Assembly: GCF_011806405.1 (NCBI RefSeq)
Contig: NZ_JAATOW010000014.1
Coordinates: forward strand, 1-64,000
Length of the DNA stretch: 64,000 nucleotides
Source: Pseudooceanicola sp. HF7
Lineage (GTDB): Bacteria; Pseudomonadota; Alphaproteobacteria; Rhodobacterales; Rhodobacteraceae
Direction of reading: 5' to 3'
Shown: positions 1 to 64,000 of the stretch, in pieces
How the letters are laid out: each line of letters starts with the position of its first letter
Position numbering within the stretch: the stretch's first letter is position 1
Made by a program: the position numbers and the translations under genes
The notes under the pieces: generated by a model
Told to the model about the DNA's origin: nothing
The model's input: only the letters and a program-made list of their open reading frames with translations
Databases searched by the model: none

Positions 1-183
1 CACCTCCCCTGGCCAACGCCGCCCGATCAGGCCGCCCCCCGCGCCAAACAAAAGCGGCGAAATCCCGCCCAGACCCTCAGGCGTGCCCAAAACGCAGGCC
101 GCACACACCACAACGCCCCCGCCCCTTGCCAGCCCGCCCGTTCCGATGTAATGCAGCCCCTCCTTCCGCAGGATCGCTTTCAT
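1..183 (-). CDS. Partial hypothetical membrane protein, N-terminus
   Basis: An open frame starts at the ATG at 183-181 and runs off the left edge without a stop, giving 60 visible residues. It begins MKAILRKEGLHYIGTGG and is rich in Gly, Ala and Val, with two hydrophobic stretches (about residues 15-33 and 40-55). This suggests a small inner-membrane protein. It is divergent from rpsF, about 80 bp away. I recognise no family. GC-rich composition makes chance open frames common here, so this is only a moderate call. Confidence 0.4.
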   Translation of the reverse strand, partial: MKAILRKEGLHYIGTGGLARGGGVVVCAACVLGTPEGLGGISPLLFGAGGGLIGRRWPGEV

Positions 184-262
184 CGCGCAGCCTCTCGTGG
201 ACGGGTCGCGGAAGGATACCGACCCTCCTATGAAATGCGCCCAGACAGAAACAGGAGTGCAC

Positions 263-619
263 ATGCCGCTTTACGAGCATGTCTTCATCGCGCGCCAGGA
301 CCTTTCCAACGCGCAGGCCGAAGGCCTCATCGAACACTTTGGTACCGTCCTCGCGGACAACGGCGGCTCGCTCGTCGATTCCGAGTACTGGGGCGTCAAG
401 ACGATGGCCTACAAGATCAACAAGAACCGCAAGGGCCACTACTCCTTCCTGCGCTCCGACGCTCCGGCGACGGCCGTCCAGGAAATGGAACGCCTGATGC
501 GCCTGCATGACGACGTGATGCGCGTCCTGACCATCAAGGTCGACGAGCACGCAGAGGGCCCCTCGGTCCAGATGCAGAAACGTGACGAACGCGACGATCG
601 CCGTCGCGAGCGCCGCTGA
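263..619 (+). CDS. rpsF: 30S ribosomal protein S6
   Basis: S6 binds the central domain of 16S rRNA together with S18 in the small-subunit platform. The protein is 118 residues and starts MPLYEHVFIARQDLS, the usual S6 opening, followed by the conserved YWGVKTMAYKINKNRKGHY segment. The C-terminal tail is charged (RDERDDRRRERR), as in alphaproteobacteria. I chose the ATG at 263 because AGGAG lies just upstream (253-257) and the homology begins there; an in-frame start at 197 would add a non-homologous leader. It is the first gene of rpsF-rpsR-rplI, with 26 bp before rpsR. In other bacteria the S6:S18 complex can bind its own leader, but I did not identify such a structure here. Confidence 0.97.
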   Translation: MPLYEHVFIARQDLSNAQAEGLIEHFGTVLADNGGSLVDSEYWGVKTMAYKINKNRKGHYSFLRSDAPATAVQEMERLMRLHDDVMRVLTIKVDEHAEGPSVQMQKRDERDDRRRERR

Positions 620-645
620 TCAGCCTGAAGGAAAGGACATAAATC

Positions 646-873
646 ATGGCCACGAAACCGTTTTTCCGCCGCCGCAAGGTCTGCCCCTTCTCCGGCGACA
701 ACGCGCCGAAGATCGACTACAAGGACACACGTCTGCTGCAGCGTTACGTTTCCGAGCGCGGCAAGATCGTGCCTTCGCGCATCACCGCCGTCTCTGCCAA
801 GAAGCAGCGTGAACTGGCCCGCGCCATCAAGCGCGCCCGCTTCCTCGCCCTGCTTCCCTACGCTGTGAAGTAA
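646..873 (+). CDS. rpsR: 30S ribosomal protein S18
   Basis: S18 is a 75-residue basic protein that pairs with S6 on the 30S platform. The sequence shows the conserved [15 protein letters not shown] segment, then [15 protein letters not shown] and a final basic helix ([18 protein letters not shown]). Length and motifs are normal for the family. A ribosome-binding site (AAGGA) precedes the ATG by about 10 nt. It sits between rpsF (26 bp upstream) and rplI (12 bp downstream), so the three genes are almost certainly one transcript. Confidence 0.97.
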
Positions 874-885
874 GGAGCTGATACA

Positions 886-1494
886 ATGGAAGTCATCCTT
901 CTCGAACGCGTCGCCAAGCTCGGCCAGATGGGCGATATCGTCACCGTCAAGCCCGGCTACGCCCGCAACTACCTGCTGCTGCAAGGCAAGGCGCTGACCG
1001 CCTCGAAAGAGAACATCGCCTCCTTCGAAGAGCAGAAAGCCCAGCTCGAGGCCAACAACCTCGAGACCAAGAAAGAAGCCGAAGCGCTTGGTGAGAAACT
1101 CGACGGCCAGAAGTTCGTCGTGATTCGCGCCGCCTCCGATGGCGGCAACCTCTACGGCTCCGTTTCGCCGCGTGACGTTGCAAACGTCGCCACCGAAAAC
1201 GGCTACACCGTCGAGCGCAAGCAGGTCATCATCCCCCAGCCGATCAAGGATCTTGGTCTGCATGAGGCGAACGTGACCCTGCACCCGGAAGTGATCGTCA
1301 CGGTCATCCTGAACGTGGCCCGGACCGTTGAAGAAGCGGAAGTCCAGGCTGCCGGCAAGTCCATTCAGGAACTGGCCGCAGAGGAAGAAGCTGCCGCGGA
1401 ATTCGAAATCGCCGAACTCTTCGACGATATCGGCTCTGCCGCTTCGGACGACGAAGACGACGCGCCCGCCGCTTCCGAGGAAGACGAGCAGTAA
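886..1494 (+). CDS. rplI: 50S ribosomal protein L9
   Basis: L9 is an elongated two-domain protein at the base of the L1 stalk that influences translational fidelity. The start [17 protein letters not shown] and the following [17 protein letters not shown] form the N-terminal rRNA-binding domain. A long connecting helix (about residues 45-75) leads to the C-terminal domain with the SVSPRDVA segment. At 202 residues it is longer than the roughly 150 of E. coli. The extra 50 residues are Ala/Glu/Asp-rich ([15 protein letters not shown], then DDEDDAP), an acidic tail usual in Rhodobacterales. AAGGAG lies 8 nt before the ATG. It is the last gene of the operon and is followed by a strong terminator. 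Confidence 0.97.
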
Positions 1495-1532
1495 GCCCGT
1501 CCTTCCCGGTCAGCCGACCGGCCCGAAACCTG

Positions 1533-1563
1533 AAAGCCGCGTCCGAAAGGGCGCGGCTTTTTC
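1533..1563 (+). terminator. Rho-independent terminator after rplI
   Basis: The arms AAAGCCGCG and CGCGGCTTT pair around a short loop and are followed by a T-rich stretch, about 40 bp after the rplI stop. This ends the rpsF-rpsR-rplI transcript. Confidence 0.8.
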
Positions 1564-1702
1564 CGTGGCCCGCCCTTCTGTCGGGCGCATCCGATGCCCC
1601 AACAGAACTGACACCAGCCTGCGAAGCGCGCAGTCTTCATGATGCTTCCAAAGCCCTGCGGCACCATGATCGTAGAGACACTGCTGATCTCTAAATTCCG
1701 AC

Positions 1703-1936
1703 TTACGGGACCGCCGCCGCGCGCAGACGGACTTTGATGACATCCACGAAGGCCCCGCAATCTCGGCAAAGGCGCGGGAGCAGGCGCCGAATATCCTGCT
1801 GAGACCTGGCGCCTCTCCCCTTGCACACCTGAAGGACAACACCGCCTCGGCCTGCCTCGACCTCCCGGGAGAGGCTTGCATGAGGCTGAACACCATCGCC
1901 CCACCAAACACGGGAACACGCCCAGCACGCCGCGTT
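1703..1936 (-). pseudogene. Possible degraded LysR-type regulator C-terminus
   Basis: Read on the minus strand, this piece ends RLCRDCGAFVDVIKVRLRA before a stop. That resembles the very C-terminus of LysR regulators (an Arg-x-Phe-Val/Ile-Asp helix). The preceding VEAGRGGVVLQ resembles the GRLVxVL strand. No start, helix-turn-helix or intact effector domain is present nearby. The 500-bp gap between rplI and the next gene otherwise shows nothing I can call a gene. This is a weak pattern match, not an alignment. Confidence 0.27.
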
Positions 1937-2068
1937 CAGGCCCTCGTCGCCCAGACGGACATGCCTCTGGTTTACCGAAGCGCACTCAAGCCGATGCAAA
2001 GCGAATGAAGCGGATCCCCCATCGGATCTCTGCGCCCGGCATGAATAATCCTACCGGGCGCACATTCC

Positions 2069-3397
2069 TCATTCCCTCGGCGCGTTTCGTGCCAACAGGT
2101 CATCAGCCCCCTGCCGCTCTGCATCCACGAGCGGGATCAGCGCCTTTTCCTCGGACTGATGCACCGATCCGTCCTTCGCCACATCGGGCTGGGCCTGGAC
2201 GAGCTTCGCGCTGGCCGGTTTCGTCTCAGGTATCTCGGCGGGCGCGCCGATGCCCTCAAGGCGAATGCGATAGGTGGTGTCCGGAATGGCGACCCCCGCC
2301 TCTTCGATGGCGGTCTTCACCAGGCGGATGGCATCCCCCCGGGCGGTCGCGAAGCCAGTCGCGTTCTGGTCGATCCAGCCCGTCACCCGCAGGATCGCCC
2401 CAGACTCGGTCATGTTCTCGATCCAGACCAGCTCCTCGGGGCTGTCCAGCACGAAGGGCTGCGCCTTCAGCGCGTCCTGCGCCAGGGCCCGCGTCGCCTC
2501 AAGGTCTGCATCGGGATCGATGCCGATATCGAACATGAACCTGCGCGCGGGATACTGGGTATAATTCACGATCCGCCCCTTGAAGACCGTGGAATTCGGG
2601 ATGCGGACATGGTTGCCGTCCAGCGACAACAGGATCGTCGCGCGAGAGGTCAGGCGGATCACGCGCCCCACTTCCCCCTCGATCTCCACCAGGTCATTCG
2701 GCCGGAAGGGCTGGCGCAGGCTCAGCATGATGGAGGCGACGAAATTCTCCACCGTGTCGCGCACCGCGAAACCGATGGCCAGGCCGACGATCCCGGCTGC
2801 CCCCAAGATGGTCCCCAGCAGTGCCGCCGCCCCCATCACGTCAAGCGCCACCACGATGCCGACGATCCCGCAGGCGACGCGGAAGGCCTGGCGGTAGATC
2901 CCCGCGATGAAGGCATTGGGAGAGATCCGATCCCAGAAGCGCAGCCGCGCCAGCAACATGCCAGCAACCAGGATCACCGAAAAGGCCACCAGCGCGAGCA
3001 GGAAGAGCGGCAATCGCGCGATCAGCTGATCGATCCGCGCGCGAAAGCGGTTCACCGCGGGATTGATCTGCTGGGCGATGTCGTCCGAGACGGCAAGCGC
3101 ATTGTTGACCGCAACCACGCCGTCCAGGCGCTCCGCGATGGCGGCGACCTGCCGGCTGACGGCCGGGTCCGCGATATCCCCCGAAAGCCTGACCACCCCG
3201 GCCTGCACGGTGACATTGATGCCATCATGCTCAAGCGCGCCAAGAATGGCGCGCAACCGGTCGGCGATGGCCGTATCGGACGGGGCATCTTCCACCGCGA
3301 CGCGCGGCGGCCCCCCGTTTTCCTGAGGAGTGCCTTGAGCGGTTGCCTGGCCCGCGACGGCGAAAAGGACAAGGAGGCAAAGGATGACGTGCTTCAT
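2069..3397 (-). CDS. Mechanosensitive channel, MscS family, with BON domain
   Basis: The 442-residue protein begins with a signal peptide (MKHVILCLLVLFAVAGQATA). A periplasmic BON domain follows at about residues 35-105, including VRLSGDIADPAVSRQV. Then comes a transmembrane segment (about 120-145) and the MscS pore and beta domain. The pore helix region reads GAAGIVGLAIGFAVRDTVEN and is followed by LRQPFRPNDLVEIEG, the usual MscS signature. MscS channels open under membrane tension and release solutes on hypo-osmotic shock; BON domains are thought to bind phospholipid or envelope components. I chose the ATG at 3397 because it starts the signal peptide; the longer open frame upstream is an unlikely leader. 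It stands alone, downstream of tig on the same strand but beyond tig's terminator. Confidence 0.88.
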   Translation of the reverse strand: MKHVILCLLVLFAVAGQATAQGTPQENGGPPRVAVEDAPSDTAIADRLRAILGALEHDGINVTVQAGVVRLSGDIADPAVSRQVAAIAERLDGVVAVNNALAVSDDIAQQINPAVNRFRARIDQLIARLPLFLLALVAFSVILVAGMLLARLRFWDRISPNAFIAGIYRQAFRVACGIVGIVVALDVMGAAALLGTILGAAGIVGLAIGFAVRDTVENFVASIMLSLRQPFRPNDLVEIEGEVGRVIRLTSRATILLSLDGNHVRIPNSTVFKGRIVNYTQYPARRFMFDIGIDPDADLEATRALAQDALKAQPFVLDSPEELVWIENMTESGAILRVTGWIDQNATGFATARGDAIRLVKTAIEEAGVAIPDTTYRIRLEGIGAPAEIPETKPASAKLVQAQPDVAKDGSVHQSEEKALIPLVDAERQGADDLLARNAPRE

Positions 3398-3521
3398 GGC
3401 GTTATCAAATAGGTTGGCCCGCCATTTAGCCAACGTCTCCCGCACAGGTTCTGTCGAGAGTAAGACCCATGCCCCCCATCCCTCTTTCTTCTTGCCGAAA
3501 AACTCTGGGGGGAACGAAACC

Positions 3522-3565
3522 GGGGGGCATCGTGCCCCCCTGTTTCGTGGGGGGCAAAGCCCCCC
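3522..3565. repeat. Two consecutive GC-run hairpins
   Basis: Hairpin one pairs GGGGGGCA (3522-3529) with TGCCCCCC (3533-3540) around TCG. Hairpin two pairs GGGGGGC (3549-3555) with GCCCCCC (3559-3565) around AAA. They lie about 125 bp upstream of the MscS-family start and between it and tig. Neither has a T-tract on either strand, so they are not clear terminators. Confidence 0.65.
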
Positions 3566-3605
3566 TACAGCGCTTAACACAAGCCTAACACCCCGTGCGA
3601 AACGC

Positions 3606-3671
3606 ACCGACGTAATACCGACGTGATACCGACGCAAAACAGACGCGGTACCGACGCCCCACCGACAGCCT
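3606..3671. repeat. 11-bp tandem repeat, six units
   Basis: Six consecutive 11-bp units each begin ACCGAC or a one-base variant: ACCGACGTAAT, ACCGACGTGAT, ACCGACGCAAA, ACAGACGCGGT, ACCGACGCCCC, ACCGACAGCCT. The first six bases are fixed in five of six units while the last five drift. The period is close to one helical turn and not a multiple of three. The array is non-coding, between the tig terminator and the MscS-family gene. Confidence 0.85.
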
Positions 3672-3792
3672 TCAAAACCCCACGGAGCGCCGTCACATCC
3701 CCAGTCGTCAGCCCGGCACACGCCCCCGTTCCACGCCCCTACTAGTCGCTCCGAAAAGGCGCCACCGCACCGTCGCAAGGCCCGCGAAAACG

Positions 3793-3822
3793 AAAAAGGC
3801 CGCCCCTGGGGGGCGGCCTTTC
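3793..3822 (-). terminator. Rho-independent terminator after tig
   Basis: On the minus strand the stem AAAGGCCGCCCC / GGGGCGGCCTTT is followed by TTTCG. It begins about 25 bp after the trigger factor stop. Confidence 0.8.
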
Positions 3823-3847
3823 GATCCATCGATCCGGGAAGCCGGGA

Positions 3848-5176
3848 TCACTCGTCCTCGAGCGCCTCGACAGCTTTTTCCAGCTCGTCCTTGGAGATTT
3901 CCTTTTCGGAAACATCCGCCAGTTCGAAGACGTAATCCACGACCTTGTCTTCAAAGATCGGGGCCCGCAGCTGCTGTTGCATTTGCTGGTTTTGCTGAAC
4001 GAATTCAAAGAACTGACGTTCCTGACCCGGGTACTGACGCGCCTGGTTCATGACGGCTTGCGTCATTTCCTGGTCGGTCACTTCCACTTCGGCCTTCTGG
4101 CCCAGTTCGGCCAGCAGCAGGCCCAGCTTCACGCGGCGTTCGGCAAGCTTGTTGTGCTCTTCGGTCGGCTCGACGTTGGCGTGGTCATGACCTTCGACCT
4201 CGGGGTGCTCCTCGTGCCACAGCTGGTGCGCGATTTGACCCGCTTCGGCTTCCACCAGACTCGGCGGCAGTTCGAAGGTGACGGTTTCGTCAAGCTTATC
4301 AAGCAGATGGCGCTTCATGACGGCGCGTGCAGCACCGGCATATTCCGCTTCCAGGCGCTCAGAGATCTGGCCCTTCAGGGCCGCCAGGTCTTCTGCGCCA
4401 TACTTCTTGGCCAGCTCGTCGTCGACTTCGGCAGCCTTGGGCGCTTTGACGGCTTTGATGGTGCAGTCAAAGACAGCGGCCTTGCCGGCCAGGTGCTCTG
4501 CGCCGTATTCCTCGGGGAAGGAGACTTCGACAGCCTTCTCTTCGCCCGCGGTCACGCCGACCAGCTGCTCTTCGAAGCCGGGGATGAAGGAGTTGGAGCC
4601 CAGCACCAGCGGGTAATCCTCGGCGGAGCCGCCTTCGAAGGCTTCACCATCGACTTTACCAACGAAATCAATGACAACCTGGTCGCCATCTTCCGCTGCG
4701 CCGTCTTTCTCCTCGAAGTCCTGAGCGGATTCGGCAAGGTTCTTCAGCGCGTCTTCGACGGCCTCGTCCTCGGCCTTCACGACCAGTTTCTCCAGGGAGA
4801 TCGTCTTCAGGTCGACCTCGGGGATTTCCGGCAGGGCTTCATAGGACATCTCGACGACGACATCGTCGCCCTCTTTCCAGTTCTCGCCGTCTGCCATGGT
4901 GACCTGCGGCTGAAGCGCGGGACGCTCGCCGCTGTCTTCGAAATGCTTGCTCATGGCGCCGTCGATGCTTTCCTGCATCGCTTCGCCAATCAGGCGTTGA
5001 CCGAACTGCTTCTTCAGCAGGGCCATCGGAACCTTGCCCTTGCGGAAGCCCTTCATTTCGACGTCGGGCTGCGCCTCGGCCAGCTTTTCGTTCACCTTGA
5101 CGTCGAGCTCATCGGCGGTGACGGTGATCGTGTAGCCGCGTTTCAGGCCCTCTTTCAGGGTCTCGGTGACCTGCAT
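3848..5176 (-). CDS. tig: Trigger factor (ribosome-associated chaperone, PPIase)
   Basis: Trigger factor docks at the ribosomal exit tunnel and shields nascent chains. The 442-residue protein starts [19 protein letters not shown]. It carries the ribosome-binding signature [19 protein letters not shown] near residue 40, which includes the GFRxGKxP loop that contacts L23. The central FKBP-type PPIase domain follows at about residues 155-240 ([14 protein letters not shown] through [14 protein letters not shown]). The C-terminal helical arms continue to the end. Length matches the family. The ATG at 5176 is used because homology starts there; upstream in-frame codons would add about 47 residues of no similarity. 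In many bacteria tig precedes clpP-clpX, but here it is followed by a terminator and an unrelated channel gene. Confidence 0.96.
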
Positions 5177-5393
5177 CCTAGCTTGTCCTTCCATTCCGGG
5201 GGCCGCCCGTTTGCGGCCAGCAAAATCAGACTGCCTTCTATGCGCAGCGCCCCCGTCACGCAAGGCGGATTCAGGCTGTTTTGCCCCGGAATGGCGGAAA
5301 AACACCCGCCCGGGCAAGGATTGCGAAAGGCGACCCGCTCAGCCGGGCCGGCCATTTTGGGGCGGACCTTGGCGGTGGACGGGAATCGCCGGG

Positions 5394-6281
5394 TCAGAAA
5401 TGTTCATACATCCAGACGGCGGCGTTCATCTCTCTCAAAGCCACTTCGCCGTGGTAAAGCAGGCGTGTCAGGGCCTCAGGACCGGCGGCCCCACCGCCCG
5501 CGATCTCGTGAAGCTGCGGCCCCATCCAGTCCCATACCATCTGCACCAGTTCCAGCTGCATCTCGATCTCGAACGAGGGCGGCGCCACGATGCCGTCCCA
5601 TTCATTGCCCGTGCGCAGCTTGTAAAGGCTGCTTTCAAAGAGCGAGACAGTCCGGGCCAGCGCGCGCCTGTCCTCTTGCGGATCAAAGCTGCGGCCGGCC
5701 ATGCAGGCCTCTTTCAGGGCCTTCATGATCAACATCCGCTGGCGCCCCGCAATGTTCAGCGCCGCCGCGATATCGGCAGAGATCAGCCCCTCGCCGTAGG
5801 TGCGTTCCATGATGCCCACGGCCGTGTTCATGTTCTTGAGAACGGCGACATTGCGCAGGTGGATCGCCCGCAGCGCCGGTTCTTCCTGCCCCTCCAGGTA
5901 GCGGTTCACGGCGGCCCCGTAGCCCAGCCAGAGGCGGTCCACGATGGTCAGCGCCTCAAGCACGCCGGTGTTGTCCTCTGGCGCGAGCCCCTGGTCTTCG
6001 CTCCCCTGTCGCAACCCTGTGAGCGTGCGATCGAAGAGGTCCGTGGCGGCGCGCGCCTTGGCTAGGCTCTGGTCCACCAGCACGTCCGTATCGGCCATGC
6101 AGGACAGCATAGCGATCCGCTGGGACAGCATCCGCTGCCGCCCCGCCAGGTTGATCTTTCGCTTCGCCGCATCCTGCGCGATCGTCGCCGTAGCCTGGGA
6201 TGGCGCCGCCAGCCCGCCAGTGGTCAGGGCCAGACAGGCCAGCACTCGGATCGCGAAGTCCGTCACCCACTTGCTTCTCAT
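5394..6281 (-). CDS. Secreted protein with two PilJ-type N-terminal domains
   Basis: The 295-residue protein has an N-terminal hydrophobic segment (about residues 8-32, VLACLALTTGGLAAPSQA) that looks like a signal peptide. It has two copies of the type IV pilus chemoreceptor N-terminal motif, INLAGRQRMLSQRIA near residue 43 and LNIAGRQRMLIMKAL near residue 180. This motif occurs in PilJ and NarX-like sensor domains, but no transmembrane signalling or HAMP domain follows. It may be a free periplasmic ligand-binding protein. I chose the ATG at 6281 because AGGAGG lies 9 nt upstream; an ATG at 6308 has no such site. It is monocistronic between tig and the ABC exporter. Its ligand cannot be read from the sequence. 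Confidence 0.8.
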   Translation of the reverse strand: MRSKWVTDFAIRVLACLALTTGGLAAPSQATATIAQDAAKRKINLAGRQRMLSQRIAMLSCMADTDVLVDQSLAKARAATDLFDRTLTGLRQGSEDQGLAPEDNTGVLEALTIVDRLWLGYGAAVNRYLEGQEEPALRAIHLRNVAVLKNMNTAVGIMERTYGEGLISADIAAALNIAGRQRMLIMKALKEACMAGRSFDPQEDRRALARTVSLFESSLYKLRTGNEWDGIVAPPSFEIEMQLELVQMVWDWMGPQLHEIAGGGAAGPEALTRLLYHGEVALREMNAAVWMYEHF

Positions 6282-6435
6282 CACGGGAAGCCTCCTACGC
6301 TGCGTCATGACGCGTTCAGATGGCCCATGCCGCGTGGAAAAAGGGTTAAGCCCGGCGCCGGAACGCCGGTGTAGCCTGGGCAAAATGATTCAAACCGGAA
6401 ACATCCTAGGCCGCGCGCAGGCCACTGGGCGGCGA

Positions 6436-6455
6436 AAGGGGGCCGAAGCCCCCTG
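6436..6455 (-). terminator. Probable terminator after ABC exporter gene
   Basis: On the minus strand GGGGGC-TTCG-GCCCCC forms a tight stem with a UUCG tetraloop, followed by TTTCG. It begins about 33 bp after the stop of the ABC transporter gene. Confidence 0.55.
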
Positions 6456-6487
6456 CCCGTCAGCTATGCCGCACCCCCGCAACCGTC

Positions 6488-8335
6488 TCACGCGTCCGGC
6501 GCCAGGAAGCCACCGGACTGGCGCTGCCAGAGCCGCGCGTAGATCCCGCCATGGGACAGCAACTCTGCGTGGCTGCCCTGTTCCACGATCCGGCCCTTAT
6601 CCATCACGATCAGCCGATCCATGGCCGCGATGGTCGAAAGCCGGTGCGCGATGGCAATCACCGTCTTGCCCTGCATGAGCACGTCCAGCCGGGACTGGAT
6701 CGCGGCCTCCACCTCGCTATCGAGGGCCGAGGTCGCCTCGTCCAGCACAAGGATCGGCGCATCCTTCAGCGCCACGCGGGCGATCGCGATCCGCTGGCGC
6801 TGCCCGCCGGACAGCTTAACGCCGCGCTCGCCCACATGGGCGTCAAGCCCGCGCCGGCCATGGCTGTCCGACAGATCCGGCACGAAGCTTTCGGCCTCGG
6901 CCATGCGCAGGGCGGCCTGGATCTCTTCCTCGGTGGCGTCGGGGCGGCCATAGGCGATGTTCTCCCGGACCGAGCGATGCAGCAGGGAGCTGTCCTGCGT
7001 GACGACGCCGATGGTCGCACGCAGGCTGTCCTGGGTGACCTTGCCCACGTCCTGCCCGTCGATGGTGATCGCGCCGCCCTCGATGTCATGGAAGCGCAGC
7101 AAGAGGTTGATCAGGGTGGATTTTCCCGCGCCAGACCGCCCCACGAGGCCGACGCGTTCGCCGGGGCGGATATGTAGGCTCAGGTCATCCAGCACCGCCA
7201 TGGGCTGCGCGCCTTCCATGCCCTGGTAGCGGAAGGTCACGTGATCAAAGTGCACCTCTCCGGGGCCCGGCTGCATGGCCCTGGCATCCGGGACGTCACG
7301 CACCTGACGTGGCAACGCCAGGCTGGAGATCCCGTCGCGCACCGTGCCGATGTTCTCGAACAGGGCGGCGAATTCCCACATGATCCAATGGGCCATGTTG
7401 TTGAGCCGCAGCGCCAGCGGAACGGCGATCACCACCGCGCCCACCTCGACCCGGCCCTCGGACCAGAGCCACAGGCCGATCCCCGCGACAGAGGCCACCA
7501 GCCAGACGTTGATCAGGTTCAGCACGATGTCCTGAAGGCTCGACAGGCGCATCTGGCGATAGACCGTCTCAAGAAAGCCATCCATGCCATGGCGCATCCA
7601 GCGTTCTTCCCGGTCCGAATGAGAGAACAGCTTTACCGTCGCGATGTTGGTGTAGCTGTCCACGATCCGCCCGGTCATGGCGCTGCGGGCATCGGCCTGG
7701 TCCTGGGCGACACGGCCCAGACGCGGCACGATCCGCCAGAGCATCGCCGCATAGGCCAGCGCCCAGAGCAGGAAGGGCAGCGCCAGCCGCCAGTCCTGGC
7801 TTGCGGCCAGCACCATGGCCCCCAGGAAATAGATCAGCACGTAGCTGCCCACGTCCATGGCCTTCATCGCCACCTCGCGCACGGCCAGCGCGGTCTGCAT
7901 CAGGCGCTGCGCGATCCGGCCGGCGAATTCATCCTGAAAATACCCCACCGACTGCCGCAGCAGGTAGCGGTGCGCCTGCCAGCGGATCCTTTGCGGGAAG
8001 TTCCCCATCAGGGACTGGTGCAACACCATGGAGGTCACCACGTTCAGCACCGGCAAGGCCACCAGAAGCACCACCGCCATGAAGGCGATGCGGGTCCCCT
8101 GCTCCTGCCAGAAGACCTCTTTCGGGGTGTCGGCCAGGCGGTCGATGAGCTCTCCGAGCCAGCCGAAAAGCGCCACTTCGATCACCGCGATCAGGCCAGA
8201 GCCAAGAGCCAGCAGGACCAGCCAGGGCAGCGCGCCGCGGCTGTAATGCAGCACGAAGCGCACCAGCGAGCCCGGCGGCATCTCCGGCGTCTGTTCCGGA
8301 TAGGGGGCGATACGGCGTTCGAACCAGGCGAACAT
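6488..8335 (-). CDS. ABC transporter, fused permease/ATPase (exporter type)
   Basis: The 615-residue half-transporter has an N-terminal six-helix domain (about residues 25-320) and a C-terminal ATPase domain (about 350-600). The ATPase carries Walker A GLVGRSGAGKSTL, the signature LSGGQRQRIAIARV, Walker B ILVLDEATSALDSE and the switch histidine in IAIAHRLSTI. This is the MsbA/multidrug exporter architecture and acts as a dimer in the inner membrane. The substrate cannot be inferred. I chose the ATG at 8335 (MFAWFERRIAPYPEQTP) because family members start this way in alphaproteobacteria; the longer frame to 8455 gives a non-homologous leader. It is followed by its own terminator and has no obvious operon partner. 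Confidence 0.9.
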   Translation of the reverse strand: MFAWFERRIAPYPEQTPEMPPGSLVRFVLHYSRGALPWLVLLALGSGLIAVIEVALFGWLGELIDRLADTPKEVFWQEQGTRIAFMAVVLLVALPVLNVVTSMVLHQSLMGNFPQRIRWQAHRYLLRQSVGYFQDEFAGRIAQRLMQTALAVREVAMKAMDVGSYVLIYFLGAMVLAASQDWRLALPFLLWALAYAAMLWRIVPRLGRVAQDQADARSAMTGRIVDSYTNIATVKLFSHSDREERWMRHGMDGFLETVYRQMRLSSLQDIVLNLINVWLVASVAGIGLWLWSEGRVEVGAVVIAVPLALRLNNMAHWIMWEFAALFENIGTVRDGISSLALPRQVRDVPDARAMQPGPGEVHFDHVTFRYQGMEGAQPMAVLDDLSLHIRPGERVGLVGRSGAGKSTLINLLLRFHDIEGGAITIDGQDVGKVTQDSLRATIGVVTQDSSLLHRSVRENIAYGRPDATEEEIQAALRMAEAESFVPDLSDSHGRRGLDAHVGERGVKLSGGQRQRIAIARVALKDAPILVLDEATSALDSEVEAAIQSRLDVLMQGKTVIAIAHRLSTIAAMDRLIVMDKGRIVEQGSHAELLSHGGIYARLWQRQSGGFLAPDA

Positions 8336-8400
8336 GGGCAGACACTCTTGTACGTAAGGAAACCAGAAGCCCCGCTGACTGACCCCGGGCCCCGCATAAG

Positions 8401-8845
8401 TCAAGCGGGACCCGGCGCACATCCGGGTTTCCGGGATGTGCCGCCCCGGCGACACGACGCCATCAGCCGCAGCGCCGCCTTGAGTCTCATCGCTGCCAGT
8501 TCCGGTCCCGCAGCCAACACGGCCGCAACGAAGCCCCTCATGTCGCAGGCCCCGCGACCGATCAGACGCTCACCGTCCCGACGCAGCAATAAGGGATCGC
8601 ATAACCAGCCCGACTCCTGCGCGGGAAGGACACCGTCATGCCGAGACAGGATATAGCCAGTCACAGAGGTGTCCCCGATGGTCGCGAAGAGATTCTAGCG
8701 ATCACCTTCGGGGCCAATAAGCCGGGTGACCCACACACCGTGCTCCAAGAGGTACTGCGCGACATAGTCCATCAGCGCCGTATTCGGGGTTCCGACGACG
8801 CTGGAAAAACCGACCAGCCGTTCAAGGATCTCCGCCGCCCGGCAT
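8401..8845 (-). pseudogene. Degraded M20 deacylase (acetylornithine deacetylase-like), N-terminal third
   Basis: Read from about 8845 leftward, the conceptual protein runs EILERLVGFSSVVGTPN, then an in-frame TAG near 8697, then TGYILSRHDGVLPAQESGW, IGRGACDMRGFVAA and VLAAGPELAAM. This matches the start of ArgE-type M20 metallopeptidases. The metal site normally reads GHxDVVP but here is SRHDGVLP with a residue missing. The ATG at 8845 is one frame away from the homologous frame, so a 1-bp indel near the start is also present. Only about 135 codons remain; the dimerisation and second metal-binding regions are gone. The ATG overlaps the stop of the upstream cupin remnant (TGATG), so both were once one operon. 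Confidence 0.75.
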
Positions 8846-9090
8846 CAGGAGGCTATCACGAAGATCTTGCGCACGGTCTTCAGCGTGTTCCAGGTGCCGG
8901 TGAAGCCGGGCTTCATGACGAAGCTGTCGCCGGCGCCGAAAACATGTGTCTCGCCGCCGTCCTTGGCCATCTCGCAGCGACCGGCAAGGATTTGGCAGAA
9001 TGCCCCGCCCTGCCCGGCCACAGTCACCGAAAGCGCCCGCGGCGCGGCAAACCGTGCCGCCGCCCGCGCGACAAAAGCGATTTCATGCGC
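8845..9090 (-). pseudogene. Degraded cupin-domain protein (DUF861/EutQ-like)
   Basis: The minus-strand frame ending at 8845 reads FAAPRALSVTVAGQGG, FCQILAGRCEM, FGAGDSFVMKPGFTGTW and ends KIFVIAS. The AGDSFVxPxGFTGTW stretch is the second cupin box of small DUF861 cupins. In-frame upstream sequence stops at about 9091, so the N-terminal third is missing. From the GTG at 9027 only 60 residues could be made, too short for a full barrel. It is adjacent to, and overlaps, the M20 deacylase remnant. Confidence 0.65.
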
Positions 9091-9166
9091 TCAAAGCGAC
9101 AAACGCGGCAGGCGCTGTCGTGACGGGCAGGCCAAGATACAGGCAATACGTACCCCGGAGACTGAT

Positions 9167-9736
9167 ATGACCTTCCGCCCCAGATTCATTACCTTCGATT
9201 GACACGGCACCATGATCGACGTCGACATGGCCGGAGCCGCGCGCGACTTCTACGGCGACCAACTTGGGCCGGAGAAGATCGAGGCTTTCATCCGCGACTT
9301 CTCAGCCTACCGCCTGGACGAAGTGCTGGGCGCCTGGAAGCCCTACGCCGAGGTGGTGCACAACGCGCAGGAACGCGCCTGCAAGCGCAACGGCGTGGCC
9401 TTCGACCCAGAGATCGCGGCGAAGATCTACGTCTGCGTGCCGACCTGGGGGCCGAACCCCGATGTGCCCGCCAGCCTGGCAAAAATCGCGCCACACATCC
9501 CGTTGGTTGCCTAGACCAACTCGATGAACAGCCAGATCCCGCACAGTATGGCCAAGCTTGGCGCGCCGATCGCGCATGTCTTCACCGCAGAGAGCGCACA
9601 GGCCTAAAAGCCCCAGATGCGCGCCTTTGACTACATGTTCGATGAACTGGGCTGCGGGCCGGAGGACGTGCTGAACGTTTCTTGCCGCCGGCCCGGCGTG
9701 GTGCCGCAGGACGGCTCGCTCATGCTGTTTATCTAA
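9167..9736 (+). pseudogene. Haloacid dehalogenase type II, three in-frame stops
   Basis: One unbroken frame from the ATG at 9167 to the TAA at 9734 encodes a recognisable 2-haloacid dehalogenase-like HAD protein. It opens MTFRPRFITFD-stop-HGTMIDVD, continues through LGPEKIEAFIRDFSAYRLDE and LVA-stop-TNSMNSQ, then ESAQA-stop-KPQMRAF, and ends near GCGPEDVLNVS. The stops are TGA at 9200 (a Cys next to the catalytic Asp in homologues), TAG at 9512 and TAA at 9605. No indel is needed within the piece, so decay looks recent. The C-terminal end is divergent and shorter than the usual 220-240 residues. It is divergent from the cupin/deacylase remnants, a set often found together near FAD-dependent oxidoreductases. 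Confidence 0.85.
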
Positions 9737-10110
9737 CGGATCGCGTGAAAAAATCTGCCGTATCGCGGCCCCTGCCCGAAGTTTCTGCCGTTCTCGCTGC
9801 GCGGCTGCCCCCCCTTCACCGGCAAACTCGTCCTGAGTGGAGGGCACGCCACCGCCCCCGTCTCCGGCCCGCAAATTCAGGCCAGGTAACGGACCGGAAG
9901 CGCGAAGTCCTATGTCCGGGCCTCTCGCACTCATGGGATGGCAGTGCGCCGCAGGGTCAAACCGTTCCCATGCTGCGTTAGGCCGAAGGAATCCTCAGCC
10001 GATTAGATCGAAGGTGAACAGATGTCGGCCATCCTGCTCCGGCGAGAACGATTTTTTAAACATTTAAAGATCAGAATGTGAAGCCGCACAGGCTATTCCA
10101 GGAGTTGATC
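9737..10110. other. Non-coding stretch upstream of the CHRD gene
   Basis: No frame here gives a recognisable protein. It may hold more decayed sequence from the dehalogenase cluster. The last 80 bp become AT-rich (TTTTTTAAACATTTAAAGA near 10050), which would suit a promoter for the CHRD gene. Confidence 0.4.
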
Positions 10111-10722
10111 ATGAAACGTCACAAGTCTGTACTACGAATTCTCGCAATACCCGCACTTTCCGTCTTCGCACCCCATATGCTTGCCGCTGAAGTCGTGCAG
10201 GCGAACTCGCACCTTTCCAGCGATCATGAAATTTCCGCGCATTGGGGCTCTTCGCTTACCGCGACCGGCCAGGCCACGATCGAGATCGAACCGGACACCG
10301 GCATCCTGCGGTATCTTCGCGTTGACGTGGACGGCATCGCGCCTGACCAGCTTGCGAATGCAGGTCCGAATGGTGCCCTTGGCCCGATCCACTTTCACAA
10401 CTACCCTCAAGGAGGTCCCCAGTTCTTCGTCCAGCAACTGCCCGGCACAATCTCTGCAACTGAAACCGGTCTCAGGCTGGAAGTCACCGACTGGAAGATG
10501 GATGCGCCCATGGTCGGCCAGGAAAGAGGTTTGACGGCCGCATTCGTGGTTCAGTAAATCCTGGATGGAAATGCCTATATCGGCCTGCACACGCATCACG
10601 CAGCCTGCCCCGAAAATCGCGCCCCCGGGCGCGAGAACACTTGCGCCGCACCGGGAACCGCGCTCTCCGGACATATCGACGTCCTGGCGCAAGCCGATCC
10701 CGAGATGCTTCCCACGCAATAG
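10111..10722 (+). pseudogene. CHRD-domain secreted protein interrupted by one TAA
   Basis: The frame from the ATG at 10111 (preceded by CAGGAG, 6 nt spacing) encodes a signal peptide (residues 1-27) and most of a CHRD domain, with GPIHFHNYPQGGPQ and ISATETGLRLEV. It meets TAA at 10555 after AAFVVQ. The same frame then continues ILDGNAYIGLHTHH to a TAG at 10720. In CHRD proteins the LLxGNAYxNxHT motif normally follows directly, so the TAA interrupts one original 203-residue protein. The truncated 148-residue product would lack the C-terminal His-containing motif. CHRD domains are extracellular and of uncertain function. A sequencing error is the main alternative. Confidence 0.72.
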
Positions 10723-11312
10723 GGCCTCAAGCTGAAGAGTTTTTCTAGCTTTGAGTGAAAGCTATCCGGCGGGGCGCTGGCTCGGAGAACTCTGGGCCAG
10801 CGCCCATCGGCGTATCCGCTCTTCGATCAGCAGGTAAAAGCCAGACACAGCAACAATCGTACGCTTCGCAGGATACCAAGAACAGCCTTCCTTGGTTCCG
10901 GACCAATTGCTGCTCCGGGCTGGAAGCGCCGTCCCTCCTCTCCGCCCAAACGCTAGGCAAGGTGCAGAAACGCAGACGCCGGACACTCCAAGCGAGCGCT
11001 CGGCCAAAACGTTGAAGACGCACTCCGCATTCCCTCCTCGCTAGGGGCGCCGCAGGGATAACGCGACGCACCCGGCCGTCCCTACCAAGCGCAGCGGTTG
11101 GCCTGGGTCAGGCTGCCAGCGCCTGTCACGCCCGGTCGCCTTCTTGGCCAAAGACAGCCCCGGTCTTTCCTCCGTGCAGGGGATACATGGGCGCAGCGCC
11201 CTTCCCGGCGGGGCGCCCATCACGAAATGGGGATGTCGCGTGACAGGCTTTCCATGGAACGACGAGGGCAAGAGGACGTTAGGCACCAGACACCATCTCT
11301 GGAGTATTCGTT
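10723..11312. other. Intergenic region before the aldehyde dehydrogenase
   Basis: This 590-bp stretch holds several overlapping open frames on both strands, none with recognisable motifs or a ribosome-binding site. I see no RNA gene or repeat. It may be eroded sequence like the region to its left. Confidence 0.4.
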
Positions 11313-12710
11313 ATGAAAGATTCAAACAGCACCGATCGCGCGCTCTCCACCATGAACCCGGCAACGGATGAGGCGCTCAAAACATACCCGCTCATGACCG
11401 ACGAAGAAATGACCTCTGCCCTGGAAGCGTGCCACGAGGCCTTCACTGACTGGCGGCTGAAATCCCACGCGGAGCGCGGCCAGGTCCTGGAAGCCATCGG
11501 CCGCAAGCTTCGTGAGCGCAAGGAAGACTTCGCGCAGCTCATGACACGCGAAATGGGCAAGCGTCTTCAGGACAGCCGGGATGAGATCGACCTCTGTGCC
11601 GCGATCTGCGATTGGACCGCGAAGGCCGGGCCTGACGTTCTTGCCGATGAAGAGCGCAGCCTGCAGGACGGGCGCAAGGGCGTCATCACCTACTCGCCCA
11701 TTGGTGTCATCTATGGCATCCAGCCGTGGAACTTCCCGGCCTACCAAGCAGTGCGGTATGCCATTGCCAACCTGATGGCAGGCAACGGCGTGCTGCTGAA
11801 ACACGCCGAGATCTGCACCGGTTCGGGCCTGTTCCTGCGCGACCTCTTCGAAGAGGCCGGCCTGCCGAAGAACCTTTTCACCGTGATGCTGATCGATCAT
11901 GATCAGTCCGACGAGCTGATCGCCCACAAGCTGGTGCGCGGCGTCACCATGACCGGCAGTGCAAAGGCCGGCAGCATCATCGCCGCGAAGGCCGGTGAGC
12001 ACCTGAAAAAGACGGTGATGGAGCTTGGCTCCAACGACGCTTATCTGGTTCTGGAAGACGCCGACCTGGACGTGGCGATCAAGACCTGCGTGGCGGGTCG
12101 GATCTACAACAACGGCCAGACCTGCGTGAATGCCAAGCGGTTCATCGTGACCGACAAGGTCTATGACGCCTTCGTCGATGGTTACATCAAGGCGATGGGC
12201 GAGGTTAAGCTTGGCGATCCCACGAAGGAAGATACCGACCTTGGCCCCATGGCGCGCGCGGATCTGCGCGACACGCTGCATCAGCAGGTCGAGGAATCGG
12301 TCGCCAATGGCGCCAAGATCGCTGTGGGCGGCAAGATGCCCGAGGGCAAAGGCTGCTACTACCCCGCCACCGTCCTGACGGAGGTCGCGCCGGGCCAGCC
12401 GGCCTATGACGACGAACTCTTCGGGCCGGTCGCCTCGGTGATCCGTGCCAAGGACGATGAGGACGCCATGCGGATTGCCAACGACAGCCGCTACGGCCTT
12501 GGCGGTGGCATCTTCAGCAAAGATGAGGCGCGCGCCCGCGAGCTGGCCAAGCAGCATTTCGACACCGGGATGGTCTTCATCAACCACTTCAACCTTGCGA
12601 CGCCTGAAATGCCCTTCGGCGGCGTGAAAGAAAGCGGATACGGGCGCGAGCATGGTGGGTTCGGCATGACCGAATTCGTCAACGCCAAGGCCATTGCCCT
12701 GCCCGGCTGA
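11313..12710 (+). CDS. NAD(P)-dependent aldehyde dehydrogenase, succinate-semialdehyde type
   Basis: This 465-residue ALDH oxidises an aldehyde to its acid. The best subfamily match by eye is bacterial succinate-semialdehyde dehydrogenase (GabD/Sad type), which ends the GABA shunt. It contains the cofactor-binding PWNFPAYQAVRYA, the glycine motif GVTMTGSAKAGS, the general base Glu237 in VMELGSNDA and the nucleophile Cys271 in NNGQTCVNAKR. The C-terminal EMPFGGVKESGYGRE is the usual ALDH oligomerisation segment. GGAG precedes the ATG by about 9 nt, and it is followed by a strong terminator. The glycine before Asn-Asp replaces the more usual GGN(A/D)P, as in the Sad-like branch. The exact substrate is inference. 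Confidence 0.85.
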   Translation: MKDSNSTDRALSTMNPATDEALKTYPLMTDEEMTSALEACHEAFTDWRLKSHAERGQVLEAIGRKLRERKEDFAQLMTREMGKRLQDSRDEIDLCAAICDWTAKAGPDVLADEERSLQDGRKGVITYSPIGVIYGIQPWNFPAYQAVRYAIANLMAGNGVLLKHAEICTGSGLFLRDLFEEAGLPKNLFTVMLIDHDQSDELIAHKLVRGVTMTGSAKAGSIIAAKAGEHLKKTVMELGSNDAYLVLEDADLDVAIKTCVAGRIYNNGQTCVNAKRFIVTDKVYDAFVDGYIKAMGEVKLGDPTKEDTDLGPMARADLRDTLHQQVEESVANGAKIAVGGKMPEGKGCYYPATVLTEVAPGQPAYDDELFGPVASVIRAKDDEDAMRIANDSRYGLGGGIFSKDEARARELAKQHFDTGMVFINHFNLATPEMPFGGVKESGYGREHGGFGMTEFVNAKAIALPG

Positions 12711-12743
12711 GCGTCCAGCCAGTTAAGTGGTTAGTTTAGCGTT

Positions 12744-12775
12744 TGGGCGGGGGCCTCGGCCCCCGCCCTCTTCTC
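12744..12775 (+). terminator. Rho-independent terminator after aldehyde dehydrogenase
   Basis: GGGCGGGGGC pairs with GCCCCCGCCC around CTCG and is followed by TCTTCTC. It could also serve the convergent reductase gene on the minus strand. Confidence 0.75.
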
Positions 12776-12788
12776 GTTGAGACATGCC

Positions 12789-13676
12789 TTATCCCTCGTA
12801 ATCGAGCTGGTCGATATCAGCGACAATGCCGGGCTGTTCGGGCTGCCAGCCAAGCGTGCTCTTCGTCCAGGCGTTCGATGCGGGACCGTCGTTTGCGACC
12901 CAATCTGCAAGTGGCCCAAAGTGCGCCTCCCCTTCCTCGGGCGTGAGCGACGTGACCGGAAGGCCAAGCTGGCGGCCAATCGCCTGGGCGATATTCTTGA
13001 ACGGCACGCCCTCTTCCGCGACAGCATGATACGCCTCTCCCTGCGCGCCGCGTTCGAGGGCCAGCCGGTAGAGGCGAGCAGCGTCAAGGCGGTGCACGGC
13101 GGGCCACACATTCTGTCCCTCTCCGATATAGGCGGACACGCCCTTGTCGCGCGCAATGGCTGCCAGCATCGGCACGAAGCCATGCCTCTCCCCCTTGCCA
13201 TGGACGGATCGCGGATTGCGCACGACGCTGGCGTGGATGCCGCGGTCCGCTAGCGCGAAAGCGGTCCGCTGGGAGGCACGCGGAAACGCGGGCAGCACCT
13301 CGGGCCGGTCGGTTTCCTTTGCCTTTTCTCCCGTCAGGTGCAGGAAGCCATCGGTGACGATGATCGGTCGCGCCGATCCGTCGAAGACCTCTCCGAAGGT
13401 TTCGATGGCGGTGCGGTCTTCCGCAGCCAGTGCATCGATGCGCGAAATATCCAGGCCGAAGGCCGTGTGAATGATGCCCTCCGCAGTCTCGGCGCCACGG
13501 CGCAAGATGTCGATATCATCGAGAGCCCCGACAAGGGGCGTCACACCTGCGGCGCTCAGGGCCTTTGCCTTGCTCGGCACGCTCGTCAAACCCGTGACGG
13601 AATGCCCTGCCGCCTGAAGATCCTGGGCAATCATCGATCCGATCCAACCGCTGGCACCCGTCAGAAAAACACGCAT
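12789..13676 (-). CDS. Extended SDR / NAD(P)-binding epimerase-like protein
   Basis: The 295-residue protein starts MRVFLTGASGWIGSMIAQDL, a Rossmann fold with the GxxGxxG dinucleotide site. It resembles atypical or extended SDRs of the NmrA/epimerase-like group. The usual catalytic YxxxK is not obvious; ASQRTAFALADRG occupies the expected region. The substrate is unknown. The start at 13676 is chosen because the Rossmann strand begins immediately. It is divergent from a TetR regulator, with twin palindromes between them, so it is very likely the regulated target. Confidence 0.82.
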   Translation of the reverse strand: MRVFLTGASGWIGSMIAQDLQAAGHSVTGLTSVPSKAKALSAAGVTPLVGALDDIDILRRGAETAEGIIHTAFGLDISRIDALAAEDRTAIETFGEVFDGSARPIIVTDGFLHLTGEKAKETDRPEVLPAFPRASQRTAFALADRGIHASVVRNPRSVHGKGERHGFVPMLAAIARDKGVSAYIGEGQNVWPAVHRLDAARLYRLALERGAQGEAYHAVAEEGVPFKNIAQAIGRQLGLPVTSLTPEEGEAHFGPLADWVANDGPASNAWTKSTLGWQPEQPGIVADIDQLDYEG

Positions 13677-13718
13677 GGTCAACCTCCTTGCGCTTGCTCG
13701 CACAGATCCTATGATCTC

Positions 13719-13756
13719 TGTCAGTCACTGACATAACGTGATGTCAGTGACTGACA
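13719..13756. promoter_or_regulatory. Twin palindromic TetR operators
   Basis: Two 15-bp palindromes, TGTCAGTCACTGACA (13719-13733) and TGTCAGTGACTGACA (13742-13756), differ only at the central base. Their centres are 23 bp apart. They fill the 95-bp gap between the SDR gene and the divergent TetR gene. TetR dimers bind such dyads, so this is very probably the operator controlling both genes. Confidence 0.85.
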
Positions 13757-13771
13757 AGAGAGGATGCAGAA

Positions 13772-14317
13772 TTGGCAGATACGGCGCGGACGCGGCTACA
13801 ACAGGCGGCGGTGAAGTTGTTTCGGGAACGGGGGTTCGAAGGCACCACGGCCGCTGAGATCGCCGCCCATGCAGGCGTGACGGAGCGTACCTTTTTCCGG
13901 CACTTCGCCGACAAGCGCGAGGTGCTGTTCGATGGGCAGGCGGTGCTTCTGGAGGCGCTCCTTTCCGCGATCGAAGACGTGCCGCAAGATGTGGCGCCGC
14001 TCGAGACCCTGTTCCTGGCCTTTCGGTCGGTCGTCCCGCTTTTGGAAGCCAACCGTCCCTTCTCTGAGCCCCGGCAAAAGGTGATTTCGGCAACGCCCGC
14101 CCTCCAGGAACGCGAGTTGGCAAAGCTGGCAGCCCTCGCGGAGGCATTGGCGCAGGCGCTGCGCGCGCGCGAAGTTCCCGACGGCCGCGCTACGCTTGCT
14201 GCGCAGATCGGAATGGCTGTCTTCGCTCAGGTCACGGTGGCCTGGCTGGAAAACCCCAAGCCGGGGTTGACCGAACGGCTCGACCGCGCCGAACGGGACC
14301 TCAAGACCCTGACCTGA
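13772..14317 (+). CDS. TetR/AcrR family transcriptional regulator
   Basis: The 181-residue protein has the N-terminal helix-turn-helix of TetR repressors. RLQQAAVKLFRERGFEGTT and AEIAAHAGVTERTFFRHF occupy residues 8-45, followed by an all-helical ligand domain. The start appears to be TTG at 13772, with AGAGGA about 8 nt upstream; the nearby ATGs are out of frame. It is divergent from the SDR gene and sits beside the twin operator, so it likely represses both. The inducer is unknown. Confidence 0.88.
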   Translation: MADTARTRLQQAAVKLFRERGFEGTTAAEIAAHAGVTERTFFRHFADKREVLFDGQAVLLEALLSAIEDVPQDVAPLETLFLAFRSVVPLLEANRPFSEPRQKVISATPALQERELAKLAALAEALAQALRAREVPDGRATLAAQIGMAVFAQVTVAWLENPKPGLTERLDRAERDLKTLT

Positions 14318-14611
14318 GCTGCGCTGCTGTCCATTGATCGCCGTGGTGACGGCAGACGGAAAGCCTCACACGGCATGGCACTCATTTTGGCCCAAGTGCC
14401 AATTCCCTTTGCGGTCGCGCCAAGTATTGCGCCCCCGCGGCGCGCGAGAGAGCGCCCTTGGTGAATTCGATTGACGGAGCCCGTGCAGTCCAGATCCGAT
14501 CCATGGCGATCGGCGGTCATGGCGCGCCTGTGCTTAAAGGACACGATGGCGTGTGGTCAGGCCCACATGAGCGACCTAGTTAAGACATCAGTTCAAAACG
14601 AAAGAGGTCGC

Positions 14612-15571
14612 ATGGCTGATCGTACGCCGACCGAAGCAGGGCGTGATGCCGTCATCACGCATGGCATCGTCACCGACAACCCCGAAGCATTGCTGCGCGG
14701 GACTGGTTGGCGCGCGGCATGGGCCGTCTGCCGCGAGGGCGGGCTGAGGCTATGGAGCGATGATGCCTTTGGGTTGGCCGGAAACGTCGCCTTCCGCGTG
14801 CTCATGGCCGTCTTTCCGTTCCTGATCTTCACGTCTTCGATGACCGCCTTCATAGGGAATGAAGGCATGGCCGAAGATCTGATCTCTTTCCTCATCGCCA
14901 TCGTGCCGGAGGCGCTGATCGAGCCGATCGTTAAGGAAGTCCGCCAGGTGATGACTGTCCAGCGCGGTGGCGTCCTTTCCCTTGGCATCCTCTTGACCAT
15001 CTGGTTCGCGGTTGGCGGTGTCGATGGCATCCGGGTGGGCCTCAATCGCGCTTACGGTGTGCGCGAGACCCGCCCGTGGTACATCCTCTATCCGCTGATG
15101 GCTCTGATGGTGGTGATCGCCAGCCTGGTCCTGGTGCTGGTCGGCTACCTGCTTGTCCTGGCCCCGCGCGCCGGCTCCTGGTTGCACGTCCTGTTTCCCG
15201 ACTTCGATCCGGCCTCCGTGACGGTCAGCCTCGCGCGTTATCCGTCGGCTGCGCTCATCCTCATCGCATCCCTTTTCCTGGCCCATGTCTTTTTGCCGGC
15301 ACGCCGCACGCGGTTTTCCTCGATCTATCCCGGGGTCTTGTTCACGGTCGTCTCCTGGATTGTGCTGACGGCCGCCTTCTCTTTCTACCTCGGGCACTTT
15401 GCGGCCTATGCAAGCTACTACGGAGGCCTCGCCGGGATTATTGCGGCGCTCTATTTCATGTACCTGGCTGCCCTGGTTCTCATCTTTGGCGGAGAGCTCA
15501 ACCGGGCGATACGTATCCGTCGCTTGACGCGCGCGATGCGCGGGCCAAAAGCAGGTGCCGATCAGTCGTGA
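14612..15571 (+). CDS. YihY/virulence factor BrkB family membrane protein
   Basis: This 319-residue inner-membrane protein has about six hydrophobic helices. The family hallmarks are SDDAFGLAGNVAFRVLMAVFPF near residue 50, FAVGGVDGIRVGLNRAYGV near residue 135, and ASYYGGLAGIIAALYFMYL near the end. The family was once called ribonuclease BN, which is not supported; its role is uncertain. The ATG at 14612 follows AGAGG by 5 nt; the frame is open back to 14471 but without homology. The 294 bp upstream contain a candidate TTGACG box near 14472 but no other gene. Confidence 0.88.
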   Translation: MADRTPTEAGRDAVITHGIVTDNPEALLRGTGWRAAWAVCREGGLRLWSDDAFGLAGNVAFRVLMAVFPFLIFTSSMTAFIGNEGMAEDLISFLIAIVPEALIEPIVKEVRQVMTVQRGGVLSLGILLTIWFAVGGVDGIRVGLNRAYGVRETRPWYILYPLMALMVVIASLVLVLVGYLLVLAPRAGSWLHVLFPDFDPASVTVSLARYPSAALILIASLFLAHVFLPARRTRFSSIYPGVLFTVVSWIVLTAAFSFYLGHFAAYASYYGGLAGIIAALYFMYLAALVLIFGGELNRAIRIRRLTRAMRGPKAGADQS

Positions 15572-15667
15572 TACGGCGGTAGTATTGGCCATATCCTGCG
15601 CCCCGTGACCGCTTCGAGCCCTTGCACGAAGTGACATGACGCACTCGACGGTATCTATCTTCGATGG

Positions 15668-16804
15668 CTAAGCAGCTGCGGGTTCGGTTGCGCGACCTGT
15701 CCGGAAGACGCCCGCGGCAAGCGCAAGGATGGCAAACCAGACTACGGAGGTCCCGGCCCCCGCACCTGCCATCAGGACCCCGAAGAGAGGGGCGCCGGCG
15801 GTCTGGCCCACGGCGATGGTCAGGAACCCGATCATGAGCCCGGTCGCGGGACGCTCCGGCAAGGCGCGGATGCCCCAGACAAGGTAGACCCCCGTCAACA
15901 TCACATAGGCTGCGCCGAAGAAAGCGCCGCCGATCAAGACGAATGCGGGCGGGGCAATGCCCGATCCGACCGCAAGGATGCTCGCCGCCATCAGCCCCAG
16001 GAAGGCCCAGTGAACGGGGTTGAGACCGAACCGGTCGATGAGCGTGCCGGCCCAGGCTCCGGCAATGCCGCCCGCGCCGATACAGGTCCAGAGGATCCCG
16101 GCGCCCGTCGGCCCCCATCCCAGGTGCTGCGACACGAGCTGGCCTCCGAAGGACCACAGGGCGGTGCTTGCCGCCCCCATCAAGAACGACGCGCAGATCA
16201 GGCGCACCACCGGGCCCTTCATTGAGGGCAGACCGCCCGCCCCCTCGCCGCCCCGTGAGGCCGGAAGGGAGACCGCAGCCGCAACCGCAAGCACCACCGC
16301 CAGGGCGGCGAACGCGCCAAAGGCCAGCCGCCACTGCCCGGCAATGGCAAGGGCGATTGGTCCCGACAGGGCCACCCCGGCGCTTGTCCCGGCATTGATC
16401 ACTGTGTTCGTGAGATCCTGACGGCTCTTCTGCACCGCGGCCGCTACTGCGGCGGCCATGGGTGGAGAGGCAAGGCCCGTGCTCGATCCCGCCACCACAA
16501 CGGCAATGGCAAGGATCATTGGCGTGGGCGCAAGCGCGATCCCGGCCATGCCGACAGCAGCGACCATGGCGGCCCCCACGGCAACCGCGCGCGCGCCAAT
16601 CCGCTCGGTCAGCACCGCGGACGCGATAATAGCGATGCAGTAGCCGGCAAACGCGCCGCCAGAGATGATCCCGCTGAGCGAGGGACCGAGGCTCAGGTCG
16701 CCGTCGATCTGCGGCAGGAACAGGCCGAAGGCGAAACGAGCAAAGCCGTAGCAGACCGCGATCAGGCCGAAGCCTGTCGCGCCGATGCGAAGGGCGGGGC
16801 TCAT
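15668..16804 (-). CDS. MFS transporter, YbfB/YjiJ-like
   Basis: The 378-residue protein has about twelve hydrophobic segments and opens with CYGFARFAFGLFLPQIDGDL, a characteristic YbfB/YjiJ-family start. The loop RIGARAVAVG corresponds to the MFS A-motif region after helix 2. It probably exports a small molecule, but the substrate is unknown. Its start ATG overlaps the stop of the upstream TetR gene by 4 bp (ATGA), so the two are translationally coupled. The pair is likely induced by the compound that is transported. Confidence 0.87.
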   Translation of the reverse strand: MSPALRIGATGFGLIAVCYGFARFAFGLFLPQIDGDLSLGPSLSGIISGGAFAGYCIAIIASAVLTERIGARAVAVGAAMVAAVGMAGIALAPTPMILAIAVVVAGSSTGLASPPMAAAVAAAVQKSRQDLTNTVINAGTSAGVALSGPIALAIAGQWRLAFGAFAALAVVLAVAAAVSLPASRGGEGAGGLPSMKGPVVRLICASFLMGAASTALWSFGGQLVSQHLGWGPTGAGILWTCIGAGGIAGAWAGTLIDRFGLNPVHWAFLGLMAASILAVGSGIAPPAFVLIGGAFFGAAYVMLTGVYLVWGIRALPERPATGLMIGFLTIAVGQTAGAPLFGVLMAGAGAGTSVVWFAILALAAGVFRTGRATEPAAA

Positions 16805-17325
16805 GATTGTACCCTCTCGATCAGGATGGCCGCCGCCGCCCGTGCTGCGGACACGGCGTCGCCCCCCCGGTAGACCGCCGCATGGGTTGCCCCCTCAAGA
16901 AGAACCAGCACCTGTTCGGCCAGGACCGGGTCGTCGCGGCCAAGGTCTGCTGCGACGACCTGTTCGATCCGATGGTGAAACGCCGTCTTGTGCGCTGCAA
17001 CGGCCTCGGCGATTTCGGGCGTATCGCCGCCGGTCTCGGCGCGCGAGCGCAGGAACAGGCATCCTCGCGTGCCCTCGACCCGCACCCAGTCTTCCAGGGC
17101 TGCAAAAAGCCCGTCGACGGTCTGCACATCGAGCCGCGCCATGAATCGCCGGTCGCGCTCGCTGAGCACCCGAGCCATGAGCTGCGCCTTGCTGCCGGCA
17201 TGCTTGTAGAGCGTCCGGCTCGACATCCCCGCGGCCTCTGTCAGACGGTCCATACCGGTGGCCATGTAGCCGTGCCGGTCAAAGAGCCGCTCGGCGGCGG
17301 TGGTAAGCTTGGTCATAATCTCCAT
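16801..17325 (-). CDS. TetR family regulator of the adjacent MFS gene
   Basis: The 174-residue protein shows a TetR helix-turn-helix near the start (AAERLFDRHGYMATGMDRL then AAGMSSRTLYKHAGSK). The C-terminal domain includes RGCLFLRSRAE, as in the TetR_C_16-like branch with a conserved Cys. I chose the ATG at 17325 because GGAGG lies 6 nt upstream; the frame extends to 17352 without a site. It is the first gene of a regulator-MFS operon. An 18-bp palindrome at 17357 lies in its promoter, implying autoregulation. Confidence 0.88.
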   Translation of the reverse strand: MEIMTKLTTAAERLFDRHGYMATGMDRLTEAAGMSSRTLYKHAGSKAQLMARVLSERDRRFMARLDVQTVDGLFAALEDWVRVEGTRGCLFLRSRAETGGDTPEIAEAVAAHKTAFHHRIEQVVAADLGRDDPVLAEQVLVLLEGATHAAVYRGGDAVSAARAAAAILIERVQS

Positions 17326-17356
17326 GGTAATCCTCCTTCGGGCCATGGACATTAAT

Positions 17357-17374
17357 GTAAAACGTTCGTTTTAC
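17357..17374. promoter_or_regulatory. Palindromic operator for TetR-MFS operon
   Basis: GTAAAACG-TT-CGTTTTAC is a perfect dyad with 8-bp arms, centred about 40 bp upstream of the TetR start. It is the obvious binding site for that repressor. Confidence 0.8.
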
Positions 17375-17823
17375 TTTTCAAGGCAGCAGGGCCGAGGATG
17401 CCTTCGTCCGCGGGACGTTCGCTCGGGGCTGCCTCGACATCGCGACCGCCGCGAAAAGCCGGCTCAATGGGCCGCGTGCCGGCACCAGACAAGCGGTGCA
17501 CAGCAGCTATAAAACGCCCGCCAAGACGGCCAGTGCCTTCAAATTTCGATAGTTTCGGCGAGCGCCAGTGCCTCTGCCAGCTACCGCCAGAGGTATCTGA
17601 CAGTGTGATCGATCCTGGTCTGGCCTAATGAGAGGTGGAATGCCCGGAGGTTGCCCGTTTTTGGTAAAATAGGATGACCTTAGAGTGCATTATCTCGTGA
17701 ATGCCATGGCCGCCGACCTCCAGACAAAGGAAGACCACCCACGCACGCACACTACGCGCCTGCCGGTGGGGCAAGATGTGAAAACGCAGCAACGGAAGCT
17801 GCATAGCTGGTCCGTATCCGCCT
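17375..17823. other. Intergenic region, no gene seen
   Basis: This 450-bp stretch lies between the TetR promoter and the end of the hemerythrin gene. No frame has recognisable motifs or a good ribosome-binding site. A T-rich run near 17660 (CCCGTTTTTGG) has no stem. I see no tRNA or repeat. Confidence 0.45.
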
Positions 17824-18414
17824 TCAGACCGATCCGAGGTAATAGCCGATGGCCTCCACCAATTCCGTTTCTTCATAGCCGAAATGGGAGCGGACGACCT
17901 CTTCAAGCTTCCGGTACGTGGCTGCGGCATGAGCGAAGTTCGCCTCTTGCGGATCTGCCATCAGCGCGTCCGCAGCGCGGCTTAGACGGATGATCAACTC
18001 GTGGACCACCTCGTGCTCTGACAGCAGTTTGGCAACGACCTCTCGAAACATACCTTCCCCAGCGGCCTCGATCCGGGGGAACATATCGAACCCCTCAATG
18101 TCGTGGTGGATCTTGAGGGCCCGGCACTCGCGCCCGCAAAGATTTCCGAACGCCCGTAAATTCTCCGCCATATCGAGAGAAAGTATGATCTGCTTCAGAT
18201 GCTCGGGAGGAGCGTCTCCCGCTTCGATCCGCGCCAATACCGCGCCAATCTGGGCCATCTCCATCAGATAGTGGCGGTGGATGGCCGCCAGCTGTCGCCC
18301 TTGGCGGCGGTGCATGTCTGTTGCTGCCGGAACCTTTGGCGCCTTGGGCCGCGCGGCCTCGTCAAGCGTCAGCTCATCCAGCGAAAGTGTTGTGATATCC
18401 TTCATGCTTCGCAT
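17824..18414 (-). CDS. Hemerythrin HHE domain-containing protein
   Basis: The 196-residue helical protein contains the spaced His/Glu pattern of bacterial hemerythrins. It shows HRHYLMEMAQIGAVL, LKIHHDIEGFDMFPRIEA with the core HHDxE, SEHEVVHELIIRLSRAAD, and FGYEETELVEAIGYYL near the C-terminus. Such proteins bind a di-iron centre and take part in oxygen, NO or iron handling. About 45 residues of polar leader precede the domain. I chose the ATG at 18414 because AGAGG lies 6 nt upstream; a second ATG at 18405 is possible. It appears monocistronic. Confidence 0.85.
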   Translation of the reverse strand: MRSMKDITTLSLDELTLDEAARPKAPKVPAATDMHRRQGRQLAAIHRHYLMEMAQIGAVLARIEAGDAPPEHLKQIILSLDMAENLRAFGNLCGRECRALKIHHDIEGFDMFPRIEAAGEGMFREVVAKLLSEHEVVHELIIRLSRAADALMADPQEANFAHAAATYRKLEEVVRSHFGYEETELVEAIGYYLGSV

Positions 18415-18676
18415 GAAAGCCTCTGCTTGCGCCAAGTCAAGGGCAACGACCGTGCGAATTGGGCATTCGCCTGACCGATGCCCCCGAGATCGGCTCTGAC
18501 AGGACCTTTGCACGATGCGCGGCAGAGGGCCGGTTCGAGCCCCGGTTCACGGAGACTGCGCCTTTCAGAAATGGCCCCTTTTGCTCTTGGTCCAAGACTC
18601 TCGTAAATGGTGATACTCCGAAAAGCATGTGAACTGAGTGAGGGCAGAAAAGCATGAATATTGAGGGTGTTCAGTC

Positions 18677-19042
18677 ATGGTGGACCAGTACGGCAAGGCC
18701 TGGGTCAAGGGCGATCCGGCGCAGATTGTCACGCTCTTCTCAGAGGGGGCCACTTATCGTGAAAAGCCGTTCGATGACCCAATGATCGGCCGGCAAGCCA
18801 TCCAGCAGTACTGGCAAGAGGGCGCGGCAGACGCTCAGACAGACGTCACCTTTGCCTCGCAGGTCTGGGCCATCAACGGGAACGAGGCGGCGGCGGGCTG
18901 GCAGGCCAGTCTTCGGCGGGTCAAAGACGGAAGCCGCATAGAACTGGATGGCACCTTTCGTCTGAGATTTTCCGAAGGTTCGGACCCCCTGGTTTGTGAA
19001 AGCCTCGAAGAATGGTGGCACCGCCGCGAAGTGGATAAGTGA
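18677..19042 (+). CDS. SnoaL/NTF2-like fold protein
   Basis: This is a 121-residue single-domain protein of the NTF2-like fold. YGKAWVKGDPAQIVTLFSEG and AIQQYWQEGA match the common SnoaL-like pattern of a first helix followed by the conical beta sheet. No catalytic residues can be assigned. It stands alone between the hemerythrin and GH5 genes. Its function is unknown; members of this fold range from isomerases to binding proteins. Confidence 0.75.
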   Translation: MVDQYGKAWVKGDPAQIVTLFSEGATYREKPFDDPMIGRQAIQQYWQEGAADAQTDVTFASQVWAINGNEAAAGWQASLRRVKDGSRIELDGTFRLRFSEGSDPLVCESLEEWWHRREVDK

Positions 19043-19174
19043 TTTTTCCGCTCAGGCGGCGCATTCAATCCAACCGGCCAGCGTCCTTTGACTGGCGCAA
19101 GCAGAGCAGCAGCTTCCTCCGCGATCCGGACATTGTTCATGCCGGGCGTGGCGGCGGTTCTGAAAACCCGTCGG

Positions 19175-20356
19175 CTATTGCATCCGCTCTTTCAGGATAT
19201 CCATAAGCGCACCGTCGCGCGGCAACTCATCCGCGCGGCCCTCTTCGCTCAGCCAGTAGAAACGGCCCGGAGGCATGCTGCTGGGTAACTCGTAGTCCAT
19301 GCCTTCCCATTCGTCCTCCCGGAAGGCGTAGAAGGCCCAGTGCGCGCTGCGCGCATCTATCGCGTCCAGGACATCGCCCAGGTAGGCTCCGCAATCGGGC
19401 CAGCGGCGCATACATCCGAATTCCGATGCCACGATGCGGGTTGCCGGAAGGCCCTGCCCTTCCGCCCAGTCGAAGGCCGTTTCGATATGGGCGGTGACGG
19501 CCGCCCGGTCCCAGGTCAGCTCACCGCCCGCGTAGTCCGTCCGCACGCCGGGGTAGCGAAGCGGCTGGTCGCGCCGCATGTTCGGCGCGCTGGTGGCGGC
19601 ATAGGGTTCATACATGTGGAAGGCATAGAGCACCCGGTCATCCGCAAGCGGCGCCGGCCAGGCGGAGAGCGACCGGGGGTTGGCGTACCAGCCGGCGTCA
19701 ACCATCACAGGGGTCACCGGGTCGACAGCGCGGATCGCGGCAATGGTTCGGTCGTAGAAATCGCGCAGATCCCGTAGGCCGCCATCCTGCCCGGCCTGCC
19801 AGGCACGCAGGTCCTGATCCGAGGCGTTCTCTTCCGGGCCACCGGTCTTCTCCGGTGCGGGCTCATTGACGATATTGTAGCCCGCGACCGCCTCGTGATC
19901 CTTGAGCGCCACCGCCAGATTCGCCCAGAAGCGGATGGCCTGCTGTTGATAGTCTGGATCGGACCATATCCGGTCATCGTAGCTGCCACCGTTGTGTTGC
20001 GTCCAGCGTCCGCCCGGCAAGGTCAGTGGCACAATGACCACTTTCAAGCCAGCCGCCTGGGCCGCGTCCAGCTGATGCCTCAGGATGGTCAGATCCTCAG
20101 GCACCAGCCCCTGGTAATCGTCCGCATCTCCGATCAGGAAATCCCGCCCCTCGCCTTTCCACTTGCTGAAGGTCAGGCGGACCCAGCTGGCCCCGGTATC
20201 CGTCAGGGCGGTGAAATAACTGCTGTCCGCCGGTTTGGCGTTGAAGGCATTGCCGCCTTTTTGCGGGCTATCCCAAAACGTCATGAGATCCGCGGACCGG
20301 GCAGACTGGGGCTGCAAGAGCCCGAGCGTGGCAAGACACAGGAGGATCCAGCGCAT
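19175..20356 (-). CDS. Secreted glycoside hydrolase family 5 (cellulase-like)
   Basis: The 393-residue protein has a signal peptide (MRWILLCLATLGLLQPQSA) and a (beta/alpha)8 GH5-type barrel. The acid/base is Glu165 in GYNIVNEP and the nucleophile is Glu312 in RIVASEFG. The His-Met-Tyr-Glu-Pro segment (near residue 247) matches the HxY position of GH5. GH5 enzymes cleave beta-1,4 glucans, mannans or related glycans; the substrate here is not decidable. Two adjacent ATGs exist (20359 and 20356); I use the second because GGAG is 7 nt before it. It is likely monocistronic. Confidence 0.87.
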   Translation of the reverse strand: MRWILLCLATLGLLQPQSARSADLMTFWDSPQKGGNAFNAKPADSSYFTALTDTGASWVRLTFSKWKGEGRDFLIGDADDYQGLVPEDLTILRHQLDAAQAAGLKVVIVPLTLPGGRWTQHNGGSYDDRIWSDPDYQQQAIRFWANLAVALKDHEAVAGYNIVNEPAPEKTGGPEENASDQDLRAWQAGQDGGLRDLRDFYDRTIAAIRAVDPVTPVMVDAGWYANPRSLSAWPAPLADDRVLYAFHMYEPYAATSAPNMRRDQPLRYPGVRTDYAGGELTWDRAAVTAHIETAFDWAEGQGLPATRIVASEFGCMRRWPDCGAYLGDVLDAIDARSAHWAFYAFREDEWEGMDYELPSSMPPGRFYWLSEEGRADELPRDGALMDILKERMQ

Positions 20357-20550
20357 CATTTCGCTCCAGCTAGAGATGATCAACCAAGGAGACAGGCAGC
20401 TTTCCCAAGGCCTGTTAACTGGAGTTAACAACATTGGCCCGCAGGGCGCCAGTTGCCCGTTCACGTGATTTCGCAGCCGCAGGGCCCCTTGAAGCCCATT
20501 GGTTTGGTTCCTCTTGGCTAAGGTCCGTCTGGCAGGTCCGGCACTGGAGT

Positions 20551-21000
20551 CTAAGAAAGAGCCTCCGCGATCCGCAGCAGCATCTCGGCCGCGTCTGGCG
20601 ATGCCGCATCGCGGGCGATCTTCTCCGTTTCACGCACGGATCGATGCGCCTGCTGCAACACGTCCTGACCGGCCTTGGTAAGTTGCGTCCGCTGGATGCG
20701 CCCGTGCTCGGCATCGGGGGTTCGTTCGATCAGACCGGCCCGGTCGAGTTTCACCAGCATCGACTGCATGGTCTGCGGCGTTACGAAGGCCCGCCGCGCC
20801 AGCCGTGCATTGGACGCGCCGGGCTCCGCTTCGAGGCTGCACAGCACGTTGTACTGCGGAGCCGTCAGACCAAGCCCCTTCAGCTGCCGGTCCATGTGCA
20901 GGCGAAGCGCCTGCTGCGCGCGCTTGATCGCGTAGCCAAGCGAGTGATGGGCCTCGAAGGCGGAGTCATCCGAGGCGGAGGGTGTATGGGCGCTTGTCAT
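20551..21000 (-). CDS. MarR family transcriptional regulator
   Basis: The 149-residue winged-helix protein contains LTAPQYNVLCSLEAEPGASN, the recognition region ARRAFVTPQTMQSMLVKLDR and the wing RTPDAEHGRIQRTQLT. It is divergent from the VOC/EVE gene pair, with only 65 bp between starts. That gap is AT-rich (CTTATATTATATCAG, 21009-21023), a likely promoter and MarR site, so it probably controls itself and the VOC gene. The ligand is unknown. Confidence 0.87.
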   Translation of the reverse strand: MTSAHTPSASDDSAFEAHHSLGYAIKRAQQALRLHMDRQLKGLGLTAPQYNVLCSLEAEPGASNARLARRAFVTPQTMQSMLVKLDRAGLIERTPDAEHGRIQRTQLTKAGQDVLQQAHRSVRETEKIARDAASPDAAEMLLRIAEALS

Positions 21001-21065
21001 ATCAGTAGGCTTATATTATATCAGCTCCCTGACTTTAACCTCCCAGCCTGTGAAAGACAATCCTC

Positions 21066-21440
21066 ATGCCCCATCTTATCGGACCCGGCTTTATTGGCAT
21101 CCAGGTCGCAGACCTGGATGCCGCCCGCACCTTCTACACCGAGGTCGTCGGGCTGCCCCTTGCACCCTACGCACCTTCGGGCGCGGTGGTGTTCGACACC
21201 AGGCCGATCCCCTTCGCCGTACGAACCCCGGTTGTCGACCTGGAAGAGACGCGCCCCCTCGGCCATGGGATTGCCCTTTGGTTCGGCTGTGACGACGCCG
21301 ACGCGCTGCATGACCACCTCACGGACAAGGGCGTTACGATCGCCTTCCCGCCCAAGGATGGCCCCTTTGGCCGCTACTTCGCCTTCGAGGATCCTTTCGG
21401 CTATTCGATCACCGCGCATACCGTCGCGCAGGCAGATTGA
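21066..21440 (+). CDS. VOC/glyoxalase superfamily protein
   Basis: The 124-residue protein is a single VOC module pair. FIGIQVADLDAARTFYTEVV is the classic first beta-alpha unit. The second half, KDGPFGRYFAFEDPFGYSITAHTV, ends in the usual DPxGY/N pattern. VOC enzymes include glyoxalases, ring-cleaving dioxygenases and drug-resistance proteins; metal ligands cannot be assigned safely. It is 3 bp upstream of the EVE gene, so they form an operon. Confidence 0.87.
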   Translation: MPHLIGPGFIGIQVADLDAARTFYTEVVGLPLAPYAPSGAVVFDTRPIPFAVRTPVVDLEETRPLGHGIALWFGCDDADALHDHLTDKGVTIAFPPKDGPFGRYFAFEDPFGYSITAHTVAQAD

Positions 21441-21443
21441 GCG

Positions 21444-21890
21444 ATGACCTGCTGGATCGGCATAGCCTCCGCGGAGCATGTCCGTGGGGGCGTCGCAGGC
21501 GGCTTTGCGCAGCTGGGCCATGGCAGGCACGATGCCATCCGGGCGCTGCGCAAGGGGGACTGGCTTGCCTATTATGCGCCGCGTGAAGGCATGGGGACCG
21601 GCGCGCCTGTTCAGTCCTTTACGGCCCTCGGGCGCGTCACCTCCGAAACCCCGTACCATGCGGCGCAGGCGATGGACTTCAATCCCTACCGGGTCGATGT
21701 CGACTATATTACCAAGGCACGGCCCGCCCCCATTCGTCCGCTTCTGGAGGTCCTCGACTTCACGCGCCATCACGCGGGGAACTGGGGATTGCTTCTGCGC
21801 GGGCCCAAGCGACGCATTACCCTGGACGACATGCGGCTTATCGCAGAGGCAATGGGCGTTCCCTCTGGCGAGCTGGACGGTACCGGATGA
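21444..21890 (+). CDS. EVE domain-containing protein
   Basis: The 148-residue protein opens MTCWIGIASAEHVRGGVAGG and continues RKGDWLAYYAP, a recognised EVE/PUA-like start. EVE domains are related to YTH readers and bind modified nucleobases; some act in restriction of modified DNA. A free-standing EVE protein next to a VOC gene is common in proteobacteria and its role is unclear. The C-terminal RRITLDDMRLIAEAM is helical. It is co-transcribed with the VOC gene (3 bp gap). Confidence 0.82.
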   Translation: MTCWIGIASAEHVRGGVAGGFAQLGHGRHDAIRALRKGDWLAYYAPREGMGTGAPVQSFTALGRVTSETPYHAAQAMDFNPYRVDVDYITKARPAPIRPLLEVLDFTRHHAGNWGLLLRGPKRRITLDDMRLIAEAMGVPSGELDGTG

Positions 21891-21972
21891 CCGCTTAGCA
21901 CCCATCATGTTCAAAGAGGCCTCGGCTCATTTACTTATAGAGCCGAGCACAAAGGTCTTTGAGGGGCGACCA

Positions 21973-22542
21973 TCAATGTTTCGCAACCTGCCTCGCCAGC
22001 GTGCGATAGGCGGTTGGCCGCGAGAGCGAAATGACCTCGGCCAAGTCCGACACCGAATACTCCCCAGTTGCGTGCATCCGTGTCGGCTCCGCCGCCTGCC
22101 GGTCGGAAAGCTATGGTTTCTTGCGCCTCAGCTTCCCTTTGGCGCGGGCCACCGCCATGCCCTCGCGGGTGCGAAGCCGGATTAGGTCGGCTTCGAACTC
22201 AGCGAGGTCGCCAGCACGTTGAAGAACATCCGTCCCATCGGATCGGCTGGGTCGTAGACCGTGCTTCCTAGCGCGAGCCGCACCCCGCTCTCAGCTAGCC
22301 CATGTGCGATGTCGCGCGCGCCCGTCACCGAGCGGGCCAGCCGGTCAAACGTCGACACCACAAGCTTTTCGCCCGCGCGCACGGCAGCCAGCGCCCGGGC
22401 CGGTCGCGGTTCCGGCCGATCAGCCCAGACTCGGTGTAGATTCACTCGGAGGCCACGCCAAGGTATTCCAACGCCGCGCGCTGCGCGGCGAGAGCTTGAG
22501 CGTCGGTGGAGCAGCGGGCATAGCCAATGCGGAGGTTTGTTA
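21973..22542 (-). pseudogene. Broken serine recombinase (resolvase/invertase family)
   Basis: Assembled from minus-strand frames, the protein reads RIGYARCSTDAQALAAQRAA (catalytic Ser in the YxRxS motif), then an in-frame TGA after GVASE. After a frameshift comes VSTFDRLARSVTGARDIA and YDPADPMGRMFFNVLAT, then another frameshift into LAEFEADLIRLRTREGMAVA. A further TAG follows RRKKP, and the helix-turn-helix end is YSVSDLAEVISLSRPTAYR with stop at 21973. Every segment of a Tn3/Hin-type resolvase is therefore present, but with two stops and two frameshifts. No companion transposase or inverted repeats were seen. Confidence 0.85.
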
Positions 22543-23077
22543 TCAGTCAAGTGTCGCAAGAGCCCCCATCAGCGACAAACAATTATACCACCGTATCGAC
22601 ACATAGTTTTTCCGGCAGAGGAAGGGGCAAGAGGTGGAAACAAACGTTCGTTGAACGATCCTCAAAAGTACAGCCCCCGGTCATTCGCTCACCGTTCACA
22701 AATGACGCTCGTGCGGGACGTCCCTGCCGCTCGCTGCACTCAATGCATCGCCGCCGCAGGAGCGACAGATCTTGCTGGGAGGTCGGAGAGCTGCCATCCG
22801 CTGCATTATGGACGACTGGCTCCGACGCGCAAAAGCAGGCATGAGCTTCTTCGCTCTGCGGAGGCCCGGGCCAAGTCTCTCTTCCCTTGTGAAAGTCCAG
22901 TTTGCGACTGTTTCGTTGCATCCCGCCGCAAAGGCATTCGAAAGAAATGATTGATTTTTATCCGATTGTCGCATTGACTGGATGCAACCAAGGGTAGTTT
23001 TCGAGGCGCCCCGCAGGGGACCAACGGCCTATTGAAAACGTGAATTTCGATGTTCCCCCGCAGAGGATAATATTCTC
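22543..23077. other. Intergenic region with two copies of a dispersed motif
   Basis: No gene is recognisable in these 535 bp. GGTCATTCGCT occurs near 22680 and AGCTGCCATCCGCTGC at 22788-22803; related motifs occur in other non-coding gaps of this window. The last 60 bp lead into the DUF3604 operon and probably contain its promoter; a candidate Shine-Dalgarno AGAGGA lies upstream of the ATG at 23078. Confidence 0.5.
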
Positions 23078-24997
23078 ATGGCACGACGCATCTGTTTCAT
23101 TGCATTCGCCGCTTCCCTGTCCGCGGCACCGCTCGCCGCGCAGGTGACCACCGACGCGGGCACCCTCACCACCGAGAAGATCGAGCGGTTCTTTAACCAG
23201 CCGGGCTATTCCCCCTACGCGGGCCGCGATTATCCGGCCCAGCCGCTCTGGGGCGAACAGCATCTGCATACCTCGTGGTCGCCCGATGCCTTCGGGGGCG
23301 GCACGCGCGTCGGCCCGGATGAGGCGCTTCAATACGCCAAAGGCGGCGAGATCACGTCGAACACCGGCCAGCAGGTGAAACTGTCTCGCCCCTATGACTG
23401 GATGGTCGTCGCCGATCATTCTGACGCGCTCGGTGTCGTGGCCAGTATCTACGACGGCGATCCGGCCTTCATGTCCGATCCGACGCTGAAACGCTGGCAT
23501 GACGACATGCGCAAGGGCGGTGAGGCTGCAGCCGACGTGGTCATGGAAATGATCACCCTTCAGGGCCAGGGAAAAGTCCCTGCCGCGATGACCGACAAGA
23601 CCACCCAGATGGACATGTGGCAGAAAATGACGGAGATCGTCGAGGGCCATAACCAACCCGGCGTCTTCACCGCTCTGATCGGCTATGAATGGACGTCGAA
23701 CTACGGCGGAGGGAACAACCTGCACCGCAACATCATTTACCGGGACGGCAAGACCTTGGCGGACATGGTCCGGCCCCTCACCACGTTCGACACCGAGATT
23801 CCGAACGAACTCTGGGATTGGATGGAAAACTATGAGGCCGAGACCGGCGGCCGCCTTCTGGCGATCCCCCACAACGGCAACCTCTCCAACGGGCTGATGT
23901 TCGCGACCGAGACGCCGGACGGCAAGCCGATCGACGCGGAATGGGCAGAGACCCGCGCCCGGTGGGAGCCGCTCTACGAGGTCACGCAGGGCAAGGGCAC
24001 CTCCGAACAGCACCCGTCGCTGGCGCCGTCCGATGAATTCGCGGACTTCGAGATCTGGGACAAGGGCAATCTGAACGTGGTGCCCAAGGAGCCCGGGATG
24101 CTCGACTACGAATATGCCCGCGAGGCCCTGAAGCGAGGCCTCAAGCTGGAGGATGAGTTCGGCACCAACCCGTTCAAGTTCGGCTTACTCGGCTCCACCG
24201 ACGCGCACACCGGTATCTCCTCCACCGAGGAGAACAACTTCTTCGGCAAGTTCCCGACCTCCGAGCCCGGCGTCGAACGGTCCACGGGCAACGCTTTCGA
24301 CTTCGACGGGCGTACCGTGAAGGACTGGAAACTCGGAGCCTCCGGGCTGACCGCCGTCTGGGCGGCCGAGAACACCCGCGCGGCGATCTGGGATGCGCTG
24401 AAGCGCAAGGAGGTCTACGGCACCACCGGCACGCGGATCGGCGTGCGCTTCTTCGGCGGCTGGGGCTTCGCGGAGGAGGACGCGCTTGGCCGCAACCCCG
24501 GGGCCATCGGCTATGGCAAGGGCGTGCCCATGGGCGCCGACATGCCCCCCGCGCCAGAAGGCGCAGAGGCGCCGAGCTTCCTCGTGGCTGCGATCAAGGA
24601 TCCCTATTCCGGCAACCTCGACCGCATTCAGATCATCAAGGGATGGGTCGATGCCGCCGGCGAGATGCAGGAGAAGATCTTCGATGTCGCCTGGTCCGGC
24701 GACCGTGCCCCCGGCGCGGATGGCAAGCTGCCCGCTGTGGGTGACACGGTGGATGTGGAGAAGGCCACGTGGACCAACACCATCGGTAGGCCGGAACTGA
24801 TCACCGTCTGGACCGATCCGGAGTTCGACCCGCTGCTCGACGCCTTCTACTATGCCCGGGTGATGGAGATCCCGACGCCGCGCTGGACCGCTTATGACGC
24901 GGCCTATTTCGAAGAGAGCACCTTCACCGACGATGTGCCTATGACCGTGACCGAGCGGGCCTATACCTCGCCGATCTGGTACTCGGCAGGGCAGTGA
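23078..24997 (+). CDS. DUF3604 secreted protein (PHP-like fold)
   Basis: The 639-residue protein has a signal peptide (residues 1-22, ending APLAAQ) and then a full DUF3604 domain. PHP-type metal motifs are visible: GEQHLHTSWSPDA near residue 60, VVADHSDALG near residue 111, AIPHNGNLSNG near residue 267 and GSTDAHTGISS near residue 372. These His/Asp clusters suggest a polynuclear metal site and hydrolase activity, probably on a phospho- or sulfo-ester, but no reaction can be stated. It is the first gene of a four-gene cluster with gaps of 3, 10 and -4 bp. Confidence 0.88.
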   Translation: MARRICFIAFAASLSAAPLAAQVTTDAGTLTTEKIERFFNQPGYSPYAGRDYPAQPLWGEQHLHTSWSPDAFGGGTRVGPDEALQYAKGGEITSNTGQQVKLSRPYDWMVVADHSDALGVVASIYDGDPAFMSDPTLKRWHDDMRKGGEAAADVVMEMITLQGQGKVPAAMTDKTTQMDMWQKMTEIVEGHNQPGVFTALIGYEWTSNYGGGNNLHRNIIYRDGKTLADMVRPLTTFDTEIPNELWDWMENYEAETGGRLLAIPHNGNLSNGLMFATETPDGKPIDAEWAETRARWEPLYEVTQGKGTSEQHPSLAPSDEFADFEIWDKGNLNVVPKEPGMLDYEYAREALKRGLKLEDEFGTNPFKFGLLGSTDAHTGISSTEENNFFGKFPTSEPGVERSTGNAFDFDGRTVKDWKLGASGLTAVWAAENTRAAIWDALKRKEVYGTTGTRIGVRFFGGWGFAEEDALGRNPGAIGYGKGVPMGADMPPAPEGAEAPSFLVAAIKDPYSGNLDRIQIIKGWVDAAGEMQEKIFDVAWSGDRAPGADGKLPAVGDTVDVEKATWTNTIGRPELITVWTDPEFDPLLDAFYYARVMEIPTPRWTAYDAAYFEESTFTDDVPMTVTERAYTSPIWYSAGQ

Positions 24998-25000
24998 CCC

Positions 25001-25405
25001 ATGGCGGACTTCGGAACCACCATCGCGCTCGGTGGCCCCTTCGATGAGGCCATCGAGAGGGTGACTGCGGCCCTGGCGCAGGAGGGCTTCGGGATCATCT
25101 CCCGGATCGACCTCGACAAGGCTTTCGCAGAGAAGCTGGGCCAGAGTTTCCGGCGCTACACGATCCTGGGGGCCTGCAATCCGGGCCTCGCCCACCGCGC
25201 GGTGACAGCCCGTCCAGACGTGGGCCTGCTGCTGCCCTGCAATGTCACTGTCGAAGAGGGCCCGGACGGGGCGCTCGTCCGGTTGGTGGATGCGGGCCAG
25301 ATGATGGCCATGGGCGACCTGGGTGAGGCACCCGAGATCGCGGAACTGGCGGAGGATGCGGGCGCGCGGCTCGGCCGTGTTGCCGCCGCGCTTCAGGGCC
25401 AGTGA
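25001..25405 (+). CDS. DUF302 domain-containing protein
   Basis: The 134-residue protein matches DUF302. It shows FDEAIERVTAALAQEGFGII, then FRRYTILGACNPGLAHRAV and LLLPCNVTVEE. The conserved CNP and PCN cysteines at about residues 60 and 80 are typical of the family and may bind metal or a cofactor. It has no signal peptide and is probably cytoplasmic, unlike its neighbours. It lies 3 bp after the DUF3604 stop, so it is co-translated. Confidence 0.85.
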   Translation: MADFGTTIALGGPFDEAIERVTAALAQEGFGIISRIDLDKAFAEKLGQSFRRYTILGACNPGLAHRAVTARPDVGLLLPCNVTVEEGPDGALVRLVDAGQMMAMGDLGEAPEIAELAEDAGARLGRVAAALQGQ

Positions 25406-25415
25406 CGGGGTAACG

Positions 25416-26267
25416 ATGTCTCTTTCCACACCGCTCCAGGCCACGCTGCGCTCGCCGCTCGTGCACTTCTTTGTGCTCGGCGGGCTGATCTTCGGTGTCT
25501 ATGGGCTGACCGCGGCGCCAGACGCCGCTCCGCCCCGCGACGACGTCATCACCCTGACCGAGGCCGAGGCCGACCGCCTTGCCGATGATTTTTATGCCGG
25601 GTGGGGCCGTGCGCCCACGACGGAGGAGGCCCAGGCCCTGGTGCGGGACTGGGCCATCGAGGAAGCCATGGTCCGCGAAGGGCGCGCCCTTGGACTGGAT
25701 CAGGGCGACGCGATGATCCGCAACCGCCTGCGCGCGAAGGTCGAATTCCTCGCTGAAGCACCCGCCGCCGCGCTGGAGCCCGATGCCGCCACCCTCGCTG
25801 CCTACTACGAAGCCAACGCCGCCGACTATGCCGAACCCGCGCGGATGAGCCTGACGCAGGTGCTGCTTCCCGCCGCCGTCTCGGACGCCGAGGCTTCGGC
25901 GCTTGTCGCGGACCTGCGCAGCGGAGCCGATCCCGACGGGATGGGCCGCACCACGCAGCTTCCGCACCGGATCGAGGCCATGGCCCTGCCGGCGCTCGAC
26001 CGGGTCTTCGGCGCGGGTTTCGCCGACGAGGTCGCCGAGCTGGCTCCCGGAACCTGGGCCGGCCCGCTCACCAGTGTCTATGGCCCACACCTGCTGCGGC
26101 TCGACGACGTCACGCAGGGCTCCCTGCCTCCACTCGACAGTCAGCGAGAGAAAGTACTGGCGGACTGGCGCTATGACGAGGCCCGCCGGATGCGGGACCG
26201 CTACACCGAGGAGCTGATGAGCCGCTATCGCCTCTCCCTGCCTGGGATGGCGGAGGGGGCGGAGTGA
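25416..26267 (+). CDS. Membrane-anchored PpiC-type peptidyl-prolyl isomerase
   Basis: The 283-residue protein has a single N-terminal anchor (LVHFFVLGGLIFGVYGLTA), a helical SurA-N-like segment and a parvulin-type region (about residues 145-255; AELAPGTWAGPLTSVYGPHLLRL). It lacks some conserved parvulin active-site His residues in what I can see, so chaperone-only function is possible. I chose the ATG at 25416; upstream codons in this frame lie inside the DUF302 gene. Its stop overlaps the HupE start (GTGA). In this cluster it may help fold the exported DUF3604 protein. Confidence 0.82.
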   Translation: MSLSTPLQATLRSPLVHFFVLGGLIFGVYGLTAAPDAAPPRDDVITLTEAEADRLADDFYAGWGRAPTTEEAQALVRDWAIEEAMVREGRALGLDQGDAMIRNRLRAKVEFLAEAPAAALEPDAATLAAYYEANAADYAEPARMSLTQVLLPAAVSDAEASALVADLRSGADPDGMGRTTQLPHRIEAMALPALDRVFGAGFADEVAELAPGTWAGPLTSVYGPHLLRLDDVTQGSLPPLDSQREKVLADWRYDEARRMRDRYTEELMSRYRLSLPGMAEGAE

Positions 26268-27259
26268 GACGGCTGGCCGCCCTCCTGCTGCTGCTCTTGT
26301 CGGTGCTGCCGCACGGGGCCAAAGCCCATGCCCTAGACCCCGGTTACCTCGAGCTTTCTGCCATGAGCGACAGCCGCTGGCGGGTGAGCTGGCGGATGCC
26401 GGACGTGAACGGCCGTCCAATGCCGATTGCGCCGCGCCTGCCTGCGGGCTGCGAGACCACCGCGGCCTCTGCGCCCGGCTTCGACGGGCGGGCTTGGGTA
26501 TCCTCCTTCATGGCGCATTGCCCCGAGGGCCTCACCGGGGGCGAGATCGCAATCGACGGGCTCAGCCGCACTCGCACCGACGTGTTGGTACGCTACGAAC
26601 TGGAACCTGGCGCGGCCCAAACCCGCAGGCTGACCGCAACCGCGCCCGCCTTCACCGTACCCATAACGCCAGGCCGGGGCGAAGTCTTCACCAGCTACGT
26701 GGCGCTCGGCTTCACCCATATCCTCGAAGGACTCGATCACCTGCTTTTTGTGCTTGCGCTGCTGCTTCTCGTGCGCCAGCCGCGCAGGCTGGTCTTCGCG
26801 ATCACAGCTTTCACACTGGCTCACAGCGTCACGCTCGCAGCGGCCACGTTCGGCTGGCTCCGCTTGCCTTCCGCGCCGGTCGAGGTGGTCATCGCACTCT
26901 CCATCGTTTTCCTCGCCTTCGAATTGGCCAAGCCGCCCGTGCGCCGCGACCCCGTGGCTGAGCGTTCTCCGGCGTTGGTGTCCTTCGGCTTCGGGCTGAT
27001 CCACGGCCTCGGCTTCGCCGGTGCCCTGCACGAGATCGGCCTGCCGCAGGGTGACGTGCCACTGGCCCTGCTGGCCTTCAACCTCGGGGTGGAACTGGGG
27101 CAGCTGGCCTTTGTCGCGGTGCTGTTGGCGCTTTGGGAACTGGCCCGGCGGATCCTTCCGGTGCTGGCCCGCCATGGCACCGGGCTGAGCCATGCCGGCA
27201 GCTACGTGATCGGCACCACCGCGGCCTTCTGGGTCATCGAGCGTTTGTCCGGGTTTTAG
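26264..27259 (+). CDS. HupE/UreJ family membrane protein
   Basis: The 331-residue protein starts at a GTG overlapping the previous stop. It has a signal peptide (RRLAALLLLLLSVLPHGAKA), an approximately 120-residue extracytoplasmic domain, then six or seven helices. The HupE_UreJ_2 signatures are visible: GFTHILEGLDHLLFVLALLL and FTLAHSVTLAAA, plus GFGLIHGLGFAGAL. Conserved His and Asp residues in these helices suggest metal (Ni or similar) or small-molecule transport. Last gene of the DUF3604 cluster. Confidence 0.87.
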   Translation: MRRLAALLLLLLSVLPHGAKAHALDPGYLELSAMSDSRWRVSWRMPDVNGRPMPIAPRLPAGCETTAASAPGFDGRAWVSSFMAHCPEGLTGGEIAIDGLSRTRTDVLVRYELEPGAAQTRRLTATAPAFTVPITPGRGEVFTSYVALGFTHILEGLDHLLFVLALLLLVRQPRRLVFAITAFTLAHSVTLAAATFGWLRLPSAPVEVVIALSIVFLAFELAKPPVRRDPVAERSPALVSFGFGLIHGLGFAGALHEIGLPQGDVPLALLAFNLGVELGQLAFVAVLLALWELARRILPVLARHGTGLSHAGSYVIGTTAAFWVIERLSGF

Positions 27260-27568
27260 CGCAGAGAGCTCCGATCGAAGTCAGCGTCGTCAGCGGACGC
27301 CTGCGTGGATCATGACCAGACCAATCTCCGTGCGATACTCGGTATCTGGCTTTCTCCGCGTGGCAGGCATGTCAGCTTTGGGCTGGGACCGGTCATGCCC
27401 CGTGCCAGGCGCGAATGTCGGCTGTGGGCTAGGAGAAACAACCATCGCAGTCCCCCAGGTTTTCGGTCCGCTGCGCCGCCGCAGTTAGGCTGTGGGCCCT
27501 GAATGACCGATGCCGCGTTCTGCGCGAAGGACACCTTTCACTAATGGGTGACATGCCCCGAATACGCG
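27260..27568. other. Intergenic region, no feature seen
   Basis: About 310 bp between convergent genes. No terminator stem with a T-tract, RNA gene or recognisable frame was found. Confidence 0.4.
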
Positions 27569-27937
27569 TCAGCAAGGTGTGCCTTGATGAAACCGGAGCT
27601 GCCATCGCCCGCTGTCCTTGACCCATAGCGACGACCGGCGTCCGATCTCGATCTTATCGCCGGTCCTTACCTCACTGGTGTATGTCGCGAGGGCCACGTC
27701 AGGAGCGACCAATTCGACTGAGTAGTCCGGTAGAGGCAGCAACGCTTTGATTTCAGCGTTTGGATCGGCCTCGAAGAGCATCTCCGCTCGTTCATATCTG
27801 CGTCCTGACCTGCCGAACTCCAGAAAATCCGAAGAGAATACTTGATCCATGAAGACCGGATCAAAGCGTGTTTCGGCCCGCCAAAGTGCTTCTTCCAAGG
27901 CCATCAACGCAGATCTATCCTCTGGTGCCAAAATCAC
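27569..27937 (-). CDS. DUF4440 / NTF2-like protein
   Basis: The 122-residue protein shows the DUF4440 pattern: a first helix LMALEEALWRAETRFDP, then FLEFGRSGRRYERAEM, and the final RSSLWVKDSGRWQLRFHQGTP. This is a small NTF2-like fold of unknown reaction, often found singly in proteobacteria. The start is GTG at 27937 with GAGG 6 nt upstream. It is monocistronic. Confidence 0.8.
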   Translation of the reverse strand: MILAPEDRSALMALEEALWRAETRFDPVFMDQVFSSDFLEFGRSGRRYERAEMLFEADPNAEIKALLPLPDYSVELVAPDVALATYTSEVRTGDKIEIGRRSSLWVKDSGRWQLRFHQGTPC

Positions 27938-28368
27938 TCCCTACCTCGATATAGGAAACAGAGACGGCAAGAATTCCAGATGAGTGTAGACATATCAAGG
28001 CGAAGGTCGAACGCCGGCAAAGTCCGCTCAGCCGACGGCACAATCTCGCCAGAGTTCACACGCGCGGCAAACGGCAGCTTTGACCGACGCACTACCGCTA
28101 TCTGAGCTGGGTCTGGATGTCCGCCATGGGCCGGGAGTGCCAGAAAGGCAAGTCACACCCCACCAGCTTTAAGGTCCGCTCAACGGAGCACAGCTACCGT
28201 TGATGCCGGATGCAGAAGAAGCCCGGTTTCCGCTCTGCTATGAAGGCTCTTATCCAAAAGGATAGGTTTGTTATCCTTCTGCAAGCAAGGATATCCCACC
28301 GCACTGATGACCGAACAAAGGGTATTTTCTAATCTTTCAGGACGTAATGCCGGCCAATGGAGGAGTTC
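27938..28368. other. Intergenic region with a dispersed motif copy
   Basis: No gene is recognisable. AAACGGCAGCTTTGACC near 28069 resembles the complement of the dispersed AGCTGCCATTCGCTGC motif. The sequence after 28240 is AT-richer and may contain the promoter for the short frame at 28369. Confidence 0.4.
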
Positions 28369-28569
28369 ATGAACTCGACTTGGCAAGAATCCTTCGACCT
28401 CGGCCCGGAGTGCCAGTTGGTCGAGAAACTTGAGGGCGAGGCCCTTGCGTTATCCCATAGGGGAAATTCTGTCGCAGCCATGCAAAAGTTCGAAGAGGTT
28501 TCTCGAACTTGCCTACCGTGTATGAAGGCGACGGCGGGAATGATCTGCAGAAAGAGTATCAGCTTTTAA
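28369..28569 (+). CDS. Small hypothetical protein
   Basis: A 66-residue frame starts at the ATG at 28369, with GGAGGAG ending 4 nt upstream. It begins MNSTWQESFDLGPECQLVEK and has a Cys-Leu-Pro-Cys-Met pair near residue 53. The GGAGG site supports translation, but I recognise no family. Transposase debris follows directly, so the C-terminus may be an artefact of an insertion. Confidence 0.4.
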   Translation: MNSTWQESFDLGPECQLVEKLEGEALALSHRGNSVAAMQKFEEVSRTCLPCMKATAGMICRKSISF

Positions 28570-28667
28570 AGATGCAGTTTCCGTAAGCCACGGCTTTGTC
28601 GCGAAAAAAGACGAGGCGAAGGGCTTATCTCGTGGATCCAGCGTGGTCACCGGTCTGGATGAGCTTA

Positions 28668-28830
28668 CGGATCGCGCCGAGCTACAAAACCAGGAACTGC
28701 CGTGTCTACAGTAAGCCGGTGAAGGCGCCACTTCTGCCAGCCCACCCGCGCACGCGCTGAAACAGCGTGGCTCCCTGCCAATCGGGCTCAAACCGGAGGT
28801 GGCCTGGACGACCGGGCCCGGTCTCTCGAG
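28668..28830 (+). pseudogene. Fragment of an IS5-type transposase N-terminus
   Basis: Two frames give IAPSYKTRNCRVYSKPVK (28675 on) and LKQRGSLPIGLKPEVAW (28757 on). Many IS5-family transposases start with a segment like APSYRTRNWxxYNxALKRRGSL followed by a Trp-containing stretch. The two pieces are in different frames and no DDE domain or terminal repeats follow. It is a short, old remnant. Confidence 0.4.
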
Positions 28831-28972
28831 CGACAGGCAGTGCCCAGCGTTTACCCTGGAGGAAAGCGCGAGGTTCAGAGTGTGAGAACCAGTCTTTGAA
28901 AGGATGGTTGCCGTGGCTCGCTGCGGCACCTTCCATTTTCCTCGCGCTCCGCGCAGATTTTTTGGCCCGTCG

Positions 28973-28999
28973 TGTCACATCGCCTGCTGCTATGTCGTC
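28973..28999 (+). promoter_or_regulatory. ECF41-type promoter upstream of the AhpD-like gene
   Basis: TGTCACA (28973-28979), a 16-bp spacer and CGTC (28996-28999) match the consensus reported for ECF41 sigma factors (TGTCACA-N16-CGTC). It lies 31 bp upstream of the AhpD-like start codon and the ECF41 gene follows, so the sigma factor probably drives its own operon. Confidence 0.82.
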
Positions 29000-29030
29000 A
29001 ACACCGTGTCACACTACAACGGAGACGACG

Positions 29031-29504
29031 ATGACACCTCGAATGACCGATCATATGAAACGCGCCAAGGCCGGCTTCGAGCCGATGTTCGCGGTCGAAG
29101 CCGCCATCCAGCGCAGCACGCTCGAGCCGCTGCTGGTCCACCTGGTAAAGCTGCGCGCCAGCCAGATCAACGGTTGCGCCTTCTGCATCCAGATGCACGT
29201 GGCCGAGGCGCTGAAGGACGGCGAGACGCCGCTGCGGCTGCACATGCTATCCGGCTGGCGCGAAAGCGCGCTCTACTCGGAACGCGAGCGCGCGGCGCTT
29301 AGCTGGACCGAGGCACTGACCCGCCTCTCCGACACGGGCGCACCGGATGCGGACTGGGCGCCGGTCGAGGCGACCTTCGACACCGACGAACGTGCCTGGC
29401 TCACGCTCTCCATCGGGGCGATCAACCTCTGGAACAGGGTGCAGGCGGGCTTGCGCGTGCCACATGCCACCACCCTGCCCCCGGTGCAGGCCGATGCGGC
29501 CTGA
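29031..29504 (+). CDS. Carboxymuconolactone decarboxylase/AhpD-like protein
   Basis: The 157-residue alpha-helical protein carries the AhpD redox motif Cys49-x2-Cys52-x3-His56 in NGCAFCIQMH, followed by RLHMLSGWRESALYSERERA. AhpD-like proteins use these Cys residues for peroxidase or disulfide chemistry. I chose the ATG at 29031 because GGAGA is 5 nt upstream and family homology begins there; the longer frame to 28767 reads through transposase debris. It overlaps the ECF41 gene start by 11 bp. ECF41 genes are commonly paired with one such CMD, oxidoreductase or epimerase gene. Confidence 0.88.
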   Translation: MTPRMTDHMKRAKAGFEPMFAVEAAIQRSTLEPLLVHLVKLRASQINGCAFCIQMHVAEALKDGETPLRLHMLSGWRESALYSERERAALSWTEALTRLSDTGAPDADWAPVEATFDTDERAWLTLSIGAINLWNRVQAGLRVPHATTLPPVQADAA

Positions 29505-30345
29505 TCCGGCACTGAATTTCGAGACGGAGCGGCCGCGGCTGCTCCGTCTCGCCTATCGCATGCTCGGCAGCCATGCCGAGGCCGAGGACATGGTCCAAGA
29601 GGCCTTCCTGCGCTGGCAGCACGCAGAGGCCGTGGAGGTACCGGCCGCCTGGCTGACGCGGGTGGTTTCGCGGCTCTGTCTCGACCAGATGAAATCTGCC
29701 CGCGCCCGGCGCGAGACCTATCCCGGCACGTGGTTGCCGGAACCTTTGATCGAGGAGGTCGACGACGCACTGCGCGAGGACAACCTGACGCTCTCGCTGA
29801 TGATGGCGCTGGAGCGGCTGTCACCGCTAGAACGCGCGGCCTTCCTGCTGCACGACGTCTTCGGCCAGCCGCTGAGCGAGGTTGCAACCACGCTGGACCG
29901 CAGCGCTTCGGCGACGCGCCAGCTTGCCAGTCGTGCGCGGGCACATGTACGGATCGACCGCCCCCGCTACGAGGTGCCACGCGATACGGGCCACTCCATC
30001 GCCCGGGCCTTCTTTCACGCCTGCCGTTCAGGCGATGCCTCGGCCCTGAACAAGATGCTCGCCGAGGACGCGATGCTTTATTCCGATGGTGGCGGGCGGG
30101 TCAGTTCCTACCCGAATGTCATCGAGGGGGCGACGAACCTCGTCAGGCTCTTCCAGGGCCTTCAGCGCAAGTTCGGCGCGCAGATGCAGTTTCTGGGTGC
30201 TAGGGTAATTGACGGGTTGCCGGGCTTTATCAGCCGCAACGACGGCAACCTGCAAATTACCGCGCTCGCGATCGAGGATGGCCGCATCAAGGCCCTGTAC
30301 ATCACCCGCAATCCCGAAAAGCTGACCGGCCTTCTGCCGCACTGA
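29494..30345 (+). CDS. ECF41-family RNA polymerase sigma factor with SnoaL-like C-terminus
   Basis: The 283-residue protein has sigma region 2 (LRLAYRMLGSHAEAEDMVQE and AWLTRVVSRLCLDQMKS) and region 4 (LSPLERAAFLLHDVFGQPLSE). A C-terminal NTF2/SnoaL-like domain of about 120 residues follows, containing the DGGGR motif near residue 198. That motif and the fused domain define ECF41 (SigJ-like) factors, in which the C-terminal extension controls activity instead of a separate anti-sigma. The ATG at 29494 lies inside the end of the AhpD gene, so the two are translationally coupled. The signal is unknown. Confidence 0.9.
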   Translation: MRPDPALNFETERPRLLRLAYRMLGSHAEAEDMVQEAFLRWQHAEAVEVPAAWLTRVVSRLCLDQMKSARARRETYPGTWLPEPLIEEVDDALREDNLTLSLMMALERLSPLERAAFLLHDVFGQPLSEVATTLDRSASATRQLASRARAHVRIDRPRYEVPRDTGHSIARAFFHACRSGDASALNKMLAEDAMLYSDGGGRVSSYPNVIEGATNLVRLFQGLQRKFGAQMQFLGARVIDGLPGFISRNDGNLQITALAIEDGRIKALYITRNPEKLTGLLPH

Positions 30346-30528
30346 GCACGGCCGCCTTCGCAACCGCCCGCCCTGCCCGATCTTAGGCAATCGCGGCCCC
30401 ATGCCGACCCCCAGACCTGGATCAGGGCGCCGCTGCGCGGTACATCGAAGCAGCCGTTCGCCGTGCGCTCCCCCATGGCGGTCGGACATCAGCTCTGTCG
30501 GACTAAGCGGACGTTCTCTGCGACTGCG

Positions 30529-31026
30529 TCAATGTCCGCCATCCTGCTCTGCCGCCACCAACAGCTTGCGCAAGCCTTCGTCCAGCCCCGCGATCTCCGC
30601 ATCGGACAACGCTGCCAGCAGGGTGTTCTGTGTCTCCACATGCGCGGCGACAGCCTGGTCGATGAGGTCGAACCCCGTCTTGGTCAGCTTGACCACCGCG
30701 CGGCGGGCATCCCCCGGATCCTTGGCCCGCGTGACGAGGCCCTGTTTGATCAGTTGGTCGATGCGGTTGGTCATCGTGCCGGAGGTGATCATCATCGAGG
30801 CCATCAACTCCCCCGGTGACAAGGCAAAGGGAGGCCCGGCCCGACGCAGCGTCGCCAGCACATCGAAGCCGGCGGCGTTCAGGCCATGCCGGGCGAAGGT
30901 CTCGTTCATCTGGCGGGAATGGTGATGGAACACGCGTGAGAGCCGTCCAATCGGGCCCATAGCGCTGACATCCAGGTCCGGCCGCGCCTGCCGCCATTGC
31001 TCAAGTATCTGGTCCACTGCATCCAT
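30529..31026 (-). CDS. MarR family regulator
   Basis: The 165-residue protein has MarR winged-helix features: GLNAAGFDVLATLRRAGPPF, LMASMMITSGTMTNRIDQL as recognition helix, and the wing VTRAKDPGDARRAVVKLT with the Asp-x-Arg pair. It is divergent from an EamA transporter with two strong palindromes between them. It very likely represses itself and the transporter, responding to a compound that the transporter moves. Confidence 0.9.
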   Translation of the reverse strand: MDAVDQILEQWRQARPDLDVSAMGPIGRLSRVFHHHSRQMNETFARHGLNAAGFDVLATLRRAGPPFALSPGELMASMMITSGTMTNRIDQLIKQGLVTRAKDPGDARRAVVKLTKTGFDLIDQAVAAHVETQNTLLAALSDAEIAGLDEGLRKLLVAAEQDGGH

Positions 31027-31048
31027 GTCGGCCTTTTACCGAGAGGAT

Positions 31049-31091
31049 ATCTTGACGTCAAGATTTCTGGAATATATCTCGACGTCAAGAT
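31049..31091. promoter_or_regulatory. Twin MarR operators
   Basis: ATCTTGACGTCAAGAT (31049-31064) is a perfect 16-bp palindrome. ATCTCGACGTCAAGAT (31076-31091) repeats it with one mismatch, 27 bp centre to centre. They occupy the 83-bp gap between the MarR and EamA starts. Confidence 0.87.
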
Positions 31092-31109
31092 AATGAAAAG
31101 GAACCTCCT

Positions 31110-31991
31110 ATGTCCCGCCCGCTTGACCTGTTTCTGGCGGCGCTTGCGCCGATGATCTGGGGCAGCACCTATATCATCACGACGCAGTTGCTGCCGGACG
31201 GGTATCCGATGACCGCTGCGGTGCTGCGCGCATTGCCCGCAGGCCTGCTGCTGCTGCTCCTGACCCGCCAGCTTCCGCATGGCGTGTGGCTGGTCCGGTC
31301 CGTCGTGCTTGGCGCGCTCAACTTCTCGATCTTCTGGTGGCTTTTGTTTGTCGCCGCCTATCAGCTGCCTGGCGGCGTCGCCGCGACGGTTGGCGCCATT
31401 CAGCCGCTGATCGTGCTGTACCTGTCCAAATGGCTGCTGGGGCAAAGCACCCCGCCGGCTGCGGTGATCGCCGGGATCGCGGGCCTTCTTGGCGTGGCGC
31501 TCCTGGTTCTGTCACCTAGTGGTGCCGCGCTGGATGGCCTGGGGGTGCTTGCGGCCCTTGGCGGCGCGATTTCCATGGCCTTCGGCACCGTGTTGACCCG
31601 GAAATGGCAGCCGCCGGTCCCTGCCCTCACCTTCACCTCGTGGCAGCTGACCGCCGGTGGTTTGCTGCTGCTGCCAGTGGCGCTTTTTGCGGAACCTGCG
31701 TTGCCGCCGCTCGATCTGAATGCGGTGCTCGGCTTCCTCTACCTGAGCCTGATTGGCGGGGCGGTCACCTACTTTTTCTGGTTCCGCGGCATTGCCCGGC
31801 TTGGCCCTGCCGCCGTGGCTCCACTGGGGTTCCTCAGTCCCATCGCCGCGACACTGCTCGGGCTGGTCCTTCTAGGCGAAACGCTGAGCCTGTTCCAGGC
31901 CAGCGGCATGGTTCTGGTCCTGGCTGGCGTCTGGCTGGGACAACACGCGCTCCGCAATGGCGCCCCGGTGGCACCCGAAGGCCCGAGGTGA
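31110..31991 (+). CDS. EamA family (DMT superfamily) transporter
   Basis: The 293-residue protein has ten predicted helices arranged as two EamA repeats. It opens FLAALAPMIWGSTYIITTQL with the conserved WGSxY pattern. The second repeat includes GLGVLAALGGAISMAFGTVL and ends GETLSLFQASGMVLVLAGVW. DMT transporters export amino acids, metabolites or drugs; the substrate is unknown. Divergent MarR control with twin operators suggests an efflux role induced by its substrate. Confidence 0.9.
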   Translation: MSRPLDLFLAALAPMIWGSTYIITTQLLPDGYPMTAAVLRALPAGLLLLLLTRQLPHGVWLVRSVVLGALNFSIFWWLLFVAAYQLPGGVAATVGAIQPLIVLYLSKWLLGQSTPPAAVIAGIAGLLGVALLVLSPSGAALDGLGVLAALGGAISMAFGTVLTRKWQPPVPALTFTSWQLTAGGLLLLPVALFAEPALPPLDLNAVLGFLYLSLIGGAVTYFFWFRGIARLGPAAVAPLGFLSPIAATLLGLVLLGETLSLFQASGMVLVLAGVWLGQHALRNGAPVAPEGPR

Positions 31992-32002
31992 AGCCTCGGG
32001 CC
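31980..32002 (+). terminator. Hairpin at the end of the EamA gene
   Basis: GGCCCGAGG and CCTCGGGCC form a 9-bp stem with the stop codon in the loop. No T-tract follows, so it may stabilise the 3' end or be a weak terminator. Confidence 0.4.
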
Positions 32003-32374
32003 GTCCCGCGGAAACGGATATTGCCAGACTTTGCCGTAGCAATCAAAATGGGCTCTAAGCTGACCTCGGATGCGACGAAGCATCATGTGCTACAGTGCCT
32101 TCTCAACGTCGGGTTGTCGATGTGAGGGGGCGTGGTGGATCGGAGGATCCATCATGGAAACAACAAGCCTACCCTCCATTCGCGCACTAAGCCGAGCGTG
32201 CAATAAAGGCAGGATCATTGCCAGAAGCGGCCTTTGCCACTGTCGCGCAGCATTCTGTCTGTTGTCGAGATCAGCTGAACGGCCGAAGCTGTCATCCAGA
32301 ATTCCGCCCCCGTGCAAGCCAAGCAAAACTGTGCTTTAAGCTTGGTCCCTTATCCTCCTGTCGTGAGCCCCTTT
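32003..32374. other. Intergenic region, no gene seen
   Basis: About 370 bp without a recognisable frame, RNA gene or repeat. CCTCCTG near 32355 is in the wrong sense for a ribosome-binding site of the downstream VOC gene. Confidence 0.4.
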
Positions 32375-32785
32375 ATGCCCGTCCGCATCTCCCATTTTTC
32401 ATTGCTGATCCCGGATTACGACAAAGCTCTCGATTTCTTCCGTAGCATTGGTTTTGAGTGCCGTGAGGATACAGACCTTGGAAACGGAAAAAGATGGGTA
32501 CGGATCGCCCCCCCGGGAGCAGAAACCGAGATCTTGCTCGCCCGCGCTGCCGATGATCGACAGTCTTGGGCTATCGGAGTACAGGGCGGTGGACGTGTCT
32601 GGCTTTTCCTGGAAACTGAAGATTTCGCACGTGACTACGAGCGGCTTAAAGCCGCAAAAGTTGAGTTCGAAACGCCACCGCGCGACGAACCTTACGGGCG
32701 TGTCGTCGTCTGGAAGGACCCGTGGGGTAATCGTTGGGATCTGATCGAGTATGTCCGTACCGACCGGAGCGGAACAGGCAACTAA
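32375..32785 (+). CDS. VOC family protein (glyoxalase-like)
   Basis: The 136-residue protein begins MPVRISHFSLLIPDYDKALD, the first VOC beta-alpha unit. It continues ETEILLARAADDRQSWAIGV and ends GRVVVWKDPWGNRWDLIEY, the usual DPxGNxWxL terminus. It resembles the single-domain extradiol-dioxygenase/glyoxalase-like group common in actinobacteria and proteobacteria. I chose the ATG at 32375 because homology starts there; the upstream frame adds 21 dissimilar residues. No operon partner is visible. Confidence 0.85.
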   Translation: MPVRISHFSLLIPDYDKALDFFRSIGFECREDTDLGNGKRWVRIAPPGAETEILLARAADDRQSWAIGVQGGGRVWLFLETEDFARDYERLKAAKVEFETPPRDEPYGRVVVWKDPWGNRWDLIEYVRTDRSGTGN

Positions 32786-33176
32786 GGGTTGGAAGCAGAC
32801 ATGCGGCGCCGCGCAAGCTCCAACTACCTCGTCCCCCCTCTCGCGGCGCTCGTGGCCCCACAGCGGACCTTCCCCCTGGATCAGAATGCCGCAGCGCGGC
32901 CCGCCAAAGCTGCCTTTCGCCACGATTGCAAACCCCAACGGCGTCGCAAGATCTGCTGCGCTAACGAACCGCGTTTCAGCTGCAACTGCACCCAGGTCTG
33001 CTGACGTTCCCGGTATCTTAGAAAAGACGTTAGTATCGCCGCATGTTCTACAGAACCGTCGGGCCCACCTGACCTGGGCTCAGGTGCTACGTTAATTGCA
33101 CTGTGGCTTTGGTTTGGCATTGGCAGCTGGCTGTTTCATCAACACGCCAAAAGCTGCGGCCTGCAAATCATGATCT
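32786..33176. other. Intergenic region, no gene seen
   Basis: No recognisable frame or RNA in this 390-bp convergent gap. It shows mixed codon positions and no clear terminator. Confidence 0.4.
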
Positions 33177-33461
33177 TCAAATCGGTCGCAGAAGATTTTT
33201 CAACTCCTCCCATACCTGGGCCCTGTCAGTTTGCAACCCGATCAAGTCTCTCTGCAGCATACAATTATCCGCAAGTACGATGTTGAATGCGGTCCAGTAG
33301 CCTTCCGCCCACATGACAGACTGCCTCGCAAGCAAATTATCGTATGTCAGCTCCGAGCGTTCGCTACAAAGTACGGCTGCCGGTCCGGCCCTGGTCACTT
33401 CAGCCGTGGTCTCAGTGCTAAAAACTGCGGCGAAAAGGGCCACCATGGCAAACACCTTCAA
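33177..33461 (-). CDS. Small secreted hypothetical protein
   Basis: A 94-residue frame begins at a TTG (33461) with AGGAGA about 9 nt upstream. It encodes a signal peptide-like start (KVFAMVALFAAVFSTETTA) and a mature part with two Cys (ARQSVMWAEGYWTAFNIVLA between them). The Cys pair could form a disulfide in the periplasm. Family unknown. An in-frame ATG at 33446 is the alternative start. Confidence 0.5.
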   Translation of the reverse strand: MKVFAMVALFAAVFSTETTAEVTRAGPAAVLCSERSELTYDNLLARQSVMWAEGYWTAFNIVLADNCMLQRDLIGLQTDRAQVWEELKNLLRPI

Positions 33462-34035
33462 TGCTGAGATCTCCTATGATGACTGCAAGTGTTATACCGC
33501 AGGGGGCTGCGGAGCCTCAACAGACATTGGCCTGAAAGAAGCCATTGGTTCGCTATGCAGCTTCCTTCAATCTGGGCTCGAAGCGGTCATGCGGCGGCGC
33601 GGCGTGCAGCGTGCGCAGGCTAGCGTGGTCGCATGACGCGCCCGGCCCAAAGCCGATTTTCACCCTTGTCGCAGCGAATGACCGGTCTGTAGCCAAGAAA
33701 GACACAGACTGCTTTCAGCTCTTTGATCCATTTGACTTTGGCTCATCGCGGACCTCCAACTTTCGTGCAGGGCACAGCGCGATGTGGTTTCGTCGTCGTT
33801 TTGCGAATTGCCTTGCATGATTGCGGCCCCCCTCAACGGCGGCGGCTTTGCCCGGAATTCGTCTTCAAGCCGTTCCGAAATCCTATCCGCTTTTGGCTTG
33901 GTCCGTTCTCTGCCAGGGCAGCTCGGTTGGACAAAGGTGCTTGGGACGTTAGGTAGCAGTCAACATCTGCATGCAGACTGCTGTGCTGCCGAACAGGGCG
34001 TCAGTTTAGTGCGCAACCTTCAAGGAGGCCTACTA
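33462..34035. other. Leader region of the ATP-grasp operon
   Basis: 574 bp with no recognisable gene. A copy of the dispersed motif (GCAGCGAATGACCGG, complement of CCGGTCATTCGCTGC) is at 33671-33685. The final bases hold AAGGAGG, 8 nt before the ATP-grasp start. The promoter is probably in the last 200 bp but I cannot place it. Confidence 0.45.
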
Positions 34036-35343
34036 ATGTCTAAGAAAACTGAAACTCCGACAGCCGAGGTTCTTTCGGGCTGGACCGATCCCACGATGGA
34101 TTCCGTGCGCGGAACTGAAACACCGAAAGACCCGAACAAAGGCTATATCGCTCTGCTCGGCTGGAGCGTGAACGCGATCAAGGCCGCCCAGAAATTCGAC
34201 CGCCGCTACGTCGTGGTCGCGCCGGAATGGGCCGCGGACTTCTGCGAGGCCAACAAGATTCCGTTCATACCGTGGGACTTCGCACGGCTCAACGACCGGT
34301 CGGTGGAAATCGCCCAGCGTCTTAAGGACGATGGTGTCGATGTGGCCATTCCGCTGTTCGAGGAGACCGTCGAGTGGTCGGGTGCGATCAACGCCGTTCT
34401 CATGGACAAGCCGCGCATGTATGGCCAATCCATCCTGTTCCGCGACAAGGCCCTGATGAAGCGCCGCGCCCAGCTGGGCGGTATCCGCGTCGGGATCTTC
34501 GAAGAGGCCTACGAGAAGGACGACATCATCCGCTTCATGAAGCGGGTCAACCAGACGCTGCTCAAGCTTGACGGCGACCCGGATGACCCGATCCACGTCA
34601 AGGCCTTCGACAAGGCCGGCTGCCTGGGGCATCGCATGATCCGCGATATCGAGGACATCGACAAGATTCCTGAAGAAGAGTACCCGCTGCTGATGGAAAG
34701 CCATCTGGACGGCTGGGAATTCGCGGTCGAGGCCTGGATCCACGACGGTGAGATAAAGTTTCTCAACATCTCCGAATACGTGACGCTGGGCTACTCCGTC
34801 TTCGTGCCGGCCACCCACGAACTTGAAAGCTGGCGGGACGCGATCACCAAACAGATCGAGAAGCTGATCAAGACGTTCGACATCAAGTTCGGCCAGATCC
34901 ACCCGGAGTACTTCGTTACCTCTGATGGCGAGATGTACTTCGGAGAGGTCGCCTATCGCCCGCCCGGCTTCAAGGCGTTCGAGCTGATCGAGCGCGCCTA
35001 TGGATTCAATCCCTATCAGGCATCCATGCTCGTTTTCGATCCCAAAAGCACCAAGGAGGAGGTCGACGCATTCTTCCCCCGTCCGGTCGAGGATGCCCAG
35101 TGCTACGCCGGCTGTTTTGGTGTCTATCCCCGCCGCCGTGTCGTCAGTAAACTCGAGATGCCCAAGGAAACAACGGAGCACCCGTATTTCGAGTCGCATG
35201 AACTGGTCGCACCGACAGAGGAAACGGTCCCGGACCGATCCGCCTTCGGCACGCATTGGGGGCTGATCTTCTTTGCGGGGGACGATCCGATAAAACTGCG
35301 TGACCTACTCAAGGCGCAGGAAGAACTGGATTTTTACGTGTGA
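34036..35343 (+). CDS. ATP-grasp ligase, uncharacterised
   Basis: The 435-residue protein has an N-terminal pre-ATP-grasp Rossmann-like region (YIALLGWSVNAIKAAQKF; AIPLFEETVEWSGAI) and a central ATP-grasp fold. The likely nucleotide Lys is K189 in PIHVKAFDKAGCLGHRM, and the adenine-side acid is E221 in LMESHLDGWEFAVEAW. The Mg site is EYFVTSDGEMYFGEVAYRPP, with E304 and R308. ATP-grasp enzymes join a carboxylate to an amine or thiol through an acylphosphate. It resembles the carbamoyl-phosphate/BtrJ/PurK-like ligases rather than RimK, but no product can be named. Translation is strongly supported by AAGGAGG at 8 nt. Its stop overlaps the next gene (TGATG), so the two proteins are made together. 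Confidence 0.87.
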   Translation: MSKKTETPTAEVLSGWTDPTMDSVRGTETPKDPNKGYIALLGWSVNAIKAAQKFDRRYVVVAPEWAADFCEANKIPFIPWDFARLNDRSVEIAQRLKDDGVDVAIPLFEETVEWSGAINAVLMDKPRMYGQSILFRDKALMKRRAQLGGIRVGIFEEAYEKDDIIRFMKRVNQTLLKLDGDPDDPIHVKAFDKAGCLGHRMIRDIEDIDKIPEEEYPLLMESHLDGWEFAVEAWIHDGEIKFLNISEYVTLGYSVFVPATHELESWRDAITKQIEKLIKTFDIKFGQIHPEYFVTSDGEMYFGEVAYRPPGFKAFELIERAYGFNPYQASMLVFDPKSTKEEVDAFFPRPVEDAQCYAGCFGVYPRRRVVSKLEMPKETTEHPYFESHELVAPTEETVPDRSAFGTHWGLIFFAGDDPIKLRDLLKAQEELDFYV

Positions 35344-37343
35344 TGAACTCCACAGACGACGCGCAGCATCCTACTGTCGACAGCCGGGCGCAGGACGCCC
35401 GGTTGTCTCATGATCTGGACGCCACGATCGACCAACTCAAGGCAGCAGAGCCGGAGGCCAAGCTGGCCCATCAACAGGCCGTTCTGGCTGATGTCGGGAA
35501 GCTGTTGCAGGTAGACGGAGGGATCGACGTGATCTTTGCCCGTGCCGGCGCAATGGATCTTGCCGGGCTGTTCGCCGGGTCGGACTGGGATGCACCTGAG
35601 GCTCTGCGACCCCAATTCTCAGGCAATACGCTGCTTGCCGATGACCCCGGTCTTGTGGCCCTGGAAATCGCAAGCCTGTTTCGCTTTCTCGCGGTCGCCA
35701 CTGGCGCCATGCGGCACCGCAACCTGCATCAGGATTCCGCAAGGCATTTCCTGACGCAAGTCTTGGCCCTCAACGTTCGCGATATCTTCGGACAGTCGGA
35801 CGAGGCGGCACGGGCCCTTGGCGCGCGCCACGAGCAAAGGCAAGTCATTCTGCGGTTCATCTCAGAGCACATCGGCCTCACGGATGTACTGGGCGTGCTG
35901 GTCACGGAAATCTGGCGTCTTCTGGAGCAGCGCTCCGTTCAGGTCGGCGTGGTCAAGGACATGATCGTGCAGATCGCCATCGCCCTGAACGAAAACGGGA
36001 CCGAGCCGGGCAGCGAGCGTTTGGGGGCGGAGCGTCTCGTCAGCGCCCTCTTTGGCCCCACGGTCGCGTCGTTGGACGATCCGGGAGTGGACGTCTACCT
36101 CGAACGGATCGCGCATTTTGACGAGGCCGCCCTCTCGCGCGAGGCGATGGGCTTTGCCCGGGCGATGCATGACACCGGTCTCGTCTCGGACTACCATGTG
36201 ACATTTCTGCTCTACGTGCTGGACTACAGCGACCGCGCCCTCGTGCCCGAAACGTTGGGCCTCGGGACGACCGGTCTGGACTGCTGGCGCCACTATCGTC
36301 GCCTGATCGAGGACCTGATCCGTGCCGGTGTCACGCTGTCGACACCGCAGGCGATCTATGGCGTGACACTCATGCTGGAACGTGGCGTGCTGCACCATGC
36401 GCCGATGGTCCCGGCGTTGGAGCGCCAGTTGCAGCAAAAAGTGCGCGGCTCTGCCCGCGACCGTATCCGCATGGGCTTTGGCGACCTCGTGTCCCCCGAA
36501 ACGCATGTTCTTGCCGGTGTCCTGCAGATCATCGGCCAGCCTCTGGGTGTGGGCCAGGGAGCGAACCCGACCTGCCAGTCGGCGCGCGCGATTTCCATGT
36601 GGTCCCAGGTTGAGCCCGATTACCTGCTCCATATCATTTACCAAGCCTGCGAATTCGATGCGATTTTGATGCATTTTGAAGGCACCGAGATCAACTCTGC
36701 CAACCTGCCGGTCGGTCTGGCCGGCTTCGGCCCCATCGACGCTGACCCGGTCTCGGTCCTGCTGGTGGCGCATCTGGACAAGATCTATGCCAAGATGGGT
36801 CACCTTTGCATCGGGCGCGACGGCGACCCTCACCGATGGATCAATCCTGAGTTTCATGGGTGGTGGGTGTCGCGCGACTGTGCCGTGGCGGTGGACGTCG
36901 CGACCGGCAATCTTGCGGATTACGATAGTTTCCTGCGCCGCTTCTTTGCCGCGTATCACCCGCACTACAACGGCGGGCGTCCCTTGAGCCATCCGCAGCC
37001 CGCGGGAATCGCTGTGACCGATCCAAACCAGCAATTCATCGGATGGCACGCGATCGCCATTCTGCGCGTGGCAGAGGATCAGGCCGGAGTAATGCGCGTC
37101 TACTTCTACAATCCAAACAACGACAGCGGTCAGGATTGGGGCGGTGGCGTGGTGGTGTCGACCAGCGGGAACGGGGAACGCAATGGCGAAGGCTCCCTTG
37201 AGTTCGGTCATTTCCTGTCCCGGGTCTATTTGTTCCACGACGAACCTTTACGCGGGAACGAGACGATGCAGGATCTTTCCAGCGCCGAGATCAGTCACGT
37301 TAAAGCCCAGGCGACACAAAGCTGGGCTGCTGATCGATCATGA
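35343..37343 (+). CDS. Unknown 666-residue protein, papain-like C-terminal half (inferred)
   Basis: I recognise no family. Residues 1-390 are mostly helical and include VLALNVRDIFGQS and the AIYGVTLMLERGVLHHAPM segment. The C-terminal part shows Gln405-x5-Cys411 in VGQGANPTCQSARAISMW, then His569 in FIGWHAIAILRV and Asn590 in VYFYNPNNDSGQDWGGG. This order and the Gln-to-Cys spacing of six match the oxyanion Gln, nucleophile Cys, His and Asn of papain-fold enzymes. I therefore infer a cysteine peptidase, amidase or transglutaminase-like acyl transferase; this is not a profile hit. It has no signal peptide or membrane helix. The ATG overlaps the ATP-grasp stop by one base. Confidence 0.75.
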   Translation: MNSTDDAQHPTVDSRAQDARLSHDLDATIDQLKAAEPEAKLAHQQAVLADVGKLLQVDGGIDVIFARAGAMDLAGLFAGSDWDAPEALRPQFSGNTLLADDPGLVALEIASLFRFLAVATGAMRHRNLHQDSARHFLTQVLALNVRDIFGQSDEAARALGARHEQRQVILRFISEHIGLTDVLGVLVTEIWRLLEQRSVQVGVVKDMIVQIAIALNENGTEPGSERLGAERLVSALFGPTVASLDDPGVDVYLERIAHFDEAALSREAMGFARAMHDTGLVSDYHVTFLLYVLDYSDRALVPETLGLGTTGLDCWRHYRRLIEDLIRAGVTLSTPQAIYGVTLMLERGVLHHAPMVPALERQLQQKVRGSARDRIRMGFGDLVSPETHVLAGVLQIIGQPLGVGQGANPTCQSARAISMWSQVEPDYLLHIIYQACEFDAILMHFEGTEINSANLPVGLAGFGPIDADPVSVLLVAHLDKIYAKMGHLCIGRDGDPHRWINPEFHGWWVSRDCAVAVDVATGNLADYDSFLRRFFAAYHPHYNGGRPLSHPQPAGIAVTDPNQQFIGWHAIAILRVAEDQAGVMRVYFYNPNNDSGQDWGGGVVVSTSGNGERNGEGSLEFGHFLSRVYLFHDEPLRGNETMQDLSSAEISHVKAQATQSWAADRS

Positions 37344-37549
37344 CACACGATCCGATACAGACCAACCGAGCTTTGGTCGCGGCTGAATGAAGACCCGTGG
37401 CGGATCGGTATCGGCCCGAAGCCAAACTTGGCCAGGATCACCGTTGCCGCAGCGCAGCTTATCCGAACCGAACCGACATGGCACCGCGCAGCAAGGACCA
37501 GGATCCCGAGGTCCGCTGCGCGGGCATTTCTGCCGTTCGGTCTCTTTTT

Positions 37550-38167
37550 TCAGGTAAGCCCCGTCATGACAGCCTTGCGATAGGCCGGGCGTTCAGAGAG
37601 GCGACCATACCATGCCTCAAGCGCAGGATGCTCTGGCCGTTCGATTGACATGCTGAACCAGGCATAGGCGATGCAGCCCAAGGGAATGTCGCCGAACCCG
37701 AACTCAGCGCCTGAAAGCCATTCGCTTTCTGAAAGGGTATCATCCGCAATGCTCATGAGAGTGGCGCACTGCGCGAGACCCCGTTTTACGGCCACATCAT
37801 CACGCTGTTCCGGCGTAGAGCGTATCAGATTCCAGAACAGATCGCGGAAAGGCACTGCGAAAGAAAGCGATGCCCAGTCCATCCACTTGTCGGCCACCGC
37901 CCAGAGGCGCGTGTCCGAAGGTGCAAACGGGGTCGTCCCATATTGTCTTGCAAGATATCTGACGATGGCGTTCGATTCCCACAGCACCAGATCCCCGTCC
38001 TTGAGAGACGGCACCAAGCCGTTTGGGTTGAGCGCGCGAAACTCCTGAGAAGTTACGACACCGAACGCACCTCCAGCAGGGATATGTTCGTACGTCAGTC
38101 CAAGTTCTTCGGCACACCACAGTACCTTGCGGACATTGGTGGAATTGTTGCGGCCCCAGATTTTCAC
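37550..38167 (-). CDS. Glutathione S-transferase family protein
   Basis: The 205-residue protein has a thioredoxin-fold N-terminus (MKIWGRNNSTNVRKVLWCAE) with the likely activating Ser9 or Asn. The cis-Pro segment LNPNGLVPSLKDGDLVLWES contains the glutathione-binding Glu-Ser. The helical C-terminal domain includes SGAEFGFGDIPLGC. It resembles cytosolic bacterial GSTs of the beta/theta-like type. The substrate is unknown. It converges on the preceding operon and is probably monocistronic. Confidence 0.88.
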   Translation of the reverse strand: MKIWGRNNSTNVRKVLWCAEELGLTYEHIPAGGAFGVVTSQEFRALNPNGLVPSLKDGDLVLWESNAIVRYLARQYGTTPFAPSDTRLWAVADKWMDWASLSFAVPFRDLFWNLIRSTPEQRDDVAVKRGLAQCATLMSIADDTLSESEWLSGAEFGFGDIPLGCIAYAWFSMSIERPEHPALEAWYGRLSERPAYRKAVMTGLT

Positions 38168-38424
38168 ACTTCGTCTCCTGTCAGATCACGCCTGCAATAC
38201 CGACTGTCAAATCAGGAGAAAAGGGCTCCACGCGCACCTGCGACAGCGCGGCGGACAGAGCGCAGGTGTCCCCAGGGAACCTGACGGTTCCGGGCCGACC
38301 TCGCCATCCCTTTCAAAGTGCGCAGGCCGGCAAATGGATCTTTACCTCTGCAGTCGTTCATTTCCCGGCCCGTTGCGGCCCAGAGAAACAGGATCCGTCG
38401 CAGCAGACCGCTTGCGGCTGCAAA

Positions 38425-39981
38425 TCATTGCGGCGGCGGCGCAGCTTGCATGATCTGCCGCGACATGTCCTCCACTGAGGTCGAGAAGCTGGCGATGCGC
38501 GGCGGAAACTCTTCGAAGGAGGCCACGAAGTTGTTCACCATGCCAAGGGCCGGACCGATAGCCCAAGAGCGGTTTTCCTGCCATTCGTCGAAGCCTCTGG
38601 CCTCGTGGAAGCGCTCGAACGGGTCGAGATCAAGGCGCGTGATCAGCGGCGTGGTCATCTCGTATTGCTGGCCGTTGAACCAGCGATCCTGGTTGGTAAA
38701 GAGGAATTTCCACTCACCGTAGCGCAGACCGTGGAAGGTTGTTTCGGTAAAGAAGAAGAACTCCTGACGGTTGGACGGGCCGGACTGGGTAAGGATCGGC
38801 GTCTGGTCGTAGCCGTCGAGATGGACATTGAAGGTCTTGCCATCAATCTCGGTCCCTTCGAGCAGTTGCTCCTTGATGTCCGGCTTGCCCAGCTGGGACA
38901 TGATTGTGGGGATCCAGTCCTCCATCGTCATCAGCTCGCCGGTCGTGGTGCCCTCGGGAACGAGTCCCGGCCATTTGACCATCATCGGGACCTTGAAGCC
39001 GCCCTCGTAGCCGCCTACCCCCTTCTCGCCACGGAACGGCTGATTGCCCCCATCCGGCCAAGAGTTCGAGGCCGCGCCATTGTCGGTCGAAAACATCACC
39101 ATCGTGTTGTCGGCGATTCCGAGCTCATCGAGCAGGTCCAGAAGCTCGCCCACGTCGTCGTCAAGCTCGACCATGCCGTCGGCGTAGACGTTGCCCAGGC
39201 CGGTGATGCCGTCGTAGTGGTCATTGAGAATGGTGCGATAATGCATCCGCGTGGTGTTGTGCCAGACGAAGAACGGCTCATCGGCCTGGGCCGCCTCGGT
39301 GATGAAGCGTTTACTCTCTTCCAGCACATCCTGATCGAGATTGCGCTGAACCTCCTCTCCGAAGTTACCCAGATCCTCGATGTCCTGACCGCCATCTTTG
39401 GTGGCAAAGCTGTGAATGATACCGCGTTGCGCCAGTCCCGCATCCTCGAAAGCCTGGGCTGGATAGTCATCCTGTTCGACATACTCACCGGCGTTCAGGT
39501 GATAGAGGATGCCGAAGAACTCATCGAACCCATGGTTCGTCGGCAGATGCCTGTCCTGATCGCCAAGATGGTTTTTGCCGAACTGCCCGGTGCGATAGCC
39601 CTCGGCCTTCAGCATTTCCGCCAAGGTTGGATCTTCTTCCGAAAGCCCTTGCGGTGCGCCCGGAAGGCCGACGGTCGAAAGGCCGACGCGCAGGGGATAC
39701 TGGCCGGTGATGAAGGCCGCGCGACCTGCGGTGCAGGATGCCTGTGCGTAGTGATCCATGAACAGCATGCCATCATCGGCGATGCGATCAATGTTGGGGG
39801 TCTCGCCGGCCATCATGCCCCGATGATAGGCAGAGATATTCCACATGCCGACATCGTCGCCCCATATCACGAGGATGTTCGGGGACTTTGCTTCATCCTG
39901 TGCGCTGGCCGCGATGCCGATGCATGCCGTTAACGTGGCAAGGGCACTCGCACCCAAGCGTTTTCGTCCAAAAGATATCAT
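38425..39981 (-). CDS. Periplasmic arylsulfatase (Cys-type, formylglycine-dependent)
   Basis: The 518-residue protein has a signal peptide (about residues 1-27) and the sulfatase alkaline-phosphatase fold. The metal-binding start NILVIWGDDVG is at 35-45. The catalytic motif is Cys83-Thr-Ala-Gly-Arg in ASCTAGRAAFITGQYP, where Cys83 is converted to formylglycine. The later VMFSTDNGAASNSWPDGG and QPFRGEKGVGGYEGGFKVP are conserved metal and substrate segments of type I arylsulfatases. GGAGG lies 6 nt before the ATG. Such enzymes need a formylglycine-generating enzyme; none is in this window. The substrate may be a sulfated algal polysaccharide or aryl sulfate, which is inference from a presumed marine habitat. 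Confidence 0.9.
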   Translation of the reverse strand: MISFGRKRLGASALATLTACIGIAASAQDEAKSPNILVIWGDDVGMWNISAYHRGMMAGETPNIDRIADDGMLFMDHYAQASCTAGRAAFITGQYPLRVGLSTVGLPGAPQGLSEEDPTLAEMLKAEGYRTGQFGKNHLGDQDRHLPTNHGFDEFFGILYHLNAGEYVEQDDYPAQAFEDAGLAQRGIIHSFATKDGGQDIEDLGNFGEEVQRNLDQDVLEESKRFITEAAQADEPFFVWHNTTRMHYRTILNDHYDGITGLGNVYADGMVELDDDVGELLDLLDELGIADNTMVMFSTDNGAASNSWPDGGNQPFRGEKGVGGYEGGFKVPMMVKWPGLVPEGTTTGELMTMEDWIPTIMSQLGKPDIKEQLLEGTEIDGKTFNVHLDGYDQTPILTQSGPSNRQEFFFFTETTFHGLRYGEWKFLFTNQDRWFNGQQYEMTTPLITRLDLDPFERFHEARGFDEWQENRSWAIGPALGMVNNFVASFEEFPPRIASFSTSVEDMSRQIMQAAPPPQ

Positions 39982-40663
39982 GTTTGCCTCCCCCTTGCCT
40001 CGACAGACGTTCGGCCGGTCGACAACGGTCGCTGAACTGCCAGGAAGGTTAAGTCTCTAAATTTGATATACTCATAGTTGTTATGCTGGACCCGGACACA
40101 ACCTCGAGTCAAGCCAACATTCCAAGAGGGCAAACGACGTCACATGGTATCGGAAATCCGGCAGATTGCCGAGCTCGACGCCATACTTGCTCGTTAGGTC
40201 TCGAGAACTCGGCTGGCCTCAAGAAGAAGAGTTGGCCTGTGCGTTCCCGGCAACCTGTTTCGACCGATTGAGAGGCTCAGTACGTCTGATCGTGCGGGCC
40301 TTCCTTAACGACAGCGACCGGACACGATCTCAAAGGCGCCACATCCACTTCTTGCGACGTAGGGCATCCGCCAAGGTCGAAGGGAATGTCCGGTTCTCCC
40401 CCTGACTGGCGGACCGCCGCTCACGGCGCTGACCCGCCGTCCTCCGGAATGGGCCTCGCTGCCGTGTGCGCTGAAAGGCGCAGGTCCGCAGTGCTGAGGA
40501 AACGATCTTGGGGGCATAGAGCAATGCAGTGCATCGCAGGTGTCCAACTGGTAGGCCCACACTTGCCCTACTATCTCCAAAAGGTCACAATTCGAAAACC
40601 CTCTAAGCAAGCCACTGGGTTCGCTTAGATTTCCGCCCGCAACAGCCCCACGGTGACCCCATC
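39982..40663. other. Intergenic region before the helicase-PLD gene
   Basis: 680 bp with several short open frames (for example near 40166-40405 on the plus strand), none with recognisable motifs or good ribosome-binding sites. No RNA gene or repeat was seen. It may hold an eroded gene. Confidence 0.4.
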
Positions 40664-43600
40664 ATGACCGCCACCTTTTCAAACGTCCTGCGGTATTGGC
40701 GGACAAGCCTTGCGGATGGTGCACTAGGGGAAGGGACTTTCCGGGCTGCGGATCGAAAGCGTTTGGAGGTCCTGCCGAATGACGCGATCAAAACCGGCTG
40801 CCTCCCCGAGCACCTGGTCCGGGCGATTTTCCGGGGCAAGGATGGCGCCGCAACGGTCTCGGTGCGCTTCTGGCCCCTGGTGACGGCGCGCAGGGTCTCA
40901 CATGCAGCCTCTCGCACCGATGCCATGCCGGAGATTGTCGCCCCCGTCGTGACCGAGGGGGTCCTCGATCGGACTGGCCGGATCGTGCCAACGCGCAACG
41001 CCATCGCCCGCGACCTGCTGACCCCGCTGCCGCGGGGGGCGTTTGCGCTCGGATCAGTCGAGGCCTTGGACGCTTTCCTGACCACGACGCCCCTGCCGGA
41101 CATGACCACCGCGGACGGCTGGCAGGACTATCGCCAGCATTGCCGACAGATGCTCGACGCCCTGGCGCCGGGCTGGCCCGCTGAGCAGAAGGAATACCTG
41201 CCAACCGGCAATGGTTTCATCGAGGCCTCGGAGGGCGCGGGCGCAACGGTGCGCGGCATGATGGACCTCTACGACAGGCTACTCGCCGATGAGCCGGACA
41301 CGCCGCTTCTACGCCAGTTTGCCGCTCCGCGTCCTGAGCGCGCGCCGGATAATGCGGTCGAAAGAGAGTTGGCCCGGCGCCTCGGGCACTCGAACCCCCA
41401 TTTCCCCCTGGCCGAACACCAGAGGCAGGTCCTGGCCTGGCTCGAGGCCTCGCAACCCGGCGAGGTGATCGCGGTGAACGGCCCGCCCGGGACAGGCAAG
41501 ACGACCATGCTGCTCTCCGCCGTGGCCGGACTCTGGGTGAAGGCCGCGCTTGAGGGGGGCGACCCGCCGGTGATCGTGGCGGCCTCCTCGAACAACCAGG
41601 CGGTCACCAATATCATTGACGCCTTCGGCAAGGATTTCGCGACAGGCGAAGGCGTGTTTTCTGGGCGATGGTTGCCAGAGATCAAGAGCTTCGGGATGTT
41701 CCTGCCGTCCCATTCCCGGCGCATGGAAGCCGCGCAACGCTATCAGACAGAGGCCTTCCAGGCAGAATGTGAGACCGTCGCCTACTTCCAGCGCGCCCGT
41801 GTCGCCTGGCTGGAGTCGGCCGGCAGGGCGTTCCCCGAGGCGAAGGGCCAGGACGTCGCCGGGTATGTCGCGGAACTCCGCAACCGCATGACCGCCGAAG
41901 CCAACCGGCTTCGAGAGCTCGACACGGCGCTTACCCATCAAGAAGCCGCCGCCACCGCCCTGCTGTCGGAACTTGGCGATGCGCCGGAGACCGAAACAGC
42001 CCGTCGTGCCGAGGTGGTCAATGTCTGCTTGGAAGAGGCGGAACGACTGGCCGCTTCACGCAGCGCACTGGATCATCACCTGGCCTCGGAGTCCTGGCTA
42101 ACCGCGCTGTTCGGCTTCTTGCCCCCGCTACGGCGCAAGCGCGCCTTGCAGGCCCGTCTGGCCATCGGGGACGGGCTGGACGGGTTGCAAGACATGACCC
42201 GTATCGAGGATATCGAAGCGAGGGTCGCTCAAGCCCTGCGACGTGGGAAGGAGGCCCTCGCCTCCGCCCGTCATTCCCTCGCCCGTGCCGAGGATCTCAG
42301 CCAGCAGGCGGCGACCACCGAACGGGCCTGGCGCGAGCTGGCCGAAGCCTTCGCAGGCGCACAGGACCTTGAAACGCTGGAACGGCAGGCGGATCTCGGC
42401 AGCCGGTTCAATCTCTTCCTCCTAGCGACCCATTACTGGGAAGGGCGCTGGCTGATGGCGATGGAGGCCGATCTCAGCGCCATCACCGCCTCTCATGAAA
42501 AAACCGGACGCACGTCTGTCGAACCCCGATGGCGCCGCCGCATGATGCTGACGCCCTGCGCCGTGGCCACCTTTGCCAGCCTGCCGGGCAAGCTTTCGTG
42601 CAGCCGCTTTCAGGCCGGCTCCTTCGCGAATGAAAGCCTGTACAATTTCATAGACCTGCTGATTGTCGACGAGGCCGGCCAAGTCCTTCCCGAGGTCGCC
42701 GGAGCCTCTTTCGCCCTGGCCAAGCGCGCGCTGGTCATCGGCGACACGCAGCAGATCGAGCCGATCTCTGCGGTGCCCGGCCCTGTCGATATCGGGAACC
42801 TGAAGGACTGCGGGCTGATCGACGGCGAAGCCGTTCCGACGGACCTGGACAGGAGCGGCATCCGCACGAACGGCGGCAGCGCCATGCATCTCGCGCAGCA
42901 GGCCTGCAGGATCGCGCCCTGGCCCGAGCTGGATCGCGGGCTTTACCTATTTGAGCACCGCCGTTGCTTCGACGAGATCATCGGCTTCAGCAACGCCCTG
43001 TGCTACAAAGGTAAGTTGCGCCCGATGCGCGGGCCCGCGCCTGCGGATGCAATCCTGCCCGCGCTTGGGTACCTGCATGTCGAAGGCCGTGCCTTCTCTG
43101 CCGGGGGAAGCCGCGCCAACCCCGCCGAGGCCCGCACCATCGCCGCTTGGCTGGAGGACAACCGGGCACTTCTGGAGGGCCGTTACGGCCTCCCGCTCGA
43201 GCAGCTCGTCGGCGTCGTCACCCCGTTCGGCCAGCAGGTACGCGCCATCCGCGAAGCCTGCAGCGCCCGCCACATCAAGGTCTCCGGGCGCGACAGCATG
43301 ACCATCGGCACGGTACATGCGCTGCAGGGCGCCGAACGGCCCGTCATCATCTTCTCGCCGGTCTATTCTAGGCACGCGGACGGGGGCTTCATCGACGCCT
43401 CTCCCAGCATGCTGAACGTCACCGTGTCTCGGGCTAAGGACAGTTGCCTTGTTTTCGGCGACATGGACCTCCTTGCCACCGCCCGAAGCGGCACGCCGCG
43501 CGCCTTGCTGTTCGAGGTTCTGGCGGCCAATGGCGTGGCCCTGGATTTCGCCATGGAACCGCGCACGGACCTGACCCGAGGCAATACCGGGATCGAGATG

Positions 43601-44056
43601 CTTCAGCACGCGGACGAGCACGATGCCTTCCTGCTAGACGCACTGAAAGGCGAGGGGCGGAAATACATGATCGTCAGCCCGTGGGTCGTTGCCGGGACGA
43701 TCGAGCGGACCGGCCTGCTCGATGCGATGGCCTCGGCCTGCCGGCGCGGAGCAGAGATCGATGTCTTTACCGACCCGCTCCTCAACACTGGGGCGACCGC
43801 GGACGGGAAAACCCAGATTGATGCCGTGGAGCACGCGCTTTCGGCGATCGGCGTCACGGTCCACCGGGTCGCGAAACTGCACAGCAAGATCGTGACCGTT
43901 GACAAGGAGCTTCTCTGCGCCGGCTCTTTCAACTGGCTCAGCGCAGATCGGACTGGCCAGTACGCCCGCCACGAAACCTCCTTCGTCTACCGCGGGCCGC
44001 ACCTCGAAGAAGAGATCAAGATTATCCGCGACGGCCTCGAAAAGCGAGCGAAGTAG
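40664..44056 (+). CDS. SF1 (Upf1/COG1112-like) helicase fused to PLD nuclease, Mokosh type II-like
   Basis: The 1130-residue protein has an N-terminal region of about 230 residues, then an SF1 helicase. Walker A is GPPGTGKTT with Lys279; Walker B is LLIVDEAGQV with Asp669-Glu670. Motif III resembles ALVIGDTQQIEP, and late motifs are TIGTVHALQGAERPVIIFS and LNVTVSRAKD. A long coiled-coil insertion lies at about 380-600. The C-terminal 130 residues contain a PLD motif, His1073-x-Lys1075-x4-Asp1080, in LHSKIVTVDKELLCAGSFNW. One-gene fusions of this helicase type with a PLD nuclease correspond to MkoC of the Mokosh type II anti-phage system. The helicase core is clear; the Mokosh label is inference from architecture. 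There is no neighbouring defence gene. Confidence 0.82.
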   Translation: MTATFSNVLRYWRTSLADGALGEGTFRAADRKRLEVLPNDAIKTGCLPEHLVRAIFRGKDGAATVSVRFWPLVTARRVSHAASRTDAMPEIVAPVVTEGVLDRTGRIVPTRNAIARDLLTPLPRGAFALGSVEALDAFLTTTPLPDMTTADGWQDYRQHCRQMLDALAPGWPAEQKEYLPTGNGFIEASEGAGATVRGMMDLYDRLLADEPDTPLLRQFAAPRPERAPDNAVERELARRLGHSNPHFPLAEHQRQVLAWLEASQPGEVIAVNGPPGTGKTTMLLSAVAGLWVKAALEGGDPPVIVAASSNNQAVTNIIDAFGKDFATGEGVFSGRWLPEIKSFGMFLPSHSRRMEAAQRYQTEAFQAECETVAYFQRARVAWLESAGRAFPEAKGQDVAGYVAELRNRMTAEANRLRELDTALTHQEAAATALLSELGDAPETETARRAEVVNVCLEEAERLAASRSALDHHLASESWLTALFGFLPPLRRKRALQARLAIGDGLDGLQDMTRIEDIEARVAQALRRGKEALASARHSLARAEDLSQQAATTERAWRELAEAFAGAQDLETLERQADLGSRFNLFLLATHYWEGRWLMAMEADLSAITASHEKTGRTSVEPRWRRRMMLTPCAVATFASLPGKLSCSRFQAGSFANESLYNFIDLLIVDEAGQVLPEVAGASFALAKRALVIGDTQQIEPISAVPGPVDIGNLKDCGLIDGEAVPTDLDRSGIRTNGGSAMHLAQQACRIAPWPELDRGLYLFEHRRCFDEIIGFSNALCYKGKLRPMRGPAPADAILPALGYLHVEGRAFSAGGSRANPAEARTIAAWLEDNRALLEGRYGLPLEQLVGVVTPFGQQVRAIREACSARHIKVSGRDSMTIGTVHALQGAERPVIIFSPVYSRHADGGFIDASPSMLNVTVSRAKDSCLVFGDMDLLATARSGTPRALLFEVLAANGVALDFAMEPRTDLTRGNTGIEMLQHADEHDAFLLDALKGEGRKYMIVSPWVVAGTIERTGLLDAMASACRRGAEIDVFTDPLLNTGATADGKTQIDAVEHALSAIGVTVHRVAKLHSKIVTVDKELLCAGSFNWLSADRTGQYARHETSFVYRGPHLEEEIKIIRDGLEKRAK

Positions 44057-44197
44057 AACGCGGCGCTGCCGACCCAGAGTCGACCTTCGCGACAGGCGCG
44101 TCACATGGCCGGTTACAGCCTACGGAGAACACTCACTGCACGCCGGCGATCTGGCTTCTCGCAACCTCTTGCCTGATTGCCAACCTTGGACTCTTTC

Positions 44198-44671
44198 TCA
44201 GGTTCGGAATCCATCCTTGATAGTGAGGTGGCTGTGCCTGTGTGGTTCGCCACTGCCGTGTTGGTGGATCTCCTCCACGTCTTCCACGGGCACGAGCGAC
44301 AGGTGGCCATGCCGGATGCCACGCTCGGCGAACAGACCGTGCGCATAATCCTCCACTTCCGCTACTTTCCCGCGCATCACCGTCACCTCGACCGCATTGG
44401 AATGATCGAGGGGGACCGACATGGCCGCGACCGTCTGATCATGCCGCGCGTGGCGGGTTTGCGGAACCCTTCGACCCAGATCGCGGGTCGACAGGTCGAG
44501 GGTATAGCTGACGACCCCGATGCAATCCGCATTCTGCGGCGCATCCCGTGTCAGCGCCCGGCGAAGCAGGTCCCGGATCGCCTCCGACCGGTTGGTGGCC
44601 CCGGACCGGTCCATATGCTGGTCCAGCTCTGCCAGCAGCTCGTCTTCGATGGCTATGGTAATCCGTTGCAT
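44198..44671 (-). CDS. nikR: Nickel-responsive regulator NikR
   Basis: The 157-residue protein has an N-terminal ribbon-helix-helix (MQRITIAIEDELLAELDQHM; TNRSEAIRDLLRRAL). The C-terminal ACT-like domain includes the high-affinity nickel ligands around residues 85-110 (QTRHARHDQTVAAM, then LDHSNAVEVTVMRG). The extended His-rich tail reads EEIHQHGSGEPHRHSH. NikR represses nickel import when nickel is plentiful. I chose the ATG at 44671 because GAGAGGG lies just upstream and homology starts there. It is divergent from a nickel ABC operon with a NikR box between. Confidence 0.93.
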   Translation of the reverse strand: MQRITIAIEDELLAELDQHMDRSGATNRSEAIRDLLRRALTRDAPQNADCIGVVSYTLDLSTRDLGRRVPQTRHARHDQTVAAMSVPLDHSNAVEVTVMRGKVAEVEDYAHGLFAERGIRHGHLSLVPVEDVEEIHQHGSGEPHRHSHLTIKDGFRT

Positions 44672-44757
44672 GACCCTCTCCGTGCTGTCTTGCCAAGCAT
44701 CGTCATACGGGACGCGGATCGCAAGCCAGTCCATGCTTTACACCGCAGTTGACCACG

Positions 44758-44785
44758 GTATGAAATGTGACTCGATATTTCACAC
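44758..44785. promoter_or_regulatory. NikR operator
   Basis: GTATGA (44758-44763) and TCACAC (44780-44785) are separated by 16 bp, matching the GTATGA-N16-TCATAC NikR box of enterobacteria with one base changed. It lies between nikR and the nickel ABC operon, 14 bp before the SBP start. A further TCATAC half-site is at 44703-44708. Confidence 0.83.
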
Positions 44786-44798
44786 CATGAGGTGCCGC

Positions 44799-46364
44799 AT
44801 GTTCCGTCCGCTGTCCACCCTGGCCGTTGCCCTGTCCCTGATGCTGACCGCCCAGGCAGAAGCGCGCCCCCTGGTTCTGGCCATTGGCGGAGAGCCCGAC
44901 GCCGGATTCGACCCGATCATGGGTTGGGGCCATTATGGCAATCCGCTTTTCCAGTCGACCCTGCTGCGCACCGACGCCGATCTCAACTTGGTCGGCGACC
45001 TTGCGACGGACTGGGCCCTTTCGGAAGACGGGCTTGTCTGGCGGCTGCGCCTTCGCAAAGACGCCATGTTCTCGGACGGAACGCCGCTGACGGCGAAGGA
45101 CGTGGCCTTCACCTACAACACGGCCCGCACGGCCGGTGGACTGGCTGACCTGACCGTTCTGAAGGAGGCGCGCGCCTTGGATGCGACGACGGTTGAACTG
45201 GAGCTGACGGAGCCTCGGATCACCTTCGTCTCGCGCCTTGCGACGCTCGGCATCGTGCCGGCTGCCTCCTATGGCGAGGGGTACGCCCGGCACCCCGTCG
45301 GCTCCGGCCCGTTCCGGATGGTCGAATGGCGCGAGGGCGAACAGCTGGTTGTCGAACCCAACCCCCATTGGCATGGCGGCGAGATTGCCTTTGAGCGGGT
45401 CAGCTTCATCTTCGGCTCGGAAGAGGCCGGACAGGCGCTGGCCCGTACCGGCGCCGCCGACCTGGTGGCGGTGCCGCCGTCCTTGGCCGACGGGGCCCCC
45501 TCGGGGATGAAGGTGCTGCACGTCGATACCGTCGACAATCGGGGCCTGGCCTTCCCGATGGTGCCCAGGGCGGGCGAGACGACCGAGGCAGGCACGCCGA
45601 TCGGCAACGATGTGACGGCGGACCCGGCCATCCGGGTGGCGATCAACCAGGCGCTCGACCGCGAGGCGCTGGTGGCGCTGGCCCTGAATGGGCACGGTCG
45701 CCCCGCGACCGGCCCCGCAGACGGCCTGCCCTGGGACAACCCGGAGGCCGCGATCCCCGGCAATGACCCGGCCACCGCGATGCAGACTCTGGATGCGGCC
45801 GGCTGGAGCGATACCGACGGCGACGGCATCCGAGAGAAAGACGGCCTGCCTGCGAGGTTCCAGGTGCTGTATCCTGCCAGTGACAGCACGCGGCAGGCGC
45901 TGGCGCTTGGGGCTTCGGAACAACTGCGTGAGATCGGCATCGACGCCCAGCCCACGGGCAGCAGCTGGGACGAGATCGGCGCGCTGATGCATAGCGAGGT
46001 CGTCGTGCTGGGTTGGGGCGCGCATGACCCGTCCGAGGTCTTCTACCTGCATCATGGCGACTACGCCGGCGTCGACTACTACAACACGGGCCACTACGTG
46101 AACCCGACCGTGGACGCGCACCTAGAGGCCGCCGAGGCCGCGCCCAGCTTCGAGGCGTCACTGGCCGAGTGGAAAGCCGCAGCCTGGGACGGGGAAACGG
46201 GCTTCGGGCCCAAGGGCGACGCGACATGGGCCTGGATGGTGAACCTGGAACATGCCTACTGGGCGTCGGACTGCCTGGACCTGGGGCCGCTGCAGGTTCA
46301 TCCGCACGGGCACGGCTTCCCGATCACCCATGACCTGCCCTCTTGGCGCTGGACCTGCGAATGA
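44799..46364 (+). CDS. Nickel ABC transporter, substrate-binding protein (NikA-like)
   Basis: The 521-residue protein has a signal peptide (about 1-22, STLAVALSLMLTAQAEA) and the type-5 periplasmic binding fold. LRLRKDAMFSDGTPLTAKDV is the family signature and GSGPFRMVEWREGEQLVV follows. His-rich ends (LGPLQVHPHGHGFPITHDL) could contact nickel or a metallophore. Position next to nikR and four transporter genes makes nickel uptake by far the likeliest role. I use the ATG at 44799 because GAGGTG lies 7 nt upstream; an ATG at 44787 is possible. It is 7 bp before the permease. Confidence 0.88.
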   Translation: MFRPLSTLAVALSLMLTAQAEARPLVLAIGGEPDAGFDPIMGWGHYGNPLFQSTLLRTDADLNLVGDLATDWALSEDGLVWRLRLRKDAMFSDGTPLTAKDVAFTYNTARTAGGLADLTVLKEARALDATTVELELTEPRITFVSRLATLGIVPAASYGEGYARHPVGSGPFRMVEWREGEQLVVEPNPHWHGGEIAFERVSFIFGSEEAGQALARTGAADLVAVPPSLADGAPSGMKVLHVDTVDNRGLAFPMVPRAGETTEAGTPIGNDVTADPAIRVAINQALDREALVALALNGHGRPATGPADGLPWDNPEAAIPGNDPATAMQTLDAAGWSDTDGDGIREKDGLPARFQVLYPASDSTRQALALGASEQLREIGIDAQPTGSSWDEIGALMHSEVVVLGWGAHDPSEVFYLHHGDYAGVDYYNTGHYVNPTVDAHLEAAEAAPSFEASLAEWKAAAWDGETGFGPKGDATWAWMVNLEHAYWASDCLDLGPLQVHPHGHGFPITHDLPSWRWTCE

Positions 46365-46371
46365 GGGGCGA

Positions 46372-47355
46372 ATGAAGGCCTGGCTTCCGCCCCTGCTGAC
46401 CGATCGCCTGATCCGGCTGGCCTGGTTGCTGCCCCTGGCAGCGGTCGGGTTGTTCACGCTGATCTCGCTCGCGCCCATCGACCCTGTTCAGGCCTACGTC
46501 GGCGGTCGCACCTCGCAGATCGGCCCGGAGCAACGGGACGCCATCGCCGCCGCCTGGGGGCTGGACCGGCCCGCGCCCGAGCGGTTCGCCAGCTGGCTGG
46601 GTCAGCTGACCCGGGGCAACCTGGGGGAATCCATCACCTTCAACGCGCCGGTGCTTCAAGTGATCGCTGCCCGGCTGCCGGCCTCGCTGGCGCTGGTCGG
46701 GCTGGCCTTTGCGCTGTCCTTCGTTCTGGGCACGGCCCTGGGCCTGGTGGCGGGGGCCACGCGAGGAGGCTGGCCTGACCGGGTGATCCGCACCCTCGCC
46801 GTCGTGCTGGCGGCAAGCCCGGGCTTCTGGGTGGCGATCCTGCTGGTCGCGGTCTTTGCGATCGGGCTGGGCTGGCTGCCCGCCTGCTGCGCGACGCCCC
46901 CCGGTCAACTGGCTACGGAGGTCACGCTGGCGGAGCGCTGGCGGCACATGGTCCTGCCGGTCGCCACCCTGTCTGTCGTGGGAATCGCACCGCTGGTGCT
47001 GCACACGCGGCAGAGCCTCGTGGCCTTCCTCGACAGCCCCGCCGCACGGCACCTGTCCACCCATGGGGCCACGCCTCTGCGGCTGGCTTTCGGCCCCGGT
47101 CTGCGCCACGCGGCAGGTGTCGCGCTGACCCTGCATCTGGCGGGAGCGGGAGAGCTTTTCGGCGGCTCGATCCTGGCCGAGGCAGTCTTTGCCTGGCCGG
47201 GCCTTGGACAGGCGACCGTGCGCGCCGCGACAGGGGCAGATGCGCCGCTGCTGATGGGGATCGGGCTGGCGACGCTGCTGTTCGTCTTCATGGGGAACCT
47301 GCTGGCTGACATTGCCGCCCGCCTGGCCGACCCGCGACTGAGGACGCCCGCATGA
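46372..47355 (+). CDS. Nickel ABC transporter permease (NikB-like)
   Basis: The 327-residue membrane protein has six predicted helices. The first periplasmic part contains the family pattern LGESITFNAPVLQVIAARLP. A BPD_transp_1 EAA-like loop surrounds RHLSTHGATPLRLAFGPGLR, and the end includes AEAVFAWPGLGQATVRAA. The binding partner is the NikC-like permease. GAGGGG precedes the ATG. It starts 7 bp after the SBP and overlaps the next gene by 4 bp. Confidence 0.9.
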   Translation: MKAWLPPLLTDRLIRLAWLLPLAAVGLFTLISLAPIDPVQAYVGGRTSQIGPEQRDAIAAAWGLDRPAPERFASWLGQLTRGNLGESITFNAPVLQVIAARLPASLALVGLAFALSFVLGTALGLVAGATRGGWPDRVIRTLAVVLAASPGFWVAILLVAVFAIGLGWLPACCATPPGQLATEVTLAERWRHMVLPVATLSVVGIAPLVLHTRQSLVAFLDSPAARHLSTHGATPLRLAFGPGLRHAAGVALTLHLAGAGELFGGSILAEAVFAWPGLGQATVRAATGADAPLLMGIGLATLLFVFMGNLLADIAARLADPRLRTPA

Positions 47356-48212
47356 CCGACGCGACCGAACTGACCGTGACCCTGCCCGCCCGGAGCCGAA
47401 AGATCCCGCGACAACGGGCCAAATGGCATGGGGCTGTTGCGCTGGTGCTGCTGGGCGCGGTGCTGGCAGGATCTGCACTGCTGCCCGACGGCGCCCTGTC
47501 GGTCAACGCCGCGGCGCGCGCGCTGCCCCCTCAGCCGGGGCACCTGTTGGGCACGGACATGCTGGGCCGCGACATCGCCGCCCGCACGCTTGCGGCGCTG
47601 GCGCAGAGCGTGCAGGTCGGGCTGCTGGCGGCCGGTGCATCGACCCTCGTGGCGGTGGTCCTGGGTCTGGCAGCGACCTTCGGGCGTCTTGCCGATCACG
47701 CGGTCGGAGTGCTGACTGAACTCGCACTCGGCCTGCCGCATTTCGTCCTGCTGATCATGATTGCTTTTGCCATGGGCGGGGGAACGACCGGCGTGGTTGT
47801 CGCGGTCGCGCTGACCCACTGGCCACGCCTCTCCCGCGTCCTGCGGCACGAAGCGCAGACGATCGCCGCCTCGGACTACGTGGCAATCTCGCGCGCGCTC
47901 GGGCGGTCGCGGCTCTGGGTCGCGCGGCATCACCTGGTGCCGCACCTGGTGCCGCAGATCCTCGCCGGCTTCATCGTGATCTTCCCCCATGCCATCCTGC
48001 ACGAAGCCGGGCTCAGCTTCATCGGCCTCGGTATCGAACCCCACCTGCCCTCCATCGGCGTGATGCTGTCCGAAAGCCTGCGCGAGATCATGGCGGGTCA
48101 CTGGTGGGTCGCGGCCGCGCCCGGCCTTGGGTTGATGCTGGTCGCCCTGGCCTTCGAGCAGTTCGGCGAGGCCCTGCGCCGGTTGTCGGATCCGGCGGGC
48201 GGCATCGCATGA
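47352..48212 (+). CDS. Nickel ABC transporter permease (NikC-like)
   Basis: The 286-residue protein pairs with the NikB-like permease to form the membrane channel. It carries HLLGTDMLGRDIAARTLAAL, a standard start of dipeptide/nickel permease domains. The EAA loop is around YVAISRALGRSRLWVARHHL, and the last helix region includes ILHEAGLSFIGLGIEPHLPS. It overlaps its neighbours by 4 bp on each side (ATGA), showing translational coupling. Confidence 0.9.
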   Translation: MTDATELTVTLPARSRKIPRQRAKWHGAVALVLLGAVLAGSALLPDGALSVNAAARALPPQPGHLLGTDMLGRDIAARTLAALAQSVQVGLLAAGASTLVAVVLGLAATFGRLADHAVGVLTELALGLPHFVLLIMIAFAMGGGTTGVVVAVALTHWPRLSRVLRHEAQTIAASDYVAISRALGRSRLWVARHHLVPHLVPQILAGFIVIFPHAILHEAGLSFIGLGIEPHLPSIGVMLSESLREIMAGHWWVAAAPGLGLMLVALAFEQFGEALRRLSDPAGGIA

Positions 48213-48931
48213 CCCTGAGAATCGAAAACCTGGCGGTAAGCTTTCCAACCGGCCCAGTGCTGGAGGGCGTGTCCCTGTCGCTGGATTGCGGAGAGGTTGT
48301 CGGTCTGACCGGCACCTCCGGCGCGGGCAAGAGCATCGTCGCCGAGGCACTGGTTGGGGCGCTGCCCCCGGATGCCACACGCACGGGCCGCATCACCATT
48401 GCCGACGTGCCGGTCGGCCCCCGGACGGTCGCACTGGTCCCTCAGCGCCTGGATGCGCTGGATCCGCTGGCCACGGTCGGAAGCCAGATCCAGCGGTTTG
48501 CGCAGCTTGCCGACCGGCCGATCGATGTGCCCGGCGCGCTCGCCAGCGTCGGCCTGCCGTCGCAGACCGCCCGGCTCTATCCGCACGAGCTGTCGGGCGG
48601 AATGGCGCGCCGCGTCCTGCTGGCAACGGCCCTGGCCACGGGCGCGGACTGGATCGTCGCCGACGAACCGACGGTCGGGCTGGACACTGCCGCCGCGACG
48701 CGCGTTCTGTCCCTGCTGGCAGATCTGGCTGCTGCCGGGCGCGGTGTGATCGTGATCTCGCACGATGTCCCCGGTCTGGTCGGCATCGCGTCCCGCATCG
48801 TCATTCTGCGCCAGGGCCGACAGGTCGAAACGGCCCTGGCAGAGGCATTCAGCGGAGCCGGAACCGCCCTGCGCGACGCCTTTTCCCGCGCGCTCTGGAA
48901 TGCCCAGCTTGCATCGGACACGCAATGCTGA
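48209..48931 (+). CDS. Nickel ABC transporter ATPase (NikD-like)
   Basis: The 240-residue ABC ATPase has Walker A LTGTSGAGKSIVAEAL, the signature LSGGMARRVLLATAL, Walker B ADWIVADEPTVGLD and the switch His in VIVISHDVPGL. The Met-Ala in the signature (LSGGMARR) is a small departure from LSGGQxQR seen also in NikD. It drives transport together with the NikE-like subunit. It overlaps the permease by 4 bp and the next ATPase by 7 bp. Confidence 0.9.
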   Translation: MTLRIENLAVSFPTGPVLEGVSLSLDCGEVVGLTGTSGAGKSIVAEALVGALPPDATRTGRITIADVPVGPRTVALVPQRLDALDPLATVGSQIQRFAQLADRPIDVPGALASVGLPSQTARLYPHELSGGMARRVLLATALATGADWIVADEPTVGLDTAAATRVLSLLADLAAAGRGVIVISHDVPGLVGIASRIVILRQGRQVETALAEAFSGAGTALRDAFSRALWNAQLASDTQC

Positions 48932-49539
48932 CCGCCCGCGCCCTGGGTCATGCCTATGGGAACCGGCAGGTCCTGCGTGGTGTGGACCTCGACCTTGCGC
49001 AGGGCGAAGTGGTGGGCCTGGGCGGAGCCTCGGGATCCGGCAAGACGACCCTGTGCCGGATCCTCGCGGGTCAGCTGATACCAGATCAGGGTGAGGTTCT
49101 GCTCGATGGAGGAAAGCTCCTTGCGGCCAGCCCGGGACAACCGGCCCCGGTGCAATACGCCCACCAATCCCCCGAGCTGGCGGTCGATCCCCGCTGGACC
49201 GTGGGCAGGATCCTTGCAAACGGCACCGCCCCGGACCCCGAAGTGCTGACAGCCCTCGGCATCCGCGAAGATTGGACTGACCGTCGGCCGATGCAGCTGT
49301 CGGGCGGCGAACTGGCGCGTGTCTCGCTCGCGCGGCTGTTCCACACGGGTCTGAGGGTTCTGATCTGTGACGAAATCACCGCCCAACTGGATGCGATCGA
49401 ACAGGAGCGCCTGATGCGGGCCCTGATCGAACTGGCCGGGCGCCGAAAGGTTGCGCTTCTGCTGGTTTCCCATAGCAGCGCCCTGAGGTCCCGTTTCTGC
49501 CGCAAGAGCCTCGTGCTCGATCATCAGGATCACAGGTAA
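48925..49539 (+). CDS. Nickel ABC transporter ATPase (NikE-like)
   Basis: The 204-residue ATPase is shorter than typical NikE (about 260). It has Walker A GLGGASGSGKTTLCRIL, signature LSGGELARVSLARL and Walker B LRVLICDEITAQLDAIEQ. The C-terminal oligopeptide-type extension common in the family is absent. The start ATG lies 7 bp inside the previous gene. It is the last gene of the nickel operon. Confidence 0.88.
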   Translation: MLTARALGHAYGNRQVLRGVDLDLAQGEVVGLGGASGSGKTTLCRILAGQLIPDQGEVLLDGGKLLAASPGQPAPVQYAHQSPELAVDPRWTVGRILANGTAPDPEVLTALGIREDWTDRRPMQLSGGELARVSLARLFHTGLRVLICDEITAQLDAIEQERLMRALIELAGRRKVALLLVSHSSALRSRFCRKSLVLDHQDHR

Positions 49540-50118
49540 TTGCGAACAGCGGGCGTTCGTCCAGGACGCAACGAAAGCCCGCTCCCTGCCCCAGATCCGT
49601 GTCTGCGCCTGGCGTCATACTGCGTATCGCATGAATTTTGGGAAGCATGTGACACCGGCCATTTGCCGAACTTAGCGCGAAGCTCCGGACCGAGCTTCGG
49701 GCTGCCCGACGCCCACGGTCCAGAAAACGCGAGAGGGCTTACGGCATCCGATAGGCCAAATCCTTGTCGGATTTGGCAAGCGGTCTCGCCGATCACGCCA
49801 TACGCACGGCTATTTCTTAGTAAATGGCCGATAAACCAAGACAGAACGCAGGCCGCGCGCCTTGGTATGCCCGTCGTCCGCTGTATCGACAGATGTAGGC
49901 TGTCACCACTGGTCGCACCGGAAGAAGTCGACATCTCTTCTTTGGAGAGGTCGCTTTCAATCCTGCCGCGCGACGTCCTGTCCGAGGCGGCCTCACCAAG
50001 ACGCTTCGCGCCGCGCGAATACCGGAATCCAACCACTAGCGACTCGTTATGAATGAGGGAGCAGCGGGAAGCAGGTCACATGCGAAGCTGCATGGCCCTG
50101 GTGTTCAGACTCCCTCGA
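49540..50118. other. Intergenic region between convergent operons
   Basis: No recognisable gene. A hairpin CCAAATCC-TTGTC-GGATTTGG is at 49756-49776; it has no T-tract and its role is unknown. No RNA gene seen. Confidence 0.4.
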
Positions 50119-51699
50119 TCACGAAGCGATTTTACGGTCCATCTCGCCCATGTCCGACCACAGCTCGGACTCATCGTACTCCGCGACATTTTGAAATTCT
50201 GCCACGACGTCGCTGAGCAAATTGGTTGCTGCAGTCAAAGCCGTTGTCGCAGCGGAGGTTTCTTCGAACATGGCGGCATTCTGCTGAGTAAGCTCGTCAA
50301 GCTCGCCCATGGTATGTTTCAGATCCGCGATATGTTGGGCGTGCGTTCCGACAGTCGAAGAAATGTTCTGCATCGAGTGGAGTGCCTTGCGAACGGCGTC
50401 GAGAACGCCGCGAAGTGCGGCACCGGCGTTGTCGACCAGTTTGACACCGTTGGTTACCTGGCGGGCGCTATCGTTTATGAGAACACTGATTTCCTTCGCC
50501 GCGTCCGAGGACCGACCTGCAAGCGCGCGAACTTCTGATGCGACAACTGCAAACCCCAGACCGGCGGACCCCGCACGCGCGGCCTCCACCCCGGCATTGA
50601 GCGCCAGCAGATTGGTCTGCAAGGCAATGTCCTCGATCAAGACAACAACCGAACGGATCTGTTCAGAGCTGTTTTGAATTTCGCCCATTGCTTCCAACGC
50701 ACCGTCGACCACTTTCATGCCGTTTTCGGCATCGTCCCTCGTTTGGGCGGTCGTCACCGCCACACGTTGGGCATCTTCCGATGCGGCGGTCATGACTTCA
50801 CTGATTTCATCAATACGCGAGGCCACGCTTCCTAGCGCGTACGCCTGATCCTCTGTTCTCTTGGCGAGCTTTTCGGATGCCGTCGCGATGCTGCTTGTAT
50901 CAATTTTTATGGAGTCCGCGTTTTCCTGCACGCTGGACATCGCAACCGACAGCGATTTCACCGCGCCGTTGAATTCCTCCCGCAGAGGTTCGAACTGTTC
51001 CGGAAACTCTGTCTCGATCCGTGTCGCCAGGTTCCCTCCGGCCAGTTTTGTCAAAGCCACGCTGAACTGCTCCATCACATTAAGCTGTTCCGCTTCCTTC
51101 TTGGCCAAATTCGTTTGCAGTTCCTGCGAGCTCTCCAGCGCCTGGGAGAGGTTTTTCGTCTCTTGTTCGATCTGCTTGCGTTGGCCAAGTTGAACGCGGA
51201 GAAGATAGAACAAACCGCCGGTTTCGGCGACCCAGACCGTGCCGTGAAGCGCCAGGCGCGACACGTCAACCAGCAAGCCATTGCTCGGATAGATCAGGGT
51301 CGGCAGGAAGAGCGTCAGCACGGCGTGATGGGCAACGACGAGCCCCGAAGCGGCAAGAAGCGCGCGCTGGTCCTGCAGTATGACCAATACCGCCAGAACG
51401 GCAAAGTAGATCAGGTGCGTGTCCAGCTGCCAGGAATGTCCGGCCATCGCAGCCGTCAGCAACGGCAATTGCCCCATTGCGCCAAGCGACACGGCCAGCC
51501 GCGCGATCCCCCCGCCCCGCAGCTGCAGGCCGATGGTGACCGCCGCAATTGCGAGGGACATCGCCAGGAAAGGCCAGGGTGAAACGCCTGCCATCCAAGC
51601 TCCGAACGCCGGGACGGGCGTGAGCAAAATGTTGAGATAGCCAACCAAGCGTAGACCTTGTCTCTGTGCAACTGCCAAGGACGAGCTGTTGTTGTTCAT
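50119..51699 (-). CDS. Methyl-accepting chemotaxis protein
   Basis: The 526-residue receptor has six or so N-terminal helices (about residues 18-175), with almost no periplasmic sensor domain, and a short linker. A HAMP-like segment (about 200-260) leads to the signalling domain. The hairpin tip reads IEDIALQTNLLALNAGVEAARAG, the hallmark of chemoreceptors; it is in KISVLIND-type MCPs of roseobacters, here AAKEISVLINDSARQV. The tip is preceded and followed by methylation-helix repeats. It signals to CheA through CheW. The small upstream gene ends one base before its ATG, so the two are co-translated. Confidence 0.9.
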   Translation of the reverse strand: MNNNSSSLAVAQRQGLRLVGYLNILLTPVPAFGAWMAGVSPWPFLAMSLAIAAVTIGLQLRGGGIARLAVSLGAMGQLPLLTAAMAGHSWQLDTHLIYFAVLAVLVILQDQRALLAASGLVVAHHAVLTLFLPTLIYPSNGLLVDVSRLALHGTVWVAETGGLFYLLRVQLGQRKQIEQETKNLSQALESSQELQTNLAKKEAEQLNVMEQFSVALTKLAGGNLATRIETEFPEQFEPLREEFNGAVKSLSVAMSSVQENADSIKIDTSSIATASEKLAKRTEDQAYALGSVASRIDEISEVMTAASEDAQRVAVTTAQTRDDAENGMKVVDGALEAMGEIQNSSEQIRSVVVLIEDIALQTNLLALNAGVEAARAGSAGLGFAVVASEVRALAGRSSDAAKEISVLINDSARQVTNGVKLVDNAGAALRGVLDAVRKALHSMQNISSTVGTHAQHIADLKHTMGELDELTQQNAAMFEETSAATTALTAATNLLSDVVAEFQNVAEYDESELWSDMGEMDRKIAS

Positions 51700-51700
51700 C

Positions 51701-51997
51701 TTAGACTCCGCAAAGTTGGGCTGGGATTGTACCGTCGAGTACGAACCAGGCGCCTTCGGTTTTCAGGCGGCTTGGAAAGCTCTCAGGATGGCTGTCTGCA
51801 ACAGCAAGCAGGGCAAGCGGTGCGCCTGTCGGGCCGATTGGCCGTCCGCCTGCGCGTCGCAGGATTTCCGGCAGACCGTTCATAGGTCCGACCACAAGAA
51901 ATGTGGTCGCTGTTTGAAGGGGGCGGCCAGTCAAAGCCAACACGGGTGCGGCGATCAGGGGTCCAAGGACCAGACATACGATTGCAGCTAAACGCAT
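51701..51997 (-). CDS. Small membrane or secreted protein upstream of the MCP
   Basis: A 98-residue frame starts MRLAAIVCLVLGPLIAAPVL, a strong signal or anchor segment. The remainder (TTFLVVGPMNGLPEILRRAG; GAWFVLDGTIPAQLCG) has no recognised domain. Its stop is one base before the chemoreceptor ATG. Small secreted proteins in this position may supply ligand or modulate the receptor, but this is inference. Confidence 0.65.
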   Translation of the reverse strand: MRLAAIVCLVLGPLIAAPVLALTGRPLQTATTFLVVGPMNGLPEILRRAGGRPIGPTGAPLALLAVADSHPESFPSRLKTEGAWFVLDGTIPAQLCGV

Positions 51998-52195
51998 TAG
52001 GGCCTGCCCATAGATTCCAACAGCGCTGTGGTGATAAAGGCCAGACCTTACTGTGCTGTTAAACGGCGCCGCCCCTTTCAGTGGGGCTGCGTCCAGGCAG
52101 CTCCGTGGACGCGCAGAACCGCACTCAGCACGAGGGAAACCGTAAGGTGCAGAAGAGGGTCGCGGAAGTTCCGAAAATTATCTGCGTTTCACCCA

Positions 52196-52345
52196 TCAAA
52201 GCGGCCTGGTGCCGCATGGCTGGCCGACGCAGGTGTCGACATGCGCGACACCCAGGCCGTTAGCGGCCACAAGACACTCTCGATGGGTCAGACATATACC
52301 CACCAAGCCAACAACAAGCCGCCCCCCAAAGGGCCCAGACGGCAA
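52196..52345 (+). pseudogene. C-terminal remnant of a tyrosine recombinase (integrase)
   Basis: The frame reads GAAWLADAGVDMRDTQAVSG followed by HKTLSMGQTYTHQANNK. It contains the conserved GHKTLxM...Tyr region of phage-type integrases with the catalytic His and Tyr. Only this last 50-residue piece is present; the N-terminal and core-binding domains are missing. It is 110 bp from a tRNA-Leu fragment, which is the usual context of such integrases. Confidence 0.7.
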
Positions 52346-52454
52346 GGCAACAGAGCGGAAACGAAACAGGTAAGCGCTGACAAACTGCCAAACCCGCCCG
52401 AACAATCGGGCGTCGGCATTGCCGCTACAACCATTTTTTTCTTTGAAATCAAAA

Positions 52455-52513
52455 TGGTGCGGGTGAAGGGACTCGAACCCCCACGCCAAAGGCGCCAGAA
52501 CCTAAATCTGGCG
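52455..52513 (-). tRNA. 3' fragment of tRNA-Leu(UAG), attachment-site remnant
   Basis: Read on the minus strand it starts at the anticodon stem (CGCCAGATTTAGGTTCTGG with TAG anticodon). It then has a variable arm, the T arm with GGTTCGAGTCC and the acceptor end through CCA. The 5' acceptor and D arm are absent: beyond 52513 the sequence is unrelated. It is therefore not a functional gene. Break at the anticodon region is typical of integrase attachment sites. Confidence 0.85.
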
Positions 52514-53106
52514 ATTATCTAATGAAAACAATGAAATTAGCCTCAAAGTTTGGCAGAACATTCGAGAAACGAACGGTGAAACTGCTAACCCGGTTTTACC
52601 CCCACTTGCGACGTTTTCCTGCGGTGCGCCGCAGCGCCTGATCGTCCCGGTCCCTGAATGGCGCGCAGCCAGGGCTGGTGAGACGGTTCGACGGGCACCG
52701 ATCAATGGCCGCCTCCTGGCGCATCTGGTGACGCCCCCGCAGCGTGCCGGCGACGAGGGCGCGCATCACCAAGTTCGCGCGGGACGACGGTCAGCGGCAA
52801 GCCGTCCGCGTCGGTGATCCTGTCGCAAGCGAGGCCGGACGGCCCTGACGCGACACCCCTTATCCTCTTCCCCGGCCCTTCCTCGTGCTCTCTGCAAGGC
52901 AATCCTGCCCCCTCGGATTTTCTCAGATCCAAGGCGATTGCCCCAGAGTGAGGGACAGAAAATCATTTTCGACATATCGGATGCTTCGGCTCAGGATTGA
53001 CCGCCCGAGGGCCCTCCCCCTTAGGTCCTTTCGCGCGCAAGCGGCACGAAGCGACAATTAGGCTCCGATAAACATGCCAGATCTGGCCAGTCTGGTCTGT
53101 GAGCCC
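52514..53106. other. Left end of the integrated element, no clear gene
   Basis: About 590 bp beyond the tRNA fragment. A minus-strand stretch near 52800-52860 (DRITDADGLPLTVV) loosely resembles IS5-family transposases but is frameshifted and too short to call. No other gene or RNA was recognised. Confidence 0.4.
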
Positions 53107-53138
53107 CCTTGGCGGAAAATACGGATTTTCCGCCAAGG
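53107..53138. repeat. Perfect 14-bp inverted repeat, oriT-like
   Basis: CCTTGGCGGAAAAT (53107-53120) and ATTTTCCGCCAAGG (53125-53138) flank ACGG. It sits in the non-coding gap next to the mobilisation genes, as relaxase origin-of-transfer repeats do. The absence of a T-tract on either side argues against a terminator. Confidence 0.6.
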
Positions 53139-53369
53139 TCATCTCAGCCGCCACTGACCGGGCGCTTCACCAGCCACTCGGCCCACCAAGCCAGCGCGGT
53201 TATCCACATAATAGCGATGTGAGACGCCTTCGAGCCGCCATTCCGGCGCGCTGAGGAATTCTGCATCAGCTACAATGTAGGCCAGAAAAACTGCTGAAGG
53301 AACAACCACGTTGACTGACAACCAGGCCATCATCTGCGCCCGCACCCGCTCTACTTGCCCCCAGATCAT
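53139..53369 (-). CDS. Small hypothetical membrane protein
   Basis: A 76-residue frame with one hydrophobic segment (MAWLSVNVVVPSAVFLAYIV) at about residues 14-33, followed by a polar tail. It is divergent from the MobC-like gene (24 bp). It ends exactly at the oriT-like repeat. I recognise no family, and expression is uncertain. Confidence 0.4.
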   Translation of the reverse strand: MIWGQVERVRAQMMAWLSVNVVVPSAVFLAYIVADAEFLSAPEWRLEGVSHRYYVDNRAGLVGRVAGEAPGQWRLR

Positions 53370-53393
53370 CGGTCACCCTGACGGGGCGCGCGC

Positions 53394-53672
53394 ATGAGCG
53401 CGCGGCGGGAAAAGTACGTCAAGGTCCGCTTCTTTGAGGAGGAGCTCTCGCTGCTGGAAAAGCTGCGCCAGTCTGCCGGATCAGAGAGCCGCACTGTGTT
53501 CATCCGCAGGAGGGCTTTGGAACCCGAAATCGGCACAGCGGCGATCGCGGAGATTATTGGTCGTATCGGTGTGACGCTCAACGCGGAAGACGTCACACCC
53601 AAAACACTCGACCACTTGGCGCTTCTACTCGATGGACTCACGCTGGAGCTCCGCAAGGTACAGAGGAGCTGA
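53394..53672 (+). CDS. MobC-like relaxosome accessory protein
   Basis: The 92-residue protein has a ribbon-helix-helix-like start (REKYVKVRFFEEELSLLEKL) and the AGSESRTVFIRRRALEP segment. This is the layout of MobC/RHH proteins that bind oriT next to a relaxase. It is 3 bp upstream of the relaxase gene. The short length and position support the role; sequence similarity was judged by eye only. Confidence 0.65.
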   Translation: MSARREKYVKVRFFEEELSLLEKLRQSAGSESRTVFIRRRALEPEIGTAAIAEIIGRIGVTLNAEDVTPKTLDHLALLLDGLTLELRKVQRS

Positions 53673-53675
53673 TTG

Positions 53676-55127
53676 ATGCGCGCGCATAACACCTTCCACC
53701 AAACAGCCCGCGTCCTACCAAACTACGACCTCCGTTCTAGTGCAGAGTTCATCGGCAGTACGATCCCGCGCGCGAAATCCGTCATTCTGCGCGACCGCTT
53801 GGACAACCTCGCGGATGGTGCGGGAGTGATGCACATGACATTGTCGCTGCCCGTAGGACTGCGGGCCAGTCGCGAAACATGGCATGCGATTGTCATGGCG
53901 CAGCTCCACCTGATGGGCCTGCCCGCACTGCGCACTCCGTGGGTCGCGGCCCGTCATACCGATACCGACTGCGACCATGTGCATGTCGCCATCGCCTTAC
54001 GTGGCTTTGACGGATCCCGCCTGCGCCCCGAGACCGGCGACATCCGGACAAGTCGCAATCACCAAATGCTGGCTCGGCGCCTCGGCTTGCCCGTACCAGA
54101 CTACTTCAATCCTAAGATCCCGCGCCTCGACCCACCGGTCATCACCCGTCGGCTGACCACGGCGCCCAAGAAAAGGCTGAGCGAGGCCCTCAGAGCCATC
54201 TTCACAACCGAGCGCCCTAGAACACTCGACGCCCTCGATGATGCTCTGGCGCAGCAATCCCCGGCCATCCTACGCACCACAACGCAGAATACGCATGGTG
54301 TGAAGAGCCACCTGTTCAGCTTGGATGAGGCCCAGATCCTAGGCGGCGAGTTGGGGCCAGCCTGGGAGCCGCGACATCTTGAGACGCGCCTCGCACATGC
54401 ACATGCCCTCCACCGCCTTCGACTGCGCCTGAGCACCCAGATCTTTATCGCAGCCCTCCTGCCCCACGCGAAACCACTCATGGAATTCGAACATGCAAAA
54501 AAAGATGACATCCGTGACCCTGCCTCAGGAACACGAAGTGTTACTGAACACGATGCTCACCATGGACGGCAAGATGGATCAGCTGCTCCCGCTGCTCGAT
54601 CTGCTGAACGACCCCGATCACCCGATGTCCGAGCTCGGCCAGGCCCTGATCGAGGCTCTCCAGCGGATCTCGGAGGATCTTCGGCAAGCAACAAGCCTCC
54701 GGGACGAGCACCGCGCAGCCTTGGATCAGGCGAACGAGACCAACGCCGCACTGTCACAGATGCTGAAGACCATCTCGGGGCAGCTTCAGGAGATCCGGGC
54801 AGAGAACCGCAGCTTGAAGCAGCAGATCTCCGAGATCCACGGCCTGATGTTCAGCCCGGTCGACTGACCTTCGGCCAGCAGCTCAGGCAGCTTCTCCGGC
54901 TCCTGCATGCGCGCTTCAGTGGCTGGCGCTGGCGCCGCTCGGACAAATCAGGGATTCAGGTAACGTTCCGGGATGGAAGCGTTGCCGAGGTTCTCGGAGG
55001 CGACCTGGTCGACGCGCATGAGGAAGGTGAAGTCACCCGGTTTGCCGAAGCCTGGCGTCAGAAGTTCAGGGAGGTGGACATCGAGATGCCCGGACCGTCA
55101 GACGACCACTCCCCGGAACCGATGTAG
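53676..55127 (+). CDS. Relaxase/mobilisation nuclease (MobA/VirD2-like)
   Basis: The 483-residue protein has an N-terminal relaxase domain (about residues 1-150). The metal-binding motif HTDTDCDHVHVAI contains His101 and His103; a preceding Tyr lies near residue 16 (VLPNYD), though the catalytic Tyr assignment is uncertain. Residues 275-395 have an odd Arg/Asp/Pro/Ser composition and overlap another gene in the +1 frame. The last 85 residues (GQQLRQLLRLLHARFSGWRW onward) again look like real protein. The ATG at 53676 is preferred over the TTG at 53673. It nicks oriT for conjugal mobilisation of the element; no coupling or secretion genes are present. Confidence 0.75.
   Translation: MRAHNTFHQTARVLPNYDLRSSAEFIGSTIPRAKSVILRDRLDNLADGAGVMHMTLSLPVGLRASRETWHAIVMAQLHLMGLPALRTPWVAARHTDTDCDHVHVAIALRGFDGSRLRPETGDIRTSRNHQMLARRLGLPVPDYFNPKIPRLDPPVITRRLTTAPKKRLSEALRAIFTTERPRTLDALDDALAQQSPAILRTTTQNTHGVKSHLFSLDEAQILGGELGPAWEPRHLETRLAHAHALHRLRLRLSTQIFIAALLPHAKPLMEFEHAKKDDIRDPASGTRSVTEHDAHHGRQDGSAAPAARSAERPRSPDVRARPGPDRGSPADLGGSSASNKPPGRAPRSLGSGERDQRRTVTDAEDHLGAASGDPGREPQLEAADLRDPRPDVQPGRLTFGQQLRQLLRLLHARFSGWRWRRSDKSGIQVTFRDGSVAEVLGGDLVDAHEEGEVTRFAEAWRQKFREVDIEMPGPSDDHSPEPM
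54493..54867 (+). CDS. Coiled-coil protein nested in the relaxase gene
   Basis: A 124-residue frame lies wholly inside the relaxase gene in the +1 frame. It begins MQKKMTSVTLPQEHEVLLN and is a long heptad-rich helix with ISEDLRQATSLRDEHRAALD and LQEIRAENRSLKQQISEIHG. Codon third positions are strongly GC-rich in this frame, whereas the overlapping relaxase stretch has a disordered, biased composition. That suggests this frame is the selected one here. Relaxosome genes nested in the relaxase are known, such as mobB in RSF1010. No Shine-Dalgarno site is obvious. Confidence 0.7.
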   Translation: MQKKMTSVTLPQEHEVLLNTMLTMDGKMDQLLPLLDLLNDPDHPMSELGQALIEALQRISEDLRQATSLRDEHRAALDQANETNAALSQMLKTISGQLQEIRAENRSLKQQISEIHGLMFSPVD

Positions 55128-55220
55128 TAAGACCGATCCATCCCCTTGGGCCGATGCCTCACCGTGCGTGCCCCCACTGGAGATTGATAACAGACACTTC
55201 CCCCCTGGGGTACGTCTGGT

Positions 55221-58178
55221 ATGTCGGAAACAGAACCCGACCACTGGATTTCGATGAAACTCGTATCGCGCCCCCTGCCCGCTTTCCTGTCCGACCCCTT
55301 CCGCAAACACCCGCGAGCGCTATCGCTTCAGGACGACACCATTGCGGCATCCGATGGCGCGCATGCCAGGATCCACCTCTCGGAGATCGCGGCAAGTCCC
55401 GTCGTGCAGCGTGGCCGTGTCTCCGCCCGCCTCACTCTGGATCTCGGCAACCAGTCCTTCGTGCTAATCCCCGGGGTCCAGGAGGCCGCCGCCAGAGCAT
55501 TCGCGCAAGCTGTCGAGACAGCCTGGTCAGGCTACAACCTCGCGCAGCTTTCCAAGGAAGACGACGCGATTGCGTCCCTGCTGACGGCGATCAAGGGATT
55601 GAAGGCACCGGCGATGTATCCTGCCGCCTGCTTGGTAGACCCGGTCGCAAGCCAGGCCGCCGACCTCGACGCTCGCGTTCTTAAAAAGCTCAACTCGGCA
55701 GCCATAGGCGAGGAGACGATTGCGCGGCTGGCTCCGATCATGGAGCTCGCCCGCAATCCAGAGCAACTCCGCGATGCAGCGATCGCGGCCTTCGTCGACC
55801 AGCAGCTGACGGACTGGAAAGCGTTCTTCGATACCGTGGAGTCTATGCCACTGACGCCGGAGCAGCGGCTGTCGGTCGTGGTCGACGAGGATGCGACGCT
55901 GGTTCTCGCCGGCGCAGGTTCGGGCAAGACCTCGGTCATCACCGCCAAGGCTGCCTATCTGGTGAAGGCCGGTATCCGGCAGCCGCCTGAGCTTCTGCTT
56001 CTGGCCTTCGCCAAGGATGCCGCCACCGAGATGTCCGAGCGCATCGAGGCGCGGTGCGGCGTGCCGATCATGGCGCGCACCTTCCACGCCCTGGCCTACG
56101 AGATCATCGGCGCGGTCGAGGGAGAAAAGCCGCCCCTTGCTCCGACGGCCACCGACGACAAGGCCTTCCTCCAGTTGATCAAGGACATCCTGCGCGACAT
56201 CGTCAGCCGGATGGCCGACATTGCCGGAACCGTGGTGGGCTGGTTCGCAGGCTTCTTCGACGACATCCCCAGTGCATGGGACTACGACTCCGCCCACAAG
56301 TGGTATTCCGAGGTTGAAAGCCGGAACCTGCGAAGCCTCAAGGGCGACACCGTCGCCAGCTTCGAGGAGCTGATGATCGCCAACTGGCTGTACCTGAACG
56401 GCATCGCCTACGAATACGAGCCGACCTACGCACACAAGCTGGCCGGGACCGGCAGGCGCGCCTACACGCCGGACTTCCGGCTCACTGAAAGCGGCGTCTA
56501 TCTTGAGCATTTCGGCGTCCGCAAGACGACACGGCGGGACGGTACGGAGGAGCTGACCACCGCACCCTTCATCGACCGCGATGCCTACCTGGAGGGCATG
56601 GCGTGGAAGCGCCAGGTCCATGCCGAACACGGCACGACCCTGATCGAGACCTATAGCTGGGAGAACCAGGAAGGCCGCCTGCTCGAGGCGCTGGCAGAGA
56701 AGGTTGCACCGCATGTCACGATGCGCCCGCGCCCTGCCCTCGAGATCTACGACAGCGTGACGTCCCTCGGGGTCGTCGACAGCTTCACCTCGCTGATCGC
56801 AACCTTCCTGCGGCACTTCAAGAACGGCGGCTATCACCTGGAGGATTGCGAGACGAAGGCCGCGACCCTGAAGATGGGCAAGCGCGGCGCGGCTTTTCTC
56901 AAGATCTTCGGGGCGGTCTACCGCGAATACAAGAACAGGCTGGGCGAGCGCATCGATTTCGAGGACATGGTGAACCGCGCGACCGCGCTGGTGGAAAGCG
57001 GTCGCTACGAAAGCCCATTCCGGCATATCCTTGTCGACGAATTCCAGGACATCTCGACCGGCCGGGCGCGGCTGATCCAGGCGCTCAAGACCCAGCATGC
57101 GGAGACGAGGATATTTGCCGTCGGCGACGACTGGCAGTCCATCTACCGGTTTGCCGGATCCGACATCCACATCATGCGCAACTTCGGTCGCGAGTTCGGC
57201 GGCGTCTTCGCCGGCCACACCGGTGTCCACCGCACGGTGGACCTCGGACGGACGTTCCGCTCGGTCGACAAGATTGCCCTGGCGGCCCGGCGCTTCGTGC
57301 TTTGCAACACGGCGCAGATCACCAAGACAGTTGTTCCTGCCGGCGCCGCAGAGCACCCCGCGATCCGGATTGCATGGACCCGGCGCGAGACCGGCGACCA
57401 GGTGCTGGACGACGCCCTGAGAGCTCTGGCGGCAGAGCCTGCTCCTCCCGGTCGCACGGCCACGGTGCTCTTGCTGGGCCGTTACCGCTTTGTCGAGCCC
57501 GACATGCGCAGCCTCCGTCGACGGCATTCGAACCTGACGATCACCTTCAAGACCATTCATGCCTCGAAGGGCCTGGAGGCCGACCACGTTGTCCTGCTCG
57601 GCGCTGATAGCGCACGCATGGGCTTTCCATCGATGATCGTCGACGACCCCCTTCTCGCCCTTGTCTCTCCTGAAGCGGAACCCTTCGCCAACGCCGAAGA
57701 GCGCCGCGTGATGTATGTCGCCATGACCCGGGCGCGACGAACGGTCACGATCCTGGCGTCCGAGGCGCGCCCTTCAGCCTTCGTCACGGAGCTGCTGAAA
57801 GATCCCGTCTACGACGTAGCCAGCCCACGCGAGGCCCAGGAGCGCACCCATACATGCGGGCAATGTGGTGGGCGCCTGCTGTTCGTGCCTGGCGGCGATG
57901 GCCCAGGCTGGTACCGTTGCGAGCACATCAAGCACTGCGGCAATCGCATGCCCGCTTGTCCCGCTTGCGGCACCGGGCTTCCGGTTCGCAAGGAACCGAA
58001 AGACGAGAAGGTTTGCGGAGAGTGCGGAGCCGTTCAGGAGCCATGTCCGGAATGCACCGACGGCTGGCTCGTGGAACGGAGGGGAAGATACGGGGCTTTC
58101 CTGGGCTGCGTCCGCTTCCCGGATTGCACCGGAAAGTCGAAATTAGGACGTCAAGCAGGCAAGCGAACAGGTGGCTAA
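55221..58178 (+). CDS. UvrD/Rep-type helicase with nuclease-like insert and zinc fingers (HelD/helicase IV-like)
   Basis: The 985-residue SF1A helicase has an N-terminal region of about 190 residues. Walker A is LAGAGSGKTSVITAKAAYL with Lys236, and motif II is HILVDEFQDIS. Motif IV-like FRSVDKIALA and late motifs (TIHASKGLEADHVVLLG; RRVMYVAMTRARR) are present. Between motifs Ia and II an insert near residues 400-475 contains YTPDFRLTESGVYLEHFG, a PD-(D/E)xK-like arrangement (Asp418, Glu429, later Lys) seen in helicase IV-type proteins. The last 100 residues hold topoisomerase-type Cys4 zinc fingers (HTCGQCGGRL; CPACGTG; VCGECGA). It is in an integrated element, so it may aid replication, recombination or defence; I cannot choose. 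Confidence 0.85.
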   Translation: MSETEPDHWISMKLVSRPLPAFLSDPFRKHPRALSLQDDTIAASDGAHARIHLSEIAASPVVQRGRVSARLTLDLGNQSFVLIPGVQEAAARAFAQAVETAWSGYNLAQLSKEDDAIASLLTAIKGLKAPAMYPAACLVDPVASQAADLDARVLKKLNSAAIGEETIARLAPIMELARNPEQLRDAAIAAFVDQQLTDWKAFFDTVESMPLTPEQRLSVVVDEDATLVLAGAGSGKTSVITAKAAYLVKAGIRQPPELLLLAFAKDAATEMSERIEARCGVPIMARTFHALAYEIIGAVEGEKPPLAPTATDDKAFLQLIKDILRDIVSRMADIAGTVVGWFAGFFDDIPSAWDYDSAHKWYSEVESRNLRSLKGDTVASFEELMIANWLYLNGIAYEYEPTYAHKLAGTGRRAYTPDFRLTESGVYLEHFGVRKTTRRDGTEELTTAPFIDRDAYLEGMAWKRQVHAEHGTTLIETYSWENQEGRLLEALAEKVAPHVTMRPRPALEIYDSVTSLGVVDSFTSLIATFLRHFKNGGYHLEDCETKAATLKMGKRGAAFLKIFGAVYREYKNRLGERIDFEDMVNRATALVESGRYESPFRHILVDEFQDISTGRARLIQALKTQHAETRIFAVGDDWQSIYRFAGSDIHIMRNFGREFGGVFAGHTGVHRTVDLGRTFRSVDKIALAARRFVLCNTAQITKTVVPAGAAEHPAIRIAWTRRETGDQVLDDALRALAAEPAPPGRTATVLLLGRYRFVEPDMRSLRRRHSNLTITFKTIHASKGLEADHVVLLGADSARMGFPSMIVDDPLLALVSPEAEPFANAEERRVMYVAMTRARRTVTILASEARPSAFVTELLKDPVYDVASPREAQERTHTCGQCGGRLLFVPGGDGPGWYRCEHIKHCGNRMPACPACGTGLPVRKEPKDEKVCGECGAVQEPCPECTDGWLVERRGRYGAFLGCVRFPDCTGKSKLGRQAGKRTGG

Positions 58179-58566
58179 CTAAGTGCCGGAGAGCGGCAGC
58201 GCCTTGGCAAGCCTGGCCGGAGATGACGCTCAGACGCAGCACAACCGCACGGTTGGCAACGACACGACGGGCGGAGAGCTGCCGTTCGCTGCGGGGGCAC
58301 AGACGGCAGCAGTGCCCAGAAAGCGGCTTCAGCAAAACTGCAAACTGAGGGCATCCTACAGGGCAAGACCGGCCCTTCGCGGACATTGAATGCGCCTACG
58401 AGTGGGGCAGTGCAGCATCCGCATGTCAGCTATTCCACTTTGAATTGGGCGTTGGAGAAAATAATATGGCGACAGGTTAACAGGTACGCATACGGGATAT
58501 ACAAACCTAACACAGATTTTCGGCGTAGTTCCTTGCTGAAGGACATCGGCAACCGCAGAATCCCAA
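58179..58566. other. Intergenic region with a dispersed motif copy
   Basis: No gene is recognisable. AGCTGCCGTTCGCTGC is at 58277-58292, one of the dispersed copies in this window. The 3' part (58430-58566) is AT-rich and probably an element-specific spacer; the next gene is on the minus strand and ends here. Confidence 0.5.
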
Positions 58567-59163
58567 CTAGGGTTCCAAACTAGCAACCACGTTTGCACTC
58601 GTTGAACGTTCAGGACCAAGGTTCACGGGGACTTCGGGCCATCTCTCGAAAAGACCGTTCCTGCGCAAATACTTGCTAAAGTCATTCTGCCTTCTACTGT
58701 TTGAAAAATGTGGAGTGATCTGGAAGACGGGTTCAAAGAGTGCACAGTAGCCAAAAATTGAAAAGACTAGCGGGGTACGGTTTTTAGAACCTGAAATACC
58801 AATGGCGCTGACGGTTGTGGGGAACTTTGTCATTGCATCAACGACACTAGTGTACCTAGCCTCAGAGTTAAACTGATGCATTCTCGCTTGGTTGTTCAAC
58901 CGGAATGGAAGACCAGAAAGCTTGCTTAAATATTCTTCGATTTCCCAGTCTTTTTCCGGCGTGGTATTCATCGGATCGAAGTAAATCAAATCAATATCTC
59001 TCGGCGGGACTTCACGTCCGAGGATTTTCCCCCAAGCCAAGTCTCGAATAAGTCCGCCGACTATGCACCAGTTTGGCAGATCAACACTAATTGACGCATC
59101 GATTGCCTCACGAACCATGTGGCTGTGGTCCAAAAGCTCCATCACTTTACAATACTTTGTCAT
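58567..59163 (-). CDS. Small nucleotidyltransferase-fold protein
   Basis: The 198-residue protein shows the minimal nucleotidyltransferase pattern, Gly36-Gly37 in CIVGGLIRDLAWGK and Asp56-x-Asp58 in PPRDIDLIYFDP. It resembles COG3575/DUF925-type proteins. The two acidic residues are intact, so catalysis is possible. The ATG overlaps the stop of the upstream two-TM gene by 4 bp (ATGA). Base composition is AT-richer than the chromosome. Similar small NTases act as RNA or protein nucleotidylating enzymes, toxins or antitoxins; the exact role is unknown. Confidence 0.75.
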   Translation of the reverse strand: MTKYCKVMELLDHSHMVREAIDASISVDLPNWCIVGGLIRDLAWGKILGREVPPRDIDLIYFDPMNTTPEKDWEIEEYLSKLSGLPFRLNNQARMHQFNSEARYTSVVDAMTKFPTTVSAIGISGSKNRTPLVFSIFGYCALFEPVFQITPHFSNSRRQNDFSKYLRRNGLFERWPEVPVNLGPERSTSANVVASLEP

Positions 59164-59669
59164 TCGAGACGATTCTTCGCAGCGGCATGTTCCTTGTCCG
59201 TAATCCGCGAGATATCTCTGGCGGCATTGTCATACATCAGGGTAATCTCTTTAGCCCAATATGTCGCCACATCATCATCAAGTGTGGAACCGCTTGTCAC
59301 GTATTCTATTTTGTTGGCGATTGATGCAAACTCTTGGATGCCGCGGTAGTTTTGGAATGCCGTCATGCGGTCAGCTGAGAGTTGCCAAATAGAAGTGGCA
59401 AGAAGCAAAAAAGTGGCGGCACTTATCAGAATTGTGGCGAACGATTCAGAAATGCCAAGCAGATGAGAAATTTCTCCAGAACCAAAAAATGTCAGTACCA
59501 AAAAAAGCGCAGAAGCAGTCACGGTCAAAAAATCTCTGATCATTGCTCGATTCAATGATCTGTCGTGTCGAAGATCACAAATCTCTTTCATCACCGCTGC
59601 TTTTCTCTGGTACCTTACACAGAACTTGCGGAACTGTTCATCGTTGTAACTTGGATCTATCTCTTTCAT
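59160..59669 (-). CDS. SLATT-like two-TM protein (possible effector)
   Basis: The 169-residue protein has an amphipathic N-terminal segment, a hairpin of two hydrophobic helices (TASALFLVLTFFGSGEI then FATILISAATFLLLATSIW) and a long C-terminal helix (FQNYRGIQEFASIANKIEYV). This is the layout of SLATT proteins, two-TM effectors predicted to form pores in nucleotide-signalling defence systems. No SMODS-type cyclase is present, but a nucleotidyltransferase-fold gene overlaps it by 4 bp. I use the ATG at 59669 (GGAAG, 4 nt upstream); a GTG at 59699 is possible. The SLATT assignment is from topology, not a profile search. Confidence 0.68.
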   Translation of the reverse strand: MKEIDPSYNDEQFRKFCVRYQRKAAVMKEICDLRHDRSLNRAMIRDFLTVTASALFLVLTFFGSGEISHLLGISESFATILISAATFLLLATSIWQLSADRMTAFQNYRGIQEFASIANKIEYVTSGSTLDDDVATYWAKEITLMYDNAARDISRITDKEHAAAKNRLE

Positions 59670-60186
59670 GTGGCTTCCGCAGAAAGTTGTGACGGTCACG
59701 CGTCGACAGACTGTAAATCATGAGCTTGTGCTGTGATAGTTGTCAGCACTCTAAGCTAAGAAACGAAATTTTGCCATGCGAGTCGTGCCAGATTGAACAA
59801 AACATGTTAATACTAACACTATCACGGATCGTCTCCGCTTTGGGCCGTTCGTGTCCATCAACACCAAGGGCCCTGAGCTGCCATTCGCTGCGTCCTGGTC
59901 GAACGGCAGCTCAGAGCAGCTTTGGGCCGAGAGAATTAAATAGCATTGCGAGTGTGTTAACTGGCCCAACTCAGGGCCGCACACCAGCTTTGAGTCCTTC
60001 CGCGACATCCACGCCCGCTTACGGCTAACGCCGCTTTCCTTCGGCCAAGAGTACGGAAAATGTGTGTTTGATTAAGTATATACAATATCAGCGACCGCCT
60101 CCACGGGCAATCGCACCGATGTGTTGCCGGCTCTAGAGCTTCATCCGTTATTCACAGCAGCAAAGACTTCTCGGCACTTAGGGCGA
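59670..60186. other. Intergenic region with a dispersed motif copy
   Basis: No recognisable gene. AGCTGCCATTCGCTGC is at 59876-59891, with GAACGGCAGCT nearby (59901). The sequence after 60060 is AT-rich, and may contain promoters for element genes. Confidence 0.5.
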
Positions 60187-61026
60187 CTAGCTGGCCGAAC
60201 GTGTTCGTCCGAATGCTTGGGGGGCAACTAGATGCAAGATGTCTTCGACAATAAGGTGAGCTGTATCGACATTCTTCAACATCCCATATTTATTCTGGAT
60301 CATATTGAAACGCTCTGTCGTATTTACTGAAAGGTAGTTGCACAGAAGAAGTGCGGCTTCGGAATCGGAAAGCTGAGCCCGAACCAACTTCACATAGAAC
60401 ACCTTGTCCTCCATCTCGGAATTTTCGACAAAGTTCAGTAAGGTGTAGAGGGTCCTAAAGTAGTGAGAAAGCTCGTGACCAAAATCGTGAAAGAAATGAT
60501 CGTAAACCCGGTCAAAAAGCTCTTCTGAGCTATCCGTTGTAATTTTGTGGACTCCCTCTTTATTTTCGTAGTACCTACGCTGAAGAGACTTGAATAGAAA
60601 GTCGATGGCATCTTTCCCCCTGAGCTGTTCGAGTTCTTCATTACGAATAACAATGGAATTGGTCAGGGATACAAAGCTATCAAACATCTTGAAAAATGTT
60701 GACTCGAAAACTTGCTTCTTTGTTGCAAGGTTCTGATCTCTTAGGTTGTCCTGCTGTTCTTTTAAAATTTTCTTCGTTTGCGTCATTTCGCTCCGCGCGA
60801 TGAAAAGCTCCTCTCTCTGCATTGCAATGGAATATATTACGCCAACAAATGCCATACCTGTGAAAATGGAGTTGACTGCGCCAAAAACGTCACCGAACGT
60901 CCCGCGCTCACCAATGATGGTTTCCGTTCCGCTGTAATGCAGGCCGATCCAGAGGTTAGCGAGCCAAAGCGCAACCGCAATGACTGCAACAAAAATAATA
61001 AACCATCCTGAAATGCGCTTTCGCAT
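60187..61026 (-). CDS. putAbiC-type abortive infection protein
   Basis: The 279-residue protein has two N-terminal helices (WFIIFVAVIAVALWLANLWI and GAVNSIFTGMAFVGVIYSIA), a coiled-coil, and a cytoplasmic domain. Diagnostic segments of the putAbiC family (putative phage abortive infection protein) include QVFESTFFKMFDSFVSLTNS, ELSHYFRTLYTLLNFVE and LVRAQLSDSEAALLLCNYLS. AbiC-like proteins are linked to phage resistance in lactococci. The ATG at 61026 has GGAGA 5 nt upstream; a GTG at 61053 is the alternative. It is AT-richer than flanking chromosome, in keeping with transfer. Confidence 0.85.
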   Translation of the reverse strand: MRKRISGWFIIFVAVIAVALWLANLWIGLHYSGTETIIGERGTFGDVFGAVNSIFTGMAFVGVIYSIAMQREELFIARSEMTQTKKILKEQQDNLRDQNLATKKQVFESTFFKMFDSFVSLTNSIVIRNEELEQLRGKDAIDFLFKSLQRRYYENKEGVHKITTDSSEELFDRVYDHFFHDFGHELSHYFRTLYTLLNFVENSEMEDKVFYVKLVRAQLSDSEAALLLCNYLSVNTTERFNMIQNKYGMLKNVDTAHLIVEDILHLVAPQAFGRTRSAS

Positions 61027-61232
61027 CTCGTCTCCACTACTTTTATTCTTCACAACTTATGCCCATGTTCGAGAATTTCATATAGAGTCTTCAGGCGGCC
61101 CCTGACCGGATGGAGGAAGATCCTGGCTTGAATGTTGGCACTGCGGACCTCGGCCTGCCTAGCCTTGCTGCAACGTATCTTGAATGACGGGTTCAGGGAA
61201 GCCGCACTGCGGCGGCCTCGATCTGCGCGAAT

Positions 61233-61481
61233 GTCCTGTGTGGATGGCTCCTGCATAGCAAGCGAGAAATGACTTTAATTCACCCATTCAGAAGCGGTCG
61301 TGTGTCCGGCCTGTTTGCGCGGCATTTCGGCCGCTGGCCCTGATGGCTTCCGCGTCCCGGGTCCCTGTCAGGTATGCGGGCGATTACGCCCCGGACTTTC
61401 GGCGGGGTCTCCCGGGATTACGGCTGTGGGTGTCTCCATCATCTCGTCGGTCTTGCTATGCAGGAGCCATCCACACAGGAC
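61233..61481. repeat. 249-bp element with perfect 30-bp inverted ends
   Basis: A 30-base sequence at 61233-61262 (starts GTCCTGTGTGGATGG, ends GCATAGCAAG) recurs in exact inverse orientation at 61452-61481. The 189 bp between hold no gene. No target-site duplication was evident from the flanks (GCGAAT and CTTCAT). The two arms each could encode MQEPSTQD in divergent orientation, so duplication of one gene start is an alternative explanation. Confidence 0.87.
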
Positions 61482-61582
61482 CTTCATGGCACCGCGCAGC
61501 ATAGTCCAAGGCCCCAAGTGCAGCTATGCGGACAAAGCACCATTTCGCTGTGGCTTCACGAATGTCAGCTCTCAGAATTTTC

Positions 61583-62917
61583 TCACGACATAGAAGCCCT
61601 ATCGACAGCTTTGCGAACTATCTGAAAGACCTCCTCCAGCTCATCTTTCGGCACGCCGCCAAAAGCAAGCCTAAGCGCCTGGGGCACTGCAACCGTCGTT
61701 GCGAAAGGTTCTGCACCGGATGCGGAAATACCGCGCTCTTTCAAACGTGTGACGATGGGTTCTGCCCGAACACCCTTTTCGAGCGGCAACCAGGCAAAGC
61801 CTGCGTTGCGATGTGAAAGAATGGACCGTCCATCAAAAACGGTCTGGCATAGCTGCTGACGCTCCGCGCCATCCCGTCGCCGGGTCTCTTCTGAGTTGGC
61901 AAGTGTGCCGTCCTCCACCCAGCCCGAGACCAGACCGGAAATCAGCGCCGGGGCGTTCCAGGTCGTCGCCCTGATCGCTTCAAGCAATCTGTCTGTGTGG
62001 GTCATAGGAGCGATCAAGTATCCCAGACGCAACCCTGTGGCGAGACTTTTAGAGAAGCCCCCTACGTGGATCGTTCGTTCCGGCGCGAGAGCGATGAGGC
62101 TTGGTGGTGGGTCCGGCTCCAAAAAAGCGTAGGCCGCGTCTTCTATGAGCAATAGGTCATGCGCGCGCGCGATCTCGACCAGACGCAGGCGTGTTGCCTC
62201 ATCCATAACCGAACCCAAGGGGTTGTGAACCGTCGGCATCAGATAAACCGCCCGCAGCTTGCGCGCGCGACACTTTCGTTCCAGATCGTCCGGCTCCATC
62301 ACGCCGTGCCGTCCCTCGACAGGAACAAGATCAAGGCCCTGCAACGCCGCAATGGATTTGAAGCCGGGGTAGGTCAGGGTGTCGGTTGCGATCCTGTCGC
62401 CGCGTCCCAAAAGCCCAAGGGCGATGGTTGCCAGCCCATGCTGACCGCCTGACGTGACCAGAAGGCATTCGGGGTCGATAGAACCAAGGGTCGCGGCAAG
62501 GCTTTCGGCAATAATCCGGCGTTCGTGCGTCCGCCCGCCGTGGGGCTGGTAACGCAGCATCGCCTCAAGGTCGCCCGCCGCCGCAAGTCGCCGCAGGCCC
62601 GTCCGCAACATATCCGCATCGGCCGCGTCCCCCGGCATGTTGAAAACCAGATCAATGAGGCCATTGCTGGCGGTCTGTCGGACCCCCAGCGTAGGAGGTA
62701 GTCCGAGATCTCGCACGAAGGTGCCACGACCAGCTTCGCCGACAATCATGTCTCTCCGCTCCAGCTCCCCATAAGCACGAGTCGCAGTGGCAAGAGCCAC
62801 ATTGAACTGTTCCGCAAACGCGCGATGTGTGGGCAGTTTCGTGCCAGGGGCCAGCTTGCCCTCTTGAATCGCGGTCGAGACCAGGTCGGCGAGGCGTATG
62901 TAACGAGCTTTCTTCAT
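61583..62917 (-). CDS. MocR/GntR-type PLP-dependent transcriptional regulator
   Basis: The 444-residue protein has an N-terminal GntR winged helix (about 1-75; TKLPTHRAFAEQFNVALATA). A fold-type I aminotransferase-like domain follows, with the PLP lysine in HVGGFSKSLATGLRLGY. The site includes YLMPTVHNPLGSVMDEATR. MocR regulators sense PLP-bound amino compounds. It is divergent from an MFS gene with a dyad between, so it probably controls that exporter. Confidence 0.9.
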   Translation of the reverse strand: MKKARYIRLADLVSTAIQEGKLAPGTKLPTHRAFAEQFNVALATATRAYGELERRDMIVGEAGRGTFVRDLGLPPTLGVRQTASNGLIDLVFNMPGDAADADMLRTGLRRLAAAGDLEAMLRYQPHGGRTHERRIIAESLAATLGSIDPECLLVTSGGQHGLATIALGLLGRGDRIATDTLTYPGFKSIAALQGLDLVPVEGRHGVMEPDDLERKCRARKLRAVYLMPTVHNPLGSVMDEATRLRLVEIARAHDLLLIEDAAYAFLEPDPPPSLIALAPERTIHVGGFSKSLATGLRLGYLIAPMTHTDRLLEAIRATTWNAPALISGLVSGWVEDGTLANSEETRRRDGAERQQLCQTVFDGRSILSHRNAGFAWLPLEKGVRAEPIVTRLKERGISASGAEPFATTVAVPQALRLAFGGVPKDELEEVFQIVRKAVDRASMS

Positions 62918-62932
62918 ATTCTCACTGTATCT

Positions 62933-62957
62933 AGTACAATCAAAAAATTGTCATACT
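62933..62957. promoter_or_regulatory. Candidate MocR operator
   Basis: AGTACAAT (62933-62940) and ATTGTCATACT (62947-62957) form an imperfect dyad in the 91-bp gap between the MocR and MFS starts. A repeat of ATAC lies in the same region. This is a plausible regulator site. Confidence 0.5.
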
Positions 62958-63008
62958 TGCTATCTCATGGCATTCCGATCTCAAGTCAATCTTCGAGGTC
63001 CGCGCCCC

Positions 63009-64000
63009 ATGTCCAAACTGATCCCCGTTTCGCTGCTCGCTCTTGGCCTTTTCACGGTGACGTTCGCCGTGAACCTTCAGGCTCCGCTCTATGATGCCTA
63101 TGCAGCGGAAAGTGATGTCGGGGCGACGGCGGTGACGGTTGCGTTCGCGGCCTATGTCGGGGGTCTCACGCCGACGCTCTTGCTGCTCGGTGGGCTGTCT
63201 GACCGGATTGGACGACGGGTTCCGATTGCGCTGGCGTTGATCCTAGGCGCAGTGGCGACGGCGCTTCTCGTGCAGGTGCCAAGCTGGACAAGTCTTGTCG
63301 TCGCGCGCTTCCTGCTCGGAATCGGAACCGGCCTGGCGACAACCGCCGGGACGGCCTACATGACGGAAATTCTCGGCTCGGACCGCGCGAAGAACGCCGC
63401 CCTGATCGTGACCTCTGCTACATCTCTCGGCTTTGGCGGCGGCGCTCTGGCGACCGGTATCAGCCTCGGGGTGCAGGGTCCGACGCTTTTGCCCGCCAGC
63501 TACATCGCCCTGTTCGTGGCGGCTCCGGTCCTCGCCGTAATTGCCCTCAGACTGCCCCGAATGGACAAGCCTCGCCCCGTGTCCCTTCTGCGCCTGCCGG
63601 TCTTCCCTTCCGGCACATGGATGTTCGGGGCCGCAATGGCGCTCGCCTGGTCCACGACCGGCATGACCATCGCGGTCATTCCGCTGGAGCTTGCCGTGAA
63701 CGATCTCGGTGGGTGGACGGGCCTTGTCATCTTCCTGGCGATCTTCGTAGGATTTCTCTGCCAACCGATTGCCCGGCGCATGACCAACGAGCGCGCGCTC
63801 GCCCTCGGGTTCGTTTTGATCCCACTCGGCTTTCTCGTCCTTCTGGCCGGTGTTTGGTTGAAGATTCTGGCATTCGTTCTCGTCGGCACCTGCATCACCA
63901 GTGCGGCCAGCTACGGCTTCACCTATCTCGCTTCATTGGCGGAAGTTTCATTGCGTGCGCCGGACGACCGAGCAAGGGCGACCGCGGGTCTGTTCGTCTA
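63009..64000 (+). CDS. MFS transporter, partial (runs off the right edge)
   Basis: A frame from the ATG at 63009 is open to the end of the window, giving about 330 residues. It begins MSKLIPVSLLALGLFTVTFA and shows the MFS A-motif GGLSDRIGRRVPIALAL after helix 2. FLLGIGTGLATTAGTAYMTE follows in helix 4. At least nine hydrophobic helices are visible. The stop is outside the window. It is divergent from the MocR regulator and is likely its target. Confidence 0.85.
   Translation, partial: MSKLIPVSLLALGLFTVTFAVNLQAPLYDAYAAESDVGATAVTVAFAAYVGGLTPTLLLLGGLSDRIGRRVPIALALILGAVATALLVQVPSWTSLVVARFLLGIGTGLATTAGTAYMTEILGSDRAKNAALIVTSATSLGFGGGALATGISLGVQGPTLLPASYIALFVAAPVLAVIALRLPRMDKPRPVSLLRLPVFPSGTWMFGAAMALAWSTTGMTIAVIPLELAVNDLGGWTGLVIFLAIFVGFLCQPIARRMTNERALALGFVLIPLGFLVLLAGVWLKILAFVLVGTCITSAASYGFTYLASLAEVSLRAPDDRARATAGLFV

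What the first reader, a model, noticed from the sequence alone, without database searches (positions are those of the whole stretch)
34036..37343. Uncharacterised two-gene operon: ATP-grasp ligase coupled to a papain-like 666-residue protein
The two genes overlap by one base and share a strong ribosome-binding site at the front. The second protein has no family I recognise but carries Gln405-x5-Cys411, His569 and Asn590 in the order and with the Gln-Cys spacing of papain-fold enzymes. A ligase that activates carboxylates with ATP beside a Cys acyltransferase/peptidase suggests a pathway that makes or processes a peptide or amide. I know of other ATP-grasp plus cysteine-peptidase pairings (glutathionylspermidine synthetase/amidase), but none with this layout.
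Basis: partly seen in the sequence, partly recalled or inferred. Interest (0 to 1): 0.85.

Follow-up and report, generated by a model that had tools for sequence, protein, structure and literature searches.

The report
Ligase-cysteine-enzyme pair of ectoine-gene bacteria
Two bacterial genes that go together, one for an ATP-using ligase and one for a probable cysteine enzyme of a family with no name, were found almost only in bacteria that also carry the gene for the salt-protective solute ectoine, so they may make or process a small amide in the cell's response to salt.

Summary
Window 34036-35343 encodes a 435-residue ATP-grasp protein and 35343-37343 a 666-residue protein, overlapping by one base. 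Gln405, Cys411, His569 and Asn590 are invariant in 104 of 104 copies (window included; paralogues down to about 44% identity). In 398 Pseudomonadota genomes the two genes mark the same 11. The ligase fold is closest to L-amino-acid ligases (RizA, BL00235, BacD). The second protein matches no Pfam or NCBIfam family. Its C-terminal part has papain's residue order and secondary-structure context but no significant fold or profile match, so "papain-like" is likely, not shown.

New: bearers of the pair nearly all carry ectoine synthase (ectC): 12 of 12 bearers in the window's own family against 92 of 295 in that family, and 43 of 44 bearers tested in all. A control gene shows no such bias (6 of 12 against 121 of 295). 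An ectC lies beside the pair in one genome, an ectC remnant in another. A zinc peptidase (73-81% identical) lies near it in five loci.

Best reading: a two-enzyme amide-making and amide-processing module of osmoadaptation. The product is unknown, and salt and ectoine are not separated as the real correlate.

The parts
34022..34028 (+). ribosome-binding site AAGGAGG before the ligase gene
   Evidence: sequence
34036..35343 (+). ATP-grasp ligase, 435 aa, subtype I (with an N-terminal extension before KDPNKGY)
   Evidence: RizA 4wd3, Foldseek E 5.3e-22; 14 of 98 rows have the extension, window included
35343..37343 (+). 666-aa protein with no Pfam or NCBIfam family: all-helical N-terminal ~380 residues, mixed C-terminal domain with Q405/C411/H569/N590
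36555..36557 (+). Gln405 codon, proposed oxyanion-hole residue
   Evidence: position; invariant 104 of 104; role by analogy
36573..36575 (+). Cys411 codon, proposed nucleophile, only invariant Cys
   Evidence: invariant 104 of 104; role by analogy
37047..37049 (+). His569 codon, proposed general base
   Evidence: invariant 104 of 104; role by analogy
37110..37112 (+). Asn590 codon, proposed third catalytic residue
   Evidence: invariant 104 of 104; role by analogy

Best explanation
A two-enzyme module that makes and processes a small amide or peptide during adaptation to salt. Shown: the two genes co-occur and are mostly adjacent, keep their presumed catalytic residues, have no single orthologous neighbour in most loci, and 43 of 44 bearers tested carry ectC. 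Inferred: the ATP-grasp protein phosphorylates the carboxylate of an amino acid or similar acid with ATP and joins it to an amine, as L-amino-acid ligases do. Inferred: the 666-residue protein uses Cys411-His569-Asn590, with Gln405, in a papain-type mechanism to transfer or cleave that amide, so that the product is remodelled or its level is set, while the helical N-terminal part binds the substrate or a partner. Which acid and which amine is unknown.
For: Co-occurrence: ORF2 in 11 of 398 Pseudomonadota genomes (profile) and ORF1 at 72% identity or more in the same 11, also where unlinked. Ligase fold nearest L-amino-acid ligases (the same names weakly by sequence). Invariant Q/C/H/N in papain order, with papain's Gln-Cys spacing and secondary-structure context. 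ectC in 12 of 12 bearers of the window's family against 92 of 295 (90 over the cut-off) in that family (hypergeometric about 5e-7); control PF00124 6 of 12 against 121 of 295. ectC in 29 of 30 further bearers against 17 of 100 in a Pseudomonadota sample that itself holds 5 bearers. An ectC without ectA or ectB in the fetched stretch lies 561 bases from the ligase in L003; an ectC 3' remnant lies just before it in L047/L157. Orthologous Peptidase_Mx near the pair in L003, L038, L053, L058, L151.
Against: No substrate, product or salt phenotype is known. 80 of the 92 ectC carriers in the window's family lack the pair, so it is not needed for ectoine. ectC was found beside the pair in only 2 of 107 loci (flanks of varying length), one of them a remnant. 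Related genomes are not independent trials, and the Pseudomonadota background is not matched to the 30 bearers, some of which are from other phyla. The papain fold is not significant in fold or profile searches. One bearer (G681, a 1.2-Mb assembly) shows no ectC. Copy numbers do not always match: three ORF2 to two ligases in G363 and G463, one ORF2 to two ligases in G344 and G597. ATP-grasp enzymes of near fold also make carbamates or carboxy-phosphate (PurK, biotin carboxylase), so the bond made may not be an amino-acid amide.
Confidence: 0.4

Rival explanations
1. Reversible protein tagging: the ATP-grasp protein adds an amino acid or peptide to a protein, and the 666-residue protein removes or recognises it, as in RimK/RimB and perhaps the Rlo operon of Pseudomonas.
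For: The Rlo operon pairs an ATP-grasp protein with a protease and acts in osmotic stress (PMC12239564, passages). The helical N-terminal part of ORF2 gives weak matches to repeat scaffolds such as beta-catenin (none significant). ORF2 outnumbers the ligase in G363 and G463.
Against: The fold of ORF1 is nearest to small-molecule L-amino-acid ligases. No orthologous target gene was seen beside the pair in most loci. In G344 and G597 the ligases outnumber ORF2.
Confidence: 0.22
2. The pair does a general marine or halophile task that has nothing to do with ectoine; ectC is only a marker of high salt.
For: Many bearers named belong to genera known from marine or saline places (recalled; not checked one by one). 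ectC is itself a salt marker. ectC adjacency is rare (2 of 107 loci).
Against: An ectC, or its remnant, next to the pair in two phyla; 43 of 44 bearers tested have ectC.
Confidence: 0.27
3. A peptide natural-product or conflict module (graspetide-like, toxin or defence).
For: ATP-grasp plus cysteine protease is a natural-product pattern (recalled). The pair moves between lineages.
Against: No match in PADLOC or PHROGs at E <= 0.01, and a pattern scan of viral contigs gave no relative. No orthologous transporter was identified; ABC-transporter-like genes recur in 13 locus groups, but as one large superfamily cluster that was not resolved. Genes under 80 aa were not compared.
Confidence: 0.08

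Closest known systems
L-amino-acid ligases RizA (4wd3), BL00235 (3vot), BacD/YwfE (3vmm, 3wo1, 3wnz)
   Same: ATP-grasp fold, nearest structural matches of ORF1 (Foldseek E 5e-22 to 3e-17)
   Different: 13-17% identity; the E304-x-A306-x-R308 element has Ala where Asn is usual in these ligases (recalled); paired with ORF2
Glutathionylspermidine synthetase/amidase
   Same: ATP-dependent ligase coupled to a cysteine amidase that acts on the same bond (recalled)
   Different: There one fused protein with CHAP and GSP_synth domains (recalled); neither model is among the matches here
Rlo operon (RloA/B/C) and RimB/RimK of Pseudomonas
   Same: ATP-grasp protein plus peptidase; Rlo acts in osmotic stress (PMC12239564, passages)
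   Different: Aspartic peptidases, a membrane transglutaminase-like RloB, hypo-osmotic stress; no RimK model among the matches of ORF1
Papain-family bacterial proteins (PF00112)
   Same: Gln-x5-Cys, later His and Asn, same order
   Different: No profile similarity; His-Asn distance 21 against 16; ~380-residue helical part in front
Solitary EctC proteins
   Same: An ectC without ectAB in the fetched stretch lies beside the pair in L003, and an ectC remnant in L047; their function is called unresolved in PMC5924519 (passages)
   Different: Cupin cyclase; not found beside the pair in the window or in the other loci examined

Membership tests
ATP-grasp superfamily (ORF1) | ATP-grasp fold | tested here: met
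   Foldseek, 477 PDB chains at E <= 0.001; the 50 listed are ATP-grasp enzymes by name (superfamily recalled). Pfam ATP-grasp_4 at 26.9 bits, just under the cut-off 27
ATP-grasp superfamily (ORF1) | conserved nucleotide and metal residues | tested here: met
   K177, E221, E291, E304, R308 invariant in 98 of 98 rows; their roles are recalled by analogy, and A306 stands where Asn is usual (recalled)
L-amino-acid ligase (BacD/RizA type) | closest fold | tested here: met
   six of the first seven listed PDB chains are L-amino-acid ligases (ranks 1, 2, 4-7); rank 3 is 4dim
L-amino-acid ligase (BacD/RizA type) | curated family score | tested here: not met
   best NCBIfam match PRK07206, itself called hypothetical protein, at 25.2 bits, cut-off 302
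L-amino-acid ligase (BacD/RizA type) | forms a dipeptide from free amino acids | not testable with these tools
   needs an assay
Papain-like (clan CA) cysteine enzymes (ORF2) | Gln, Cys, His, Asn in order and invariant | tested here: met
   104 of 104 rows
Papain-like (clan CA) cysteine enzymes (ORF2) | papain fold | tested here: inconclusive
   model pLDDT 85.9 with Cys at a helix start and His in a strand, residues 407-409 under 50; papain-type chains at E 0.14 to 1.8, none significant, other folds ranked as high or higher
Papain-like (clan CA) cysteine enzymes (ORF2) | sequence-profile similarity | tested here: not met
   hhalign probability 0.7% in the wrong region against a thin three-sequence PF00112 profile (unrelated ORF1 profile 0.3%); no PF00112 match in ORF2 or 56 relatives; no PDB sequence match
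Glutathionylspermidine synthetase/amidase | CHAP and GSP_synth domains in one protein | tested here: not met
   neither among the Pfam matches
Graspetide cluster | short precursor peptide gene | not tested
   neighbours under 80 aa were not compared

The most novel reading that the evidence does not exclude
The pair is an unrecognised branch of ectoine metabolism. The ATP-grasp enzyme activates ectoine, N-gamma-acetyl-diaminobutyrate or a related acid and joins it to an amine, the cysteine enzyme remodels or cleaves the amide, and the EctC and the zinc peptidase found beside it in some genomes belong to the same route, yielding a hitherto unknown ectoine-derived solute or signal.
Probability: 0.17. 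Interest if true: 0.85.

Novelty: new variant of a known kind. Interest (0 to 1): 0.6.

Why it matters
ORF2 is a strongly conserved enzyme-like family, spread over four phyla, without a Pfam or NCBIfam match, tied to a ligase and to ectC carriers. A knockout and a metabolite comparison in one ectoine-making laboratory strain would show whether such bacteria make an amide that is not on the present list of solutes. It may also give a genetic handle on lone EctC proteins, whose function PMC5924519 calls unresolved (passages).

Tried and rejected
Considered and rejected: defence or phage origin (nothing). Known RNA in front: no Rfam match in 33000-38400 at E <= 0.1. Promoter and terminator scan uninformative. 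Nalpha-carbamoyl-glutamine amide, a solute whose genes I do not know of, came to mind; nothing ties it to the pair (listing only).

Neighbourhood. The clustering gave Halomonas synteny, large-superfamily clusters that were not resolved into orthologues (for example ABC-transporter-like in 13 locus groups, LysR-like regulators), a 90-aa protein without Pfam match in 8 alphaproteobacterial loci, Peptidase_Mx in 5 loci, and a histone-deacetylase-like gene in L046, L126 and L154 with weaker matches in three Halomonas loci. ectC came from a separate search. Peptidase_Mx as an obligate third part: rejected. It is present at 73% or more in 18 of 46 bearers (19 if G694, in two contig-end pieces of 78% and 72%, is counted) against 0 of 33 non-bearers, whose best match is 54% or less; but all 33 non-bearers are of the window's family, and within that family it is 1 of 12 against 0 of 33, so the contrast is mostly between lineages (L003 was asked for but is not held).

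Literature. No relevant paper, by title and listing. led to the Rlo paper (PMC12239564, passages), to the ectoine review (PMC5924519, passages). In PMC10318531 (papain-like classification) only a reference mentioned ATP-grasp (passage). Iyer et al. 2009 on ATP-grasp amidoligases is not held, so whether it lists this pair is not known here.

Limits. Family and genus names of G genomes are not told; 'Rhodobacteraceae' for the window's family is my inference from named relatives. The 30 genomes were picked by me for diversity among bearers. Of the 11 bearers, 9 were tested for ectC, all positive; G597 and G674 were not. Of the 80 loci, the genomes of 24 were tested. Alignments used parts: A1 43 rows and A2 57 rows, of 86 and 91 available with the window. 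L018 and L092 were left out of A2 because my chosen start lay before a stop codon, L091 with them. Rows were thinned before the trees: 74 of 98 and 79 of 104; the ORF2 tree is of the quick kind without bootstrap.
Full report
What is there. Two genes on the + strand, 34036-35343 and 35343-37343, overlap by one base, with AAGGAGG in front of the first. Each is single-copy in this genome.

First protein. Pfam ATP-grasp_4 matches at 26.9 bits against a cut-off of 27. The predicted structure (pLDDT 79.8) is an ATP-grasp fold. Six of the seven best PDB chains are L-amino-acid ligases (RizA, BL00235, BacD/YwfE); the third is 4dim, deposited as phosphoribosylglycinamide synthetase; PurK-type and biotin-carboxylase chains follow. 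K177, E221, E291, E304, A306, R308 and G311 are invariant in 98 of 98 rows.

Second protein. No NCBIfam match and no Pfam match above chance. In 57 members of the family only scattered weak Pfam matches appear, none in more than three members. No PDB sequence match. The model (pLDDT 85.9) has an all-helical part of about 380 residues and a mixed C-terminal domain. Q405, C411, H569 and N590 are invariant in 104 of 104 rows (103 distinct, window included), among them paralogues at 44-46% identity, and C411 is the only invariant Cys of five. Of 69 invariant positions, 49 lie in residues 381-666. Cys at a helix start, His in a strand and Asn after a strand is the papain arrangement (recalled), though residues 407-409 have pLDDT under 50. 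Fold searches list papain-type chains without significance in two libraries: staphopain 8oig E 0.49 and 1cv8 E 0.95; Lausannevirus papain-like peptidase E 0.14, a Marseillevirus papain-family protein E 0.91 and a Tupanvirus cathepsin E 1.8. Most other listed PDB matches are helical-repeat proteins, and they rank first. A profile comparison with three papain-family proteins failed (that profile is thin). The papain assignment is therefore likely but unproven.

Linkage. A scan of the GTDB species set found 569 stretches that encode relatives; the best 80 loci were kept. Of 104 ORF2 copies examined, 88 have the ligase in front on the same strand within 300 bases, 3 behind it, and 3 divergent within 300 bases; one more is divergent at 948 bases. 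The rest are contig-cut, deleted or unlinked (see the observation check). In 398 Pseudomonadota genomes, ORF2 and ORF1 mark the same 11 genomes in 7 genera. In the window's family ORF2 is in 12 of 295 genomes. In the genomes of L042 and L059, where this ORF2 copy is unlinked, the ligase sits elsewhere beside a second ORF2 paralogue. Copy numbers vary: three ORF2 to two or three ligases in three genomes of genus g400, and one ORF2 to two ligases in G344 and G597.

Two ligase subtypes. 14 of 98 ligases carry an N-terminal extension, 9 of them from outside the window's lineage. In the thinned tree 13 of them form one clade with support 100/100. The window's ligase is in this clade, but its ORF2 sits inside the alphaproteobacterial part of the ORF2 tree, next to rows whose ligase is of the other subtype, such as L005 and L006 (quick tree). 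So in the ancestor of the window, Sagittula marina, Pseudooceanicola marinus and Oceanibium the ligase was probably replaced in place by a foreign one (inference from discordant trees). The subtypes would then be interchangeable, which argues that ORF1 and ORF2 meet through a shared metabolite rather than a finely fitted complex (inference).

The ectoine link. All 12 bearers of the window's family have ectC against 92 of 295 in the family, 90 over the cut-off (hypergeometric about 5e-7). The control, the photosynthetic reaction-centre family PF00124, is in 6 of 12 bearers and 121 of 295. Of 30 further bearers, picked for diversity outside that family, 29 have ectC; the miss is a 1.2-Mb assembly. 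A Pseudomonadota sample gives 17 of 100, of which 5 are bearers. With G344 and G378 from that sample, 43 of 44 distinct bearers tested have ectC. In L003 an ectC (PF06339, 193 bits) is transcribed away from the ligase 561 bases upstream, next to a zinc peptidase; no ectA or ectB is in that 12-kb stretch, and the rest of that genome is not held. In the Desulfobacteraceae assembly an 84-base ectC 3' end, 85% identical to that genome's own ectC, lies just upstream of the ligase; that ectC too has no ectA or ectB in the 17 kb fetched. No other of the 107 loci had an ectC in its flanks. The window genome has an ectABC-ask operon on another contig (named by eye and by the ectC search). These facts do not separate ectoine from high salt, and most ectC carriers in the family lack the pair.

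Companions. A Peptidase_Mx protein (PF15887) lies within 4 kb of the pair or its ligase in L003, L038 (about 140 bases after ORF2, same strand), L053, L058 and L151; the other four are 73-81% identical to the L038 copy. In genome searches this subfamily occurs in 18 of 46 bearers and 0 of 33 non-bearers at 73% or more, but the contrast is mainly between lineages. A histone-deacetylase-like protein abuts ORF2 in L126 and lies within about 3 kb of the ligase in L046 and L154.

Mechanism. Shown: the two genes, their residues, their joint presence and the ectC association. Inferred: acyl-phosphate formation and amide ligation by ORF1; thiol-dependent transfer or hydrolysis of that amide by ORF2. 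The distribution among ectC carriers and the lack of one fixed partner gene fit a short route from common metabolites to a solute or a signal. Parallels are ligase-peptidase pairs such as glutathionylspermidine synthetase/amidase (recalled) and the Rlo operon, an ATP-grasp and peptidase system that governs osmotic tolerance in Pseudomonas (PMC12239564, passages). This pair differs from both in its domains.

Verdict. A real, conserved, unnamed enzyme pair with a new and testable tie to ectC carriers; that tie was not found in the papers searched (and the other searches named under tried and rejected). It is a new variant of the ligase-plus-cysteine-enzyme kind. Confidence is moderate for the general role and low for the substrate.

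Noticed in passing
L003 1922-2317 (-) and L157 8861-8961: ectC without ectAB in the fetched stretch beside the pair in Oceanibium; an 84-base 3' remnant of ectC just upstream of the ligase in a Desulfobacteraceae assembly whose other ectC (L158 8772-9161) has no ectAB within 17 kb.
   Followed up: partly
window 34036-35343 against 35343-37343: The ligase gene is of foreign subtype I while its operon partner groups with alphaproteobacterial relatives: probable in-place replacement of one gene of an operon.
   Followed up: yes
L038 8126-9151 (+), L003 748-1722 (-), L053 6317-7306 (-), L058 9122-10111 (-), L151 4054-5013 (+): Conserved Peptidase_Mx protein near the pair in alpha- and gammaproteobacteria.
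   Followed up: partly
L020 about 5669-7542: In Roseovarius lutimaris the start of the ligase runs into the later part of ORF2: a deletion across the pair.
   Followed up: no
L151 5235-7375: Genes that look like TrkA and TrkH potassium uptake (by eye, no family search) lie beside a subtype I ligase.
   Followed up: no
L150 7163-7756 and L180 2369-3079: Similar proteins that look like nucleoside deaminases (by eye) lie near the pair in two genomes.
   Followed up: no
genomes G363, G427, G463 (genus g400): Three ORF2 paralogues per genome with two or three ligases; some paralogues differ at positions 408 or 415 but keep the four proposed catalytic residues.
   Followed up: partly
L016 184-453 (+) and seven other alphaproteobacterial loci: A 90-residue protein without a Pfam match recurs near the pair in eight loci.
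   Followed up: no
window 40664-44056: 1130-residue protein that looks like a helicase with a C-terminal phospholipase-D-type nuclease motif (by eye, no search).
   Followed up: no
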